DNA from: an uncultured Pelagibacteraceae bacterium
GTDB lineage: Bacteria; Pseudomonadota; Alphaproteobacteria; Pelagibacterales; Pelagibacteraceae
Reading direction: 5' to 3'
Length of the DNA: 64,000 nucleotides
Assembly (NCBI GenBank): GCA_902589315.1
Contig: CACISK010000003.1
Coordinates: forward strand, 1-64,000
Shown piece after piece: positions 1 to 64,000 of the stretch (within the stretch, counting starts at the first letter, position 1; every line of letters starts with the position of its first letter). The position numbers were made by a program, and so were the translations under genes. Below the pieces are notes generated by a model. It did no database searches and was not told where the DNA came from. It worked only from the letters and a program-made list of their open reading frames with translations.

Positions 1-893
1 ACATTTTGAATACTTTAAATCAATTACCAAAAAAATTGGACGGAGTTGATATTATAGAGATAGTTATTGTAAATGATGGAAGTGAGGATAACACAATTAA
101 AGAAGTTCAAAAATACAATGATTTAAAAACACATATAATTAACTTACCTATTAGAAAAGGTTTATCAAATGCTTTCACAACAGGTATAAATTTTTGTCTA
201 AAACAAAGTGCAGATATAATAGTTAATACTGATGCAGACAACCAATATGACGCTAGCAATATTCAGGATCTTATTAATCCAATTATAAGTGGTAAAAGTG
301 ACATTGTAATTGGAGCTAGAAATTTCAAAAACATTAAAAGTTTTTCCAAAACAAAAGTTTTTTTTCAAAATTTGGGTAGTAAAGTTATCTCTTTTTTGGC
401 TGGAAAAAAAGTTGAAGATGCAACTAGTGGTTTTAGATCTTTTTCAAAAGAAGCAGCCAGTTCCTTAAATGTATTTAATAATTTTACATATACCCATGAG
501 ACTATTTTGCAAGCAAGCTATAATAACTTTAGGATCAATTCAATTCCAATAAAAACTAATGAAGTTAAAAGACCATCAAGATTATTTAAATCAAACATAG
601 AATATATCTTAAGATCAACATTAGTAATAATACGAGTATTTATGATTTACAAACCTTTCAATTTTTTTTTAATATTAGCCTCACCTTTTTTAATTTTAGG
701 ACTGATATTAGAAATACAATGGATATTTGCATGGTTAGATGATAGATCTCTAGGTTTAATACCTAGATTATTTTTAGGAGCATTATTAATAACAATTTCT
801 ATTTTATTGATTATAGCTGGAATATTTGCAGATCTTATTTCAACTAATAGAAAAATGCTTGAAGAAATAAAAAAAAATTTAAAAGACAACTAG
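1..893 (+). CDS. Family 2 glycosyltransferase, 5' end cut by window edge
   Basis: GT-A fold sugar transferase, probably acting on a lipid-phosphate or glycan acceptor at the inner membrane. Seen: a nucleotide-sugar motif VNDGS near residue 22, the metal-binding DAD at about residues 76-78, and two hydrophobic helices at the C terminus (about 218-242 and 254-278), as in polyprenyl-phosphate glycosyltransferases. The first available start, TTG at base 6, is not credible: the usual N-terminal strand with the P-x-YNE motif is missing and the frame stays open to base 1. The gene therefore begins outside the window. Its stop overlaps the next start by one base. Donor and acceptor cannot be inferred. 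Confidence 0.85.
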   Translation, partial: ILNTLNQLPKKLDGVDIIEIVIVNDGSEDNTIKEVQKYNDLKTHIINLPIRKGLSNAFTTGINFCLKQSADIIVNTDADNQYDASNIQDLINPIISGKSDIVIGARNFKNIKSFSKTKVFFQNLGSKVISFLAGKKVEDATSGFRSFSKEAASSLNVFNNFTYTHETILQASYNNFRINSIPIKTNEVKRPSRLFKSNIEYILRSTLVIIRVFMIYKPFNFFLILASPFLILGLILEIQWIFAWLDDRSLGLIPRLFLGALLITISILLIIAGIFADLISTNRKMLEEIKKNLKDN

Positions 894-2266
894 TGGAACA
901 AAAAATATTAGTTAGAAAAATATTTGATGAAGTAATAAATCCTGGCAATTGTTTTCATTGTGGTCTGTGTGAAGGCTTGTCAAATAATCTTTTCAAAATG
1001 AAGGAAACTACTAAAGGACCAATACCAAAATTAACGAGAAAACCAAACCTACAAGATATTAATGATTTGAAAAAGATTATATTTGCCTGCCCAGGAAGGG
1101 GTGTGCCTTATAATTTTTTATCAAAGAAATTAGAAGCGAAAAAAAAAAATAAAGTCATTGGAAATTATAACTCATTATTTATTTGCAGCTCTTCATCAAA
1201 AGAGATAAGAAAAAAAGCTAGTTCCGGTGGAGTAGTCAGAAGTATATTGTTAGAATTAATAAAATCAAAAAAAGTAGATTACGTATGTGTATTAGACGAA
1301 AAAAAAAATAAGATATTGAAATTTGATACTTTAATAACAAACAATCTTCAGGAAATAATAGATATTTCTCAAAGTATTTATCAAACAACACCTTTGCTGC
1401 ATAAACTTAAAAAATTAAGAAAAAACAAAGTTTATTGCTTTGTAGGTCTACCAGAACATATTGCTTCTTTAAGAATCTTAAAAATAAAATTTCCCGATGA
1501 ATTTAAACATATAAAATATTTGATTGGTATATATTCGGGAACAAACATGTATCCTGGTGCGATAAATTTCTTTTTAAAAGGAAATAATATAAATTATTTA
1601 AACGAAATTAAAAAATTAAATTGGAGACACGGTGAATGGCCAGGCAAATTAAGAATAATTTTAAAAAATAAGAGAATACTTAGTTTAAAAAAATTTTACT
1701 ATAATTATCTGATACCTTTTTTTATATCCAAGAGTTGCATGATAACTCCAGATTTCACAGCCGAATTATCTGATATATCAATAGGTGATGCGTGGTCACC
1801 AAAATTAGAAAGTAAAGGTCATGGATATTCTGTCGTTATTTCTCGATCAAACGATTTTGATAAAATACTACATAAATTAAAAACTAAAAAAGATTTAGAA
1901 TTAAATAAAGTAGATTTAAAAGAAACTATATCAATGCACGCTCATATGATTGAGTTTAAAAAAATTGGATCTTACATAAGAATCCAAAAGCTTAAAAAAA
2001 AAGGACCAGTACCATTATATGATCTAAAACCAAATTATGTATCATTTTCAAGAAAAATTGTAGAGGATTTTATAGGGTTTGTAATTTTTATTTTTTCTAA
2101 ACCATCTGTGAAATATTTATTTTCTTTTATAAATTCCAGTTTAATGGGTTATTTATTTCAAACAATTAGAAGTTTTTGGAAATATATTTCGAAACCCACA
2201 AAGAGGAAAGGGTTAAATAACATTAAGTTAGAAAACTCAATCAATAAAAGAGTTAACGAGTTTTAA
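893..2266 (+). CDS. F420-hydrogenase beta-subunit (FrhB/FdhB)-like iron-sulphur protein
   Basis: Member of the coenzyme F420 hydrogenase/dehydrogenase beta-subunit superfamily, a flavin and Fe-S redox fold that recurs in bacterial polysaccharide clusters with no settled role. Seen: a cysteine cluster C20-x2-C23-x2-C26 with a fourth Cys in ACPG at residue 66, then a long C-terminal domain containing GDAW near residue 302. Length is 457 residues, GTG start overlapping the upstream stop by one base. No F420 biosynthesis or hydrogenase genes are in the window, so a glycan-linked redox step is more likely than F420 metabolism. That is inference from context only. Confidence 0.7.
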   Translation: MEQKILVRKIFDEVINPGNCFHCGLCEGLSNNLFKMKETTKGPIPKLTRKPNLQDINDLKKIIFACPGRGVPYNFLSKKLEAKKKNKVIGNYNSLFICSSSSKEIRKKASSGGVVRSILLELIKSKKVDYVCVLDEKKNKILKFDTLITNNLQEIIDISQSIYQTTPLLHKLKKLRKNKVYCFVGLPEHIASLRILKIKFPDEFKHIKYLIGIYSGTNMYPGAINFFLKGNNINYLNEIKKLNWRHGEWPGKLRIILKNKRILSLKKFYYNYLIPFFISKSCMITPDFTAELSDISIGDAWSPKLESKGHGYSVVISRSNDFDKILHKLKTKKDLELNKVDLKETISMHAHMIEFKKIGSYIRIQKLKKKGPVPLYDLKPNYVSFSRKIVEDFIGFVIFIFSKPSVKYLFSFINSSLMGYLFQTIRSFWKYISKPTKRKGLNNIKLENSINKRVNEF

Positions 2267-2272
2267 TACTTT

Positions 2273-3850
2273 ATGAATAAAACTTATGATTTATTTTTAA
2301 AATATGCAAATAACAATTATAAAAGAAATTTGACATGGCTGGATAGAGATCCAGATAGTCCCACATATGGATCGTTCGATAGAAACTTTTGGCATTATAA
2401 AACATCAGACTTTAACTCCGACATTTTACAACAAGGAATTTATACATTAATTACTTTATATAAAAATGAAATCCCAAATAATTATAATAAGAATAAATTA
2501 AAAAACCTTATTCTCTCTTCTGCTAAATTTATAATCTTAAGTTTCAAAGAAAATAAAAAATTTAATGAATATTATCCAAATGAGGACGGCTATCCACCAC
2601 ATGCATTTTTGTCAAATGTTTTGGGTGATATATTTTCTCATTTTCCAGAATTTTTAAATTTACCTGATTTCGAAAATACTTATATAAAAATAAATCAAAG
2701 TTTATCCAAAAGGTATGAAACCAAAGCCTCAAATCAATATGCAATTGCTCTTGCAGGATTATATAAATTTGTGAATAATTTTCCTCAACATAGAGATATG
2801 ATTAATACAGAAAAACATAAAAAAATTTTATTATCACTACAAGATAAAGAAGGATGGTTTGTAGAGTATGATGGATTTGATTTAGGATATCTAAGTATTA
2901 CACTTGAAGCTCTCACAGAAATTTATAAAATTTCACCTGATAAAGATATACTAAATTCAATCAATTCTATAATTGATTTTTATTATAATATTGTTGATAA
3001 AGATGGAAATTTTCCATTTACGTTAAATAGCAGAAATACAGAATATGTCCTCCCCTTTGGTTTTTTAAATTTGGAGAAAAAAGACAAAAAAATAAATTAT
3101 TTGATAGATAAAATATTTTCAAAACAAGAATACTTCTCAAATTTAATCGGAAATGACGATAGATATCATAGTCATTACATTTTTGCTAATATTTTGAAAA
3201 GTCTAAATTTGATTAAAGATTTTTCCACCAAGGAAAACATTGAAAATACTAATGAATTATATCTCGAAAATGCTGGATTATATAAAAAACATGATAAAGA
3301 GAATAATATTACATTATACATTGGGTTAAAAAAGGGAGGAATATTTAGAATTCATAATCACAATAATAATAAAATTCTTTTACAAAATGGTTTTAGAGCA
3401 ATTAAGACGAAAAAAGTTTATACTAATAACTTTCAAAGCGAACATTGGAAATATAAACAATTAGAGAAAAAAATTATTTGCGAAGGAAACTTTATTAAAT
3501 CACAATTTAACAAATCTACACCTATTAAACATTTTTTTTTAAGAGTTTTATCTAGTTTGTTTGGAAATAAAATTATTGATCCAATAAAAAAATTATTAAT
3601 ATTTAATAAAAAATCCACAAAACTAAAATATAGAAGAGAAATAAATATTGAAAAAAATAGACTAAAAATCAAAGACTCTTTTTTTGGTTTCCAAAATTAC
3701 AAAATAAAATTAAATCCAAAACAAAACTTAAGATATGTCGCAAGCGCAGACATTTTTTCTGATGAAGATTTAGCAGAAAATATTATAGATTTAGATGAAA
3801 CAATAATTAAAGAGCCAACTTATATTATTGAGAATTATTACGAGCTATAA
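2273..3850 (+). CDS. Unrecognised 525-residue protein of the glycan island
   Basis: I do not recognise a specific function. Seen: an N-terminal segment rich in aromatic and acidic residues (WLDRDP near residue 22, DRNFWHYK near residue 36), then about 250 residues of helices with a repeating look resembling an alpha/alpha-toroid. A C-terminal, strand-rich half carries an HNHNNN stretch near residue 363. This layout resembles proteins sometimes labelled heparinase II/III-like, but I cannot identify catalytic residues. No signal peptide or membrane segment is visible. It follows the FrhB-like gene by 6 bases and its last 13 bases overlap the convergent asparagine synthase gene. A role in glycan synthesis or modification is inference from location. 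Confidence 0.5.
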   Translation: MNKTYDLFLKYANNNYKRNLTWLDRDPDSPTYGSFDRNFWHYKTSDFNSDILQQGIYTLITLYKNEIPNNYNKNKLKNLILSSAKFIILSFKENKKFNEYYPNEDGYPPHAFLSNVLGDIFSHFPEFLNLPDFENTYIKINQSLSKRYETKASNQYAIALAGLYKFVNNFPQHRDMINTEKHKKILLSLQDKEGWFVEYDGFDLGYLSITLEALTEIYKISPDKDILNSINSIIDFYYNIVDKDGNFPFTLNSRNTEYVLPFGFLNLEKKDKKINYLIDKIFSKQEYFSNLIGNDDRYHSHYIFANILKSLNLIKDFSTKENIENTNELYLENAGLYKKHDKENNITLYIGLKKGGIFRIHNHNNNKILLQNGFRAIKTKKVYTNNFQSEHWKYKQLEKKIICEGNFIKSQFNKSTPIKHFFLRVLSSLFGNKIIDPIKKLLIFNKKSTKLKYRREINIEKNRLKIKDSFFGFQNYKIKLNPKQNLRYVASADIFSDEDLAENIIDLDETIIKEPTYIIENYYEL

Positions 3851-5694
3851 TCACTAAAATTATTATCCATCCAGTTATGAATTAAGCACATCATAATTAT
3901 CCTTTTTACAGACAAAAACTCTCCTTTTTCAAAATGATATCTAGAATGATCTACAAAAGATTTTTTAAAGAAATTGTAACGCTTTAAATATTTTTCACTT
4001 AAATAATTTAAAGATAAATTTCTTAGACTTTTTTTATAATCTTTATCTATCGATACATAAAAAGCTTTTTTTGGTTTATTGAAATTGATATATTTTGATT
4101 TTTTTAAAATATTTCTATAAATCACTTTTGAGCTACTTTGGTTAATAAGAAGTTTTTCAGGAATATTTAATATTAAATTTAAAATTCTTTTATCTAAAAA
4201 TGGAACCCTAGTTTCTAATCCATGGGCCATACTTAATTGGTCCGATTTTGTACATATTTGATTTGGCAACCAAGTATTTATCATTTTTTTTTGCAAATAC
4301 TTAAAGTCTAGGCTATGTATATTTTCATCAAATAAGTTACTTAAATTTGTATAATTTTTCATTTCATTATTATTTAATATTGAAGTCGAGTTGATATATG
4401 TGTTTTTGTAGTCATTAAAATTCTTAATTAATTCTAATGTTCTTTGCCTTCCAAGTTCACCAAGATCCTCATCATAATTAAAGAATAAATTTAATATCTT
4501 TAAAGGAAGATTTTTAATAAAAAAATGTATTGATTTACTCAAAAATTCTGAAGATTTTAGTTTTCTGATTTTTTTTATCGTATCCAAATAAAAATATCCA
4601 CCAAACATTTCATCTGCTCCTTCTCCAGTTAGTATAACTTTATGTTGTTTAGAGGCTACTTTACATAATTCGTTAATAGGAAATATTAAAGAATCTAAAA
4701 TTGGAAAATCAATTTTTTTGTTAATTTCATTAATATCAAAAAAAAAATTATCTTCTTTTATATTTACGATTTGAGTTTCTAGGTTATATTTTTCTGCTAA
4801 TTTTTTTACCTCATTTGACTCATCATTATTTTTTTTTGTTGAATAAGTGTAGCCTTTGAGATTATGATAACCATTCTTACTTGCAAAGTGCAATATTCCA
4901 GCTGAATCAATCCCTGAAGATAAAAATATTCCAATGGGAACATCAGATCTTAAGTTAATTTTAATTGAATCATTAAAAATATCGTAACATTCTTCAATCC
5001 ATTCATTTTCAGATAAATTATTTTGATAATTTTTTACTCCGTGATTATAGAAAATTTTTTTTAAATTTTTTCTTTGGTTGTCCCAAATGATTGTTTCACC
5101 TGGTTTTAATTTTTCAATCCCTTTATATAAAACCTCTCCACTTAATGAATATCTAAATTGAATTGTTTCACTTAAAGCTTTTTTGTTAAGATCCTTTTTA
5201 AAATTATTATTCAGAGTCAGTGTCTTTGCAGAAGAGCTAAAATTTAATTCTCCCATTATTATACTGTAGTATAATGGCTTTATACTAAAAGGGTCATTTG
5301 ATATTATCAATTTTTTTTTGGATTTGTCATATAGTGCAAAAGAGAACATTCCATTTAGTTCTTCTGTAAAATTATCACCAAAGTGTATATAACTATTAAG
5401 CAAAACTTCTGTGTCACTATTTGTGACAAACTTATATCCCTTACTCATCAAAAATTTTTTAATTTCAATATAATTATAAATTTCACCGTTAAATATGATA
5501 ATACATCCTTTTAATTCCATTGGTTGCTTACCATTTTTTAAATCGATTATAGAAAGTCTGCTATGGCAAAAATTTATTTCATCAGTTACAGATAATTTTC
5601 CATTTTCATCTGGTCCTCTATATAAAATACTTTTAAGGTATTTATTAGTTAATTCCTCAGATGAATTACCAGTATATCCAGCTAGACCACACAT
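3838..5694 (-). CDS. asnB: Glutamine-hydrolysing asparagine synthase family amidotransferase
   Basis: Two-domain amidotransferase. The N-terminal Ntn glutaminase releases ammonia from glutamine, and the C-terminal ATP-pyrophosphatase domain adenylates a carboxylate. Seen: nucleophilic Cys2 directly after the chosen Met (MCGLAGY), the RGPDE motif near 26-30, NGEIYNY near 69-75, and the PP-loop SSGIDS at 259-264. A start five codons upstream at 5709 is possible, but the Cys must follow Met, so 5694 is preferred. Length 618 residues is normal. Inside a sugar cluster, such enzymes often amidate uronic acids rather than make asparagine, so the substrate is uncertain. It runs against its neighbour and overlaps it by 13 bases. 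Confidence 0.85.
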   Translation of the reverse strand: MCGLAGYTGNSSEELTNKYLKSILYRGPDENGKLSVTDEINFCHSRLSIIDLKNGKQPMELKGCIIIFNGEIYNYIEIKKFLMSKGYKFVTNSDTEVLLNSYIHFGDNFTEELNGMFSFALYDKSKKKLIISNDPFSIKPLYYSIIMGELNFSSSAKTLTLNNNFKKDLNKKALSETIQFRYSLSGEVLYKGIEKLKPGETIIWDNQRKNLKKIFYNHGVKNYQNNLSENEWIEECYDIFNDSIKINLRSDVPIGIFLSSGIDSAGILHFASKNGYHNLKGYTYSTKKNNDESNEVKKLAEKYNLETQIVNIKEDNFFFDINEINKKIDFPILDSLIFPINELCKVASKQHKVILTGEGADEMFGGYFYLDTIKKIRKLKSSEFLSKSIHFFIKNLPLKILNLFFNYDEDLGELGRQRTLELIKNFNDYKNTYINSTSILNNNEMKNYTNLSNLFDENIHSLDFKYLQKKMINTWLPNQICTKSDQLSMAHGLETRVPFLDKRILNLILNIPEKLLINQSSSKVIYRNILKKSKYINFNKPKKAFYVSIDKDYKKSLRNLSLNYLSEKYLKRYNFFKKSFVDHSRYHFEKGEFLSVKRIIMMCLIHNWMDNNFSDYSS

Positions 5695-5702
5695 AATTTT
5701 TT

Positions 5703-7472
5703 TTACCAACTACCATGATATTGGTAATTAGATCCTATGATTGTATAATTTTTATAATATTTAATTTCAAGATTATTTGGAGGTATGAAATTAGTACAAA
5801 GATTTTTTTCATAAAAACAAACATCATTTGTAGTAATTTTTACTCTTTTCCCATTGTATATTTTATAATAATCATCTTCGGTGATTAATTGAAAAACATT
5901 AGGCCAGATTTCATTATCCCAATTTTTGTATGTTTTATTCAAATTCAGAAGTAAAAAGATTGCTACAAAAAATATTGTAAACTTTTTTAAAACATAAAAA
6001 TTTTTTTCTTCTAAATCTTTTAATTTAAAAAATATGAATGGAAGTAACGCCAAAGTAATAATAATAAAACTATATCCATATCTAAATATAGGAAATTTTA
6101 AAAACCAAATAATTGTACAAAACAATGCAAATGAAAATAAAATTAAACTTAATTTTTTTGTTTCACGGATTTTTTTTTTATTATTGTTTAAAGAAAATAA
6201 ATAATAAGAGTATAGAACTAAAATAATAATAAAAATTAAATTTTTTTTTATGATTTTTTTTAAATAATTGTCTGACCAAACGGGTAACCAATTAAAATTT
6301 TTATTATATTCTTCATAATTTTTTATTTCGTTTTTTTCATATCTTTTTACCCTATTTGGCCAGTCTTTTGACCAGGCTTGGCCTTTTTGGTAGTTATAAT
6401 ATGCATCTGTAATACTCTCTGTATTTTTAGTTGTCCAAGAAACTTTTTCAGAACATGTGAATACAACTGGATATTGAAGGCATCCTGAAATTAAAAAATT
6501 TTTAGAGATAAAAGTTAAAACAATTAAGGTATACAATATTAAAGAAAAAATATTTTTTTTCAAAAATGTAAATAAATTATCTTTTGAAAATATTAAAAAT
6601 AAAATTGGAATAATACTCAATATAAATTGTACTTTATTAAATGTAATAAAAATACTAGAAAATAATAATAATAATAAGGTTTTGTTTAAGTGTTTTTCAT
6701 TAACGTCGTCATTACTCAAAGAACTTTCTAAAACTTTCGACCAAATTAAAAAAGTAATTAAATTTCCAGGCATATCATTTCCAAAGTCATTATATCTATA
6801 AACTCTTATACAAATAAAAATGAATATAAAAAAATTGAATACATATAACATCTTATTTTTTTCAAAATTTTTTTTATTTAATAAAAAAATAAAATAATAA
6901 AAAAATATGCTACAATATAAGATGGCTGTAAGCGTTAAGTAATTTTTTGGAAAAAAAATTGGAATATTGTATATTGCCATTGCATTTTGTAAAATTGAAG
7001 AATACCCAAATCTAAAATGAATATTTACTAACCCAATTATAATTTTTTCAGAATTTATTATCCCGATATAAGGTGCATGATATAAACCAAAATCAACTAC
7101 ATTGGTGGTTTTATAAACCAACAAAAGAACTATTAATGATATTATTATTAAATAAATAACTAAATTATAATTTTTTTCCCTAAATAAAAAAAAGATACCT
7201 AAAAATACAGTTGAAATAATAAACAATAAAGTGACATAATTGTTAATTGGTAAAAAAAAATTTATTATAGTTGATACAAATGCTGAAAATAATAATCCAA
7301 AAATTACAATAAATGGAAAATCATTTATAACTTTACCTCTACCAAAATAAGTACTGAATGATTTCCCTATACCATAAATTGAGAGTGTATTAATTAATGA
7401 TGATAGAAAAATTTCCACAACAAAAGAAACTTTTATCCATAATAGTTCCTGTTTACAATGAAAAACATACAA
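5703..7472 (-). CDS. Polytopic membrane protein of the glycan island
   Basis: Large inner-membrane protein with about ten or more hydrophobic helices across roughly 589 residues. A segment around residues 128-165 with the pattern GLYHAP...INIHFRFGYSS-like spacing resembles the LIC_10190 family of membrane proteins found in polysaccharide loci, but I cannot confirm this. No glycosyltransferase C catalytic motif is certain. The start is doubtful: the frame opens at TTG 7472, which overlaps the divergent glycosyltransferase by 76 bases, and a GTG at 7418 is a shorter alternative. A polymerase, flippase or membrane glycosyltransferase role is possible inference. Confidence 0.55.
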   Translation of the reverse strand: MYVFHCKQELLWIKVSFVVEIFLSSLINTLSIYGIGKSFSTYFGRGKVINDFPFIVIFGLLFSAFVSTIINFFLPINNYVTLLFIISTVFLGIFFLFREKNYNLVIYLIIISLIVLLLVYKTTNVVDFGLYHAPYIGIINSEKIIIGLVNIHFRFGYSSILQNAMAIYNIPIFFPKNYLTLTAILYCSIFFYYFIFLLNKKNFEKNKMLYVFNFFIFIFICIRVYRYNDFGNDMPGNLITFLIWSKVLESSLSNDDVNEKHLNKTLLLLLFSSIFITFNKVQFILSIIPILFLIFSKDNLFTFLKKNIFSLILYTLIVLTFISKNFLISGCLQYPVVFTCSEKVSWTTKNTESITDAYYNYQKGQAWSKDWPNRVKRYEKNEIKNYEEYNKNFNWLPVWSDNYLKKIIKKNLIFIIILVLYSYYLFSLNNNKKKIRETKKLSLILFSFALFCTIIWFLKFPIFRYGYSFIIITLALLPFIFFKLKDLEEKNFYVLKKFTIFFVAIFLLLNLNKTYKNWDNEIWPNVFQLITEDDYYKIYNGKRVKITTNDVCFYEKNLCTNFIPPNNLEIKYYKNYTIIGSNYQYHGSW

Positions 7473-8143
7473 TTAATAAAATTTTAAATAAAATTTTAAA
7501 AATAAAGATAAATAAAGAAATAATTGTAGTAAATGATGGTTCATTCGATGGAACAAAAGCTCAACTAAAAAAATTTTCAAAAAAAAAGAATATTAAAATT
7601 ATAAATTTAAATCAAAATTATGGTAAAGGATATGCTATTGGAAAAGGTTTAAAAAAAGTTAGTGGAAAAATAATTATTATTCAAGATGCAGATTTAGAAT
7701 ATGATCCTAATGATTACAAAAAACTAATAAAACCAATTTTAAACAAATCTTTTAAATTTGTAATCGGTTCGAGAGTATTGACAAAAAAAATAAGTAGACG
7801 CCCACCAGGATTGATATTTAAAGCTTTAGTTTTTGTTAATAAACTTTTTTCTATTTTGATGAGCTTTACTTTAAACCAAACAATTACGGACCCCCAAAGT
7901 TGTTATAAAGTTTTTACATCAGATATCGCAAAAAAATTACATTTAAAAGAAAACGGCTTTTCGTTTTGCAATGAGTTAATTTTTAATATTCATAAAATGG
8001 GTATTAAAATTAAAGAAGTACCAATTTCTTATAATGGTCGATCTTATAAAGATGGAAAAAAAATTAAGTTATCTGATGGTATTAAGATGTTCATTTACAT
8101 TTTAAAAAATATAATACTAATAAATCTAAAAAAAATAGTTTAA
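7397..8143 (+). CDS. Family 2 glycosyltransferase, DPM1-like
   Basis: Cytosolic GT-A glycosyltransferase resembling dolichol/polyprenyl-phosphate mannosyltransferases. Seen: VPVYNE at residues 17-22, the NDGS motif near 47, DADLEYD near 97 (metal and nucleotide-sugar binding), and a following GSR segment. There is no clear C-terminal membrane domain in the 248 residues. Two adjacent ATG codons open the gene. The first third is similar in wording to the glycosyltransferase at 9727, which suggests the two are paralogues. Its stop overlaps the convergent acetyltransferase by 4 bases. Likely adds a sugar to a lipid carrier; the sugar is unknown. Confidence 0.85.
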   Translation: MMIEKFPQQKKLLSIIVPVYNEKHTINKILNKILKIKINKEIIVVNDGSFDGTKAQLKKFSKKKNIKIINLNQNYGKGYAIGKGLKKVSGKIIIIQDADLEYDPNDYKKLIKPILNKSFKFVIGSRVLTKKISRRPPGLIFKALVFVNKLFSILMSFTLNQTITDPQSCYKVFTSDIAKKLHLKENGFSFCNELIFNIHKMGIKIKEVPISYNGRSYKDGKKIKLSDGIKMFIYILKNIILINLKKIV

Positions 8144-8622
8144 TTTTTATTTTTAAATACAGTGCCTGTTTTAATAAATTGGTTACTTTTTATATATGAT
8201 CCTGGGCATATTATTGTCATGGCCCCAACCCAAACAGAGTCCTCAATAAAAATTTTTTCACTTTTTAAATCAAAAGTTTCTTTTTTAAAGTCGTGATTTC
8301 CAGTACAAAAATATACTCCTTGAGAAATGCAGCAATTATTTCCTATTTCAACATGATCTATGTTATCTATCCACACCTTTTCACCAATCCAAGAATATTT
8401 TCCAATTTTAAGTTTCCATGGGAATTTAATATAAACTCTTGGTTTAATGTAAGCACTTTTGCTAATATCAGCCCCAAACAAATTTAGTATTATTATTCTC
8501 AATTTTGAACCAGGAATAAAACTGTTAAAAAATAAATTATTAATTAAATACCATAAGACGTTTATAAATAAATTTTTGTCCTTATATATTTCAGGTTTTT
8601 TAAACTTTTTTAAATCAATCAT
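8140..8622 (-). CDS. WcaF-like hexapeptide-repeat acetyltransferase
   Basis: Left-handed beta-helix acyltransferase, probably O-acetylating a surface sugar from acetyl-CoA. Seen: a hydrophobic N-terminal helix region (about residues 18-50), then hexapeptide turns (IGKYSWIGEKVWIDN, IGNNCCISQG), the catalytic-type His in GNHDF near residue 109, and a final WVGAMTIICPG turn. This is the pattern of the colanic-acid WcaF family. At 160 residues it is slightly short for the family, with the C-terminal tail trimmed. It is divergent from the epimerase at 8709 with an 86-base gap in which I see no convincing promoter. Confidence 0.8.
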   Translation of the reverse strand: MIDLKKFKKPEIYKDKNLFINVLWYLINNLFFNSFIPGSKLRIIILNLFGADISKSAYIKPRVYIKFPWKLKIGKYSWIGEKVWIDNIDHVEIGNNCCISQGVYFCTGNHDFKKETFDLKSEKIFIEDSVWVGAMTIICPGSYIKSNQFIKTGTVFKNKN

Positions 8623-8708
8623 ATTTAAACTTTTTAAATTTTTAATTTAACATTGGCTTTTTTATCAATTTAATTTACTTTTAGATTTAGATTTATTATT
8701 ACTTCACT

Positions 8709-9713
8709 ATGAAAAAAAATATACTAATTTGTGGTGCTGGTGGTTTTATTGGAGGACATTTAGTTAACTATTTTAGAAATAATGGAGGTTTTAATATTGT
8801 TTGTGCGGATATAAAGCCGATTGAATATTGGTTTCAAATATTTGAGGATACAAAAAAACACTCACTGGATTTAAAGGAGTTTGAAAATTGCTTAAAAGTA
8901 ACAAGTAATATTGACTATGTATTCAATATGGCTTGCAATATGGGAGGCATGGGTTTTATAGAAAACAATAAAGCAGAATGCATGCTATCAGTATTAATAA
9001 ATACAAATTTATTAAGAGCTTGCAAAATAAATGATATAAAAAGGTATTTTTTTTCTTCAAGCGCATGTGTTTATAATGCTCAAAAGCAAAAACAAACATT
9101 TGTTAAAGGTTTAAAAGAAGCAGATGCTTACCCAGCAGAACCTGAGGATGGATATGGATGGGAAAAACTTTTTAGTGAAAGAATGTGTAGGCATTTTACA
9201 GAAGATTTTAATTTAGATACACGAATTGTTAGATATCATAATATTTTTGGACCTTTGGGAACATACGATGGAGGCAGGGAAAAAGCCCCAGCAGCTTTAT
9301 GCAGAAAAATCATAAATGCTAAAATTAACAAAAAAAAAGATATTGAAGTTTGGGGTGATGGCGAACAGACAAGAAGTTTTTTATATATTGAAGATTGTAT
9401 AGAAGGTACTCTAAAAGTTTTTAACAGTAATTCAAATAATGTTTTCAATGTAGGTAGCGATGAACAAGTTTCAATAAACCAAATGATAGAAATAATTGAA
9501 AATATTGCAAATTATAAAGTAAAAAAAAATTATGATTTAAGTAAGCCTAAGGGTGTAAGAGGCAGATCTAGTGATAATACTTTCATAAAAAGTGAATTAA
9601 GTTGGGAGCCATCTATTAAACTAAAAGATGGTTTGGAGAAGACATATTCATGGATATACGATCAGATAGCAAGTGGATCAAATATATCTAAATTCTCTAG
9701 GTCAAACATATAA
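8709..9713 (+). CDS. NAD-dependent sugar epimerase, GDP-mannose 3,5-epimerase-like
   Basis: Extended short-chain dehydrogenase acting on a nucleotide sugar. Seen: Rossmann motif GAGGFIGG at residues 9-16, SSSACVY at 116-122, the catalytic Tyr149-x3-Lys153 pair, and a conserved run with DAYPAEP and GGREKAPAA that I recognise from plant-type GDP-mannose 3,5-epimerases. That would give GDP-L-galactose or GDP-L-gulose for glycan assembly. Length of 334 residues is close to the family. It precedes a glycosyltransferase by 13 bases, consistent with supplying its donor sugar. The exact substrate is inference. Confidence 0.8.
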   Translation: MKKNILICGAGGFIGGHLVNYFRNNGGFNIVCADIKPIEYWFQIFEDTKKHSLDLKEFENCLKVTSNIDYVFNMACNMGGMGFIENNKAECMLSVLINTNLLRACKINDIKRYFFSSSACVYNAQKQKQTFVKGLKEADAYPAEPEDGYGWEKLFSERMCRHFTEDFNLDTRIVRYHNIFGPLGTYDGGREKAPAALCRKIINAKINKKKDIEVWGDGEQTRSFLYIEDCIEGTLKVFNSNSNNVFNVGSDEQVSINQMIEIIENIANYKVKKNYDLSKPKGVRGRSSDNTFIKSELSWEPSIKLKDGLEKTYSWIYDQIASGSNISKFSRSNI

Positions 9714-9726
9714 GTTTTAATATTTA

Positions 9727-10416
9727 ATGAAATTAAGTGTAATAATACCTTGTTTTAATGAAATAAATACCATTGAACAAATAATTTCAAAAGTACAAAA
9801 TTTTAATGATTTAGAAAAAGAAATAATTGTTATAGATGATTGCTCGAATGATGGCACAAAAGAAATATTAAATTCAGAAATTTCAAATTCAATAGATAAA
9901 TTAATCACAAATGATAAAAATTTTGGAAAAGGATATTCTTTAAGAAAGGGTATTAGCGTAGCAACCGGTGATATAATAATTTTTCAAGATGCTGATTTAG
10001 AATATGACCCATCTGAATACAAAAATTTGTTAAAACCGATATTAGAAGGAAAAGCAGATGTTGTATTTGGATCTAGATTTACAGGTTCTGGGGAAAAAAG
10101 AGTTTTATATTTTTGGCATAGATTAGCAAATTTAATTTTAACAACATTATCCAATATGTTCTCAAATTTAAATTTAACTGACATGGAAATTGGCTACAAA
10201 GTCTTCAAGTCTGAAATAATTAAAGATTTAAATTTAAAAGAAAATAGATTTGGAATAGAGCCTGAAATCACAGCTAAAATTGCAAAGAAAAAAATCAGGA
10301 TCTACGAAGTTGGTGTAAGATATTTTGGAAGAACATATAATGAAGGAAAGAAGATTACTTGGAAAGATGGTATTAGAGCAGTCTATTGTATTTTAAGGTA
10401 TAATTTATTTAATTAA
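9727..10416 (+). CDS. Family 2 glycosyltransferase, DPM1-like
   Basis: Second compact DPM1-like GT-A enzyme of the island, 229 residues. Seen: IPCFNE at 7-12, an acidic DDCSNDG motif near 38, FQDADLEYDP near 88-97, GSRF following, and a C-terminal GRTYNEGKKI segment typical of polyprenyl-phosphate glucosyl/mannosyltransferases. No membrane helix is visible. Shared phrases with the gene at 7397 point to duplication or shared descent. It is the last island gene before the 5S rRNA promoter, which begins 5 bases after its stop. Confidence 0.85.
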   Translation: MKLSVIIPCFNEINTIEQIISKVQNFNDLEKEIIVIDDCSNDGTKEILNSEISNSIDKLITNDKNFGKGYSLRKGISVATGDIIIFQDADLEYDPSEYKNLLKPILEGKADVVFGSRFTGSGEKRVLYFWHRLANLILTTLSNMFSNLNLTDMEIGYKVFKSEIIKDLNLKENRFGIEPEITAKIAKKKIRIYEVGVRYFGRTYNEGKKITWKDGIRAVYCILRYNLFN

Positions 10417-10420
10417 TATT

Positions 10421-10448
10421 TTGACTAATAAAAAAAAATATATATAAG
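10421..10448 (+). promoter_or_regulatory. Sigma-70-type promoter of the 5S rRNA gene
   Basis: TTGACT at 10421-10426 and TATAAG at 10443-10448 separated by 16 bases. A start 6-7 bases after the -10 box falls at about 10454, the expected 5' end of mature 5S. The sequence is visible; its activity is inferred. Confidence 0.65.
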
Positions 10449-10453
10449 TTCGT

Positions 10454-10572
10454 TGCCTGGTGATTATTGCGAAAGTGTAATACCCGATCCCATTCCGAAC
10501 TCGGAAGTCAAGCCTTTCAGCGCCGATGGTACTTAGTCTTAAGACTCGGAAGAGTAGGACGTTGCCAGGCTT
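10454..10572 (+). rRNA. rrf: 5S ribosomal RNA, isolated
   Basis: About 119 bases with the bacterial 5S signature: a terminal helix formed by GCCTGG (10455-10460) and CCAGGC (10565-10570), the internal CCGATCCCATTCCGAACTC-type loop, and the AGAGTAGG segment near the 3' end. No 23S or 16S gene adjoins it in the window; instead a sugar epimerase gene begins 7-9 bases downstream and glycan genes lie upstream. Ends are judged by helix I and could shift by a base or two. Confidence 0.95.
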
Positions 10573-10579
10573 ATCTATA

Positions 10580-11464
10580 ATGAAAAATCTTCTTGTTGTA
10601 ACCGGTGGAGCTGGATTTGTAGGTTCAAATTTAGTAAATCATATTATCCAAAAAACTAAATATAAAGTTATTAGTATTGATAATTATTCTTCAGGCTCAA
10701 AACTAAATCATGTAAAAAGTAAGAGGATTAGATATATAAAAGGAGAAATTTCAAATATTTCTAAAATTTTACATAAAAATAAATCTAAAATAAATGCCAT
10801 TTTTCATTTTGGAGAGTTTTCAAGAATTTATCAGAGCTTCAAGAATTTTGATAAGTGCTTTAAATCTAATACTTTGGGGTCCCAAGAAGTATTTAAATTT
10901 TGTTTAGACAATAAAATTAAATTAATTTATTCAGCTACCTCTGCAAGTTTAGGTAACAGGGGAAATGATAGAAATTTATCACCGTATGCATTTACAAAAT
11001 CAAAAAATTTAGAATTATTAGAAAATCTAAAAAAGTGGTTTAATTTTAAATATGAAATAATTTATTTTTATAATGTTTATGGAGACAAACAAATTCAAAT
11101 TGGTCCCATGGCAACTGTTATAGGAATTTTTCAAAATCAATTCAAAAACAACAAATCTTTAACGGTAGTTAAGCCTGGCACACAAACTAGAAGATTTACG
11201 CACATTTCAGACACAATAGATGTCTGTATTAAAGCATGGAAAGCAAATAAATGTTTACATTATAGCATTAGTCATAAAAAATCTTATTCAATTGAAGATG
11301 TGGCAAAAATGTTTGGGAAAAATATAAGATATTTAGCTCCCCGTCAGGGTGAAAGATATGCATCAGCTTTAACTAAAATTTCATATAAAAACAAGATTAT
11401 TAGATATTATGGAAAAATAAATTTGAAAGATTACATAACATCGTTTATTAAATCGAAAAAATAA
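10580..11464 (+). CDS. NAD-dependent epimerase/dehydratase, UDP-glucose 4-epimerase-like
   Basis: Extended short-chain dehydrogenase for nucleotide sugars, 294 residues. Seen: Rossmann motif TGGAGFVGS at 8-16, a HFGEFSR segment, SATSAS, a YAFTK Tyr-x3-Lys pair and YNVYG. The frame is open further upstream, but those codons lie inside the 5S gene, so ATG 10580 is the start. That leaves no room for a separate promoter, and any ribosome binding site lies in the 5S 3' end. Six bases or fewer separate it from rpmJ. Its role is probably supply of sugars for the adjacent glycan island; the substrate is unknown. Confidence 0.8.
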
Positions 11465-11469
11465 ATATT

Positions 11470-11595
11470 ATGAAAATTGCAAGCTCCTTAAAATCACTAA
11501 AAAAAAGAGATTTGAATTCTAAATTAGTAAGAAGAAGGGGTAGAGTTTATATTATAAATAAAAAAAACCCAAAATTTAAAGCAAGACAAAAATAA
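11470..11595 (+). CDS. rpmJ: Ribosomal protein bL36
   Basis: A 41-residue basic protein of the large ribosomal subunit. Seen: [14 protein letters not shown] at the start, a [10 protein letters not shown] core and an NPKFKARQ tail, which is the alphaproteobacterial bL36 form in which zinc-binding cysteines are absent. It begins 5 bases after the epimerase stop and ends 8 bases before the oxidase subunit gene, so it is probably part of the same transcript. Confidence 0.9.
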
Positions 11596-11603
11596 AAATT
11601 TTA

Positions 11604-11714
11604 ATGGATAACGATAGTCACAAAAATACATGGAATAATTTTACCAAATTTGTTTTATGGGGATCGGTAGCAGTTGTGGCAATACTTGTTTTAATGGCAA
11701 TATTTCTTTTGTAG
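11604..11714 (+). CDS. Small aa3-type cytochrome c oxidase subunit IV
   Basis: A 36-residue protein with a short polar N terminus (MDNDSHKNTW) and one membrane helix over about residues 16-36. This matches the tiny bacterial aa3 oxidase subunit IV found in alphaproteobacteria, where it commonly sits directly before the pntAA gene as here. It would associate with cytochrome oxidase in the inner membrane. The ATG of pntAA follows after 1 base. Confidence 0.8.
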   Translation: MDNDSHKNTWNNFTKFVLWGSVAVVAILVLMAIFLL

Positions 11715-11715
11715 A

Positions 11716-12804
11716 ATGATTGTTGGATCAATTTTAGAAAATACTAGTTTAGAAAAACGTGTTGCTATAACACCTGATGCTGTAAAAAAATATAAATCTT
11801 TAGGCATAGATATAAACTTAAGCAAAAATTATGCATCGCATTTAGGAATATCAGATAAGGTTTATCAAGAAGAAGGTGTAACAATATTTAATACTGATAG
11901 AGAGGTTATTGAAAATTCAAGTGCAATTTTGCAAATGAGCTTAATAAGTGATGAAAACCTTAAATTTTTGAAAAAAGATCAAATATTAATTGGAGTTCTG
12001 AACCCTTATTTAAATGAGAAAAAATTAAAGGAAATATCATCAAATAACATCAAATGCTTTTCCTTGGAGCTTTTGCCAAGAATCACAAGAGCTCAATCAA
12101 TGGATATTTTATCATCTCAAGCAAATTTAGCTGGGTATAAAGCAGTTGTAGATTCATTTTCTTATTTTAAAAAAGCAATACCCATGATGATGACAGCAGC
12201 AGGAACTATTTCTGCAGCAAAAGTTTTAGTAGTAGGTGCTGGAGTTGCAGGTTTACAAGCAATAGCAACTGCAAAAAGAATGGGAGCTATTGTATTTGCA
12301 ACAGATGTTAGAATGACTTCAAAAGAACAAGTTGAAAGCTTAGGTGGCAAATTTTTAACTGTTGAGGGATCTGAAAATCTTGAGACTGAGGGAGGATATG
12401 CCAAAGAAACATCAGATGAGTTTAAAAAAAAACAGGAAGACTTATTAAAAGAAACTCTAAAGAAAATTGATATAGTAATATGTACAGCTTTAATCCCGGG
12501 AAAAAAAGCACCCACAATAATTAAAAAAAATATGATCGATGTAATGCCAAATGGTTCAATTATATATGATTTAGCCGCATCTAATGGAGGAAATTCAGAA
12601 TTTACTAAAGCTAATGAAGTTATAGAAATAAATGGAGTAAAAATAATGGGTGAGACAAATATTTTAAATAATTTACCACTATCCGCATCTAATTTATATT
12701 CAAAAAATATGTTTAATTTTGTAAATAATTTATATGACAAAGAAAAAAAATCTTTTGAAATAAATCTTGAAGATGAGATAATTAAAAAAACAATTATTAA
12801 ATAA
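11716..12804 (+). CDS. pntAA: Proton-translocating NAD(P) transhydrogenase, alpha subunit part 1
   Basis: NAD(H)-binding domain I of the transhydrogenase that couples hydride transfer between NADH and NADP+ to proton movement. Seen: an N-terminal alanine-dehydrogenase-like domain, RITRAQSMDILSSQ near 115-128, Rossmann motif VVGAGVAGLQA near 173, and the mobile-loop region. At 362 residues it is domain I only; the membrane part of alpha is the separate next gene, whose ATG overlaps this stop by one base. The three-gene form is normal for alphaproteobacteria. Confidence 0.95.
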   Translation: MIVGSILENTSLEKRVAITPDAVKKYKSLGIDINLSKNYASHLGISDKVYQEEGVTIFNTDREVIENSSAILQMSLISDENLKFLKKDQILIGVLNPYLNEKKLKEISSNNIKCFSLELLPRITRAQSMDILSSQANLAGYKAVVDSFSYFKKAIPMMMTAAGTISAAKVLVVGAGVAGLQAIATAKRMGAIVFATDVRMTSKEQVESLGGKFLTVEGSENLETEGGYAKETSDEFKKKQEDLLKETLKKIDIVICTALIPGKKAPTIIKKNMIDVMPNGSIIYDLAASNGGNSEFTKANEVIEINGVKIMGETNILNNLPLSASNLYSKNMFNFVNNLYDKEKKSFEINLEDEIIKKTIIK

Positions 12805-13106
12805 TGGAAATAGATCCTTTTATATTTAGATTAAGCATTTTTATACTATCAATATTTGTTGGATATTATGTAGTTTGGAGTGTAACCCCTTCGTTACACA
12901 CTCCTTTAATGTCTGTTACGAATGCAATATCTTCAGTTATAATTGTTGGAGCAATAATTGCAGCTTTAGCCGGGTCGTCTAATAATATTTTCGAGCCATC
13001 CAATCTTTTTGGATTCCTGGCAATCATCTTGGCAGCAGTAAATATTTTTGGAGGTTTTCTTGTTACTCAAAGAATGCTTCAAATGTACAAGAAAAAGAAA
13101 AAATAA
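12804..13106 (+). CDS. pntAB: NAD(P) transhydrogenase, alpha subunit part 2 (membrane)
   Basis: A 100-residue membrane subunit forming part of domain II. Three or four hydrophobic helices are visible. The sequence VVWSVTPSLHTPLMSVTNAISS contains the conserved HTPLMSxTNAISG-type segment of transhydrogenase alpha near the proton channel. Its start overlaps pntAA by one base and pntB starts 1 base after its stop, so the three subunits are made from one transcript. Confidence 0.95.
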   Translation: MEIDPFIFRLSIFILSIFVGYYVVWSVTPSLHTPLMSVTNAISSVIIVGAIIAALAGSSNNIFEPSNLFGFLAIILAAVNIFGGFLVTQRMLQMYKKKKK

Positions 13107-13107
13107 A

Positions 13108-14502
13108 ATGTCAGCAAATTTATCAGCATTCTTTTATTTAATCTCTGGAATACTATTTATTTTGGCGTTGAGAGGCCTCTCGTCTCCAGAAACTTCAAGG
13201 CAAGGAAACTATTTCGGAATAGCTGGGATGATTATAGCAATGATTGTGACTTTTTTATCTGTTGGAAATTTTGGGACAGGATTTATTTATGTATTGATAT
13301 TTCTACTTATAGGTGGAGCCATTGGTGCTTTCATAGCATTTAAAATACCCATGACAGCAATGCCAGAACTCGTTGCAGGATTCCACAGTCTTGTAGGACT
13401 TGCCGCAGTTTTTGTAGCCATTTCTGCATTTTTAAAACCAGAAGCATTTAATTTAGGCACTGTAGGAAATATTTATTTAGCTAGTTTGATAGAGATGTCT
13501 TTAGGTGCAGCGATTGGAGCAATCACTTTTTCTGGTTCAATCATCGCTTTTTTAAAATTAAGAGGCATTATGTCAGGAGCACCTATAACTTTTAAAGGTC
13601 AACACTTAATAAATTTATTTTTAGGATTAACGATTATTTTTTTAATTTATTATCTATGTGTATCACAATCATCTAATATATTTTGGACATTAGTTACGAT
13701 ATCTTTCTTAGTTGGAGTTTTATTAATTATACCTATTGGTGGTGCAGATATGCCAGTAGTTATTTCAATGTTAAATTCTTATTCAGGTTGGGCTGCTGCA
13801 GGTATTGGTTTTACTCTAGAAAATACAGCACTCATAATTACAGGTGCACTTGTAGGATCATCTGGAGCAATACTTTCGTATATAATGTGTAAAGGAATGA
13901 ATAGATCATTTTTTAATGTAATACTTGGAGGATGGGGAGCCACAGACCAAGCCTCAAGTTCTAAAAGCAATGAACAAAAACCAGTGAAAAATGGAAATGC
14001 AGACGATGCAGCCTTCTTAATGAAAAATGCATCCTCTGTAATTATTGTTCCTGGTTATGGAATGGCAGTGGCCCAAGCTCAACATGCGCTCAGGGAAATG
14101 GTTGATGCATTAAAAAAAAATGGTGTTAAAGTTTCATACGCAATCCATCCAGTAGCAGGAAGAATGCCTGGTCATATGAATGTATTATTGGCTGAAGCCA
14201 ATGTACCATACGATGAAGTTTTCGAATTAGAGGAAATTAATAACGACTTTGCAAATTGCGATGTTGCTTATGTAATTGGAGCTAATGATGTAACAAACCC
14301 AGTTGCAAAATCAGATCCTCAAAGTCCTATATATGGTATGCCTGTATTGGATGTAGAGAAAAGTAAATCAGTACTTTTTGTTAAACGTAGTTTGTCCCCA
14401 GGTTATGCAGGTATAGATAACGATTTATTTTATAGAGACAACACTCTAATGTTATTTGCTGACGCAAAAAAAATGACTGAAGAAATTGTTAAAAGTCTAT
14501 AA
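13108..14502 (+). CDS. pntB: NAD(P) transhydrogenase, beta subunit
   Basis: Beta subunit carrying the rest of the membrane domain II (about nine helices over residues 1-270) and the NADP(H)-binding domain III at the C terminus. Seen in domain III: VPGYGMAVAQAQHALREM, the fingerprint of the NADP site, then GANDVTNPVA and PGYAGIDN. Although the frame opens 20 codons earlier, the ATG at 13108 directly after pntAB gives the expected N terminus and a 464-residue protein. It supplies NADPH at the expense of the proton gradient. Confidence 0.95.
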   Translation: MSANLSAFFYLISGILFILALRGLSSPETSRQGNYFGIAGMIIAMIVTFLSVGNFGTGFIYVLIFLLIGGAIGAFIAFKIPMTAMPELVAGFHSLVGLAAVFVAISAFLKPEAFNLGTVGNIYLASLIEMSLGAAIGAITFSGSIIAFLKLRGIMSGAPITFKGQHLINLFLGLTIIFLIYYLCVSQSSNIFWTLVTISFLVGVLLIIPIGGADMPVVISMLNSYSGWAAAGIGFTLENTALIITGALVGSSGAILSYIMCKGMNRSFFNVILGGWGATDQASSSKSNEQKPVKNGNADDAAFLMKNASSVIIVPGYGMAVAQAQHALREMVDALKKNGVKVSYAIHPVAGRMPGHMNVLLAEANVPYDEVFELEEINNDFANCDVAYVIGANDVTNPVAKSDPQSPIYGMPVLDVEKSKSVLFVKRSLSPGYAGIDNDLFYRDNTLMLFADAKKMTEEIVKSL

Positions 14503-14536
14503 TTATCAAAAACTAATATATATCTGAAGCTAATTT

Positions 14537-14613
14537 TGGTTGCGGGGGACGGATTTGAACCGCCGACCTCAAGGTTATGAGCCTTGCGAGCTACCAGGCT
14601 GCTCCACCCCGCG
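14537..14613 (-). tRNA. Initiator tRNA-fMet (CAU)
   Basis: A 77-base cloverleaf with anticodon CAT in the loop CTCATAA and an encoded 3' CCA. The acceptor 5' strand CGCGGGG faces CCCCGCA, leaving an unpaired C1-A72, the mark of bacterial initiator tRNAs. It lies 4 bases downstream of the rpsU stop on the same strand and so is probably processed from the rpsU transcript. Confidence 0.95.
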
Positions 14614-14617
14614 GTTT

Positions 14618-14812
14618 TTAAATTCTATTTCTTAATTTATTAAGTTTTTTTACTCTTTTAATATTTTCTTGGAGTATTCTTTTCTTTTTTTCAGAAGGTT
14701 TTTCATAATTATTTTTTAATTTTATAATTTTAAAAAAACCATCCCTCTGGAGTTTTCTTTTTAAAACTCTGAGCGCCTGTTCAACATTATTATCTTTAAC
14801 TTCTATTTTAAT
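14618..14812 (-). CDS. rpsU: Ribosomal protein bS21, probable AUU start
   Basis: Small-subunit protein near the 3' end of 16S rRNA, needed for efficient initiation. Seen: VKDNNVEQALRVLKRKLQRDG and a YEKPSEKKKR motif, followed by a basic tail, as in alphaproteobacterial bS21. There is no ATG or GTG near the N terminus. The frame has a TTG at 14824, but a strong Shine-Dalgarno GGAGG (14822-14818) overlaps that TTG. An ATT codon lies 5 bases after the GGAGG, exactly where homologues have Met. I therefore take ATT at 14812 as the start (64 residues); TTG 14824 is the conventional alternative. Confidence 0.85.
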   Translation of the reverse strand: MKIEVKDNNVEQALRVLKRKLQRDGFFKIIKLKNNYEKPSEKKKRILQENIKRVKKLNKLRNRI

Positions 14813-14822
14813 AACTACCTCC
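14812..14822 (-). promoter_or_regulatory. Ribosome binding site and non-standard start of rpsU
   Basis: GGAGG at 14822-14818, then 5 bases, then ATT at 14812-14810. The site matches the anti-Shine-Dalgarno well and its spacing points at the ATT codon. An AUU start is known from infC, where it allows control by initiation factor 3. Use here is inferred. Confidence 0.6.
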
Positions 14823-14874
14823 AAAAAAGCGATTAATTAGCATTTTAAATATTATTTGTCCATATTTTGAATAC

Positions 14875-15450
14875 TTAGCTTTTATTAGATAAATTTAATT
14901 TATCTTTCTCTTTTTTTTCTTTTAAAATTCGTTTCTCTGCTTTTTCTATAGCATTTAATAAATCCTTTTGTGAGAATAATCCCATGGCTACAGGATCTTT
15001 TGCGTTTAAATTATTATAATTCCAGTAACTTTTATTTCTTATTGATGTCACGGAATTTTTTGTTATTCCTACTAATTTTGCAATTTGAGAATCTTTTAGG
15101 TTACTATGATTCTTTAATAACCATAATGCAGAATCAGGCTTATCTTGTCTTTTTGAAAGTGGAACGTATTTTTTTGTTTTAGCATCGACGCTTTTTATTT
15201 CAACCTCACCATCAATTATATTCAATGGACGATTTTCATTTTCAGATGACATTTTAATTTCATCTCTTGATAATTGACCTGACATAATTGGATTATACCC
15301 AACTATCCCTTTTGCTACTTCTCCATCTGCAATACCTTGAACTTCTACCTCATGAAGTTTACAAAATTCTGCAATTTGCTTAAATGTTAGAGAGGTATTC
15401 TCTACTAACCATACTGCTGTAGCCATTGGCATTAAAGGTGCTTTAGACAT
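14875..15450 (-). CDS. trcR: TrcR-type cell-cycle transcriptional regulator (DUF1013)
   Basis: DUF1013 protein of alphaproteobacteria, described as a transcriptional regulator in the cell-cycle context. Seen: the family N terminus with PLMPMATAVWLVENT and FKQIAEFC (a helix-turn-helix-like region), GIVGYNPI near 48, then a second helix-turn-helix-like repeat DSALWLLKNHSNLKDSQIAKLVGITKN-type region around 105-135. 191 residues with a lysine-rich C terminus. Its ATG overlaps the rpmE stop by one base. Confidence 0.85.
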   Translation of the reverse strand: MSKAPLMPMATAVWLVENTSLTFKQIAEFCKLHEVEVQGIADGEVAKGIVGYNPIMSGQLSRDEIKMSSENENRPLNIIDGEVEIKSVDAKTKKYVPLSKRQDKPDSALWLLKNHSNLKDSQIAKLVGITKNSVTSIRNKSYWNYNNLNAKDPVAMGLFSQKDLLNAIEKAEKRILKEKKEKDKLNLSNKS

Positions 15451-15680
15451 TAACTTTTATTCTCAGATCTAAAGTTTTGAAATTTTTTATTAAATTTACT
15501 AATTCTTCCTTTGTCCAAAATTTTTTGTTTTCCACCAGTCCATGCTGAATGTGATTTAGGATCAATTTCTAGTTTTAATACTTCATTTTCAGAACCCCAT
15601 GTAGACTTTGTTTCAAATTGGGTTCCATCTGTCATCTCTACTTTTATTGTATGATATTTTGGATGTATATTTTTTTTCAT
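15450..15680 (-). CDS. rpmE: Ribosomal protein bL31
   Basis: A 76-residue large-subunit protein. Seen: [10 protein letters not shown] at the N terminus, [13 protein letters not shown], an HSAWTGG motif and a basic tail. It lacks the four zinc cysteines, so it is the zinc-independent (C-minus) form usual in alphaproteobacteria. It overlaps trcR by one base and follows suhB by about 35 bases, which makes it the likely head of or member in the downstream minus-strand group. Confidence 0.93.
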
Positions 15681-15715
15681 GGGCTGCCTTATAACAAAAA
15701 AATTTACAAAAACAA

Positions 15716-16462
15716 TTAAAAGTTGTCTAGTTTTTTTAACATTTTTTCATATATATATGGATTTCCAGCTCTAATATTTATTTCATTTATCATAAATTTA
15801 TTTATATCATTAACTTTACCTCCTGCCTCTTCAATGATTAATATTCCAGCTGCTATATCCCATAAATTAATTTTATTATGAAAAAATCCGTCCAATCTAC
15901 CACACGCAACATACGCTAAGTCAAGAGCTGCACAACCTGTATTTCTTAAATTAAGTTTTGGATAAATTAATTTTAATCCTTCACTGTTTGATGCAAATAA
16001 ACATTCTTCTAGATTTGATTTATTTGAAACTCTAACTCTATTGTTATTAATAAAAGATCCATTATTTTTTTCTGCATAAAAAATTTCATTTTTAATTGGA
16101 TCAAATATTAGGCCAATTACAATCTCCCCATTATCTTGAAGTGCAATTGAAATAGCAAAATGTGGAATCCCATGTAAAAAATTAGTAGTACCATCAATTG
16201 GATCAATAATCCAAAAAACATCTTTATTTTTATTCAAAATCTTTCCTGTTTCTTCTGTTATAAACGAGAAGCTTTTTTTCGACTTGGATAATTCTTCTAT
16301 TAGTATTTTTTCTACTCTTTTATCTGTCTTTGTAACAAAATCTTTAGGACCTTTCTTTGATACTTGTAAATTTTCTAATTCACCAAAATCTCTAATTATT
16401 ACTTTTGAAGCTTTTTCACATGCTTTTATCATTAAATTTAAGTTTGGAGATATAGAATTCAT
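15716..16462 (-). CDS. suhB: Inositol-1-monophosphatase family protein
   Basis: Magnesium-dependent, lithium-sensitive-type sugar phosphatase. Seen: the metal site EETG near residue 70, the signature [12 protein letters not shown] near 79-90, and the C-terminal [15 protein letters not shown]. 248 residues, normal length. The substrate could be inositol phosphate or another sugar phosphate; in bacteria SuhB also has a role in rRNA transcription antitermination, which would fit its place among translation genes but is not shown by sequence. It abuts efp with no gap. Confidence 0.92.
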
Positions 16463-17023
16463 TTATATTTTTTTTACATATTCCATAGTTCTAGTATCAA
16501 CAATAACTGAGTCACCACTTTCTATAAAAGGGGGTACTTGAATATTTAATCCATTTTTTAAAACAGCTGGTTTATAAGAAGAAGAAACTGTTTGACCTTT
16601 TAAAGCAGCATCAGTTGCTTCTATTACAAAAGTTAATTGATTTGGAAGCAAAATACTTAATGGATTTTCATTGTGAAAACTAATAGTTACCTCTAAATTT
16701 TCAGTGAGCATTTTACCTTTATCACCTACTACATTTTTACTTAAATTAATTTGTTCAAATGAATTGGGATTCATAAAATAATAATTGTTATCATCACTGT
16801 ATAAAAAATTATATTTTTCTTCTTCTAAAGAAGCTTTTTCAACCGTTTCGCTTGATCTAAATCTTTCATTAAGTTTTGTATTTTTAATTAAACTTTTCAT
16901 TTCAACCTGAGCAAAAGCTCCACCTTTCCCAGGCTTTACATGATTGGTTTTTAATACCTCCCACAGATCATCTTTATATTCCAATATCATACCTACTCTT
17001 ATTTCTGTTGCATTAATTTTCAT
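16463..17023 (-). CDS. efp: Elongation factor P
   Basis: Translation factor that relieves ribosome stalling at polyproline. Seen: an N-terminal KOW-like domain with the loop KPGKGGAF carrying the conserved Lys33 that is beta-lysylated by EpmA in many bacteria, and a C-terminal OB domain ending in DTRTMEYV. 186 residues, normal length. Its ATG shares ATGA with the upstream thiE stop, so the two are probably translationally coupled. Confidence 0.95.
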   Translation of the reverse strand: MKINATEIRVGMILEYKDDLWEVLKTNHVKPGKGGAFAQVEMKSLIKNTKLNERFRSSETVEKASLEEEKYNFLYSDDNNYYFMNPNSFEQINLSKNVVGDKGKMLTENLEVTISFHNENPLSILLPNQLTFVIEATDAALKGQTVSSSYKPAVLKNGLNIQVPPFIESGDSVIVDTRTMEYVKKI

Positions 17024-17637
17024 ACGAAATTATTTATTGCTTTATGTGGTTTAAATTTTTTATTGTTCCAAATGTAGCCTGAAATAGCTAAAAAATCTGC
17101 TTTATTCAATAATAGTTTTTTGTAATTTTTTTCATTGACTCCCCCAATGGCTACAATAGGCAGATTAATGGACTTTTTAATTTTTTTTAAAGTTTTGACG
17201 TCTGCTTTATGTATCACTTTTTTAGTTTTAGTTTTATAAAATGCTCCTAAAGCAATATAATCAGCACCATTTAATAAAGCATTTCGGGCAAGTTTAATTG
17301 AATTATGACACGTAACTCCAATTATTTTATTCTTTAAAATTTTTTTTGCTTCTAAAATATTAATGTCCTTTTGACCTAAATGACAACCATGTGCGTTGAC
17401 TTTTAATGCAAGGTTTGGATTATCATTAATAATAAATTTTACTTTATTTTTTTTGCAAATTTTTAATATTTTTTTTGCTATAGTAACTTTTTTCTTAATA
17501 CTTCCTTTTTTTAGTCTTAATTGAAAAAATTTTACTTTTTTTGATCTTAAAACCAAATTTAAGCTATTATAGAATGACTCATTCTCAATTTTATTTGGAG
17601 ATATTAAATAAATGAATTTCTTATTATAAATTTTCAA
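17020..17637 (-). CDS. thiE: Thiamine-phosphate synthase
   Basis: Joins HMP pyrophosphate with a thiazole phosphate to give thiamine phosphate. Seen TIM-barrel motifs: FFQLRLK, FIINDNPNLALKV, GCHLGQKD, IGVTCHN, DYIALGAFYKTKTK and LPIVAIGGV, the last being the phosphate site. The frame opens at 17712 inside the aldolase gene, but the extra 25 residues do not fit the family; a TTG at 17637 gives about 205 residues and a 14-base overlap. TenI-like assignment is an alternative, though GVTCH and GQKD favour ThiE. It stands between fba and efp, away from other thiamine genes. Confidence 0.75.
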   Translation of the reverse strand: MKIYNKKFIYLISPNKIENESFYNSLNLVLRSKKVKFFQLRLKKGSIKKKVTIAKKILKICKKNKVKFIINDNPNLALKVNAHGCHLGQKDINILEAKKILKNKIIGVTCHNSIKLARNALLNGADYIALGAFYKTKTKKVIHKADVKTLKKIKKSINLPIVAIGGVNEKNYKKLLLNKADFLAISGYIWNNKKFKPHKAINNFV

Positions 17638-18634
17638 GATTTTCTGACCATTTTCCTTGTGCAGCCAAAGTACACATTTTAGCTCTATGATCAAATACTT
17701 CCTGAGTTCCATTTATATTATTTATATCTTTTGACCAAAATTTTAGCGCACTTTGTTGTAAGGCTCTTCCATAAGAATAAGTCATTATAAAACCTGTATT
17801 ATTTTTGATATTTATTTGGTTAAGATTTGTTGTTGCTTCTATTTCGCTTTGACCTCCTGAAAGAAATGCTATACCAGGAACAGATGAGGGCACGTTATTT
17901 TTCAAACAATCTAAAGTAAGTTCTGCTATCTCCTCGTTAGAGATTTTTTCATTAGAATTTTCTCCAGGTAAAATCATATTTGGTTTTAATATTGTACCTT
18001 TTAAATCAACATTGTTTAATTCTAACTCTTCATAGCATTTTTTTATTACTTCAGACGTTATGTTCAGACAATCTTTTGCAGAATGGTTACCATTCATTAA
18101 AACCTCTGGTTCTATTATAGGAACCATTCCTGACTCCTGTACTAATGCAGCATATCTAGCTAATGCATGAGCATTTGCTGAGATTGATAGTTTGCTTGGA
18201 TATTTGTCAGATATCGAGTATACACCTCTCCATTTTGTAAATCTTGCTCCAAGTTTATAATAATCTTTTAGTCTTTCTCTCAAACCATCTAAACCTTCAG
18301 TAACTTTTTCTTCTTTAGACCCAGCTAATATTTTAGCCCCAGTATCAACTTTAATTCCAGTTAATGATCCATTCGAATGTATTAGTTCAGGTATAGTTTC
18401 TCCATTAGAAGTTGTTTGTCTAATAGTTTCGTCATATAGTATTACTCCCCCAATACAGTCTTTCATGGATGATGACGAAAAAAGAGTCTGTCTGAAAAGA
18501 AGTCTATTATTTTCATCAGAAATTACATTTACTGAGTCTAATCTTTTTGTCATTGTTGATGTACTTTCATCAGCTGCAAGAATACCTTTACCTTTTGATA
18601 ATATTTTTAACGCAATTTCGTGTAGTTCAGACAT
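17624..18634 (-). CDS. fbaB: Fructose-bisphosphate aldolase, class I
   Basis: Schiff-base aldolase interconverting fructose 1,6-bisphosphate with dihydroxyacetone phosphate and glyceraldehyde 3-phosphate. Seen: GILAADEST near 17-25, FTKWRGVY near 136-143, IEPEVL near 178, the Schiff-base lysine in GTILKPNM near residue 217, and FLSGGQSE near 258. 336 residues, like animal and plant class I enzymes. Metal-ligand histidines of class II are absent. It abuts pgk with no gap and lies in a tkt-gap-pgk-fba operon. Confidence 0.95.
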   Translation of the reverse strand: MSELHEIALKILSKGKGILAADESTSTMTKRLDSVNVISDENNRLLFRQTLFSSSSMKDCIGGVILYDETIRQTTSNGETIPELIHSNGSLTGIKVDTGAKILAGSKEEKVTEGLDGLRERLKDYYKLGARFTKWRGVYSISDKYPSKLSISANAHALARYAALVQESGMVPIIEPEVLMNGNHSAKDCLNITSEVIKKCYEELELNNVDLKGTILKPNMILPGENSNEKISNEEIAELTLDCLKNNVPSSVPGIAFLSGGQSEIEATTNLNQINIKNNTGFIMTYSYGRALQQSALKFWSKDINNINGTQEVFDHRAKMCTLAAQGKWSENLENL

Positions 18635-19807
18635 CTAATTTAATGCTTTTATACCAGGGAGAACTTTACCTTCAAGAAATTCTAAAAAAGCTCCACCTGC
18701 AGTTGAAACAAAATCGAATTTATTATTTATATTAAGTGAATTAATTACTGCTACTGTATCTCCTCCACCAACAACTGAAAATATTTTGTCCCCTCTGTTA
18801 GCTATATATTTTGCTATCTCTAAGCTCCCTAATGAAAAATTCTCATTTTCAAAGTAACCTAATGGTCCGTTCCATAATATTGTAGAGGAATCATCAATAA
18901 CTTTTTTTATTTCAACTAATGTTTTTGATCCTACATCGAGTATTATATCATCATCTTCAATATCTTTAAAATCTTTCTCAAAAGATTTATCATTCAATTT
19001 TTTTCCAATTTTAACATCTTTTGGAAAATATATTTTACATTTATTTTTTTCAGCATATGTGAATATTTCTTGAATTATGTAATCAATATTTTTTTCATAT
19101 ATAGAGTTGCCAATTTTTAAACCTTTGTATTTCAGTATATTATTGGCCATAGCACCAACTATGATAATGCTATTAAATTTTGGTATTAAATTTTTTATTA
19201 TATTTATTTTTGAAGATATTTTAGATCCACCAATTATACATGTTATAGGCTTTTTAATTTCAGAAGTTATCTTATTAAGAGCATTTACTTCCGCATTGAT
19301 TTGTATTCCGCTATACGATGGAATATACTTTGTTATTTTTGATACAGAAGCATGATCTCTATGTGAACACGAAAATGCATCATTAACATATATTTCACCT
19401 AAGCTTGCTAATTTTTTTGAAAATTTATCATCATTGGCTTCTTCTTCGGGATAAAATCTAATATTTTCAAGTAGTACCAAATCATCATTTGAATTCTTAA
19501 AAATATCCTCTTTATGCAAATTAAAAATGTTATCTTTAAGTAATGATACTTCTTTTTTAATCTTATTTTTTATATACAAAGAAACCAAATCTAGAGAAAG
19601 TTCCTTAACTATTTTACCTTTTGGTCTTCCAACATGAGATACTATTATAATCTTAGCTTTTTTTTTTAATAAAAATTCTAGTGTAGGTATAACCTTATCA
19701 ATTCGGTTAGTATCTTGTATTTTTCCATTTTTTATTGGAACATTTAAATCAAGTCTAAGAATTACACTTTTATTTTCAATGCTTTCTATATTTTCAATGG
19801 ATTTCAT
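18635..19807 (-). CDS. pgk: Phosphoglycerate kinase
   Basis: Interconverts 1,3-bisphosphoglycerate plus ADP with 3-phosphoglycerate plus ATP. Seen: LRLDLNVPI near 18, SHVGRPKG near 57-64, LLENIRFYPEEE near 109-120, YVNDAFSCSHRDHAS, and the C-terminal nucleotide site with WNGPLGYFE and VGGGDTVA. 390 residues, full length. Start overlaps the gap stop by one base, so it is co-translated with gap. Confidence 0.96.
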   Translation of the reverse strand: MKSIENIESIENKSVILRLDLNVPIKNGKIQDTNRIDKVIPTLEFLLKKKAKIIIVSHVGRPKGKIVKELSLDLVSLYIKNKIKKEVSLLKDNIFNLHKEDIFKNSNDDLVLLENIRFYPEEEANDDKFSKKLASLGEIYVNDAFSCSHRDHASVSKITKYIPSYSGIQINAEVNALNKITSEIKKPITCIIGGSKISSKINIIKNLIPKFNSIIIVGAMANNILKYKGLKIGNSIYEKNIDYIIQEIFTYAEKNKCKIYFPKDVKIGKKLNDKSFEKDFKDIEDDDIILDVGSKTLVEIKKVIDDSSTILWNGPLGYFENENFSLGSLEIAKYIANRGDKIFSVVGGGDTVAVINSLNINNKFDFVSTAGGAFLEFLEGKVLPGIKALN

Positions 19808-20814
19808 TATTTGATCTTGCTTACATAATAAGCGATATCACACATTCTGTTTGAAAAGCCCCATTCATTATCATACCAAGCTGAAATTTTTCCCATTTTA
19901 TTGCCTACCACATTAGTAAGCGATAAGTCTATGATTGCAGATGAACTATTGTGATTAAAATCAACTGAGACTAGTTTCTCATATGTAACATTTAGAATAT
20001 TTTTAAGTTTCGTTCTAGATGCTGAAAACAAAGATTTATTTAATTCTTTTACGGTAATATTTTTTTTTACATTAAATACAAATTCTATTAATGAAACATT
20101 TGGTGTTGGCACTCTCATTGCCACCCCTTCTAGCTTACCTTTCAATGATGGTATAATTTCACCTATAGCTTTTGATGCTCCAGTAGATGTGGGAACAATT
20201 GATTGACTTGCAGATCTCGCTCTTCTTGGATCTTTGTGAGAATTATCTAATATTCTTTGATCGCTTGTAAATGAATGTATGGTCGTCATAAATCCGTTAA
20301 GAATTATAAAATTTTTATTAATTACGTCTGCAACGGGAGCCAAACAGTTTGTTGTGCAAGAAGCTGCTGAAATAATTCTATCATTCTTGTTTATCTTCTT
20401 ATGATTTACGCCAAAAACTATAGTTTTATCTGCCATTTTACATGGGGCTGATACAATAACTTTTTTTACTCCATTTTTTATATGTGGTAGTAATTGAGCT
20501 TTAGAATTAAACTTACCTGTGCACTCGAAAACATAATCAACACCATATTTTTTCCACTTTATGTCATTAATCATAGAATGCCGGGTGTAAGATATTTTTT
20601 CTTTATTTATTTTTATATAATTCTCTCCAGATTTTATGAGAGAACTAAAATTACCATGAATTGAGTCATATTTTAATAAATTTGCACAAATTTCAGAACT
20701 CGATTTATTATTAATATGTTTGATAATTATTTTACCTTTGTGCTTTTCATAAATTGATCTCACAATCATTCTGCCAATTCTTCCCATACCGTTAATACCA
20801 ACTTTTATCGTCAT
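19807..20814 (-). CDS. gap: Glyceraldehyde-3-phosphate dehydrogenase
   Basis: Phosphorylating GAPDH of glycolysis/gluconeogenesis. Seen: Rossmann motif NGMGRIGR at 8-15, the catalytic Cys153 in SAASCTTNC, GASKAIGE near 210, and WYDNEWGFSNRM near the C terminus. 335 residues. The position that is usually an Asp at the end of the second beta strand (IND in NAD-specific enzymes) reads INN here near residues 34-36, which might relax cofactor choice. Overlaps tkt by 4 bases (ATGA). Confidence 0.95.
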   Translation of the reverse strand: MTIKVGINGMGRIGRMIVRSIYEKHKGKIIIKHINNKSSSEICANLLKYDSIHGNFSSLIKSGENYIKINKEKISYTRHSMINDIKWKKYGVDYVFECTGKFNSKAQLLPHIKNGVKKVIVSAPCKMADKTIVFGVNHKKINKNDRIISAASCTTNCLAPVADVINKNFIILNGFMTTIHSFTSDQRILDNSHKDPRRARSASQSIVPTSTGASKAIGEIIPSLKGKLEGVAMRVPTPNVSLIEFVFNVKKNITVKELNKSLFSASRTKLKNILNVTYEKLVSVDFNHNSSSAIIDLSLTNVVGNKMGKISAWYDNEWGFSNRMCDIAYYVSKIK

Positions 20815-22766
20815 TTTTTTATATAAAATTTAATTTTTTTACTAATTTTTTCACTACTTAAACCAAAATGATCATAGACTTTTTTGTAAGGGGCACTTTT
20901 ACCAAAGTCCTCTATTGAAAAAGACAAGCCTTTTTCAATATACTTTTCCCAAGACATTTTCGAACCTGCCTCAATTGCAAAAGTGTTTTTGCTTTCTTTT
21001 AAGATTTTATTTTTATAACTTTTGTTTTGTTTGTCAAAAATTTCTTGGCAAGGCATTGAAATTACTTTTGAATAAATTTTTTGTTTGGCCAATTTATGAC
21101 TAGTCTCAATTGCAAGATTGACTTCTGATCCTGAAGCTAAAATAGTTAAATTTATATTTTTTCCAGTCCTCATAACCTCGTAAGCTCCCATAGAGCATTG
21201 ATTTTTTTTACTAAAGCTATTTCTTATGGGTTTTAAGTTTTGTCTGGTTAAGGCTAATATGCTTGGTGTTTTGTTGCTGTTTAAAGCAATATCCCAACAT
21301 TCAATTGTTTCGGTTTGATCCGCTGGTCTTAAAACATTTAAGTTTGGAATAGATCTTAAAGCAGCAAGTTGTTCTACAGGTTGATGCGTAGGCCCATCTT
21401 CTCCTAGTCCTATTGAGTCATGTGTCATTATATAAATTACCTTCTGTTTCATTATAGCAGATAGTCTTATTGAAGGTTTGCAATAGTCTGAAAATATTAG
21501 AAAAGTACCTCCGTAAGGAATAAAATTACTATGAAGAGCTAATCCATTCATTATTCCACTCATTGCGTGCTCTCTAACGCCATAGTGAATATAATTACCG
21601 TCAAAGTTACTTGAATTTATAATTTTATGTAACTTAGTTTTTGTATTGTTTGATCCCGCTAAATCAGCAGAGCCACCAATTAAAGTATTTCTCTCTTTTA
21701 GTATATATGATAAAAACTCTTCAGAGGATTTTCTTGTAGCTATAGTCTTTAAATTTTTTATTGCATCTTTTTTTTGTTTTACAATTGAACTTGAGAATTT
21801 ATTTTTTATGATATTTTTAAATCTTATCTTGTGTTTATTAAAAGTTTTAGTCCATATTTTTTCTTTTTTAGCACCTTTTTCTCCGATTTTCCTCCAATCA
21901 GTTAAAATTTTTTGAGGTATTTTAAAAGGTTTATAATTCCAATCTAATTTTTTTCTCACTAACCTAATTTCATCATTTCCAAGAGGACTTCCATGAGAAG
22001 AGGCCTTTCCACTTTTATTTGGAGATCCAAATCCTATTTTTGTTTTACACGAAATCACTGTTGGTTTTTTTGATGTTTGCGCTTTTTTTAAAGCATTGTA
22101 AATTTCTCTATAATTATGCCCATTTATTAAAATATAATTCCATCCATAGCTTTTAAATCTGTTTTTATAATCATCTGAGACTGCCAAACTAGTGGGACCA
22201 TCTATTGAAATGGAATTATTATCAAAAAGCATTATAAGATTATTAAGTTTAAGGTGACCAGCTAAACTCATTGCTTCATGGCTAATTCCTTCCATCAGGC
22301 AGCCATCACCAGCCAAGACATATGTTTTGTGATTTATTAAATTACTTCCCAATTTTTTCTTTAAAATTTCTTCTGCTATTGCAAAACCTACTGAATTTGC
22401 AATTCCTTGACCTAAAGGACCAGTTGTTGTTTCAATACCTGAGTTTGGGTGATACTCTGGGTGTCCAGCACAAATCGAATTTAATTGTCTAAATTTTTTG
22501 ATGTCGTTAAGTGATACACTTTTATATCCAGTAAGGTACAAAAGCGAGTAAAGCAACATTGATCCGTGTCCAGCTGACAAAATAAATCTATCTCTATTAA
22601 TCCAGTTTGGATTTTTTGGATTAAATTTTAGGAAATACTTAAATAAAATTGTTGCAACATCAGCCATCCCCATTGGCATGCCTGGATGACCAGAATTAGC
22701 GTTTTGAACCGCATCCATTGATAAAAAACGAATAGCATTTGACAAATTTTTTTCTATATTTTTCAA
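20811..22766 (-). CDS. tkt: Transketolase
   Basis: Thiamine-diphosphate enzyme of the pentose phosphate pathway moving two-carbon units. Seen: SGHPGMPMG near 25-33, GHGSMLLYSLLYL near 69, the ThDP motif GDGCLMEG near 154-161 running to the NN of FDNNSIS, TGPLGQG, and the pyrimidine domain with GVREHAM near 398 and HDSIGLGEDGPTHQPVEQ near 446. 651 residues. The start is TTG at 22766 and no Shine-Dalgarno is visible; TTG at 22745 is an alternative. First gene of the tkt-gap-pgk-fba group. Confidence 0.95.
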   Translation of the reverse strand: MKNIEKNLSNAIRFLSMDAVQNANSGHPGMPMGMADVATILFKYFLKFNPKNPNWINRDRFILSAGHGSMLLYSLLYLTGYKSVSLNDIKKFRQLNSICAGHPEYHPNSGIETTTGPLGQGIANSVGFAIAEEILKKKLGSNLINHKTYVLAGDGCLMEGISHEAMSLAGHLKLNNLIMLFDNNSISIDGPTSLAVSDDYKNRFKSYGWNYILINGHNYREIYNALKKAQTSKKPTVISCKTKIGFGSPNKSGKASSHGSPLGNDEIRLVRKKLDWNYKPFKIPQKILTDWRKIGEKGAKKEKIWTKTFNKHKIRFKNIIKNKFSSSIVKQKKDAIKNLKTIATRKSSEEFLSYILKERNTLIGGSADLAGSNNTKTKLHKIINSSNFDGNYIHYGVREHAMSGIMNGLALHSNFIPYGGTFLIFSDYCKPSIRLSAIMKQKVIYIMTHDSIGLGEDGPTHQPVEQLAALRSIPNLNVLRPADQTETIECWDIALNSNKTPSILALTRQNLKPIRNSFSKKNQCSMGAYEVMRTGKNINLTILASGSEVNLAIETSHKLAKQKIYSKVISMPCQEIFDKQNKSYKNKILKESKNTFAIEAGSKMSWEKYIEKGLSFSIEDFGKSAPYKKVYDHFGLSSEKISKKIKFYIKK

Positions 22767-22818
22767 AAAGTATCCTATCTAGACTTAGGTGATTCAATTT
22801 ATTAATATAGATATATAT

Positions 22819-23142
22819 ATGAAAAACATTGACGAAAAAGAAAAAAAATTAAAAGATACTTTAAAAAAATTAAGAGAGATAAACATTCAAGATAATGAAG
22901 AATTAAATAAAGCTACAATTTTAAAAGATCAAAAAAATCAATTAGAAATTGAAAAAAATCAAATAATTAAATCTTTGCAAAGCTTAGAGGAAGAAAACTT
23001 AAAACTTAAAAGTCAAATAAATGAATTAAAAAAGGATTACGAAAATTCAAAAAGAAAAGAAAATCAATTTACTCAAAAAATTGATGAATTAAATCAAGAA
23101 ACAGATAGTTTATTGGAAGAAATAGATAAATGGCAAATGTAA
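22819..23142 (+). CDS. Small coiled-coil protein beside zapA
   Basis: A 107-residue protein that is almost wholly a charged coiled coil, rich in Lys, Glu, Asn and Leu with heptad-like spacing, for example SLQSLEEENLKLKSQI near residues 56-71. No membrane segment. A longer start at 22789 exists but ATG 22819 begins a normal reading. It overlaps zapA by 13 bases. Alphaproteobacteria often have a DUF4164-like coiled-coil gene at this place, which I take as the likely family. A part in cell division is inference from zapA. Confidence 0.65.
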   Translation: MKNIDEKEKKLKDTLKKLREINIQDNEELNKATILKDQKNQLEIEKNQIIKSLQSLEEENLKLKSQINELKKDYENSKRKENQFTQKIDELNQETDSLLEEIDKWQM

Positions 23143-23573
23143 ATATAAAATTTAATGGTAAAGAATATCTGTTATCCTGTGAAGATGGACAAGAAGAACA
23201 CTTAGAAGAATTATCTTTGAATTTAAATAAAAAATTCAATGAACTAAAATTTGATCTTGGAAATATTGGAGAGAATAAATTATTACTAATATCTTCTATC
23301 AAAGTTATGGATGAGTATTTTGAAACCAAGAAACAAGTTGAGTTACAAAAAGAAGAACTTAAAAAATTAAAAGAAAAATTCAAAGAATTAAAATCATTAG
23401 TTTACCAATACAAGGAGAATAAAGAAAATGAAATTAAAAATTTGAGTTCAACACAAGAAGAACTTATGACTGAAATTGAAAACTATAAAATAAATTATGA
23501 AAATTTAATCGACAAAGTAACTTTGGAAATCGAAGACTTTGTCAAAAAAAATAATTCGAACACATCTGTTTGA
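23130..23573 (+). CDS. zapA: Cell division protein ZapA
   Basis: FtsZ-associated factor that bundles protofilaments at midcell. Seen: a short N-terminal globular part with VNIKFNGKEYLLSCEDGQEEHL-type wording (typical ZapA: I-x-GKEY-L-C-x-G-EE-L) and a long C-terminal coiled coil from about residue 60. 147 residues, a little longer than the family because of the extended coil. Sits between the coiled-coil gene and 5-formyl-THF cyclo-ligase, the standard alphaproteobacterial order. Confidence 0.85.
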   Translation: MANVNIKFNGKEYLLSCEDGQEEHLEELSLNLNKKFNELKFDLGNIGENKLLLISSIKVMDEYFETKKQVELQKEELKKLKEKFKELKSLVYQYKENKENEIKNLSSTQEELMTEIENYKINYENLIDKVTLEIEDFVKKNNSNTSV

Positions 23574-23583
23574 TAAGTTATCA

Positions 23584-24129
23584 GTGTCAAAATTCAAACT
23601 AAGAAAAAAAATTATTAATATTAGAAAAAAAAAATATTTTGAAATTAATATAGGCAATAATATAATAGACAATTTATCTAATAAAATTTATTTATCAAAA
23701 AATAAAATTATTGGAGGATATTTTCCAATAAAATTTGAAATCGATTGTTTGCAAATACTTAAAAATTTTTATTCTAAGGGTTATGGTATTTCGTTGCCAA
23801 TTATAAAAAGAAATCATCAAATGGATTTTTATAGATGGGAAATTTATGATCCTTTAACAATAAGCTCATTTGGAATTCCTCAGCCACTAAAATTAAAAAA
23901 AGTATACCCAGATATAATATTTGTACCAATGGTTGCATTTGATAAATACAGGAATAGAATTGGCTACGGTGGCGGATTTTATGATAGATATTTAGAAAAA
24001 ATTTCTCAAATTAAAAAGTGTATAACAATTGGCTTAGCTTTTTCACATCAAAAAGTTAATAAAATTAAAGTTGAAAATTTTGATAGAAAATTAGATTTAA
24101 TTTTGACAGAAAAATTAATGCAAAAATGA
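23584..24129 (+). CDS. 5-formyltetrahydrofolate cyclo-ligase
   Basis: ATP-dependent conversion of 5-formyl-THF to 5,10-methenyl-THF, a folate repair step. Seen: LRKKI at the N terminus, KIIGGYFPIKFEID, the phosphate-binding signature GYGGGFYDRYL near residue 140, and a C-terminal LILTE. The frame opens at TTG 23539 inside zapA; GTG 23584, giving about 181 residues, fits the family better but the true start is uncertain. Its TGA shares ATGA with the next gene. Confidence 0.88.
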   Translation: MSKFKLRKKIINIRKKKYFEINIGNNIIDNLSNKIYLSKNKIIGGYFPIKFEIDCLQILKNFYSKGYGISLPIIKRNHQMDFYRWEIYDPLTISSFGIPQPLKLKKVYPDIIFVPMVAFDKYRNRIGYGGGFYDRYLEKISQIKKCITIGLAFSHQKVNKIKVENFDRKLDLILTEKLMQK

Positions 24130-24932
24130 AGATTTTATTTTTAGGTGATATAGTTGGATACGCAGGCTTTGAATCAGTAAAAAAAAACTTACCAAATATA
24201 ATCAAAAAAAAAGGTATAGATTTTGTTTGTGTTAACGGCGAAAATGCGGCCAGTGAAGGTGTGGGTCTAACTGAAAATATTGCTAATGAACTTTTTAATG
24301 CAGGAGTAGATGTAATTACAACAGGAAATCATGTATGGGATCAAAAAGAAATTTATGAATTTATAAAAACTGAGAAAAAATTATTAAGACCAATAAATAT
24401 GATTGGAAATTTACCAGGTAAAGGTTTTTCCATATTCAATTCAAAGAAAAATATGAAAGTTGGAGTATTAAATCTTATGGGTAACGTTTTTATGAAGAAA
24501 TGTGATGATGTTTTCAAAATTGCTACTGAATTTATTGCACAAAAAAAAATTTCAAAAGACTATGATTTTTTAATAGTGGATTTTCATGGAGAAATAACAA
24601 GTGAAAAAATGGCTATGGGAAATCTATTTGATGGATATGCAACTTTAGTTGTAGGTACCCACACACACGTACCAACAAATGATGCAAGAGTTCTAAAAAA
24701 TGGAACAAGCTATATTACCGATGCCGGAATGTGTGGTGACTATGATTCGGTTATTGGTATGAATGCACAAAATTCAATTAATAGATTTTTAAAAAAAGAT
24801 GCTAAAAAACATTTCCCTGCCAATGGAGAGGCATCTCTGAGCGGGGTAGTTGTAGATTGCGATGTAAGAAATGGACTTGCAAAAAATATAGAAAGCTTCA
24901 TTTTTGGTGGAAGTTTAAAAAACATAAATTAA
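24126..24932 (+). CDS. YmdB-family metallophosphoesterase (TIGR00282 type)
   Basis: Dimetal phosphoesterase; family members hydrolyse 2',3'- or 3',5'-cyclic nucleotides. Seen: metal ligands in LFLGDIVG near 4-11, CVNGENAA near 36-43, TTGNHVWD near 65-72, DFHGE near 150, and GTHTHVPTND near 177-186. 268 residues, full length. It overlaps the cyclo-ligase by 4 bases and ends 2 bases before yebC. The cellular role in SAR11 is unknown; RNA turnover or signalling would be guesses. Confidence 0.88.
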   Translation: MKILFLGDIVGYAGFESVKKNLPNIIKKKGIDFVCVNGENAASEGVGLTENIANELFNAGVDVITTGNHVWDQKEIYEFIKTEKKLLRPINMIGNLPGKGFSIFNSKKNMKVGVLNLMGNVFMKKCDDVFKIATEFIAQKKISKDYDFLIVDFHGEITSEKMAMGNLFDGYATLVVGTHTHVPTNDARVLKNGTSYITDAGMCGDYDSVIGMNAQNSINRFLKKDAKKHFPANGEASLSGVVVDCDVRNGLAKNIESFIFGGSLKNIN

Positions 24933-24934
24933 TT

Positions 24935-25657
24935 ATGGCTGGACATTCACATTGGGCTGGTATTAAACATAAAAAGGGCAAAGCTGATAAACAGAGATCA
25001 AAAATTTTTTCTAAACTTTCAAGAGAGATCACTGTAGCCGCAAAACTAGGAGATAAGAACCCCGATATGAATTCAAGACTTAGGTCGGCAATACAAGCAG
25101 CTAGATCAGCTAACATGCCAAAAGAAAATATTGAGAGAGCAATCGAAAAATCTTCTAATAATGATCAATCAAATTTTGAAAATATTAGATATGAAGGTTT
25201 TGGACCGAGTAAATCCGCTGTAATAGTTGAGGCGTTGACTGATAATAAAAATAGAACTGCTTCTAATATGAGAACAATATTTTCGAAAAATAATGGTTCT
25301 TTGGGAACCCAGGGATCTGCATCACATAATTTTCAAAGATTGGGTGTAATTAAAATAGACAAAAATGAAATCGAACATGATAAAATTTTTGAATTAGCAA
25401 TCGATTCGGGTGCTAATGATTGTATTTCTCGTGATGAATTTCATGAAGTACATACTGATATTGATGAAATATATGAGGTAAAAAAAAAATTTGAAAAAGT
25501 TATTGTAAATTTTCTTTCTACTGAAATTGAATGGCTACCCATAAATAAAGTATCTCTTAAAGGTGAAGAAAATCAAAATATGGCAAAATTTTTAGAAACT
25601 CTTGAGGATGAGGATGATGTACAAAATGTTTATACAAATGTTAAATTTGAAAGTTAA
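24935..25657 (+). CDS. yebC: YebC/PmpR-family protein
   Basis: Conserved YebC/PmpR family protein, 240 residues; described as a transcriptional regulator and, more recently, as a translation factor for difficult sequences. Seen: the invariant N terminus MAGHSHWAGIKHKKGKAD, RSAIQAARSANMPKENIERAI, and NKNRTASNMRTIF. The frame runs further upstream but ATG 24935 gives the invariant N terminus. The gene directly precedes the RuvC-like nuclease, the usual yebC-ruvC order. Confidence 0.95.
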   Translation: MAGHSHWAGIKHKKGKADKQRSKIFSKLSREITVAAKLGDKNPDMNSRLRSAIQAARSANMPKENIERAIEKSSNNDQSNFENIRYEGFGPSKSAVIVEALTDNKNRTASNMRTIFSKNNGSLGTQGSASHNFQRLGVIKIDKNEIEHDKIFELAIDSGANDCISRDEFHEVHTDIDEIYEVKKKFEKVIVNFLSTEIEWLPINKVSLKGEENQNMAKFLETLEDEDDVQNVYTNVKFES

Positions 25658-26155
25658 ATGATCATTGTTGGAATTGATCCAGGAATAGCAGGCGCTATTT
25701 GTTTTTTTTCTGATGGGAAAGTTATTGATGTAATCGATATGCCCACAATGGCTGAAGGAAAAAAAAATAAAAAACAAGTTAATGGTAGGCAAATATATAA
25801 TGAAATAATGCTAATAAAAAATAAATTTATGAATGAAAAAATTAGTGTGATAGTCGAACAAGTTTCTGCTATGCCAGGACAAGGTGTAACAAGCATGTTT
25901 AACTTTGGACAATCATTTGGAGTTATTAAAGGTATATGTTCTGCAATGGAGCTTCCTATTTTTTATGTTAGACCAGCAAAATGGAAAAAACATTTTAATT
26001 TAATTAATTCTGAAAAAGATGCCAGTAGAACCAAAGTAATAGAGATGTTTCCTAAAATTTCTAATAAGTTATCAAGAAAAAAAGATAATAATAAAGCAGA
26101 CGCTATTTTAATCGCTCAATATTTTGAAAACACAAGGGAAAACAAGGATAACTAG
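25658..26155 (+). CDS. ruvC: RuvC-like Holliday junction endonuclease
   Basis: RNase H-fold nuclease, 165 residues, expected to cut four-way junctions. Seen: first catalytic Asp in IIVGIDPG (residue 7), second acidic site in VIVEQV near 69, and a C-terminal NKADAILIA with the last Asp pair. The middle reads MPGQGVTSMFNFGQSFGVIKG and YVRPAKWKK, wording I associate with the phage/plasmid-type RuvC branch rather than the ruvABC enzyme. It lies in the position of ruvC after yebC, but ruvA and ruvB do not follow; tolQ does. Orthology is uncertain, nuclease fold is firm. Confidence 0.8.
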   Translation: MIIVGIDPGIAGAICFFSDGKVIDVIDMPTMAEGKKNKKQVNGRQIYNEIMLIKNKFMNEKISVIVEQVSAMPGQGVTSMFNFGQSFGVIKGICSAMELPIFYVRPAKWKKHFNLINSEKDASRTKVIEMFPKISNKLSRKKDNNKADAILIAQYFENTRENKDN

Positions 26156-26211
26156 ACTATTAGAGTTTTTTGAAGTCAAATTAATGACATATTTTAATGG
26201 GAAACGATTGA

Positions 26212-26886
26212 ATGGAAGCAGATATTGCAACACAAAGCTTAGGTTTAGCAAGCAACACAGATTTTTCTTTAATTAGTTTATTTTTGCGTGCGGACATAAT
26301 TGTCAAGTCAGTAATCATAATATTAATTCTGAGTTCTATTTATTCATGGGCAATAATATTTGAAAAAATAAGAATGTTTAGAAAAATTAATAAAAGTGCA
26401 GAGGAATTTGAAGAGAAATTCTGGAAATCAAAGTCTGCTGAAACATTTTATAATAGTCTGCCTTCAAACATTGAAGATCCAATGGCAAAATTATTTAAAA
26501 GTTCTATGCAAACAGTTATGAAAACTAGATCGAAATCAAATTTATCTGAGAGGCTATCTAGTGTTTTAGAAGTAAATATTGAAAAACAAATGGTGGCAGT
26601 TGAAAAGTATAATAGTTTTTTAGCAACCGTTGGATCGACAGCTCCATTTATAGGATTGTTTGGAACTGTTTGGGGAATTATGAATTCATTTCAATCGATT
26701 GCAATCTCAAGAAATACCAGTCTTGCGATAGTTGCACCAGGTATTGCAGAGGCCTTGTTCGCAACTGCTCTTGGATTATTAGCTGCAATTCCTGCTGTAA
26801 TTGCATACAATAAATTTAATTCAGACTCTAGAAAATACTCACAAAAATTAGAAAATTTTTCAAAAAGATTCTTATCAATTATTTAA
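26212..26886 (+). CDS. tolQ: Tol-Pal system proton channel protein TolQ
   Basis: Inner-membrane motor subunit using the proton gradient to energise TolA. Seen: N-terminal membrane helix over about residues 35-55, then a large cytoplasmic domain, then two helices at about 135-165 and 175-200 with TAPFIGLFGTVWGIMNSF and GIAEALFATALGLLAAIPA, the conserved TolQ/ExbB segments. 224 residues. Starts the tolQRAB-pal-cpoB series after a 56-base gap. Confidence 0.95.
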   Translation: MEADIATQSLGLASNTDFSLISLFLRADIIVKSVIIILILSSIYSWAIIFEKIRMFRKINKSAEEFEEKFWKSKSAETFYNSLPSNIEDPMAKLFKSSMQTVMKTRSKSNLSERLSSVLEVNIEKQMVAVEKYNSFLATVGSTAPFIGLFGTVWGIMNSFQSIAISRNTSLAIVAPGIAEALFATALGLLAAIPAVIAYNKFNSDSRKYSQKLENFSKRFLSII

Positions 26887-27303
26887 ATGGGATTTAAGCT
26901 CAAAAGTTCAAAAAACGATCCAATGAGTGAAATTAATGTTACTCCATTTGTTGATGTAATGTTGGTTTTATTAATTATATTCATGGTCACCGCACCATTG
27001 CTTACTGTTGGAGTTCAGGTAGATTTGCCAGAAACTTCTGCTGATACACTTCCTGAGGAAAATGAACCTTTAACTTTAACAATTAATTCTAAAGGTGAAA
27101 TTTTTATTCAGGAAACAAAAGTTGAATTTAATAATTTAATTGTAAAAATATTGGCAGTATCAAATAACAGAACTGATACAAGAATATATGTAAGGGGAGA
27201 CAAAGCTATTAACTATGGAAGGGTTCTTGAAATTATGGGAATGCTTTCAGGGTCAGGATTTACAAAAGTTGCTTTAATATCTGAACCGAACAAAGAGAGA
27301 TAA
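26887..27303 (+). CDS. tolR: Tol-Pal system protein TolR
   Basis: Partner of TolQ in the stator. Seen: a cytoplasmic MSEINVTPFVDVMLVLLIIFMV segment in which the single membrane helix holds the conserved proton-carrying Asp (FVDVML, near residue 23), then a periplasmic domain of about 95 residues ending LSGSGFTKVALISEP. 138 residues. Starts directly after the tolQ stop. Confidence 0.95.
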   Translation: MGFKLKSSKNDPMSEINVTPFVDVMLVLLIIFMVTAPLLTVGVQVDLPETSADTLPEENEPLTLTINSKGEIFIQETKVEFNNLIVKILAVSNNRTDTRIYVRGDKAINYGRVLEIMGMLSGSGFTKVALISEPNKER

Positions 27304-27308
27304 AGATT

Positions 27309-28277
27309 ATGTATCGTGGTCTTTTAATCTCATCTGGATTTCATGTCGCTATTGTTATGGTGAGTATTTTGGCTTTACCATTTGTTGCAAAAAAACCTCT
27401 GGATATTCCACCTCTTATTTCTGTTGAGCTTATTCAAATAGCTGAAAAGACAAATATTCCTTTTGCTCCAAAAGCATCAAAAATAATTGAGAAGGCAAAA
27501 AAAAAAAATGAAAAGCTTTTGTCTGAACAGGCCCCTCCTAAGAAAGTAAAAAAAGATGAAAAAAAAGAAGTTCAGACAGATAAAAAAAAAAATGAAATTT
27601 CTAAGCTTGCATCAAAAAAAACACCAACCAGTGAAAATAAAATAGAAAAGTTAAAAAAAGAAAAATTAAATGCCGTACCTATGCCAGACGAAGATAAACA
27701 AAAAATTCAACCTAAAGAAGAAAAAAAGCAGAAGCCTTCAAAAGAAATCAATGATGAAAATATAAAAAAAATAGTTCAAACCAAAAAACCTATTTTGGAT
27801 GAAAAAAAAGTTAAACAAGTTTCTGAATTTGAAAAAAAAGAAAAATTAGATTTAAATGAAATTGCAGCTTTAATTGATAAAAAAAAAGAAAATTTAGCAG
27901 AAACAAAAAAAGAAGTTGATAAGATTTCTCAATCAACTGATGAAACTATGGACTATTCAAAGTTAACATTAAGTGAGGAAGATGCCTTAAAGGCCCAAAT
28001 ATTTACATGTTGGAGTGTGCCTATAGGTTTGCCATTTAGTGAAGATTTATTAGTTAGAGTTAAACTCCAATTAAAACCAGACGGAACAATTGAAAAGCTT
28101 GAAATGCTAGATCATGTAAAAATGAATACACCTGGTAAAGAGAAATTTAGAACACTAGCAGATAGTGTTAGAAGAGCTATCCAGCTGTGTAATCCATTAA
28201 AAGTTCCTACAAGCGGTTATGAAAGATGGAAAAATATGATTTTAAATTTTGATGCTCGTGATATGCTTGGAGGGTAA
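27309..28277 (+). CDS. tolA: Tol-Pal system protein TolA
   Basis: Periplasm-spanning protein linking the TolQR motor to Pal/TolB. Seen: an N-terminal membrane anchor (about residues 5-25), a long Lys/Glu-rich helical domain (about 55-225), and a compact C-terminal TolA domain from about 230 with CWSVPIGLP and a final Cys pair region (LCNPLKVP). 322 residues. Overlaps tolB by one base. Confidence 0.9.
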
Positions 28278-29623
28278 TGATTAAAATTCTTAATTTTACT
28301 TTTTTAGTTTTTTTGTTTTTAATAACTAAAGCTAATTCTTTGATTGAAATTGATATAACACGAGGCAACCTAGATCCTTTGCCAATTGCAGTTTCACCAT
28401 TATTTCAAGACGATAAATCAAAAAAAAACTTAATTAGTGAATTAAAAATAGAAAATATTGGTTCAGAAATTTCTTCTGTTGTAGAAAATAATCTAAAAAT
28501 CTCGGGTTTATTTAATCCACTTAGCAAAGAAGCATTTTTACAAAAGCCTGACATCGCACATTTAAAACCAAGATTTGAAGATTGGGCACTTATTAAAGCG
28601 CAAGCTTTAATCACAGGAAAAGTAACAGTTGAGAACAAAAAATTAAAAGTTGAATTTAGACTTTGGGATATTTTAGCTGGTAGAGAAATGATGGCATTAG
28701 CATTTACAACAGTCCCAAGCAACTGGAGAAGAGTTGGACACATAATTTCTGACAAAGTTTATGAGAGATTGACTGGAGAAAAAGGATATTTTGATACAAG
28801 AATTATTTATGTATCGGAAGAAGGACCAAAGACAGCAAGAGTAAAGAAATTGGCTATTATGGATCAAGATGGTTTTAATACGAAATATTTAACATTAGGA
28901 AATGAATTAGTTTTAACTCCTAGATTTAACCCAACAAGCCAGATGGTAACTTATCTATCATATTTCAAAAATCTGCCTAGAGTATATTTGTTAGATATAG
29001 AAACTGGTACACAGGAAGTAGTTGGTGATTTTCCTGGAATGACTTTTGCTCCAAGATTTTCACCAGATGGAAAAAAAATTATTATGAGCTTTGCTAAGGA
29101 TGGTAACTCAGATATCTATACAATGGATTTAGAAAATAGAATTGTAGAGAGAATTACTAATCATCCATCAATTGACACCTCTCCTTCATACTCTCCAGAT
29201 AATAAATTTATAACTTTTAATTCTGATAGAAGTGGTTTTCAACAAATCTATGTGATGAAATCAGATGGTTCAAATGTAAAAAGAATTTCATTTGGAAAAG
29301 GTTTGTATGGTACACCTGTTTGGTCCCCTAGAGGAGATCTGATTGCATTTACAAAACTTCACAAAGGTAAATTTTATATAGGTGTCATGAGAACAGATGG
29401 TTCTGGAGAGAGATTGTTAACAGAAAATTATTATCAAGAGGCTCCTTCATGGTCACCAAATGGAAGGGTATTAATTTTTTATAGAGAAACAAAGTCTAAC
29501 GATAAAGGTGAAGGATTTAGCGCTAAACTTTGGTCTATAGATCTGACAGGATATAATGAGAGGGAGGTTCAAACAGAGACTGATGCCTCCGACCCATCTT
29601 GGTCGTCTTTATTAAGTAATTAG
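28277..29623 (+). CDS. tolB: Tol-Pal system periplasmic protein TolB
   Basis: Periplasmic beta-propeller that cycles between Pal and TolA. Seen: a signal peptide (about residues 1-21, ending TKANS), the N-terminal two-layer domain (about 25-165), and repeated propeller motifs such as [29 protein letters not shown] and WSPNGRVL. 448 residues, full length. Followed by a 99-base gap before pal. Confidence 0.95.
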
Positions 29624-29722
29624 GGCTTTTTTTATTAATTTTAATATAAATTAAGTTGATTTTTGTGCTTGAAACATCTAATTAGTTGTGAAAAAGTTCT
29701 AATAAATTATTAAGGAGCATTA

Positions 29723-30211
29723 ATGAATTTTAGCAAATCATTTAGAAATACTTTTCTAGTTATATTATTAAGTTTAATCGTATCAGCTTGTGCAACAAAA
29801 AAAACTACTACTCAGGTAGAAGGTCAAATGCAAGGTGATGTTTATACAGGGACTGATACTGTTAAATATTTAGCTGACGGTGTTCCAGACAGAGTATTTT
29901 TTGCAACAAACGAATCTATTTTGACAACTAAATCAAGAGACACATTAAGAAAACAAGCTAATTGGTTAAGAGAAAATTCTAGTATCAATGTTGTAGTTGA
30001 AGGTCATGCTGATGAAAGAGGCACAAGAGAATATAACTTAGCATTAGGTGAAAGAAGAGCAAACGCTGCTAAAGATTATCTAATAACATATGGAATATCT
30101 GCTGATAGAATTTCAGTGATAAGTTATGGAAAAGAAAGACCAGTTGATTCAGGATCAAATCCTCTTTCTTGGTCAAAAAATAGAAGATCTGTAACAGTAA
30201 AGGCTAATTAA
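29723..30211 (+). CDS. pal: Peptidoglycan-associated lipoprotein Pal
   Basis: Outer-membrane lipoprotein that binds peptidoglycan. Seen: a lipoprotein signal with lipobox SACA near residues 20-23 (acylated Cys22), then an OmpA-like domain with VVVEGHADERGTREYNLALGERRA near 91-114. 162 residues. A clear AAGGAG ribosome binding site lies 6 bases before the ATG. A hairpin terminator follows the gene. Confidence 0.95.
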   Translation: MNFSKSFRNTFLVILLSLIVSACATKKTTTQVEGQMQGDVYTGTDTVKYLADGVPDRVFFATNESILTTKSRDTLRKQANWLRENSSINVVVEGHADERGTREYNLALGERRANAAKDYLITYGISADRISVISYGKERPVDSGSNPLSWSKNRRSVTVKAN

Positions 30212-30230
30212 AGCTATTTGAAATATTTTA

Positions 30231-30273
30231 AAGACCCTAAGATTTTTATAAATAATTTTAGGGTCTTTTTTTT
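30231..30273 (+). terminator. Rho-independent terminator after pal
   Basis: AAGACCCTAA at 30231-30240 pairs with TTAGGGTCTT at 30258-30267 across an AT-rich loop of about 17 bases, followed by a run of T to 30273. It would end pal transcription before cpoB. It is one of the few clear terminators in the window. Confidence 0.8.
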
Positions 30274-30300
30274 GCCATCATTATAATTAAGAAATAATTA

Positions 30301-31305
30301 ATGTTAAAAAAGTATATCAATATTTTTACTTATATATTCTCCATTTTTTTTATTACTTTCAGTACATCTTCAGAAGAATTGAATATGAAAGAAATCTTAG
30401 AAATTATTCAAAAAGATCTTAGAACTTTGGAAAGAGCAGTTTATTCAGAATCGTTTCAAAAAAAAACTGGGGGAGAAACTTCTTTAACAGGTAAGGAAAC
30501 TGAGGATGTATTAACTAGACACTTATTAAAATTATCTGAAATAGAAAAGCAATTTCAAAATTTGACTAATAAATTTGAAGAGATTAATTTTAAAGTAGAT
30601 AAATTATCATCAAGACTTTCTAAAACACAGGCAGATAACCAGTTAAGATTTCAAGATTTGGAAAGCAACTCGAACATCGTTCAAAAAAATCAAAACAGTC
30701 AAGATAATTTAATTATAAATGAGAATACAGACACTAACCTAACCAGCAAAAAAATTATGCCCGGAACATCCCAGCCTCAAGATTTAGGAACAATATCTTA
30801 CAAAGATATGACGGATACAAATGAGACACAATCAATACAATCTGTCGAGACAACTCAAACAATTTTAACAGAAAGTTTTATAAACGAGGAAAAAATTTTA
30901 CCTAACGCATCACCTTTAGAACAATATGAATTTGCAACTAGTTTTTTAAAAGTTGGAGATTATAATATGGCAGAAAGAGCATTCAGAGAATTTGTCGACA
31001 CAAATCCAGATAATGATCTTTCTGGAAATGCTCAGTATTGGTATGCTGAAACTTTTAGAATAAGACAGCTCTACACAGACGCGGCATCTGCGTATTTAGA
31101 AGGTTATCAAAAATATCCCAAAAGTGAAAAAGCCCCTATTAATCTTTTGAAGCTTGGTGTGTCTTTAGTTCAAATAGGAGAGAAAGATCAGGGTTGCTTA
31201 ATGATTGCTGGTGTTAAAAAACAGTACCCAAATGCCACTCAGTCAGTCCTTCAAAAAGCTAAATATGAAGAGAAAAAGTTTGAGTGTAAAAAAGAAAACT
31301 CTTAA
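30301..31305 (+). CDS. cpoB: Cell division coordinator CpoB (YbgF)
   Basis: Periplasmic protein that links Tol-Pal to peptidoglycan synthesis at division. Seen: signal peptide (about residues 1-23), a coiled-coil region (about 75-120), a polar linker, and C-terminal TPR-like repeats with YEFATSFLKVGDYNMAERAFREF near 215. 334 residues. It lies behind the terminator, so it probably has its own promoter; ATAAT at about 30282-30286 is a possible -10 box without a clear -35. Confidence 0.88.
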   Translation: MLKKYINIFTYIFSIFFITFSTSSEELNMKEILEIIQKDLRTLERAVYSESFQKKTGGETSLTGKETEDVLTRHLLKLSEIEKQFQNLTNKFEEINFKVDKLSSRLSKTQADNQLRFQDLESNSNIVQKNQNSQDNLIINENTDTNLTSKKIMPGTSQPQDLGTISYKDMTDTNETQSIQSVETTQTILTESFINEEKILPNASPLEQYEFATSFLKVGDYNMAERAFREFVDTNPDNDLSGNAQYWYAETFRIRQLYTDAASAYLEGYQKYPKSEKAPINLLKLGVSLVQIGEKDQGCLMIAGVKKQYPNATQSVLQKAKYEEKKFECKKENS

Positions 31306-32314
31306 TTTTTATTTAACAAAATTAAAGGATCCCAAGGTACAAAAAATATATAAAGTATTTTCAAATAATCTTACATCTTTAGATGTTAGTAATAAAAAGA
31401 TAATGGTTGGAGTATCTGGTGGTGCTGACAGTTTATCTGTTTTATTTTTCTCTCAGTGTTATGCGTTAAAAAATAAGGCTAAATTATATCCAGTAATTAT
31501 AGATCATAAATTAAGAAAAGAGTCTTCTATTGAAGCTAAAAATTTAAAGTACAAGCTTAAAAAAAACTTTAAAATCAATTGTAAAATCCTATCAAAAAAA
31601 ATTAATAAAATAGATAAGAATGTTCAATCTTACGCAAGAGACCTAAGATACGATTTATTTTTCAAGGAATGTGTTAAATATAATATTAAACACCTTTTAT
31701 TAGGTCATCATAAAGATGATCTGATTGAAAATTTTTTTATAAGATTTCTGAGAGGTTCTGGTTTAAAAGGACTTGTCTCTTTTGATAAAAATGTAAATAA
31801 TTACAATGGTATAAATATTATCAGACCTTTTTTGTCTACTTCAAAAAAAGAACTAATTAATATTAATAAAAAAACATTTGGTTTTTTTATAGATGATCCC
31901 AGTAATAATAATGACAAATTTCTGAGAAGTAGAATAAGAAAAATGATACGAAATTTAGAAGAAGAGGGTTTAAACTTTAATAAATTATATACAACTTTAA
32001 AAAATTTATCAAAAAGTGACGAAGTTATCCAATTTTTTGTTGAAAAAAATGTTGTTGAAAACTCAAAATATTTTGAAAAAGATGAAAAAATAATTTTAAA
32101 TTCATCTTTTTTTAATAATCCAGATGAAATTATTTTAAGAAGCTTTTCACAGCTAATCCTACTTCTAAGTAAGAAAAAAAACTATCCAAGAGGTAAAAAG
32201 GTCATTGGTTTAATAGATTCTTTAAAATTTTTTAAAAAAAATGTAAAATTGACACTTTCTGGATGTATTATTGAAAAAATTAACGATTCAGTGATTATTT
32301 ACCCTGAAAAATGA
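31265..32314 (+). CDS. tilS: tRNA(Ile)-lysidine synthetase
   Basis: Modifies C34 of the minor isoleucine tRNA to lysidine, changing both codon reading and charging. Seen: PP-loop VGVSGGADSLS near residue 49, a second motif GHHKDDLIENF near 147-157, and the basic RIRKMIRN element typical of TilS. The frame opens earlier inside cpoB; ATG 31265 (41-base overlap) is taken as the start, with TTG 31280 possible. About 349 residues, shorter than E. coli TilS, as is usual for compact forms. Confidence 0.88.
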   Translation: MKRKSLSVKKKTLNFYLTKLKDPKVQKIYKVFSNNLTSLDVSNKKIMVGVSGGADSLSVLFFSQCYALKNKAKLYPVIIDHKLRKESSIEAKNLKYKLKKNFKINCKILSKKINKIDKNVQSYARDLRYDLFFKECVKYNIKHLLLGHHKDDLIENFFIRFLRGSGLKGLVSFDKNVNNYNGINIIRPFLSTSKKELININKKTFGFFIDDPSNNNDKFLRSRIRKMIRNLEEEGLNFNKLYTTLKNLSKSDEVIQFFVEKNVVENSKYFEKDEKIILNSSFFNNPDEIILRSFSQLILLLSKKKNYPRGKKVIGLIDSLKFFKKNVKLTLSGCIIEKINDSVIIYPEK

Positions 32315-32381
32315 TAATTTTTTTCTTAAATGATCAAAATGACACTTGTTAATTCACTAATAATTCTTAATTTAATGGTCT

Positions 32382-34274
32382 ATGAATTTTAAAAATTTAG
32401 CAATGTGGGGGATAATCGTCATTTTAACGATTGGTCTTTACAATATGTTTAAAAACCCCCAAGGTTCAATTTCTCAAAAAAATAAAATTATTTTCTCAGA
32501 ATTCTTAACTGAAGTAGACAATGGAAGAGTTGTTAAAGTTGAAATACAAGGAAAAAATATAAAAGGCGTATTATCAAATGGAAATCAATTTACTACTTAT
32601 GCACCTGAAGATCCTAACTTAATTCAGAAGCTAAGTGATAAAGGTGTCAGTATCTCCGCTAGTCCTTTAGAGGAAAAAATGCCTTCATTATTAGGAATAC
32701 TTCTTTCATGGTTTCCAATGCTTTTATTAATTGCTGTTTGGATTTTCTTTATGAGGCAAATGCAAGGAGGCAAAGGTGGAGCAATGGGTTTTGGAAGATC
32801 AAAAGCAAAAATGATGAATGAAGTAAAGGGAAAAGTTACTTTTAATGATGTTGCTGGTGTTGAGGAGGCCAAAGAGGAAGTTGAGGAAGTTGTAGAATTT
32901 TTAAAAGATCCAAGAAAGTTCAGTAGATTAGGTGGCAAGATACCAAGAGGATGTTTATTAGTAGGTCCTCCAGGGACTGGTAAAACATTACTAGCCAGAG
33001 CAATAGCAGGAGAAGCTGGGGTTCCATTCTTTACGATTTCTGGATCAGATTTCGTTGAAATGTTCGTTGGTGTAGGAGCTTCAAGGGTGAGAGATATGTT
33101 TGAACAAGGTAAAAAACATTCTCCCTGTATAATTTTCATTGATGAGATTGATGCTGTGGGAAGAAGCAGAGGTGCGGGTCTTGGTGGAGGAAATGACGAA
33201 AGAGAACAAACTCTAAACCAGCTTTTAGTTGAGATGGATGGTTTCGATACTAATGAGGGTGTCATTATTATAGCTGCAACTAATAGACCAGATGTACTAG
33301 ATCCAGCCCTTTTAAGACCAGGAAGATTTGACAGGCAAGTTGTTGTTTCCAATCCAGATTTAATTGGTAGAGAAAAAATTTTAAAAGTGCACGCAAAGAA
33401 AATATCAATGGCTCCCGATGTTAATCTAAGAACAGTTGCTAGAGGAACCCCTGGATTTTCAGGCGCAGATCTAGCAAACCTTGTTAACGAAGCTGCATTG
33501 CTAGCTGCAAGAAAAAATAAGAGAATTGTGACATATCAAGAATTTGAGGAAGCTAAGGATAAAGTTATGATGGGATCCGAGAGAAGATCTATGGTAATGT
33601 CAGAAGAAGAGAAAAAATTAACTGCTTACCATGAAGCTGGACATGCGATTGTAACAATAAATGAAAAAGCAGCTTATCCTATACATAAAGCAACAATAAT
33701 TCCAAGAGGAAGAGCTCTAGGAATGGTTATGCAATTACCTGAAAGAGATGAGGTTTCTCAAACAAGAGAGCAACTTCACGCTCAAATGGCTATTGCCATG
33801 GGCGGAAGAGTTGCGGAAGAAATAATTTTTGGAGATGATAAAGTAACCACAGGAGCAGCTAGTGATATTGAACAAGCAACTAAAAGAGCAAGGGCTATGG
33901 TTATGAGAGCTGGTTTAAGTAAAGAAATGGGACCAGTTGCTTATGGTGAAAACGAGGAAGAGGTATTTTTGGGAAGATCTGTAGCTAGACAACAAAATAT
34001 GTCTGAGGAAACAGCTAGAAAAGTAGACAGTGAAATTAGAAAATTTGTTGACATGGGTTATGTAAGAGCAAGAAAAGTTCTGACTGAAAAGATTGATGAT
34101 TTGCACAAATTAGCAAAAGCTTTACTTACTTATGAAACTTTGACAGGTGAAGAAATCGAGGATTTAATTAATAAAAATATATATCCAAAAAATAAAGAAG
34201 ATCTAAAAGTTGAAGATGATAATCAAAGCTCAGCGCTTGGTTCGATGGGTTTAAAACCAAAGATAGTGCACTAA
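32382..34274 (+). CDS. ftsH: ATP-dependent zinc metalloprotease FtsH
   Basis: Membrane-anchored AAA+ protease for membrane and regulatory proteins. Seen: two N-terminal membrane helices (about 5-20 and 97-122), Walker A GPPGTGKT near 194-201, Walker [12 protein letters not shown] near 250, the SRH RPGRFDR near 309, and the zinc motif HEAGH near 418. 630 residues. It is close to hflK/hflC substrates of regulation elsewhere in the window (59646). Confidence 0.97.
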
Positions 34275-34280
34275 GCATTA

Positions 34281-35330
34281 ATGAATAAATATTACACTAG
34301 GGCGTGTAATTTTTATTACGGAACAGCATCAAAAATAAATATTAAAAAAAGTAAATCTATTCCTCTTAACGGCCATAATGATATATCCTTTGATAAAATA
34401 GAAATCTTACACAGAAAAAAAAGTAAAATTATTAATCTCAAAGATATTAGTAAACTTACAAATAAGCTAAGAAGTAAAGTTAACAAAGACTTAAAAAATA
34501 TTAAAAAAAAAAAATTTTTTAAAAAATTAACTTTATCTAATACCCCAATTTTGATGGGTATAATTAATTTAACCCCAGATAGCTTTTCTGATGGCGGCAG
34601 ATATAACAAAAAAAGTTTAGCTGAAAAACGTGTTAAAAAACTATTATCAAGTGGTGCAAAAATAATAGATGTGGGTGGAGAATCTACAAGACCAGGTGCA
34701 AATGATATTCATCCCAGGAAAGAATGGGATAGAATTAAGTTTATTTTTAAAATATTGAAAAATAAAAAAAGTTTAGTTTCATTAGACACTAGAAAAAGTT
34801 TTGTGATGGAAAAAGCCTCTAAAATAAAAATAGATCTCTTAAATGATGTATCTGGACTTAGTTATGATAAAGAAACTATAAATTTTTTAAAAAAAACGAA
34901 AAAACCTTTTGTTATTCATCATATGAAAGGAACACCAAAAAATATGCAAATTAGACCTTCATACAAAAATGTACTACTTGATATCTATGACTTCTTTGAA
35001 GTAAAATTAAATTATCTTAGAAAGCAAGGCATTAAACATAATAATATCATATTAGACCCGGGGATTGGATTTGGAAAAAATTTGAAACATAATATTACTC
35101 TCTTAAAGAATATATCTATTTTTCATTCATTAGGTCTTCCTGTAATGTTAGGTTTATCTAGAAAGAGATTTATTAAAGATATTTCTAAAGAAAATGATAC
35201 TAAGGATAGAATTGGTGGAACTGTATCTTCGTGCATTCAAGCATATCTTCAGGGAGTTCAAATTTTAAGGGTTCATGATGTTAAAGAAATTAATCAGGCA
35301 TTTAAAGTTTTTAAAAAATTACAAAATTAA
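34281..35330 (+). CDS. folP: Dihydropteroate synthase
   Basis: Joins p-aminobenzoate to the pterin pyrophosphate in folate synthesis. Seen: MGIINLTPDSFSDGG near 91-105, the second signature VGGESTRPGA near 132-141, LNDVSGL, and the phosphate region LGLSRKRFI near 290. 349 residues, about 85 more than the E. coli enzyme; the extra N-terminal domain is rich in Lys and keeps wording common in alphaproteobacterial FolP. Lies between ftsH and glmM, a conserved order. Confidence 0.93.
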   Translation: MNKYYTRACNFYYGTASKINIKKSKSIPLNGHNDISFDKIEILHRKKSKIINLKDISKLTNKLRSKVNKDLKNIKKKKFFKKLTLSNTPILMGIINLTPDSFSDGGRYNKKSLAEKRVKKLLSSGAKIIDVGGESTRPGANDIHPRKEWDRIKFIFKILKNKKSLVSLDTRKSFVMEKASKIKIDLLNDVSGLSYDKETINFLKKTKKPFVIHHMKGTPKNMQIRPSYKNVLLDIYDFFEVKLNYLRKQGIKHNNIILDPGIGFGKNLKHNITLLKNISIFHSLGLPVMLGLSRKRFIKDISKENDTKDRIGGTVSSCIQAYLQGVQILRVHDVKEINQAFKVFKKLQN

Positions 35331-35332
35331 AA

Positions 35333-36664
35333 ATGATTAAAAAATATTTTGGCACAGATGGAATTAGAGGAAAGGTTAATGGATCTAAAATAAATGGAGA
35401 AATGTTTTTTAAATTTGGTTTAGCTGCTGGAACATATTTTAAAAATTTAAAAAAAAGTAAACAAACAGCAATTATTGCAAAAGACACTAGATTATCAGGA
35501 TATACACTTGAACCAGCGTTAGTATCTGGGCTTGCATCAGCAGGAATGCATATTTATACATTAGGACCACTACCTACAAATGGTTTAGCTATGTTAACAA
35601 AAAAAATGAGAGCAAATTTGGGTATAATGATTACAGCATCTCATAATCCATATTATGATAATGGATTGAAACTATTTGGTCCAGATGGACTAAAATTATC
35701 AGACAGAATCGAGAAGAAAATTGAGAAGTTAATTGACTTTAAAATTGCAAAAAATCTTTCTAAACCAATTGAATTGGGCAGAGTTAAAAGACTAGAACAT
35801 GCGAATGAAACTTACATAAACATTTTAAAACACAACTTCCCATCTTCATTTAGTTTAAAAGGGATTAAAATTGCTTTAGATTGTGCAAATGGAGCTGGTT
35901 ATAAAGCCGGTCCAGAATTATTTAAATCACTGGGAGCAAAAGTTTACAAAGCAGGTACTTCTCCTAACGGATTAAATATTAATCTTAAATCTGGATCTAC
36001 TTATCCAAGTAAAATTTGCCAAATGACAAAAAAAAGTAAAGCTCATATAGGAATCTCGTTAGATGGTGATGCAGACAGAATTATCGTTTGTGATGAAAAA
36101 GGTAAAATTATTGATGGAGATAAAATTCTTGCCATGTTGGGTGAGAGATGGAAAAGAAAAAAAATTTTGAAAGGAGGTGTAATTGGAACTTTAATGTCAA
36201 ATTATGGTTTAGAAGAATTTTTCAGAAAAAACAAAATAAAATTTTTAAGATCAAATGTAGGTGATCGATATGTTAAAGAAAAAATGAAAAAAAATAAATT
36301 TAATTTAGGTGGAGAACAATCAGGTCATATAATTCTTGGTAAGTTTGCAACAACAGGAGATGGATTACTGGTTGCTTTAGAAATCCTTTTTTCGTTAAGA
36401 AAAAGAAAGAAAGCTAGTGAACTTTTTAATAAATTTAATCCTACACCTCAAATATTAGAAAATATAGAAGTTAAGGATAAATCAATAATTAATACTCCAA
36501 AATGTAAAAAAGCAATTAACAAAGCAAATATATTAATTAAAAATAAAGGTAGAATATTAGTTAGAAAATCTGGTACTGAACCAAAAATTAGAATTATGAG
36601 CGAGTCAGAGGATTCAAAATTAAATAAATTGTGTGTTAACATAATTAAAAAATCTATTCAGTAA
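35333..36664 (+). CDS. glmM: Phosphoglucosamine mutase
   Basis: Makes glucosamine 1-phosphate for peptidoglycan and lipid A precursors. Seen: N-terminal KYFGTDGIRG near 4-13, the phosphoserine loop TASHNPYYDNG near 99-109, metal loop DGDADR near 242-247, GEQSGH near 325, and RKSGTEPKIR near the C terminus. 443 residues. Two bases after folP. Confidence 0.96.
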   Translation: MIKKYFGTDGIRGKVNGSKINGEMFFKFGLAAGTYFKNLKKSKQTAIIAKDTRLSGYTLEPALVSGLASAGMHIYTLGPLPTNGLAMLTKKMRANLGIMITASHNPYYDNGLKLFGPDGLKLSDRIEKKIEKLIDFKIAKNLSKPIELGRVKRLEHANETYINILKHNFPSSFSLKGIKIALDCANGAGYKAGPELFKSLGAKVYKAGTSPNGLNINLKSGSTYPSKICQMTKKSKAHIGISLDGDADRIIVCDEKGKIIDGDKILAMLGERWKRKKILKGGVIGTLMSNYGLEEFFRKNKIKFLRSNVGDRYVKEKMKKNKFNLGGEQSGHIILGKFATTGDGLLVALEILFSLRKRKKASELFNKFNPTPQILENIEVKDKSIINTPKCKKAINKANILIKNKGRILVRKSGTEPKIRIMSESEDSKLNKLCVNIIKKSIQ

Positions 36665-36665
36665 A

Positions 36666-37478
36666 TTGAAAATCAAATCTAAAATATTAATAATTGCAGG
36701 ATCCGACTCCTCTGGAGGAGCAGGCATACAAGCGGATATTAAATCAGTCACTTCTCTTGGTTCTTATGCTATGACAGCAATAACAGCTGTTACAGCTCAG
36801 AATACTACAGGTGTTGAGTCCATAATATCAATGCCCAGTAAAGAAATTTCTAATCAAATCGAATTTACGTCAAAAGATATTAAACCAGATTCAGTAAAGA
36901 TTGGAATGCTGCATTCTACTCAAGTTATAAATTCAGTATTAAAATCAATAAACAAATCAAATTTAAAAAAAATAATATTAGATCCCGTTATGGTAGCTAA
37001 AAGTGGGACCACCCTTATTGATAATAATGCTATTTTATTAATGAAAAAAAAACTAATAAAAAAAGTTGATTTAATAACACCAAACATTCCTGAAGCTGAA
37101 ATATTAACTAAAATAAAAATTAAATCTATATTGGATATGAAAAATGCTGCTAAAGTATTATTAGATTTAGGTGCTAAGAATGTTTTAATTAAAGGTGGTC
37201 ATTTAAATTCTAAAACGTTGAGAGATATTCTTGTAAATAAAAAAGAAACTGTAATATTTACAAATAAAAAAATTAAAACAAAAAATACTCACGGCACTGG
37301 ATGTACATTATCAAGCGCAATTGCAACATATTATGGATGTGGAAAAACTCTAAAGAAATCTTGTGAGTTAGCTATTAGATATGTAAACAATGCCATTAGG
37401 ACAAGACCAAACTTTGGAAAAGGAAATGGACCAATTAACCATTTAAATAGTTTTATAATACAAAAGAAATTTAGATGA
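36666..37478 (+). CDS. thiD: Hydroxymethylpyrimidine (phosphate) kinase
   Basis: Phosphorylates HMP and HMP phosphate for thiamine synthesis. Seen: [19 protein letters not shown] near 9-27, the family opening, [10 protein letters not shown] near 108, TPNIPEAE near 130, and the ATP/anion-hole [14 protein letters not shown] near 207-220. 270 residues. TTG start one base after the glmM stop. SAR11 is known to depend on an external HMP source, and a ThiD-ThiE pair would use it; thiE is at 17020. Confidence 0.93.
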
Positions 37479-38767
37479 ATAATGTAGTCGTTGTTGGATC
37501 GCAGTGGGGAGATGAGGGAAAAGGAAAAATAGTTGATTGGTTATCTAGTGAGGCAGATGTTGTTGTAAGATTTCAAGGAGGCCATAACGCTGGTCATACC
37601 TTAGTCATAGATGGTATTACCTATAAACTAAGACTATTACCATCTGGAATTGTCAGAAAAAATAAAATTTCTATAATAGGAAATGGAGTTGTTGTAGATC
37701 CTTGGGCACTTCTAGATGAAATTGAGGAAGCCAAATCTAAAGGTGTAGAGATTAATAAAAATAATCTTATACTGTCAGAAGCAGCTACACTAATTTTACC
37801 ATTTCATAGAGAGATGGATGAAATAAGGGAAGACTCCGCAGGTAAATCAAAAATTGGAACTACTAGAAGAGGAATTGGCCCAGCTTATGAAGATAAAGTA
37901 GGAAGAAGATCAATAAGAGTAATGGATCTTGCATCAAAACAGAATCTTGAAAATCGATTATCATTAGTGCTTGAACATCATAATGCAATCCGAAAGGGAT
38001 TGAGTAAGTCAATATATGAAAAAGATAAACTTGTTGAGGACTTATTAAAAATAGCTCCAAATATTTTACAATATTCAGGACCTGTTTGGAGAAAGATAGA
38101 TAAATTTAAATCAGAAAATAAAAAAATATTATTTGAGGGAGCTCAAGGAATATTACTTGATGTCGATCATGGAACATATCCATATGTAACTTCATCCAAT
38201 ACTGTAGCAGCTTCAGCAGCAACAGGATCTGGATGTGGTCCAAACTCAATAAACTATGTGTTAGGGATTACAAAAGCATATACAACAAGGGTAGGTGAAG
38301 GACCTTTCCCAACAGAATTAACTGATAATATTGGTAATCATTTAGGTGAAAAGGGACATGAATTTGGAACTGTAACTAGTAGAAAAAGAAGATGCGGCTG
38401 GTTTGACGGAGTTTTGGTGAGACAAACCATAAAGATTTCAGGCATTGATGGAATAGCATTAACAAAATTAGATGTATTAGATGAGCTTGATGAAATAAAT
38501 TTATGTGTAGCTTATGAGTTAAATGGAAAAAAAATTGATTATTTTCCTGCAGCTGTTGAAGATCAATTAAATGTTAAACCAGTTTATAAAATACTTGAAG
38601 GTTGGAAATCTAAAACTCGAGGTATAAAAAAATTTGATGATTTACCTAATAATGCAAAAATTTATGTGAAAGCTATTGAAGAGTTTATTGAGACAAAAAT
38701 ATCCAGTATTTCAACAAGCCCAGAGAGAAAAGATACTATTCTTTTAGTAGATCCGTTTAACTATTAA
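37475..38767 (+). CDS. purA: Adenylosuccinate synthetase
   Basis: GTP-dependent first step from IMP to AMP. Seen: [14 protein letters not shown] near 9-22, [11 protein letters not shown] near 33-43, [13 protein letters not shown] near 129, [16 protein letters not shown] near 222, and VGEGPFPTE near 272. 430 residues, full length. Shares ATGA with thiD and closes the plus-strand run; rpoH converges after 12 bases with no terminator visible. Confidence 0.97.
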
Positions 38768-38779
38768 AAAATAGAAGTA

Positions 38780-39670
38780 TTAATTTGCGGGTAGTAGATT
38801 TTTTGATTTAGCAGAGTTAAGCATATGTTTTTGAAGTTTTTCGAATGCTTTATTTTCAATTTGTCTTATTCTTTCTCTACTTATTTTGAATTTTTTACTT
38901 AAATCCTCTAAAGTTATTGGATCATCTGTTAATCTTCTTGAGTAAAGAATTTCCTTTTCTCTTTCATTTAAAATTTTAATAGAATCTTGAAGAAGATCTT
39001 TTCGTTGCTCCATTTCTTCATTTTGGGCAAATTTAAGCTCTTGATCCATATCGTTGTCTACGACCCAATCTTGCCATTCATCACCATCTTCCCCAATTGG
39101 TGCATTTAATGACTGCTCTTTTCCTGAAAGCCTTCTATTCATAGATACTACTTCTTGTTCACTAACATCTAATCTGTTTGCTATGTCTTTTACGTGTTCA
39201 TCGCGTAAGTCACCTTCAGTTCTAGGTGCAATTTGATTTTTTAACTTCTTCAAGTTGAAAAAAAGCTTCTTCTGAGCTGTTGTAGTTCCAATTTTTACTA
39301 AACTCCATGATCTTAGAATATATTCTTGAATAGAAGCTCTAATCCACCACATTGCATAAGTTGCAAGTCTAAAACCTTTTTCTGGTTCAAATTTTTTAAC
39401 AGCTTGCATTAAGCCTACGTTACCTTCTGAAATCATTTCATTAAGAGGCAAACCATAACCTTTGTAGCCCATTGCTATTTTAGCAACTAGCCTTAAATGA
39501 CTTGTGACAAGTTTTTCAGCTGATTTAACATTTCCCGTTGCTTGCCAATTTTTAGCAAGCATGTATTCTTCTTCTGCATCTAGCATAGGGAATTTTTTTA
39601 TCTGAGATAGATAAGCAGCTAAACCACCTTCATTTGAAAGAGTTGGCAAATTGTATGTATTATTACTCAT
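38780..39670 (-). CDS. rpoH: Heat-shock sigma factor RpoH (sigma-32)
   Basis: Alternative sigma factor for heat-shock promoters. Seen: region 2 with SEGNVGLMQAVKKFEPEKGFRLATYAMWWIRASIQEYIL around residues 82-120 (-10 recognition), the RpoH box QKKLFFNLKK near 133-142, and region 4 with DLSKKFKISRERIRQIENKAFEKLQ near the C terminus (-35 recognition). 296 residues. It follows rluD by 43 bases on the same strand, a common alphaproteobacterial order. I see no other sigma factor in the window. Confidence 0.95.
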   Translation of the reverse strand: MSNNTYNLPTLSNEGGLAAYLSQIKKFPMLDAEEEYMLAKNWQATGNVKSAEKLVTSHLRLVAKIAMGYKGYGLPLNEMISEGNVGLMQAVKKFEPEKGFRLATYAMWWIRASIQEYILRSWSLVKIGTTTAQKKLFFNLKKLKNQIAPRTEGDLRDEHVKDIANRLDVSEQEVVSMNRRLSGKEQSLNAPIGEDGDEWQDWVVDNDMDQELKFAQNEEMEQRKDLLQDSIKILNEREKEILYSRRLTDDPITLEDLSKKFKISRERIRQIENKAFEKLQKHMLNSAKSKNLLPAN

Positions 39671-39713
39671 AGGAAGTATTTATGTAATAGAGAAATTTTT
39701 TTTTACAATCGTT

Positions 39714-40694
39714 TTATTTACTTAATTTTCTTAGTTTTTTTAAGATATCATTTAATTCGTTTGGTATATTTGATGAAAATCCTAACCTTTCTCCTGTCCT
39801 TGGATGGGTAAAACCCAACTGTTTTGCATGTAAAAATTGTCTATCCAGATTTAAAATTTTACTATTAAGATCTTCGTCAATGTTTTTAAATTTCTTAAAT
39901 TTCTTTTTATATTTTTTATCTCCAAGAATATTATTACCTTTGTATGACATATGAACTCTTATTTGATGAGTTCTGCCAGTTTCTAATTTGCATTGTATAA
40001 AACTAAGGGTTGGAACTTTATCATTCTCAAAAAGCTCTAAAGTTTCATAATGAGTAATCGCTTTTTTACCTTTACTTGATGATACTTCCATCATTTGTCT
40101 ATTTTTCGAACTTCTAGTTATGAAGGTTTCAATTTTTCCTTTTTGAGGTCTTAATTTTCCCCATATTAAAGTTTGATAAACTCTTGTTATAGAATGTTCA
40201 GAAAACTGAATTGATAATTTTTCATGAGTTAAATTATTTTTTGCAATTACAATTAATCCAGATGTATCTTTATCAATTCTATGAACTATACCAGGCCTCA
40301 GTTCATCACCAATATCAGATAAATTTTTGCTATCATAATTCATTAATGCGTTAACTATAGTATTATCATAGTTACCAGCACCAGGATGCATCGAAATTCC
40401 AGATGGTTTATCAATTACAATTAAATCTTTGTCTTCATGAATTATATTTAATTTAAAATTATAAGGTTTTAAGCTTTGTTTTTTAGGTTCAAGAATTTCA
40501 AGCTCAATTTTGTCATTTATTTTAGTTTTAATTGAAGGATCTTGTACAATTTTGTCATTAATCTTTAATTTACAATTTAGTATTAAATATTTTACTCGTG
40601 TTCTGCTTAAGTTTTTATTATGATTTGCTAATATCGTGTCTACTCTCTTGTTATTATAGTCTTCTTCAACAACAAAATTGATGATATTTTTCAT
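39714..40694 (-). CDS. rluD: 23S rRNA pseudouridine synthase, RluD family
   Basis: Isomerises uridines of 23S rRNA helix 69. Seen: N-terminal S4 RNA-binding domain (residues about 15-75) and the catalytic signature VHRIDKDTSGLIV near 139-151 with the active Asp, followed by TGRTHQIRVHM near 244. 326 residues, normal. RluA/RluC specificity cannot be excluded, but order before rpoH favours RluD. Confidence 0.9.
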   Translation of the reverse strand: MKNIINFVVEEDYNNKRVDTILANHNKNLSRTRVKYLILNCKLKINDKIVQDPSIKTKINDKIELEILEPKKQSLKPYNFKLNIIHEDKDLIVIDKPSGISMHPGAGNYDNTIVNALMNYDSKNLSDIGDELRPGIVHRIDKDTSGLIVIAKNNLTHEKLSIQFSEHSITRVYQTLIWGKLRPQKGKIETFITRSSKNRQMMEVSSSKGKKAITHYETLELFENDKVPTLSFIQCKLETGRTHQIRVHMSYKGNNILGDKKYKKKFKKFKNIDEDLNSKILNLDRQFLHAKQLGFTHPRTGERLGFSSNIPNELNDILKKLRKLSK

Positions 40695-40717
40695 AAATTA
40701 TTATATTAAATTATCAT

Positions 40718-40794
40718 GCGTTCGTAGCTCAACTGGATAGAGCGCCAGATTTCGGCTCTGGAGGTTCAGGGTTCGACTCCTTGCGGGCGCACCA
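40718..40794 (+). tRNA. tRNA-Arg (UCG)
   Basis: A 77-base cloverleaf with acceptor GCGTTCG/CGGGCGC (G-T pairs allowed), anticodon loop TTTCGGC giving anticodon TCG, T arm with GGTTCGACT, and encoded CCA. The convergent ABC permease stop codon starts in the base after its CCA. A weak promoter, TTGATG 40678-40683 and TATATT 40702-40707 (18-base spacer), lies in and after the rluD start region. Confidence 0.95.
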
Positions 40795-41586
40795 TTATTC
40801 ACCCATATTAATAAGTGTCCCTTTATTTTTTGCGACATTGAATGAATAATAGAATAATATAATCGATAATACAAAGTAAACCCCATTCCACAAGAATGCA
40901 TAATAGATATTTTGAATATCTACAGCTTGATTAATCAAAATATTTCTTGCCTCCTCAAAAATATATACCAATGGTAATAAGTAAGCTATTTTCTGAAATA
41001 CTTCTGGCAATATTTCAATTGGATAATAAATGCATCCAAATGGAGCTAATAAAAACATTGTAGACCATGCTATATTTTCAAAAGAGGGCCCATATCTTAA
41101 TAGACCAGCTGATACCAGTATGCCAAGTGTTATTCCAAATAAATATAGACTCAAAAATAAAAAGAATAAAAATATTCCTAAATCTAAAATTGAAATACCA
41201 AATAATGGAGAAGTTAAAAGTACTGCTGGTATTAAACCTATAAGAGCTCTTATTAAAGCTGTAGCAACAAGTGAAGTTAATATTTCACCAATTTTCATCG
41301 GCGCAATAAATAAATTTGTAAAGTTTCTGCTCCAAATTTCCTCAAGAAACAGCATATTAAATCCAATGCTTGTTCTGAAAAGAAAATCATATAGGATTGC
41401 GCATGTTAATATAACTCCTACCGCATTATTATAATATGTTGTATGTGTAGCAAAAAAATTTGAGATAAATCCCCATAAAGTAATTTGAATAGTCGGCCAA
41501 TAAACAAGATCTAAAACTCTTGGGAAAGATCTAGTTATTAAATAAAAATGTCTTAAAAAAAGACCGTACATTCTAGTTAAGCTCAT
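40795..41586 (-). CDS. ABC-2 type transporter permease
   Basis: Inner-membrane export permease, 263 residues with about six helices. Seen: the ABC-2 pattern, with an amphipathic N terminus, LDLVYWPTIQITLWGF, a conserved middle segment, and APFGCIYYPIEILPEVFQKIAYLLPLVYIFEEAR near 190-225, which is the family signature. Substrate is unknown; polysaccharide or drug/lipid export are typical. It overlaps the ATPase gene by 14 bases and ends one base past tRNA-Arg. Confidence 0.85.
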   Translation of the reverse strand: MSLTRMYGLFLRHFYLITRSFPRVLDLVYWPTIQITLWGFISNFFATHTTYYNNAVGVILTCAILYDFLFRTSIGFNMLFLEEIWSRNFTNLFIAPMKIGEILTSLVATALIRALIGLIPAVLLTSPLFGISILDLGIFLFFLFLSLYLFGITLGILVSAGLLRYGPSFENIAWSTMFLLAPFGCIYYPIEILPEVFQKIAYLLPLVYIFEEARNILINQAVDIQNIYYAFLWNGVYFVLSIILFYYSFNVAKNKGTLINMGE

Positions 41587-42310
41587 TTTTACTCCTTGAT
41601 AATTTTAAAAAAACTTCTTCAAGGTTTTTTCTGCCATGTTTATTTATTAATTCTTCAGGATTTCCTTCATCGATAATAATTCCGTCTTTCATCATTAGAA
41701 TAGATTTACAAAGCCTAGTGACTTCGTTCATATTATGAGAAGCAAGAAGTATAGATATTTTTTTTTCTTTTTTATAATCTTCCAAAAAAGATCTAACAAA
41801 ATCACCTACTTCGGGATCTAATGATGCAGTCGGCTCGTCTAGCAGTAATACTTTTGGTTCGTTGATTAATGCTTTTGCCAAACTTACTCTATTTTTTTGT
41901 CCAGATGATAATTCACCTGTAATGCTATTAAGTAATCCTTTTAATCTTAATTTTTCTGATAAAAATTCGATCCTCTCATTAATATTATTTATTTTGTATA
42001 ATTTTCCATAAACGGTTAGATTTTGTTTAACTGTAAGTTTTTTTGGTAATTCAATATATGGAGATATGAAGTTAATCTGTTCTAAGATTTCAATTCTATT
42101 CCCCTCTAATTTTTGTCCATTTATAAAAATTTCTCCACTAGTCGGTTTTAAAAGTCCCAATAACATGCCTATTGTTGTTGTTTTTCCCGAACCATTTGGA
42201 CCTAATAGGCCTAAAATTTCGTCTTCTTTTATGTTAAAGCTTATATCTTTGACAGCCTCATTCTTTCCATAATTTTTTTTTATGTTTTTAACTTCTACTA
42301 AATTTTTCAT
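41573..42310 (-). CDS. ABC transporter ATP-binding protein
   Basis: ATPase partner of the ABC-2 permease downstream. Seen: Walker A GPNGSGKTT near 36-44, the signature LSSGQKNR near 137, Walker B VLLLDEPTASLD near 156-167, and the H-loop SHN near 195. 245 residues. It overlaps the tsaC-type gene upstream by 4 bases, so all three may be co-transcribed. Confidence 0.92.
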   Translation of the reverse strand: MKNLVEVKNIKKNYGKNEAVKDISFNIKEDEILGLLGPNGSGKTTTIGMLLGLLKPTSGEIFINGQKLEGNRIEILEQINFISPYIELPKKLTVKQNLTVYGKLYKINNINERIEFLSEKLRLKGLLNSITGELSSGQKNRVSLAKALINEPKVLLLDEPTASLDPEVGDFVRSFLEDYKKEKKISILLASHNMNEVTRLCKSILMMKDGIIIDEGNPEELINKHGRKNLEEVFLKLSRSKNELN

Positions 42311-43242
42311 TTTCTTGATGCTCTAAAAAGTCTATCGTTAATCACCAATCCAAAGTTTTGGTTCGGTATTCTTTGTACAGCTATTTTTTTGTAACCTAAC
42401 TTCTTAATTTTTCTCAATATTTTATATAAATTTTTAGCACTCTCCATTAGATTATTTGTCTTACTTAAGTAAAAATAATTCTTATTTTTTTCTTTTTTCT
42501 TCTTAATTAGAATAAAAGCCTCCTCTTTTTTTATTTTAACTGCGTTTAATCTAATGGGTATACCTGGTGAATAATGAATTCTTCCTCTCCCTGGAGAATT
42601 TATATTACTTTTGGCATGCAATTTAGTTTTTAAATTTATTTTTAATTTTTTATTTAATATAGAAATATCTAAACCACCCAATCTTAAAATTTGGGGTTTT
42701 TTTACTAAACTTATTATCGTAGATTCAACACCAACTTTTGATCTTCCGCCTTCTAAAATAAATTTAATTTTTTCTCCAAATTCATCATACACATCATCTT
42801 TTGTTACTGGACTTATCCCTTTAGAGATATTTGCGCTTGGTGCTGCTAAAGGATATTTTAAAGATTTTAACAATATTCTAGCTGCTCGGTGATTTGGAAA
42901 TCTTACACCTAACGTTTTTTTGTTATTGGTAACGTTTTTTGAAATTTTGCTATTATTTTTTAGTTTTAATATAAATGTAATTGGCCCGGGGCATAATGAA
43001 TTATAAAGTTTATAAAACAAAGGATTAGTCTCACAATCTCTTTCCAAGTCATTAATATTAGAATAATGAACTATTAAAGGGTTATCAGCGGGCCTTCCTT
43101 TTAATTTAAATATTCTTTTGGTAGCTTTATCAGAATAGGCATTAGCAGCTAATCCATAGACAGTTTCCGTAGGTATTCCAATACATTCGTTATTATTTAA
43201 ATATTTTACTGCTTTTTTAATATTTGAATCATTAATTTTCAT
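42307..43242 (-). CDS. tsaC: Threonylcarbamoyl-AMP synthase (Sua5/YrdC)
   Basis: Makes threonylcarbamoyl-AMP for t6A37 of ANN-decoding tRNAs. Seen: the YrdC domain (about residues 5-190) with GIPTETVYGLAANA near 22-35, KGRPADNPLIVH near 50-61, and APSANIS; a C-terminal part from about 210 with SPGRGRIHYSP resembles a shortened Sua5 domain. 311 residues, so it is the Sua5-like long form. Divergent from xseB with a 20-base gap. Confidence 0.9.
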   Translation of the reverse strand: MKINDSNIKKAVKYLNNNECIGIPTETVYGLAANAYSDKATKRIFKLKGRPADNPLIVHYSNINDLERDCETNPLFYKLYNSLCPGPITFILKLKNNSKISKNVTNNKKTLGVRFPNHRAARILLKSLKYPLAAPSANISKGISPVTKDDVYDEFGEKIKFILEGGRSKVGVESTIISLVKKPQILRLGGLDISILNKKLKINLKTKLHAKSNINSPGRGRIHYSPGIPIRLNAVKIKKEEAFILIKKKKEKNKNYFYLSKTNNLMESAKNLYKILRKIKKLGYKKIAVQRIPNQNFGLVINDRLFRASRK

Positions 43243-43262
43243 ATAATATTACAAATTATTAT

Positions 43263-43499
43263 ATGAATGAAAAAATTTTGCCAGATGATATTGAGTCAAA
43301 ATCTTTGAGTGAACTCACAGATATAGCAGATCGTTTAATACAAGAATTAGAAAGTAAAAAAAATTTGGAAGAATCTATTGATGATTATCAATATTTAATA
43401 AAGTTAAATAATTTAATAGAGAAAAAATTTCAAAAGGACTCAAAAAATATATCTGAAAGTACCAAGCTAAAAATCGAAGAATTAACCTCAAAAAAATGA
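43263..43499 (+). CDS. xseB: Exodeoxyribonuclease VII small subunit
   Basis: A 78-residue, acidic, helical protein with the xseB-type pattern of a leading short helix, LEESIDDYQYLIKLNNLIEKKF (about residues 36-57), then a C-terminal KIEELTS. The small size, position directly before ispA and dxs, and ATGA overlap with ispA match the proteobacterial xseB-ispA-dxs operon. The large subunit XseA is not in the window. The sequence alone would not be enough. Confidence 0.75.
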   Translation: MNEKILPDDIESKSLSELTDIADRLIQELESKKNLEESIDDYQYLIKLNNLIEKKFQKDSKNISESTKLKIEELTSKK

Positions 43500-44365
43500 A
43501 AAAAAAATTAGCGAGAACTGTTTATGTGGTAAATAAATTTTTAAAAAATTACTTAGCAAAACAAAACAAAACAGATCTAATTATACCTATTAAGTATGGT
43601 TTATTTCCCGGAGGAAAAAAAATAAGATCTAAGCTTATTTTTGATGTTGGAAAAATTTTTAATGTAGAAAAAAAAAATCTTTTATATTTAAGTTCAGCAG
43701 TTGAATGTATACACGCTTATTCACTAATACATGACGATTTACCTTGTATGGATGATGATGATATTAGAAGAGGTAAACTAACTACACATAAAAAATTTGG
43801 AGAATCAACAGCGGTCCTAGCTGGCAACTCTCTTTTGACATTAGCTTTTGAAATTTTATCCGATCCAAAGTTCAGCATAAATAACATTAAAAAAATAACT
43901 TTAATAAATCTAATATCTCAATCATCAGGACACCAAGGAATAGCTGGAGGTCAATTTTTGGATTTAAATTATGAAAGAAAAAAAGTTTCTAAACAAAAAG
44001 TTATAGATATGGAGATAAAAAAGACTGGAAAATTATTTTCATTCAGCTGTTTGTCTCCAGTTATTTTGACAAACAAAAAAGATCAAATAAAAAAATTCTC
44101 AGTTATTGGTGAAAAAATTGGTTTACTTTTTCAAATTGCAGATGATTTAATTGATTATAGCAGTACATCAAAAACTGCAGGAAAAAAAACAAATAAAGAT
44201 TCTAAAAAGGGAAAAGCAACATTAATAAGTTTACTAGGATATAAAAATGCTATTAAATATGCATCAAAACTAAAAAAAGAAATATTTAATAGCTTAGTTG
44301 GATATGGAAATAATGCTAGTGATTTAAAAGAGACAATTGAATTTATATTAAGTAGAAATAAATAA
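43496..44365 (+). CDS. ispA: Farnesyl/geranyl diphosphate synthase
   Basis: Condenses isopentenyl diphosphate with allylic diphosphates. Seen: first Asp-rich motif DDLPCMDDDDIRRG near 80-93 and second motif FQIADDLIDY near 216-225. The first motif holds two residues between the Asp pairs (DDLPCMDDDD), the FPS-type of bacteria. 289 residues. Lies between xseB and dxs, matching E. coli ispA. Product chain length is inferred. Confidence 0.93.
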   Translation: MKKKLARTVYVVNKFLKNYLAKQNKTDLIIPIKYGLFPGGKKIRSKLIFDVGKIFNVEKKNLLYLSSAVECIHAYSLIHDDLPCMDDDDIRRGKLTTHKKFGESTAVLAGNSLLTLAFEILSDPKFSINNIKKITLINLISQSSGHQGIAGGQFLDLNYERKKVSKQKVIDMEIKKTGKLFSFSCLSPVILTNKKDQIKKFSVIGEKIGLLFQIADDLIDYSSTSKTAGKKTNKDSKKGKATLISLLGYKNAIKYASKLKKEIFNSLVGYGNNASDLKETIEFILSRNK

Positions 44366-46276
44366 ATGCAGAATTATAAATATTTAAATAATATTAATTT
44401 TCCTACGGATATAAAAAAACTCAATAATGGAGAATTAAAAGTTCTATCAGATGAAGTAAGAAGAGAGATGATTGATGCTGTCTCAAAAACAGGTGGTCAT
44501 CTAGGTGCAGGTTTAGGTGTTGTAGAATTAACTGTAGCACTTCATCATGTTTTTGACACTCCAAAAGACAAATTGATATGGGATGTTGGACATCAATCAT
44601 ACCCTCATAAAATTTTAACAGGAAGAAAAGATAAAATAAGAACTTTAAGACAGGGAAGTGGTTTATCTGGTTTTACAAAGAGATCAGAAAGTGAATTTGA
44701 CCCCTTTGGTGCAGCTCATAGTTCTACTTCTATTTCTGCTGGACTTGGTATTGCAACAGCGAATAAATTATCAAATAAATCAGATCAGGTTATAGCAGTT
44801 ATTGGTGACGGTGCCATGAGTGCAGGAATGGCATATGAGGCTATGAATAATGCTGGAGACTCAAAAACTAAAATGATCGTAATTTTGAATGACAATGATA
44901 TGTCAATTGCAAAACCAGTTGGTGCAATGAAATCTTACCTTGCTAAAATTTTTTCAGGTAAGATTTATTTTAGTTTAAGAGAAACGGTTAAAATGATTAT
45001 TTCATCCTTTTCGAAAAGATTTAGCAAAAAGGCTGGAAAGGCTGAAGATTTTTTTAGATCGGCTGTCACAGGTGGTACATTATTTAATTCATTAGGTTTT
45101 TATTATGTTGGTCCAATTGATGGGCATGATTTAGATGTTTTATTGCCAATTTTAAAAAATGCAAAAGAAAGTAATCATAATGGTCCAATACTAATTCATA
45201 TAAAAACTCAAAAAGGCAAAGGATATAGTTTTGCTGAAAAATCTGATGATAAGTATCACGGAGTGACAAAATTTGATGTTCAAACTGGAGTTCAACAAAA
45301 ATCAATAACTAAGGCTCCTGCTTTTACAAAGGTATTTGCAAATACATTAATACAGCATGCAAAGAAAGACAGTAAAATTGTAGGTATAACTGCAGCTATG
45401 CCGTCTGGGACAGGAATGGACGCATTTATTAAAGTTTTCCCGGATAGAACTTTTGATGTTGGAATTGCCGAACAACATGCTGTTACTTTTGCTGCAGGTT
45501 TAGCCACAGAAGGTTATAAGCCTTATGCAGCAATTTATTCAACATTTTTACAAAGAGCTTATGATCAGGTAGTTCATGACGTTGCAATTCAAAGTTTACC
45601 AGTAAGATTTGCAATTGATAGAGCTGGTTTAGTAGGTGCCGATGGAGCGACTCATGCGGGTTCTTTTGATATTACATATTTATCAACCTTACCCAATTTT
45701 ATTGTTATGGCAGCAAGTGATGAGGCAGAATTAGTAAGAATGGTTAACACGTCAGTAGATATTAATAATCAACCGTGTGCATTTAGATATCCAAGGGGAA
45801 ATGGAGTAGGTTTAGAATTACCCGATATCAACGAAAAAATCGACATAGGAAAAGGAAGAGTTATAAGAGAAGGAAAGAAAGTTGCTTTAGTAAGTTTTGG
45901 AAACAGATTAAAAGAATGTTTATTGGCTGAAGAAAGTTTAAAAAAAATGGGAATTAAACCCACAATTATAGATGCTAGATTTGCAAAACCTTTGGATGAA
46001 AATCTCATGTGGCAAGTTGCAACAAATCATGAAGTACTAATTACATTGGAAGAAGGTTCTATTGGAGGTTTTGGAGCCCATTTAAATCATTTTTTAAATG
46101 AAAAGAATTTATTAGATAATAATTTAAAATTTAGATCAATGATTTTGCCTGATAAATTTTTAGACCAAGATAAACCAGAAGAAATGTATAAAGAAGCTGG
46201 TTTAGATGCTAAATCTATTGAAGTGAAAGTTTTAGAAACTTTAAATTCCAAAGTTGTAATTAAAAAAACGAATTAA
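44366..46276 (+). CDS. dxs: 1-deoxy-D-xylulose-5-phosphate synthase
   Basis: First step of the MEP pathway: pyruvate plus glyceraldehyde 3-phosphate. Seen: [21 protein letters not shown] near 44-64, [15 protein letters not shown] near 72-86, the ThDP motif [18 protein letters not shown] near 151-168, and the C-terminal [16 protein letters not shown] near 366. 636 residues, full length. Convergent with aroC by a 4-base overlap. Confidence 0.97.
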
Positions 46277-47358
46277 TTTCCACATTGAGCTTTATTCATT
46301 AAGTAGTGATCAAGGATTACGCAATGCATCATTGCTTCACCTATAGGTACTGCCCTAATACCTACGCAAGGATCATGTCTACCTGTGACTGAAATTGATG
46401 TATTTTTTCCAAATTTATTAATTGTTTTTCTTTGAGAAAGAATTGATGAAGTCGGTTTTACTGCAAATGAAACTATTATTTCTTGTCCACTAGAAATTCC
46501 TCCTAAAATTCCTCCAGCATTATTTGATTTAAATTTTGTTTTCTCTCCTTTTTGAGACATTTCATCAGAATTTTGTTCACCAGAGAGTTGAGCAGAGTTC
46601 ATTCCTGATCCTATGTTTACTCCTTTTACAGCGTTAATACTCATCATAGCTGATGCCAAATCCATATCTAATTTAGAATAAATTGGAGCTCCCAATCCGA
46701 CAGGCACACCTCTTGCTCTTACTTCAATAACAGCCCCACATGATGAGCCAGCTTTTCTTATTCCAAGTAAATATTTTTCCCATAATTTTAAAACTGTTTT
46801 ATCAGGACAAAATAAAGGATTTTTTGCAATGAATTTGTCATTCCATTTTTCTGTGTCACATCCTAGTATTCCTAAGTGTGTTACTGCTCCAATTACACTG
46901 TATTTTTTTCCGATAATTTTTTCCAAAACTTGTTTTGCTATTGCCCCCGCTGCTACTCTTGATGCAGTCTCTCTTGCTGACTGTCTGCCTCCACCTCTAT
47001 AATCTCTAATTCCATATTTTTTAAAATATGTGTAATCAGCATGACCAGGTCTAAATTTATCTTTAATATTTTTATAATCCTTAGATCGCATATCTTTATT
47101 GAAGATAATCATTGAGATAGGCGTACCTGTTGTTTTGCCCTCAAATGTTCCTGATAAAATTTCAACTTTATCATCCTCTTTTCTTTGAGTTGTGAATTTA
47201 GATTGACCAGGCTTTCTTTTATTTAATTCTAACTGAATGTCTTTGATATTAAGCTTAATATTTGGAGGACATCCATCAACAACACACCCTATTGCTGGAC
47301 CATGAGACTCACCCCATGTAGTAAATCGAAAAAATTTTCCAAATGTATTAAAAGACAT
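46273..47358 (-). CDS. aroC: Chorismate synthase
   Basis: Last step of the shikimate pathway using reduced FMN. Seen: N-terminal [23 protein letters not shown] near 10-32, [14 protein letters not shown] near 102-115, [20 protein letters not shown] near 119-138, and the C-terminal [17 protein letters not shown] near 328-344. 361 residues. Divergent from pdxH with a 32-base gap. Confidence 0.97.
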
Positions 47359-47390
47359 TATATTATTATATAAATTATTTTGGTTAAATT

Positions 47391-48014
47391 ATGAACGAAA
47401 AAAATTCTTTAGGATTAGATAAATGCTTTCTTGAACTTGATAATCCAATACTATTATTCACTGAATGGTATAAAGAGGCAAAGAAAAATGAAATTAATGA
47501 TCCAAATGCATTAGCACTAGGCACTATTGACAAAAGAGGTTATCCAAATGTAAGAATGGTATTGCTCAAAGACTATGGAGAGGACGGGTTTGTCTTTTAC
47601 ACTAACTTTAATAGCAATAAAGGAAATTCTATAAAGCAGAATCCAAATATTTCAATGTGCTTTCATTGGAAAAGTTTACTCAGACAAATCCGTATAGTTG
47701 GAACTGCTGAAAAAGTTTCAGATGATGAAGCGGATAGTTATTATAATTCCAGAAGTTATGGAAGTAGAATTGGTGCATGGGCCTCGAATCAAAGCTCAAT
47801 TTTAAAAGATAGAGAAGAACTAAACCAATCAATAAAAAAATTCAAAGATCTCTATAAAGATGAAAATAATGTTCCAAGACCTGATCATTGGTCGGGCTGG
47901 AGGTTAAAACACCACGAAATTGAGTTTTGGTTAGATGGTGAAAATAGAATTCACGAAAGATTAAAATATATTAAAGAAGATAATGCTTGGAAAAAAATTC
48001 TCTTATCACCTTAA
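47391..48014 (+). CDS. pdxH: Pyridoxamine 5'-phosphate oxidase
   Basis: FMN enzyme that forms pyridoxal 5'-phosphate in synthesis and salvage. Seen: NVRMVLLKDYGEDGFVFYTN (about 54-73), the FMN-binding NSNKG segment, FHWKSLLRQIRIVGTAEKV near 92-110, and the C-terminal signature PDHWSGWRLKHHEIEFW near 164-180. 207 residues. Convergent with ispB, overlapping by 4 bases. Confidence 0.95.
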   Translation: MNEKNSLGLDKCFLELDNPILLFTEWYKEAKKNEINDPNALALGTIDKRGYPNVRMVLLKDYGEDGFVFYTNFNSNKGNSIKQNPNISMCFHWKSLLRQIRIVGTAEKVSDDEADSYYNSRSYGSRIGAWASNQSSILKDREELNQSIKKFKDLYKDENNVPRPDHWSGWRLKHHEIEFWLDGENRIHERLKYIKEDNAWKKILLSP

Positions 48015-49024
48015 AATTTTCTATTAATACTAAAAGCAGTTAAATTTTTAAGTATAGTTTTTTCTTCACAATCTTGAAATATACTTAATGAATTTGATGC
48101 TAAACTTATATAGTGTTCCGCTTTTTTGTAACACTCGTTAATTATATTATATTTTTTTACTAACTTAAGCACATAGTCAAATTGTTCTTTAGATCTGATA
48201 TTTTGTTCAAATATTTTTTTTAAAACTAATTTTTCATCTGAAGACAATTTTTGATTTAATAGAATAATTGGGAGAGTTACCTTGCCCTCAAAAAAATCTT
48301 TCCCTATCTCTTTACCAAACATTTTTAATTCTGAGTTATAGTCAAGTGTGTCATCTGCAATCTGGAATGTTAATCCAAGGTTCTTTCCATAGAATTCTAG
48401 TGCATCTTTAAATTTATTGCCTTTATAGGTAATTATCGATCCAACTTTTGAAGATGCTGAAAATAAAGCTGCTGTTTTAGAAGAAATTATATTCAGATAT
48501 GTTTCTTCTAACATATCAGAGTCACCTTTATGTTGTAACTGCAAAACTTCTCCTTGAGCAATAGTTGATGATGTAGAAGATAAAAGTTTTAATACTTCAA
48601 TACTTCCATCCTCAACCATCATTTCAAAACATCTGCTTAATAAATAGTCCCCAACAAGAATTGATGACTGATTTCCCCAAATTTTATTTGTAGTTTTTTT
48701 TCCCCTTCTTAAATCTGCGCTGTCAATTACATCATCATGCATAAGAGTTGCTGCGTGTATAAGTTCAACACATGCAGCTAGGTTCACATCTCTACTACCT
48801 TTTGAATATCCACACAATTTAGCACACTCCAAAGTAATTAATGCTCTTAATCTTTTACCTCCACTAGTCATGTGGTAAGCTGTCATTTCTTTAACAAGCT
48901 CAACCTTACTATCTAATTTGTAAGAAATTTTGTCTTCAACTAAACTTAGTTTTTCATCAACAGAATTTACTAAATCTGTATATGCATTAGTTATTTGCTT
49001 TTTTAATTGAACTACTGAACCCAT
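48011..49024 (-). CDS. ispB: Polyprenyl (octaprenyl-type) diphosphate synthase
   Basis: Makes the long side chain of ubiquinone. Seen: the two Asp-rich motifs, LMHDDVIDSADLRRG near 92-106 and FQIADDTLDYNS near 220-231; the residues before the first motif (ELIHAATLM) are of the long-chain type. 337 residues, longer than IspA. Divergent from the sohB operon across a 108-base gap that holds a promoter. Chain length is not readable here with certainty. Confidence 0.93.
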   Translation of the reverse strand: MGSVVQLKKQITNAYTDLVNSVDEKLSLVEDKISYKLDSKVELVKEMTAYHMTSGGKRLRALITLECAKLCGYSKGSRDVNLAACVELIHAATLMHDDVIDSADLRRGKKTTNKIWGNQSSILVGDYLLSRCFEMMVEDGSIEVLKLLSSTSSTIAQGEVLQLQHKGDSDMLEETYLNIISSKTAALFSASSKVGSIITYKGNKFKDALEFYGKNLGLTFQIADDTLDYNSELKMFGKEIGKDFFEGKVTLPIILLNQKLSSDEKLVLKKIFEQNIRSKEQFDYVLKLVKKYNIINECYKKAEHYISLASNSLSIFQDCEEKTILKNLTAFSINRKF

Positions 49025-49066
49025 AAATCCAAAATATTACATTAAGTTTATTAATATACTTATCAA

Positions 49067-49094
49067 TTGACGCACCTATTTCTTCAACTATAAG
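49067..49094 (+). promoter_or_regulatory. Sigma-70-type promoter of the sohB-glyQS-ppdK operon
   Basis: TTGACG at 49067-49072 and TATAAG at 49089-49094 with a 16-base spacer, in the gap between ispB and sohB. A start at about 49101 would leave a 32-base leader. The boxes match the 5S rRNA promoter at 10421 in nearly every position, including the spacer. Confidence 0.6.
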
Positions 49095-49132
49095 TAGCTT
49101 TATAATTAAGTAAAACTTTTATAATCATTTGT

Positions 49133-49939
49133 ATGTTTTCATTTTTTAAAAAAAAAAAAATTGTTAGTCATTTAAGACTTACCGGCGTAATTGGAAATGT
49201 TGGAAAGTTTAAACAAGGAATAGAATATTCCTCTCAAGAAGAAATGATAAAAAAAGCTTTTTCAGTAAAAAAAGCAGAGGCTGTTGCAATTTCAATTAAC
49301 TCACCAGGTGGTTCACCCGTTCAATCACATCTAATATATAAATTTATTAGAGAACAATCTAAGAAATACAAAAAAAAAGTAATAATTTTTGCGGAAGATG
49401 TTGCTGCATCCGGAGGCTATCTAATTGCATGCGCAGGTGATGAGATTTATGCTAATGCAAGTTCTATAATCGGATCAATAGGAGTGATTTACTCTTCTTT
49501 TGGTTTTAAAGATTTAATTCAAAAAATTGGGGTACAAAGAAGGGTTTATACAGCTGGAAAAAATAAAAGTACTCTAGATCCTTTTTTAGACGAGAAAGAA
49601 GAGGACATTCAAAGATTAAAAAATATTCAACTGGAACTTCACCAAGAATTTATTAATGTTGTAGAGGAAAGTAGATCAACAAAACTGAACAAAACTGATG
49701 TTGAACTTTTTTCTGGAGAATTTTGGTCTGGCAAAACATCCTTAAAACTCGGTTTGATAGATGGAATAGGAAATGCAGAACAGATATTGAGAGAAAAATT
49801 TGGTGAAGATGTTGAAATTAAAAAATTTGAAAAGTCTAAAGGATGGCTTGCCAAAAAACTTTCGTCTTCAGAAGACCATGCAGATAAATTGATAAGTGTT
49901 TTAGAAGAAAGATCTATTTGGCAAAAATATGGTTTCTAA
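49133..49939 (+). CDS. sohB: S49 family serine peptidase (SohB/SppA type)
   Basis: Signal-peptide peptidase family, 268 residues, a single S49 domain. Seen: GVIGNVGKF near the N terminus, [14 protein letters not shown] near 56-69, [21 protein letters not shown] near 86-106 with the catalytic Ser in ASGGY, and [15 protein letters not shown] near 113. No clear transmembrane anchor is visible, so it may be cytoplasmic or periplasmic by another route. Its end overlaps glyQ by 11 bases. Confidence 0.85.
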
Positions 49940-50813
49940 AAAAAAAACAAAAAATCCAAAATCATTTATCTCTTTTCAGGATACAATTTTAAATCTTCAA
50001 AAGTTTTGGTCAAAAAAAGGTTGCGTTATTTTACAACCTTATGATTTAGAAGTTGGAGCAGGAACATTTCACCCAGCAACAACTCTAAGATCATTAGGTT
50101 CTAAACCATGGAAAACAGCTTATGTTCAACCATCAAGAAGACCAACAGATGGAAGGTATGGAGAAAATCCTAATCGTTTACAACACTACTATCAATTTCA
50201 AGTTTTAATAAAACCTTCACCAAAAGATATTAAAAAAATGTACCTTAATAGCCTATCATCAGTAGGTATTAAATACGAAGAGCACGATATCAGATTTGTA
50301 GAGGATGATTGGGAAAGTCCAACCTTAGGTGCTGCCGGTCTTGGATGGGAAGTATGGTGTGATGGTATGGAAGTTACTCAATTTACTTATTTTCAACAAA
50401 TGGCAGGGATGGAATGCAATCCAATATCTGTTGAAATTACTTATGGTTTAGAGAGATTATGTATGTTTATTCAAGGCAAAAAAAATGTTTTTGATTTAAT
50501 TTGGAATGATGAAGGAGTTTTATACAAAGATGTTTTTTATCAAGCTGAAAAAGAATTTTCAGCCTATAATTTTGATTATGCAAACACAGATAAATTATTT
50601 AAGATTTTTGATATGCTCGAAGAAGAAGCAAAATCATTAATTGAAAAGAAAATTTCTCTTCCAGCATATGATCAATGTTTAAAATCAAGTCACGTGTTCA
50701 ATATTTTAGATGCTAGAGGAGTTATAAGTGTTGCTCAAAGAGCAGAATATATCGCAAGGATAAGAGATCTAACAAGAGAAATTGGAAAAATTTGGGTAGA
50801 AACACAAAATTAA
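49929..50813 (+). CDS. glyQ: Glycyl-tRNA synthetase, alpha subunit
   Basis: Catalytic subunit of the bacterial alpha2-beta2 enzyme. Seen: [24 protein letters not shown] (about 15-38), the class II motif 2-like [20 protein letters not shown] near 65-84, and [12 protein letters not shown] near 150. 294 residues. It overlaps sohB by 11 bases, and glyS starts one base after its stop. Confidence 0.97.
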
Positions 50814-50814
50814 A

Positions 50815-52878
50815 ATGTCTGAATTTTTCCTTGAATTATTTAGTGAAGAAATACCTTCCAGATTACAAATCAATGCTAGAAATGATTTAACACAAATTTT
50901 TAAAAAATTTTTTGATGATAATGAAATTATAGTTAAAGGTAAAATTAATACTTATTCAACTCCAAATAGGCTCATTGTTCATATAAATAAGATACCTAAA
51001 GATGTAATAAAAAAAGCAGAGGAAATTAGAGGTCCTAATATAAATGCTCCAGAAAAGGCTTTAGAAGGATTTTTAAAATCCAATAAAATAAGTAAAGAAA
51101 AAGTTTTCAAAAAAAGCACTGAAAAAGGCATATTCTACTTCTATAACAAACCATCACGAAAAATAAAAACATACGATTTATTAAAAGAAAATATTGCAAG
51201 TTTGCTTTTAAAAATTTCATGGAAAAAATCAATGAAATGGGGCAATCATGATTTATATTGGGGAAGACCGTTAAAATCAATATTAGCTTTATTTGATAAA
51301 AAAATAATTGAATTTAAATTAAACCATTTACAGAGTTCAAATAAAACTTTTACAGATAAAGATCTAGAAGATGAAGTAAAAAGTTTTGTTGATTTTAAAT
51401 CTTATATAAAATTTTTTAAACAAAATGGAGTAACAATTGACCAAAATAAAAGGAAAGAATTTATAATTAAAGAAATAAACAAGGTAACTAATCAAAATAA
51501 AATTCATATAAACGTTAATGAAAAACTTATAGACGAAATAATAAATATTGTTGAAAAACCAAAAATTTTAGTATGTGAGTTTAATAAGAAATTTTTAGAA
51601 ATTCCACAAGAAATACTTATTATAACAATGCAACATCACCAGAAATATTTTCCTACATTTGATAGTAAAAACAAAATAACAAATAATTTTATAGTTGTGG
51701 CAGATTGTAAGGACAAAAAAGGATTAGTTAAATTAGGAAATCAAAATGTTGTAGATGCAAGGTTGGCAGATGCGGAATTTTTTTGGAACAGAAATAAGTC
51801 TCAAAATTTAGTTAAACAGGTATCTAGATTGAAGCAAATTAATTATTTTAAAGGATTGGGAAGTTATTTTGATAAAATACAAAGAGTAAGAAAACTAAGC
51901 GGAATAATATCAGATGAACTTTTAATAAGTAAAGAGAAGATAGAAATTGCCTCCTCAATTTGTAAAGTAGATTTGATGTCAGATTTAGTTGGAGAGTTTC
52001 CTGAATTACAAGGTGTGATGGGTGGATACTTTGCAAGAGAGCAAGGTTTTGATGAAGAAATAAGTTTAGCTGTTTCAGAGCATTACTTACCAAGTGGTAT
52101 TGATAGTAAAGTTCCAAAAAAACCATACAGCATAGCATTGTCATTAAGTGACAAAATAGACTCCTTAGTTGGATTTTTTGGAATTAATCTCAAACCAACT
52201 AGTTCAAAAGATCCTTATGCCTTAAGAAGAATGGCAATTAGTTTATTAAGGTTAATAATTGAAAATCAAAAAAAAATAAAATTAAGAGATTTAATAAATT
52301 ATTCAATAAATTTATACAAAGATCAAAATTACTCTTTTGACTCAAAATTGATAAATGATGAATTGGGAGATTTTATTTTAGAAAGATTAAAAAATTATTT
52401 GAAAGAAAAAAATATTAGGTCGGATATTATTGAGTGCTGCACTAATTCATATGGAATAGATGATTTACTAAAAATTTTTAATAAATCATTAAATTTGAAT
52501 AAAAATATTAAAAAAGATTTTGGTCTTGATGTTATTGCAATTTATAAAAGATCTGCAAACATTTTAAATAGCGAAAGTAAATCAAAACTAGAAATTGTAG
52601 GTTCTGCTGATCCTGGTCTCTTTAAAAATGATTATGAAAAAAATCTTTATAAAAAAATACATATTATAAGAAAGTATTTTTCAAGCATAGGTAGAGACGA
52701 GGATTATGATGAAAGTCTTAAAACACTCTCAAGTGCCAAAATAGAGGTTAATGAGTTTTTTGATAATGTAATAGTTAATGATCAAGAAGAAATAATTAAA
52801 AAAAACAGACTAGAACTTTTAAAAATGTTGTGTAAAAGCTTCGATAATTATTTTAACTTTTCTAAAATAGAAGCATAA
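50815..52878 (+). CDS. glyS: Glycyl-tRNA synthetase, beta subunit
   Basis: tRNA-recognition subunit of glycyl-tRNA synthetase. Seen: N-terminal LELFSEEIPSRLQ near 5-17, MQHHQKYFP near 274, VADCKD, RLADAEFFWNRNKSQ near 320, an HD-domain-like segment, and DPYALRR near 464. 687 residues, full length. Starts one base after glyQ. Confidence 0.96.
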   Translation: MSEFFLELFSEEIPSRLQINARNDLTQIFKKFFDDNEIIVKGKINTYSTPNRLIVHINKIPKDVIKKAEEIRGPNINAPEKALEGFLKSNKISKEKVFKKSTEKGIFYFYNKPSRKIKTYDLLKENIASLLLKISWKKSMKWGNHDLYWGRPLKSILALFDKKIIEFKLNHLQSSNKTFTDKDLEDEVKSFVDFKSYIKFFKQNGVTIDQNKRKEFIIKEINKVTNQNKIHINVNEKLIDEIINIVEKPKILVCEFNKKFLEIPQEILIITMQHHQKYFPTFDSKNKITNNFIVVADCKDKKGLVKLGNQNVVDARLADAEFFWNRNKSQNLVKQVSRLKQINYFKGLGSYFDKIQRVRKLSGIISDELLISKEKIEIASSICKVDLMSDLVGEFPELQGVMGGYFAREQGFDEEISLAVSEHYLPSGIDSKVPKKPYSIALSLSDKIDSLVGFFGINLKPTSSKDPYALRRMAISLLRLIIENQKKIKLRDLINYSINLYKDQNYSFDSKLINDELGDFILERLKNYLKEKNIRSDIIECCTNSYGIDDLLKIFNKSLNLNKNIKKDFGLDVIAIYKRSANILNSESKSKLEIVGSADPGLFKNDYEKNLYKKIHIIRKYFSSIGRDEDYDESLKTLSSAKIEVNEFFDNVIVNDQEEIIKKNRLELLKMLCKSFDNYFNFSKIEA

Positions 52879-55536
52879 ATGCCAAAATTAGTATTTAATT
52901 TTAAATCCAAAGACACAAAAAAAATAAAAAACCCAAAAAATATTTTAGGAGGCAAAGGTGCAAATTTATCAGAAATGGGGAGTATGGATTTGCCTGTCCC
53001 ACCTGGATTTACGATTTCTACTGAAGTTTGTGATTTATTTTATAAAAATAAAAAGAAATTAAAGCCTAAAATCATAAATGAAATAAATAAAGAATTAAAA
53101 AATATTGAAAAAGATTCTGGTAAAAAATTTGGAGATTTGAAAAATCCTTTATTATTATCTGTAAGATCTGGCGCAAGAGTATCCATGCCAGGAATGATGG
53201 ATACTATTTTAAATCTTGGACTAAATGACAAAACTGTTATTGCTTTAGCAAATAAAACATCAAATATGAGATTTGCAAAAGATAGTTATAGAAGATTTAT
53301 ACAAATGTATGCAAATGTTGTTATGGGTGTTGAAAGTTATAATTTTGAAGAATTAATTGAAAATTACAAACTTACAAAAGGTGTTTTGCTAGACACTGAT
53401 TTAAATGAAGATGATTGGGACGGATTGATTAAAGATTTTAAAAATATTGTAAAAGAAAAAACAAATAAAAATTTTCCTCAAAATATTAACGAACAATTAA
53501 TAGGTGCAATTAGTGCAGTCTTTTTGTCATGGGAGAGTAATAGAGCAAAGGTCTATAGAAAATTAAATCATATTCCTTCAGAGTGGGGAACTGCAGTAAA
53601 TGTTCAGTCCATGGTTTTTGGCAATATGGGTGATGATTGTGCGACAGGTGTTGTATTTACACGTAATCCATCCAATGGAATGAATGAAATCTATGGCGAA
53701 TATTTAATAAATGCTCAAGGAGAAGATGTTGTTGCAGGAACAAGGACGCCCCAACATATAACTAAGAAAGCTAGAAAAAATGCAAAAGAGACATTTCTTT
53801 CAATGGAAGAGTACATGCCTAGAGTTTTCAAAAATCTGAAAAATATTCTTATAAAACTGGAGAAACATTATAAAGATATGCAGGATGTGGAGTTCACAGT
53901 CGAAAATAATAAGTTGTGGATGTTGCAAACTAGATCAGGAAAAAGAACTGCAAAATCATCAGTCAAAATTGCTGTCGATATGGAAAGAGAAAAACTCATC
54001 ACAAAAAAAGAGGCTGTGCTTAGAGTACAACCAAATTCATTAGACACTTTGCTTCATCCAACTTTAGATGAAACAGCGAATTTAGAAGTAATAGCCAAAG
54101 GCCTTCCAGCTTCGCCCGGAGCAGCTAGTGGAAAAGTAGTATTTACATCTGATGAGGCTGAAAGATTAAATGGAATGATGCAAAATACAATCCTAGTAAG
54201 AGTAGAAACATCACCTGAAGACATAAATGGAATGCATGCAGCTAAAGGAATTCTTACTGCAAGAGGAGGAATGACTAGCCATGCTGCAGTAGTTGCAAGA
54301 GGAATGGGTAGGCCTTGTGTATCTGGTTCAAGCGACATAGAAATAGATTACCAAAAAAAAATTTTTAAAACAAAAAATAATGAAATTAAAGAAGGTGATT
54401 TAATTACAATTGATGGATCAACTGGTAGAATTATGAAAGGAGAAGTTAAAACAGTTAAACCCGAAATTTCAGGAGATTTTTCTAAACTTATGAGTTGGGC
54501 TGATAAATTTAGAAAATTAAAAATTAGAACTAACTCTGAAACACCTCTTGACAGTAAAACTGCTAGAGAATTTGGAGCTGAAGGAATAGGTCTTTGTAGA
54601 ACAGAACATATGTTTTTTGATGAAGAGAGAATTTTATCTGTAAGAGAAATGATTTTATCAAAATCAAAAGAAGATAGGGCTAGGGCTCTAAACAAACTAC
54701 TTCCTTTTCAAAAAAAGGATTTTATTGAAATCTTTAAAATTATGAATGGTCTACCTGTTACAGTTAGGTTATTAGATCCACCGCTTCATGAATTTTTACC
54801 GAAAAATGAAAAAGAAATTAGCGATGTAGCAAATGCTTTAAACATCAAAAGTTCAGAATTAGAGGGTAGAATAACAGAACTTCATGAACAAAATCCAATG
54901 CTCGGTCATAGAGGTTGTAGATTAGGTATATCATTCCCAGAAATATATGAGATGCAGTGTACAGCGATTTTTTATGCTTTAGTTGAATGTAAAAAACTCA
55001 AGATAAAATCTATTATTCCGGAGATCATGATACCTTTGGTATCTACTGAAGCAGAAATAAAAATAATGAAAGATTTAGTAATTAGAGTTGCAAAAGAAGT
55101 TGAAAACAAAACTAAAACAAAACTAAATTTTTTAGTGGGTACAATGATTGAGCTACCAAGAGCAGCAATCAAAGCAGATGATATATCTAGACACGCAGAA
55201 TTCTTTAGTTTTGGAACAAATGACTTAACACAAACAACTTTTGGCATTAGTAGAGATGATAGCGCTAAGTTTTTAAATGATTATATTGATAATAAAATTT
55301 TCGATATTGATCCATTTGTATCTATAGATGACGGAGTAGGAGATTTGATAGAAATAGCAACAAAAAAAGGTAGAAAAGTTAACAAAAAAATCAAACTCGG
55401 TATATGTGGCGAACATGGAGGTGATCCGAAAAGTATCGACTTTTGTGCACGTGCTGGTTTGGATTATGTATCCTGTTCACCTTATAGAGTACCTATTGCA
55501 AGACTGGCTGCCGCTCAAGCTCAATTAAAAAAATAA
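52879..55536 (+). CDS. ppdK: Pyruvate, phosphate dikinase
   Basis: Interconverts pyruvate, ATP and phosphate with phosphoenolpyruvate, AMP and pyrophosphate. Seen: N-terminal ATP-grasp LGGKGANLSEM near 23-33, the swivelling phosphohistidine domain GILTARGGMTSHAAVVARGMGRPCVSG near 456-482 with catalytic His at TSHAA, and the PEP domain with GICGEHGGDP near 838. 885 residues, full length. As a reversible step it can serve gluconeogenesis or glycolysis, tying in with the 16463-22766 cluster. Starts directly after glyS. Confidence 0.97.
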   Translation: MPKLVFNFKSKDTKKIKNPKNILGGKGANLSEMGSMDLPVPPGFTISTEVCDLFYKNKKKLKPKIINEINKELKNIEKDSGKKFGDLKNPLLLSVRSGARVSMPGMMDTILNLGLNDKTVIALANKTSNMRFAKDSYRRFIQMYANVVMGVESYNFEELIENYKLTKGVLLDTDLNEDDWDGLIKDFKNIVKEKTNKNFPQNINEQLIGAISAVFLSWESNRAKVYRKLNHIPSEWGTAVNVQSMVFGNMGDDCATGVVFTRNPSNGMNEIYGEYLINAQGEDVVAGTRTPQHITKKARKNAKETFLSMEEYMPRVFKNLKNILIKLEKHYKDMQDVEFTVENNKLWMLQTRSGKRTAKSSVKIAVDMEREKLITKKEAVLRVQPNSLDTLLHPTLDETANLEVIAKGLPASPGAASGKVVFTSDEAERLNGMMQNTILVRVETSPEDINGMHAAKGILTARGGMTSHAAVVARGMGRPCVSGSSDIEIDYQKKIFKTKNNEIKEGDLITIDGSTGRIMKGEVKTVKPEISGDFSKLMSWADKFRKLKIRTNSETPLDSKTAREFGAEGIGLCRTEHMFFDEERILSVREMILSKSKEDRARALNKLLPFQKKDFIEIFKIMNGLPVTVRLLDPPLHEFLPKNEKEISDVANALNIKSSELEGRITELHEQNPMLGHRGCRLGISFPEIYEMQCTAIFYALVECKKLKIKSIIPEIMIPLVSTEAEIKIMKDLVIRVAKEVENKTKTKLNFLVGTMIELPRAAIKADDISRHAEFFSFGTNDLTQTTFGISRDDSAKFLNDYIDNKIFDIDPFVSIDDGVGDLIEIATKKGRKVNKKIKLGICGEHGGDPKSIDFCARAGLDYVSCSPYRVPIARLAAAQAQLKK

Positions 55537-55545
55537 AATTAAATT

Positions 55546-56382
55546 TTAGATTTCCAATTTTAAGTCTAATGCGTAAATTGAGTGAGTTAAGGATCCTATG
55601 GAAATTCTATCTACACCAGTAGAGGAAACACTTTTAATATTCGTTAAGTTAATTCCTCCTGATGCTTCGGTTTCATAAAATTTCTTAGACATTTTGACTG
55701 CTTTTTTTAAATTTTTTGAGCTCATATTATCTAATAAAATCCTATCAAATTTCAGACCCAATATTCTCTTTAACTGAGATAAGTTATCAACCTCAACTGT
55801 AATTTTTTTTCTTCCCTTCTTTTTAATGGCTCTTTGAATTAAATTTTCAAAATTTTTTTCAGAACTTATATGGTTATCTTTTATTAAGTATTCATCACTT
55901 AAGTTAAATCTGTTGTTTGTTCCACCACCTAATTTTACAGCATATTTTTGGATGACTCTCAGATTTGGGATTGTTTTTCTTGTACAGCATATTTTATTTT
56001 TTTTTCTAACTTTTTTTACAAACATATTTGTTTTTGTTGCTATTCCAGAAATATGAGAAACAAAATTTAACGCCACTCTTTCACCAATTAAAATATTTCT
56101 TAGGTTACCATCAATAGTAGCGACCACCTCACCTTTTTTAATTCGAGATCCATCTTTTTTTTTATTTTTAAAATTTATTTTTTTATCTATTAATTTAAAT
56201 GTCTCTTTAGCAAAATCTATACCACCTAAAATTCCATTTTGGTTACATATCATTTTTATTTTTTTTTTAATATTTTTATCAATTAGTTCTGAAGTAATAT
56301 CTCCTGATGGATATAAGTCTTCATTCAAAGCCAATTTACATGATGATTTTATAAAATTTTTACTTAATTGAATTTTAGACAC
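55546..56382 (-). CDS. nadC: Nicotinate-nucleotide pyrophosphorylase (quinolinate)
   Basis: Converts quinolinate and PRPP to nicotinate mononucleotide in NAD synthesis. Seen: DLYPSGDITSELI near 21-33, LNFVSHISGIATKTNMFV near 105, CCTRKTIPNLRVIQKYAVKLGGGTNNRFNL near 131-160, and the C-terminal TEASGGINLTNI near 237. 278 residues. GTG start, 5 bases after the nadA stop. Convergent with ppdK after 9 bases. Confidence 0.95.
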   Translation of the reverse strand: MSKIQLSKNFIKSSCKLALNEDLYPSGDITSELIDKNIKKKIKMICNQNGILGGIDFAKETFKLIDKKINFKNKKKDGSRIKKGEVVATIDGNLRNILIGERVALNFVSHISGIATKTNMFVKKVRKKNKICCTRKTIPNLRVIQKYAVKLGGGTNNRFNLSDEYLIKDNHISSEKNFENLIQRAIKKKGRKKITVEVDNLSQLKRILGLKFDRILLDNMSSKNLKKAVKMSKKFYETEASGGINLTNIKSVSSTGVDRISIGSLTHSIYALDLKLEI

Positions 56383-56387
56383 AGATT

Positions 56388-57377
56388 TTATCTGCCTATT
56401 TCTGCCATTCTCTCTACAGATTTTCTAGCTTTTTCTATTGTCTCACTGTCCATTATTAATTCGTTAGTTTCATTTTCTAAACAATCTAATATTTTAGGCA
56501 AAGTTATTCTTTTCATATGAGGGCAAAGATTACATGGTCTAATAAATTCAACATTTGGATTATCAATTTGTACGTTATCGCTCATTGAGCATTCTGTAAC
56601 CATCATGACTTTTTCTGGTTGATTATCTCTTACATATTTAATCATACCACTTGTAGAACCTGCAAAATCAGATGCTTGTATCACATCAGGTGGACATTCT
56701 GGATGGGCTATTATTTTTATACCTGGATTAGCTTTTCTAATATCATTAATTTCTTGATCATTGAATTGTTCATGCACTTCACAAGTTCCCTTCCAAGAAA
56801 TAATTTCTATATCGGTTTGTGATGCTACATATTTTGCTAAAAAATCATCAGGTAAAAATATAACTTTTTTTACTCCCAATGATTCTACAATTTTTACTGC
56901 ATTTGCAGATGTACAGCAAACATCAGTTTCAGCCTTAACGTCAGCAGATGTATTGACATAAGAGACCACTGGAACACCAGGATATTGTTTTTTTAGATTT
57001 CTAACATCATCGCCTGTTATAGACGAAGACAGTGAACAGCCTGCCTTCATATCTGGTAATAAAACTTTTTTTTCGGGGTTCATTAATTTTGCAGTTTCAG
57101 CCATAAAATGAACTCCACACATGACAATTATATCTGCTTTTGTTTTTGCAGCCTCTACAGCTAATGCTAAAGAATCCGCAGAAAAATCTGAAATGCCGTG
57201 ATAAATTTCTGGTGTTTGATAATTGTGGGCAAGAATTACTGCGTTCTTCTCTTTTTTTAATTTATTAATTTTATAAATGTAAGGTGCATGTGTAGCCCAT
57301 TCTATCTCCGGAATTTTTTTTGATACTTTGTTATAAATTGAGCTTGTTGCTTTTTTTATTTCACTAGTAAATTCCAT
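56388..57377 (-). CDS. nadA: Quinolinate synthase A
   Basis: 4Fe-4S enzyme that condenses iminoaspartate with dihydroxyacetone phosphate. Seen: LAHNYQTPEIYHGISDFSADSLALA near 50-75, the cluster cysteines in MCGVHFMAE near 86-94 and TDVCCTSANA, HPECPPDV near 250, and PCNLCPHM near 285. The frame opens at TTG 57392, but ATG 57377 gives the normal N terminus, 329 residues. No nadB gene is present in the window, so the source of iminoaspartate lies elsewhere. Confidence 0.95.
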   Translation of the reverse strand: MEFTSEIKKATSSIYNKVSKKIPEIEWATHAPYIYKINKLKKEKNAVILAHNYQTPEIYHGISDFSADSLALAVEAAKTKADIIVMCGVHFMAETAKLMNPEKKVLLPDMKAGCSLSSSITGDDVRNLKKQYPGVPVVSYVNTSADVKAETDVCCTSANAVKIVESLGVKKVIFLPDDFLAKYVASQTDIEIISWKGTCEVHEQFNDQEINDIRKANPGIKIIAHPECPPDVIQASDFAGSTSGMIKYVRDNQPEKVMMVTECSMSDNVQIDNPNVEFIRPCNLCPHMKRITLPKILDCLENETNELIMDSETIEKARKSVERMAEIGR

Positions 57378-57393
57378 AAAAAAACTTATCAAC

Positions 57394-57420
57394 TTGAAAT
57401 AGAATTGTCATTCATTTAAT
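57394..57420 (+). promoter_or_regulatory. Possible promoter of tRNA-Leu
   Basis: TTGAAA at 57394-57399 and TTTAAT at 57415-57420, spacer 15 bases. It would start transcription at about 57427, eight bases before the tRNA. Matches are moderate and spacing short, so this is weak. Confidence 0.35.
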
Positions 57421-57434
57421 CTGCCGCATAGCAT

Positions 57435-57520
57435 GCGGTCATGCTGAAATTGGTAGACAGGCACGGTTGAGGGCCGTGTGGGCCTAGCCCATGAGAGTTC
57501 GAGTCTCTCTGACCGCACCA
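57435..57520 (+). tRNA. tRNA-Leu (GAG)
   Basis: An 86-base class II tRNA with a long variable arm, acceptor GCGGTCA/TGACCGC, anticodon stem CACGG/CCGTG around the loop TTGAGGG, giving anticodon GAG, and encoded CCA at the end. Convergent with the tmRNA, whose 3' end lies about 17 bases away. Confidence 0.95.
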
Positions 57521-57534
57521 AAACAAATATTTAT

Positions 57535-57794
57535 TAAGGGGCGTTCTGTTGCCAGGTGCCCCAAACCCCGTAACTTAATTAATAAATTAATTAAGCTGCA
57601 AGTGCGTAACTTTCGTTAGCATTTATAAATTAGTCCTTCACGGCGGAACAATACCGAACGAAAGAATAACTTTTAGTCATCCGTCGATCCTAATTCACCC
57701 CCATAAGTTGAAAATGGTGGAGGTGGTGGGTACTGCCCCCACGTCCGTAATGGTTATTACGAAATTCGTTTATCGTCATAGTTGGAAAACCAAC
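57535..57794 (-). ncRNA. ssrA: Permuted two-piece tmRNA (alphaproteobacterial type)
   Basis: Ribosome-rescue RNA. Read on the minus strand, the acceptor piece comes first and ends with the encoded CCA at 57715-57717; a 12-base spacer follows, then the coding piece begins at 57702 with GGGGGTG. GGGGGTG (57702-57696) pairs with CACCTCC (57725-57719) to rebuild the acceptor stem across the break. The acceptor arm has a 5-bp T stem (GTGGG/CCCAC) with loop GGCAGTA. The coding piece contains the tag at 57591-57620, and a GGGGC/GCCCC helix (57562-57538) closes its 3' end, which may also act as terminator. Ends are approximate. The remaining bases of the 318-base gap 57521-57838 hold the promoter of this RNA and the start of thyX. 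Confidence 0.9.
57591..57620 (-). other. tmRNA tag reading frame
   Basis: GCT AAC GAA AGT TAC GCA CTT GCA GCT TAA: proteolysis tag ANESYALAA and stop. It ends in the ALAA that Clp-type proteases recognise, and its first codon is the resume Ala. Read directly from sequence. Confidence 0.85.
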
Positions 57795-57800
57795 ATTAAT

Positions 57801-57828
57801 AATATAAAACCAAATTCAATAGATTCAA
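57801..57828 (-). promoter_or_regulatory. Promoter of the tmRNA gene
   Basis: Read on the minus strand: TTGAAT (57828-57823), 16 bases, TATATT (57806-57801). Start falls at about 57794, the edge of a GTTGG/CCAAC hairpin (57794-57781) that would begin the precursor. It lies just upstream of and divergent from thyX. Confidence 0.5.
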
Positions 57829-57838
57829 TAAATTATTC

Positions 57839-58786
57839 ATGAAGTTAACCGACGAACAAATAAAAGAAATAAAAGACCAACAATCTCAGCAAAATTCAAC
57901 AAAAAGAGTGACAGCACCAGAACTTGAAAAAATTCTGTACGATGCAATTCCAATATTAGACCATGGTTTTATAAGAGTTGTTGACTATATGGGTGATGAT
58001 ACCTCTGTAGTTCAATCAGCAAGAGTTTCTTATGGAAAAGGTACAAAAAAAGTTTCCACTGACTCTGGTTTAATCAAATATTTAATGAGACATTGGCATA
58101 GCACTCCTTTTGAAATGTGTGAAATAAAATATCATGTAAAGCTACCAATATTTATAGCTAGACAATGGATTAGACATAGAACAGCAAATGTAAATGAATA
58201 CTCAGCAAGATACTCGATTTTAGATAAAGAATTTTATCTACCTAAACCCCAACATCTTGCTGCTCAATCACAAAGTAATAGACAAGGTAGAGGCGATATT
58301 TTAGACGGAGAAAAAGCAAAAAAAGTTTTGAATTTATTAAAAGGAGATGCTGAACAAACTTATAATAATTATGAAACTTTGCTTAATGAAAGATATGATG
58401 GATCAACCATAGATGAAAATGCCGTAGGTTTAGCAAGAGAGCTTGCTAGAATGAACTTAACACTAAATACTTACACCCAATGGTATTGGAAAACAGATTT
58501 ACTAAATCTGATGAATTTTTTGAGACTCAGAGCAGATCATCATGCTCAGTACGAAATTAGAGCTTACGCAGATGCTATGCTTGATACTGTTAAAAAATGG
58601 GTACCAATAACTTATGAAGCTTTTATGGATTATAGGGTTGGAGGAACAGAAGTTTCTGCAAAAGGAAAAGTTATTATTCAAAAACTTATAAAAGGTGAAA
58701 ATATTTCTATCGATGACACAGGTTTGTCGAAAAGAGAATGGAACGAACTTATGGAAGCTTTTGATCTTAAAGATAAATTGATTTAA
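57839..58786 (+). CDS. thyX: Flavin-dependent thymidylate synthase
   Basis: Makes dTMP from dUMP with FAD and NADPH, without forming dihydrofolate. Seen: the ThyX signature [15 protein letters not shown] near 117-131, and [10 protein letters not shown] near 83-92. 315 residues, longer than many ThyX because of an N-terminal extension of about 40 residues. Convergent with mrp, overlapping by 20 bases. No thyA is in the window. Confidence 0.95.
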
Positions 58787-59591
58787 TTTTTTCAGCAAAC
58801 TTAAAATATATTTTAGATATCTCATGCTCTGGTTTACTTTCAACAATAGGTGAACCTAAATCCCCTTGTTTTCCAACTTCTGGATCAATTGGTATTTCAC
58901 CTAGAAAATTTTTTTTAAATTCATCAGCAGTCTTTTTGACACCACCTTCACCAAAAATTGCATATTTTTTTCCATCATCTCCAATGAAATGACTCATATT
59001 ATCTATAAGTCCTAATATTTTTACTTTTAGTTTATCAAACATCCTAATTCCACGTTTTACATCCTGTAAGGCTATTTCTTGGGGTGTAGATATAATAATT
59101 ACTCCATCCAAGTTAATTTCTTGTGCAAAAGTCAATTGTGTATCTCCAGTTCCTGGCGGCATATCAACAATTAAAAAATCTAAATTTTCCCATAAAACTT
59201 TTTGTGTAAAGGTTTTTATCGCAGAAATTACCATTGGACCCCGCCAAATCATTGGTGTTTGTTCTTCTGTTAAAAATCCTATAGACATACATTGAATTCC
59301 ATATTTTAAAATTGGCTTTAATTTTTGTCCGTCACTTTCAGGCTTTTCATTTATTGAGAATAATTTTGGCAATGATGGTCCATATATATCTGCGTCAAGT
59401 AAACCAACATTTAAGTCCATTTTTTTTAATGCCAAAGCTAGATTCGAGGCAAACGTTGATTTTCCTACTCCTCCTTTTGCACTTGATATTGCAATTGTAA
59501 ACTTTGTTCCAATAATTGGGTTTCGTCTGAAGGTTTTTGGCTCAGTTTTTGCCTTTGTTGTGTCACTTAAACCTACTTTTTTTTCATCCAT
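58767..59591 (-). CDS. Mrp/ApbC-type P-loop ATPase
   Basis: ATPase of the Mrp/Nbp35 family, in many bacteria an iron-sulphur cluster carrier. Seen: deviant Walker [14 protein letters not shown] near 37-49, DADIYGPS near 68, [10 protein letters not shown] near 149, and FGEGG near 218. 274 residues: the N-terminal DUF59 domain is absent. The usual CxxC cluster ligands before IFGEGG are also not present (the stretch reads [16 protein letters not shown]). Its cluster-carrier role is therefore uncertain. Overlaps thyX by 20 bases. Confidence 0.88.
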
Positions 59592-59645
59592 AATTTACCA
59601 TTATCTTGTTTTTACTAATAAAGACACTATATAGAGTGTCTTATT

Positions 59646-60737
59646 ATGAGTGATTTTAGAAATCAAAGCCCATGGGGAACACCTCCAGGAGGAGGTGGTA
59701 GTGGAAATGGTGGATTTAGAAAAGGTCCTACACCCCCAAATATTGATGAAGTTATAAGTAAACTACAATCAATAATAAATAAATTTTTAGGTGGCGGTAA
59801 AGGCGGCGCTAAGCCAATAATAATTGGTCTAATAATTCTCCTAATTGTTTGGACTTTAAGTGGTCTTTATAGAGTTTTACCTGATGAACAAGGTGTTGTA
59901 TTAAGATTTGGAAAATTTGTTAAAACTACTCAACCTGGATTAAATTATCATCTTCCTTTTCCAATTGAAAATGTACTGACCCCTAAGGTTACAAAAGTCA
60001 ATAGAATGGATATTGGATTTAGGTCAGAAAGAGATAGCGGATTTTCCTCAGGCGGAGTTGCAGATGTTCCAGAAGAAAGTTTAATGTTAACAGGTGATGA
60101 AAATATAGTTAATATAGATTTTTCTGTATTTTGGGTAATTAAAGATGCTGGTAATTTTTTATTCAAAATTCAAGATCCAGAAGGAACAGTTAAAGCAGCT
60201 GCTGAAACAGCGATGAGAGAGGTTATTGCACGATCTGATATTCAACCAATTCTGACCGAAGGTAGATCTCTCATAGAAGCTGATACTCAAGAAATAATTC
60301 AAGAAATTTTAGATGAATACACAAGTGGAATTCAAATTACACAAGTTCAAACTCAAAAAGCTGATCCACCAGACCAAGTTATTGATGCTTTCAGAGATGT
60401 CCAGGCAGCTAGAGCGGATATGGAAAGATCTAAAAACGAAGCAGAAGCATATGCCAATGATGTAATACCAAGAGCACGAGGTGAAGCAGCGAAAATTCTA
60501 CAGGCGGCGGAAGCTTATAAGAAAGAAGTTGTTGCTAAGGCAGAAGGAGAAGCAAGTAGATTTTTATCAATTTATAATGAATATGCAAAAGCTAAAAAAG
60601 TAACTCAAGAAAGAATGTATCTTGAGACAATGGAAGAAGTATTAGCTGATATTAATAAAATAATAATCGACAAAAATTCAGGTGAAGGTGTAGTACCATA
60701 TCTGCCATTACAAGAATTAAAGACAGGAACTAATTAA
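59646..60737 (+). CDS. hflK: HflK, FtsH protease modulator
   Basis: Membrane protein of the SPFH/prohibitin family that forms a cage around FtsH with HflC. Seen: a Gly/Pro-rich cytoplasmic start (WGTPPGGGG), one membrane helix near 57-77, then the SPFH domain and a C-terminal coiled coil rich in Glu and Lys with RARGEAAKILQAAEAYKKEV near 275. 363 residues. hflC starts one base after its stop. Confidence 0.93.
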   Translation: MSDFRNQSPWGTPPGGGGSGNGGFRKGPTPPNIDEVISKLQSIINKFLGGGKGGAKPIIIGLIILLIVWTLSGLYRVLPDEQGVVLRFGKFVKTTQPGLNYHLPFPIENVLTPKVTKVNRMDIGFRSERDSGFSSGGVADVPEESLMLTGDENIVNIDFSVFWVIKDAGNFLFKIQDPEGTVKAAAETAMREVIARSDIQPILTEGRSLIEADTQEIIQEILDEYTSGIQITQVQTQKADPPDQVIDAFRDVQAARADMERSKNEAEAYANDVIPRARGEAAKILQAAEAYKKEVVAKAEGEASRFLSIYNEYAKAKKVTQERMYLETMEEVLADINKIIIDKNSGEGVVPYLPLQELKTGTN

Positions 60738-60738
60738 A

Positions 60739-61608
60739 ATGAAAGCTGGAAAATTTTTATTACCAATAATAATACTAATCGTTGCAACAATTTACTTTTC
60801 AGTTTTTATAGTAAAAGAGGTTAATCAAACCATAGTACTTCAATTCGGTGATCCTAAAAGAATTATATCAAAACCAGGAATTAATTTTAAAATTCCATTC
60901 ATACAAAATGTTGTATTCTTAGATAAAAGAATTTTAAATCTTGATACACCTCCAGAAGAGGTTATTGCATCAGATCAAAAAAGACTTATTGTTGATGCAT
61001 TTGCAAGGTTTCAAATAATTGATCCTCTTAAATTTTATATATCTGTTGGAAATGAGAGAGTTGCAAGATCAAGATTAGCAACAATTATAAATTCAAGAAT
61101 AAGAAACGTACTTGGTCAACAAGAACTACAAACACTTTTATCAGAAGATAGAACAAAACAGATGTCTTTGATTCAAGAAGGTGTAAATAATGAAGCGGAA
61201 AATTTTGGCATTAGTATTGTTGATGTTAGAATTAAAAGAGCAGACCTTCCTCAAGCAAACAGTGATGCAATTTTTAGAAGAATGCAAACTGAAAGGGAAA
61301 GAGAGGCAAAAGAATTTAGAGCAAAAGGTGCAGAGATGGCAGTAACAATTACCTCAACTGCTGACAAAGAAGTTACCGTTATACTTGCAGATGCACAAAA
61401 AAAATCTGAGATTATGAAGGGTGAAGGTGATGGTTTGAAAAACAAGATTTTTGCTGATGCCTTTGGACAAGATCCTGAATTTTTTGCATTTTATAGAGCT
61501 ATGCAGGCATACCAAAAAGCTTTAATCGGCGGTGAGACATCAATGATACTTTCACCAGACAGTGAATTTTTTAAATTTTTCGGAAATATTGATCAAAAAG
61601 CAGAGTAA
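60739..61608 (+). CDS. hflC: HflC, FtsH protease modulator
   Basis: Partner of HflK on the periplasmic side. Seen: N-terminal membrane helix (about residues 5-25), the SPFH domain with VLQFGDPKRII near 35 and a C-terminal coiled coil with EREREAKEFRAKGAE near 189. 289 residues. Followed after 5 bases by the DUF2065 gene. Confidence 0.93.
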   Translation: MKAGKFLLPIIILIVATIYFSVFIVKEVNQTIVLQFGDPKRIISKPGINFKIPFIQNVVFLDKRILNLDTPPEEVIASDQKRLIVDAFARFQIIDPLKFYISVGNERVARSRLATIINSRIRNVLGQQELQTLLSEDRTKQMSLIQEGVNNEAENFGISIVDVRIKRADLPQANSDAIFRRMQTEREREAKEFRAKGAEMAVTITSTADKEVTVILADAQKKSEIMKGEGDGLKNKIFADAFGQDPEFFAFYRAMQAYQKALIGGETSMILSPDSEFFKFFGNIDQKAE

Positions 61609-61613
61609 ATTTC

Positions 61614-61799
61614 ATGAGAGAATTGATCATTGCATTTGGTCTATTTCTTTTTATTGAAGGTATTCTTTACGCCATATTTCCATCAAAAATGAAAAATATG
61701 ATAATGAAATTAAATGAAGTCAATGATAATCAACTGAGAACCGGTGGATTAATATTTTCAGTGGTTGGTTTTTTTATTATTTGGTACTTAAAAAGATGA
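61614..61799 (+). CDS. DUF2065 family membrane protein
   Basis: A 61-residue protein with two hydrophobic helices (about 3-20 and 44-58), matching the small YjeT/DUF2065 family which often sits downstream of hflC. Role unknown; membrane association with FtsH-HflKC is inferred only from position. Shares ATGA with the protease gene downstream. Confidence 0.8.
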   Translation: MRELIIAFGLFLFIEGILYAIFPSKMKNMIMKLNEVNDNQLRTGGLIFSVVGFFIIWYLKR

Positions 61800-63199
61800 G
61801 ATTCATAAAGATTTTATTATTAATATTATTTTCAATTAATATTCTAAATACTACTAACGCGGCAAATATGCCTGCATCTTTTGCAGATCTAGCTGAAAAA
61901 TTAATGCCATCTGTAGTAAATATCTCGACAACAACAACAGTAACCACAAGATCTAATCCATTTCCATTTGAATTCCCTCCAGGGTCTCCTTTTGAAGATA
62001 TGTTCAAAGATTATGGAACTCCCCAAAAGAGACAGACAAGTGCACTTGGATCAGGGTTTATTATTGATGAAAAGGGAATTGTTATAACAAATAATCACGT
62101 GATACAGGGTGCAGAAGATGTTTTTGTTAGAGTTAATGGTGAAAAAAATATAAAGGCAAAAGTAATTGGAGCTGATCCTGGTATGGATTTGGCAGTTCTT
62201 CAAATAGAGTCTGATAAAAAATTTACCCCAGTTAAATTTGGAGACTCTGATACTGCAAGAATTGGTGATTGGGTTATTGCAATTGGAAATCCATTTGGCT
62301 TAGGTGGAACGGTTACTGCAGGAATAATCTCTGCAAGAAACAGAAGTATCGGTCTTTCTAGATATGAAGACTACATTCAAACTGATGCATCTATAAACCA
62401 AGGTAATTCAGGAGGTCCGTTGTTTAATATGGACGGAGATGTAGTTGGAATTAATACAGCAATATTGGGTCAATCAGGTTCAATTGGAATTGGTTTTGCA
62501 ATTCCTTCTAATAGTGCGCAAAAGGTAATTAGTCAATTAATTGAATTTGGTGAAACTAAAAGAGGATGGCTAGGTGTTAGAATTCAAACAGTCACAAAAG
62601 ATATCGCAGATGTTGAAAAATTAGATGAACCAAGAGGAGCACTAGTTGCTAGTGTAGCTGAAAACAGTCCATCAGATAAGGGAGGAATTAAAGCTGGAGA
62701 CATAATTTTAGAATTTGATGGCAAAAAAATTAATGAAATGAGTGAGCTTCCGAGAATAGTTGCAGAAACTGAAGTTGGAAAAAAAGTAAAACTTAAAGTA
62801 TGGAGAAATAAACGTGAAATCACAAAAGAAATTATACTTGGAAGACTAGAAACATCTGAAGATTTTAAGTCTCAAGGTTTAGTGACTGAAAAACCTAAAG
62901 AAGATGCAATAGAAGGATTGAAAATAAAAGTAAGATTGCTAAATAAAGACGATATTAAAGAAAGAAATTTACCAAAAAATACAACAGGATTAGTTATCAC
63001 TGAGATTGATAAAGATAGCCCAGTTAATTATCTTCAAGTAAATAATATTATTGTTGAAGCACAAAAGAAAAAAATCAATACCATTGGAGATTTAGATAAC
63101 ATTGTAAAATTAGCTTTAAAAAGCAATGATAAAAGTTTACTTATCGCAATTTATAATAACAATAACCAAAGAAGATATATTGGTGTTAAACTAAATTAA
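61796..63199 (+). CDS. Periplasmic serine protease, DegP/DegQ (HtrA) family
   Basis: Envelope quality-control protease and chaperone. Seen: signal peptide (about residues 1-27), a catalytic triad with His in NNHVIQG near 100, Asp in MDLAVLQ near 130, and Ser in INQGNSGGPLFN near 199-210, then two PDZ domains (about 240-345 and 375-465). 467 residues. ATG 61796 is preferred over earlier in-frame codons because it starts a good signal peptide. Overlaps miaA by one base. Confidence 0.93.
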   Translation: MRFIKILLLILFSINILNTTNAANMPASFADLAEKLMPSVVNISTTTTVTTRSNPFPFEFPPGSPFEDMFKDYGTPQKRQTSALGSGFIIDEKGIVITNNHVIQGAEDVFVRVNGEKNIKAKVIGADPGMDLAVLQIESDKKFTPVKFGDSDTARIGDWVIAIGNPFGLGGTVTAGIISARNRSIGLSRYEDYIQTDASINQGNSGGPLFNMDGDVVGINTAILGQSGSIGIGFAIPSNSAQKVISQLIEFGETKRGWLGVRIQTVTKDIADVEKLDEPRGALVASVAENSPSDKGGIKAGDIILEFDGKKINEMSELPRIVAETEVGKKVKLKVWRNKREITKEIILGRLETSEDFKSQGLVTEKPKEDAIEGLKIKVRLLNKDDIKERNLPKNTTGLVITEIDKDSPVNYLQVNNIIVEAQKKKINTIGDLDNIVKLALKSNDKSLLIAIYNNNNQRRYIGVKLN

Positions 63200-64000
63200 T
63201 GGACCTAAAGTCCAAAATAATACTTATTTCAGGACCAACAGCATCTGGAAAATCAAAATTTGCTATTCAGCTTGCAAAAAAAATTAATGGTGAAGTAATA
63301 AATGCAGATAGTATGCAAATATTTAAAGAATTAAAAATTCTTACGGCAAGACCTCAGCAAGATGATTTAAAAAATATAAAACATCATTTATATGGATTTA
63401 AAAGTGTAAAAAATAATTATTCCACTGGAAATTGGCTTAAGGATGCCAAGAAAAAAATTAATAATGTTAAGAAAAAGAAAAAAATTCCAATTCTTGTTGG
63501 TGGTACAGGTTTATATTTTAAAGCACTTATCGATGGTATTGTAAAAATTCCTGATATTCCACTAACTATTCGAAATAGAATAAGAAAAAGACAGTCAAAA
63601 ATAGGACAAATTAAATTTTATTCTGAACTTATTAAGCTAGACCCACTTTGCAAAAAAAAAATTAACAAAAATGATTCTCAAAGATCAATTAGAGCTTATG
63701 AAGTAAAAAAGTTTACAAATAAATCTTTGTTTGATTGGTATAGTGAAACATACTCTGATTTTAATCACGATAGCTTTATAAAGTTACATATCGATTATCC
63801 TAGAGAGAAGTTAATAGAAAGAATTTCTATAAGAACAAATGAAATGTTAAGAGATGGGGCAATAAAAGAGGCTAAAATGTTTTATAAATTAAGAGTAAAG
63901 AAAGATTTATCATCTAATAAAGTTATTGGCCTAAATGAGATTAAAGAATATCTCGACAGAAGAATAGAGCTTAGTGAACTGAAAGAAAAAATATCAATAA
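63199..64000 (+). CDS. miaA: tRNA dimethylallyltransferase MiaA, 3' end cut by window edge
   Basis: Adds a dimethylallyl group to A37 of tRNAs reading UNN codons. Seen: P-loop GPTASGKS near 12-19, NADSMQIFKELKILTARP near 34-51, VGGTGLYFKALIDGI near 99-113, and RAYEVKKFT near 170. 267 codons are visible with no stop before the edge, so the C terminus is outside. Start overlaps the protease stop by one base (TAATG). Confidence 0.95.
   Translation, partial: MDLKSKIILISGPTASGKSKFAIQLAKKINGEVINADSMQIFKELKILTARPQQDDLKNIKHHLYGFKSVKNNYSTGNWLKDAKKKINNVKKKKKIPILVGGTGLYFKALIDGIVKIPDIPLTIRNRIRKRQSKIGQIKFYSELIKLDPLCKKKINKNDSQRSIRAYEVKKFTNKSLFDWYSETYSDFNHDSFIKLHIDYPREKLIERISIRTNEMLRDGAIKEAKMFYKLRVKKDLSSNKVIGLNEIKEYLDRRIELSELKEKISI

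Follow-up and report, generated by a model that had tools for sequence, protein, structure and literature searches.

The gene for ribosomal protein bS21 (rpsU) in the window, by which we mean the whole 64,000-nucleotide stretch of SAR11 DNA analyzed here, appears to be translated from an AUU codon. An isoleucine codon was found at the same position in all 104 Pelagibacteraceae loci read, a set that includes the best 80 of 415 relatives: ATT in 102 and ATC in two, with ATG, GTG, TTG and ATA at none. When a sister family of the same order was included, AUG was absent from the rpsU start in all 146 loci read. Sequence comparison could hardly give stronger support to the assignment of AUU as start codon, and its maintenance by selection is likewise well supported by the comparisons. 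We give a probability of roughly 55% to the reading that this weak start codon has been retained so as to make rpsU output dependent on the state of 30S subunits.

The minus-strand frame at positions 14812-14618, comprising 64 codons and a stop codon (14620-14618), was identified as bS21 by its match to the PF01165 profile (57.4 bits, E 1.2e-15, against a curated family cut-off of 27). Its ATT start codon (14812-14810, minus strand) is preceded by the Shine-Dalgarno sequence GGAGG (14822-14818) at a distance of five bases, TAGTT, and is followed by the codons AAA ATA GAA GTT AAA GAT AAT AAT GTT. In the locus comparison the ATT corresponds to the residue at which other alphaproteobacterial bS21 proteins start. 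Standard ORF calling misplaced the bS21 start at TTG (14824-14822, minus strand), which we rejected as the start. Its last base doubles as the initial G of GGAGG, so that it overlaps the Shine-Dalgarno sequence, and the relatives speak against it as well. The original prediction, which placed an AUU start at this homologous position five bases after GGAGG and discounted the overlapping TTG, holds, with stronger support than the window alone provided. The window belongs to SAR11, and its nearest named relatives (best 80 of 415) are Pelagibacteraceae with protein identities of up to 98%.

The 104 Pelagibacteraceae loci comprise nine from a genome search, 80 from named contigs (the best 80 of 415 relatives) and 15 from five other genera. 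Altogether they cover at least six genera and include 103 distinct sequences, with the same genome possibly represented twice; close relatives dominate, while the 15 loci of other genera spread wider. In the rpsU genome searches, 8 of 61 genomes in one and 13 of 147 in another gave no match, and part of the matching genomes was read. The original prediction had proposed a comparison of the 5' region across SAR11 and other alphaproteobacteria; the isoleucine-codon start proved constant in the Pelagibacteraceae loci, and no relative was seen that carries the ATT without a Shine-Dalgarno sequence. The latter reads GGAGG in 102 loci and GGGGG in two, at 4-9 nt from the start codon, with spacers of 5 nt (95 loci), 6 nt (5), 4 nt (2) and 9 nt (2). 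Elsewhere in the gene the third codon positions show a mean difference of 0.36 between loci and a maximum of 0.61. The internal isoleucine codon 30, for instance, is ATT in 41 cases, ATA in 40 and ATC in four. Because internal isoleucine codons mix ATT and ATA, codon bias fails to explain the split of 102, two and zero at the start. The third base of the start codon is fixed while internal isoleucine codons vary, and therefore selection seems to act on the start codon itself rather than on the isoleucine residue.

Two other codons within the frame were considered as starts and rejected. The third codon (14806-14804, minus strand) is ATA in 101 of the 104 loci and varies less than isoleucine codons 30, 46 and 51; it lies 10-15 nt from the Shine-Dalgarno sequence and is replaced by GTA in L162 and by ATT in L159. 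An in-frame GTG among the first downstream codons is found in only six of the 104 Pelagibacteraceae loci and in 18 of the 42 sister-family loci. One further SAR11 match to rpsU (G151:C6:71013-71111) has two internal TAA codons and covers the family profile partially, which may reflect an assembly error or a broken copy.

In the sister family, 42 rpsU loci start with ATA (41) or ATC (1), located 8 nt after GGAGG (41) or 7 nt after GGGGG (1). The non-canonical start is thus conserved across both families, as ATT or ATC in 104 of 104 and as ATA or ATC in 42 of 42 loci read. A single transition would convert ATA to ATG, yet ATG occurs at none of the 42 sister-family starts. The codon that follows, homologous to the usual start position, was tried as an alternative. 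It varies between GTC (21), GTT (20) and GTA (1), whereas ATA is fixed in 41 of 42 loci, and the ATA was preferred for this reason.

Among other alphaproteobacteria we listed 110 loci, the higher-scoring part of 230 matching genomes, of which all except L203 were parsed. At the usual start position these 109 loci have GTG (56), TTG (16), ATG (12) or other codons (25); where one of the latter occupies the position, the preceding codon is ATC (10), ATA (4), TTG (4), ATG (3), CTG (2), GTG (1) or TCC (1). By our reading, the likely starts in the 109 listed loci are GTG in 57, TTG in 20, ATG in 16, ATC or ATA in 14, and CTG or ATC in two. Three of the 14 likely ATC/ATA loci (L194, L207 and L264) lack any ordinary start in frame, which makes the isoleucine-codon start firm in these three, and it is probable in the remainder. 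The nearest ordinary start is a GTG (once ATG) at or in the Shine-Dalgarno sequence in L142, L181, L183, L247, L248, L253 and L272, and lies 13 or more codons upstream in L149, L201, L252 and L256.

Several controls showed ordinary start codons. The ribosomal protein gene rpsO starts with ATG in all 28 parsed loci (30 were taken, the best-scoring among 92 genomes with a match); a script tallied 25 ATG, two unmatched and one ACC, and the latter three show an N-terminal methionine in translation. Outside the class, 44 rpsU loci have ATG (32), GTG (10), TTG (1) or an ambiguous start (1), and none has an isoleucine codon. In the S10/spc stretch of the same genome, the recognized ribosomal protein genes start with ATG at the expected N-terminus and adk starts with GTG. 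As a separate observation, loci from other classes of the phylum whose bS21 carries V-Y-(D/E)-N-N-V-D-Q-A-I (L407, L409, L410, L413, L415, L416, L418, L419, L421 and L423) have GTG at rpsU in 10 of 10 seen.

Upstream of rpsU, a proposed promoter consists of the -35 element TGGACA (14862-14857, minus strand) and an extended -10 element, TGC followed by TAATTA (14842-14834). All 104 Pelagibacteraceae loci match both T[AG]GAC[AT], exactly 17 nt above the -10 element, and TGN-TANNNN, the end of which lies 21-26 nt ahead of the start codon. When both strands of the window were scanned, the full pattern occurred once, at rpsU. A comparable promoter match was present in all 42 sister-family loci, where it was searched for by the -35 motif, with the -10 element ending 36-42 nt before the start. 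Judging from the usual distance to a -10 element, transcription would start near position 14827, and the leader of SAR11 rpsU would be about 15 nt long with little besides the Shine-Dalgarno sequence. The rpsU unit thus appears compact, consisting of a near-invariant predicted promoter, a short leader, rpsU and, usually, an initiator tRNA gene. A TrcR-family gene (PF06242, 183.2 bits) is located upstream of rpsU on the same strand (14875-15450), and 12 bases separate its stop codon from the -35 element.

The predicted pairing of the rpsU Shine-Dalgarno sequence (-10.7 kcal/mol, compared with a median of -1.85 kcal/mol for the others) is better than that of all 80 other ORF starts compared, if a CCUCC tail of 16S rRNA is assumed, as in all pairing energies given here; patterns for this tail were not found in the nine genomes searched, the own genome and eight others. 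Compared were ORFs of at least 100 codons from the window plus the S10/spc stretch, which together make up about 79 kb of the genome; 77 of the 80 starts were assigned as ATG by our ATG-preferring rule. A threshold of -13 kcal/mol used for Shine-Dalgarno sequences in a Flavobacterium study derives from a different calculation. A conserved RNA fold was not detected between -17 and +80 (consensus energy -0.76, against -0.31 with a standard deviation of 0.70 for shuffled columns). When the segment from -18 to +60 was folded, pairing of the Shine-Dalgarno sequence was moderate (median 0.63), and the start codon did not stand out in openness from those of 24 other genes (0.54 versus a mean of 0.50). 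A structured RNA operator for autoregulation by mimicry was considered and dropped, given a leader of about 15 nt and no fold beyond that of shuffled alignments.

An initiator tRNA gene (14613-14537, minus strand; called by ARAGORN as tRNA-Met and assigned by us as initiator from its sequence) begins 4 nt past the rpsU stop codon in the window, and the two genes are probably co-transcribed. This gene is found downstream of rpsU in 101 of the 104 loci read, within 8 nt in 89 of them. The stretches of L159 and L162, both of genus g6, lack it, and L160 ends at a contig edge. One initiator tRNA match per genome was obtained in all 11 Pelagibacteraceae genomes searched, and in G065 it is located elsewhere. 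Since the assembly of the own genome is 81% complete, a second copy is possible there. In 101 of 101 Pelagibacteraceae loci the anticodon stem of this tRNA has A29-U41 in place of G29-C41 (positions counted by us), which amounts to a loss of the first of three G-C pairs that mark initiators. These pairs are described as highly conserved (PMC7949028), and their partial loss may relax the selection of the initiator tRNA. Elsewhere in the window, ARAGORN reports a tRNA-Leu gene (plus strand, 57435-57520) that overlaps an asterisked tmRNA (minus strand, 57500-57810) by 21 bases.

A known gene of this kind is infC, for which an AUU start and feedback by its product, initiation factor IF3, are described (PMC5472188). 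We also read infC in the same lineages. Sixteen loci were read in the genus of the window (L240 and 15 others, with the own genome represented), and in all of them infC appears to begin with a GTG immediately behind an in-frame TAA. For the sister family the likely start is ATA (13) or ATC (1), six bases past GGAG, in 14 of 14 loci. A further reading covered 15 of 23 loci, eight having been removed by our filter. Three other Pelagibacteraceae genera showed ATG (L357 and L358) or GTG after TAA (L363, L365 and L372), further sister-family loci showed ATA (L359, L360 and L375), and likely ATA or ATC starts were found in other alphaproteobacteria (L355, L364, L366, L370 and L376). Eight genomes of the class were picked for a non-ordinary rpsU codon, and in the five that remained after the same filter had removed G307, G322 and G229, namely G191, G285, G348, G273 and G381, both rpsU and infC have likely isoleucine-codon starts. 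The non-canonical infC start thus seems to have been lost in the SAR11 genus while rpsU has one. With infC apparently starting at GTG, the classical self-feedback of IF3 is not seen here, nor would rpsU be a simple copy of the infC logic. The likely isoleucine-codon starts at both genes in the sister family and in several other alphaproteobacteria point the other way, in favour of that logic. In genus g7 of the same family (L367 and L371), infC likely has an ATT start after AGAGGT.

Genes demonstrated to carry a start codon against which the initiation machinery discriminates are few in bacteria, and IF3 represses the non-canonical starts of infC and of Streptomyces sigR (GTC) (PMC5472188). 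Like infC with its AUU or AUC, rpsU is a translation-machinery gene with a conserved isoleucine-codon start; unlike infC, its product in SAR11 is bS21 rather than IF3, and its Shine-Dalgarno sequence is predicted to be very strong. It resembles sigR as a gene other than infC whose non-canonical start was missed by annotation. In contrast to sigR, which encodes an oxidative-stress sigma factor, it is a ribosomal protein gene, uses isoleucine codons and is a candidate for repression. The third comparison is with rpsU of Flavobacterium, the same gene and one with an outstanding Shine-Dalgarno sequence, to which the predicted strong pairing in SAR11 would correspond. This mRNA is translated better by ribosomes lacking bS21, by virtue of the strong Shine-Dalgarno sequence, in a system that relies on an anti-Shine-Dalgarno sequence hidden by bS21, bS18 and bS6 (PMC9976891). 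The 30S complexes formed on it depend on IF3 when subunits are normal but not when bS21 lacks its C-terminus, and bS21 joins the ribosome late (PMC9976891). Unlike the SAR11 gene, Flavobacterium rpsU is described there by its Shine-Dalgarno strength, with no non-canonical start.

By analogy with infC, sigR and Flavobacterium rpsU, feedback on SAR11 rpsU may operate via IF3, via ribosomes without bS21, or both, and it is plausible that bS21 obeys the logic of infC and IF3. A strong Shine-Dalgarno sequence on a very short leader would position the ribosome at the AUU. Subunits without bS21 would hold the mRNA through this sequence and initiate at AUU, and complete subunits under full IF3 control would reject it. 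In this way bS21 would be produced while 30S subunits lack it, and its production would stop once they are complete. Control would be exerted on the Shine-Dalgarno sequence and the start codon, since so short a predicted leader could scarcely accommodate an RNA operator. Comparison supports the start codon and its conservation, the lack of AUG, the Shine-Dalgarno sequence and the pattern of the promoter; it is the sensing that we infer.

A rival reading in which TTG 14824, or some other ordinary codon, initiates translation and the isoleucine is internal is hardly credible, even though the TTG was picked by standard ORF calling, is the nearest ordinary upstream start in 76 of the 104 loci, and the matching residue is internal in most bS21 copies on viral contigs. 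This reading fails because 21 of the 104 loci have no in-frame ATG, GTG or TTG between the upstream stop codon and the ATT; in L157, L158, L166 and L171 an in-frame stop begins only 6 nt before the ATT. Among the other loci, the nearest ordinary start is a GTG two codons upstream in six and an ATG eleven codons upstream in one. The sister family has no ordinary in-frame upstream start in 39 of 42 loci, and the remaining three have an ATG 12-16 codons upstream. We regard it as very improbable that the codon is a product of drift, in which a GTG decayed to ATT or ATA in AT-rich genomes and was tolerated through the strong Shine-Dalgarno sequence. GTG is indeed the likely rpsU start most often met in the sample of the class, and genomes of the SAR11 order are AT-rich. 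Under drift, however, ATG would be expected as well, and in Pelagibacteraceae ATA too; neither was found in the 104 loci. The variable internal isoleucine codons and third positions likewise speak against it, as do the likely ATC/ATA starts at loci of GC-rich appearance such as L142, L149 and L252. A counterpoint to selection is that a change from ATT to ATG is rare by itself under AT-rich mutation.

The main rival to sensing is a fixed low output. In that case the weak start would set a constant translation rate that tunes bS21 down relative to the initiator tRNA made from the same promoter. The position of rpsU between a near-invariant promoter and a tRNA gene that is single in the Pelagibacteraceae genomes searched suits this explanation, since with a common promoter the transcription of rpsU may follow the need for the tRNA; furthermore, codon conservation alone does not prove regulation. 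Yet L159 and L162, which lack the adjoining tRNA, retain ATT, and the sister family has no tRNA in the stretch in nine of nine loci scanned and still starts with ATA or ATC. Combining the Shine-Dalgarno sequence predicted to be strongest with a very weak start would also be an odd route to low output, for which a weaker Shine-Dalgarno sequence would suffice. On balance we consider a fixed rate possible but on the unlikely side. Feedback might alternatively act through bS21 and the Shine-Dalgarno sequence alone, as in Flavobacterium, with the codon secondary and IF3 without a special part. The rank of the rpsU Shine-Dalgarno sequence as strongest of 81 starts (assumed anti-Shine-Dalgarno) agrees with this, and the Flavobacterium mechanism was demonstrated experimentally (PMC9976891). 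This explanation leaves unexplained the absence of AUG in all loci read of the order and its scarcity in the class. The key to the Flavobacterium system is the hidden anti-Shine-Dalgarno sequence, which would have to be assumed for SAR11, and we rate this option as improbable.

Beyond the preferred reading of an AUU start that responds to the 30S subunit, a broader proposal can be formulated, which we hold to be doubtful. One promoter would serve both the AUU-start rpsU and the only initiator tRNA gene of the cell as an initiation operon, in which the AUU reads initiation capacity, that is, initiator tRNA, IF3 and bS21-free subunits. The completion of 30S subunits, the supply of initiator tRNA and start fidelity would then form a single loop, and alphaproteobacterial rpsU would generally belong with infC to the IF3-sensitive set.

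IF3-sensitive start codons are already known as a kind, while the scarcity of AUG at rpsU across the class and a fixed AUU or AUA start in a ribosomal protein gene look new. Among the open-licence PubMed Central papers listed (two of the listings gave 20 of 142 and 15 of 172 hits), no title or opening of an abstract mentions a non-canonical rpsU start, and none is named in the parts covered of PMC9976891, PMC8710568 and PMC10783764. SAR11 bacteria are among the most abundant in the ocean. An isoleucine-codon start of a ribosomal protein gene, kept in every SAR11 locus read, suggests that completion of the 30S subunit may be coupled to initiation fidelity, and similar rpsU starts elsewhere in the class add to this suggestion. 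The AUU start may let SAR11 limit the amount of the late-joining bS21. A homologous bS21 protein is encoded in viral contigs and pelagiphage records. Unlike the SAR11 gene, the viral-contig copies start with ATG or TTG in 57 of 57 loci (duplicates included), at the homologous position or 1-3 codons upstream, and because of these ordinary starts such copies should escape an AUU-type control.
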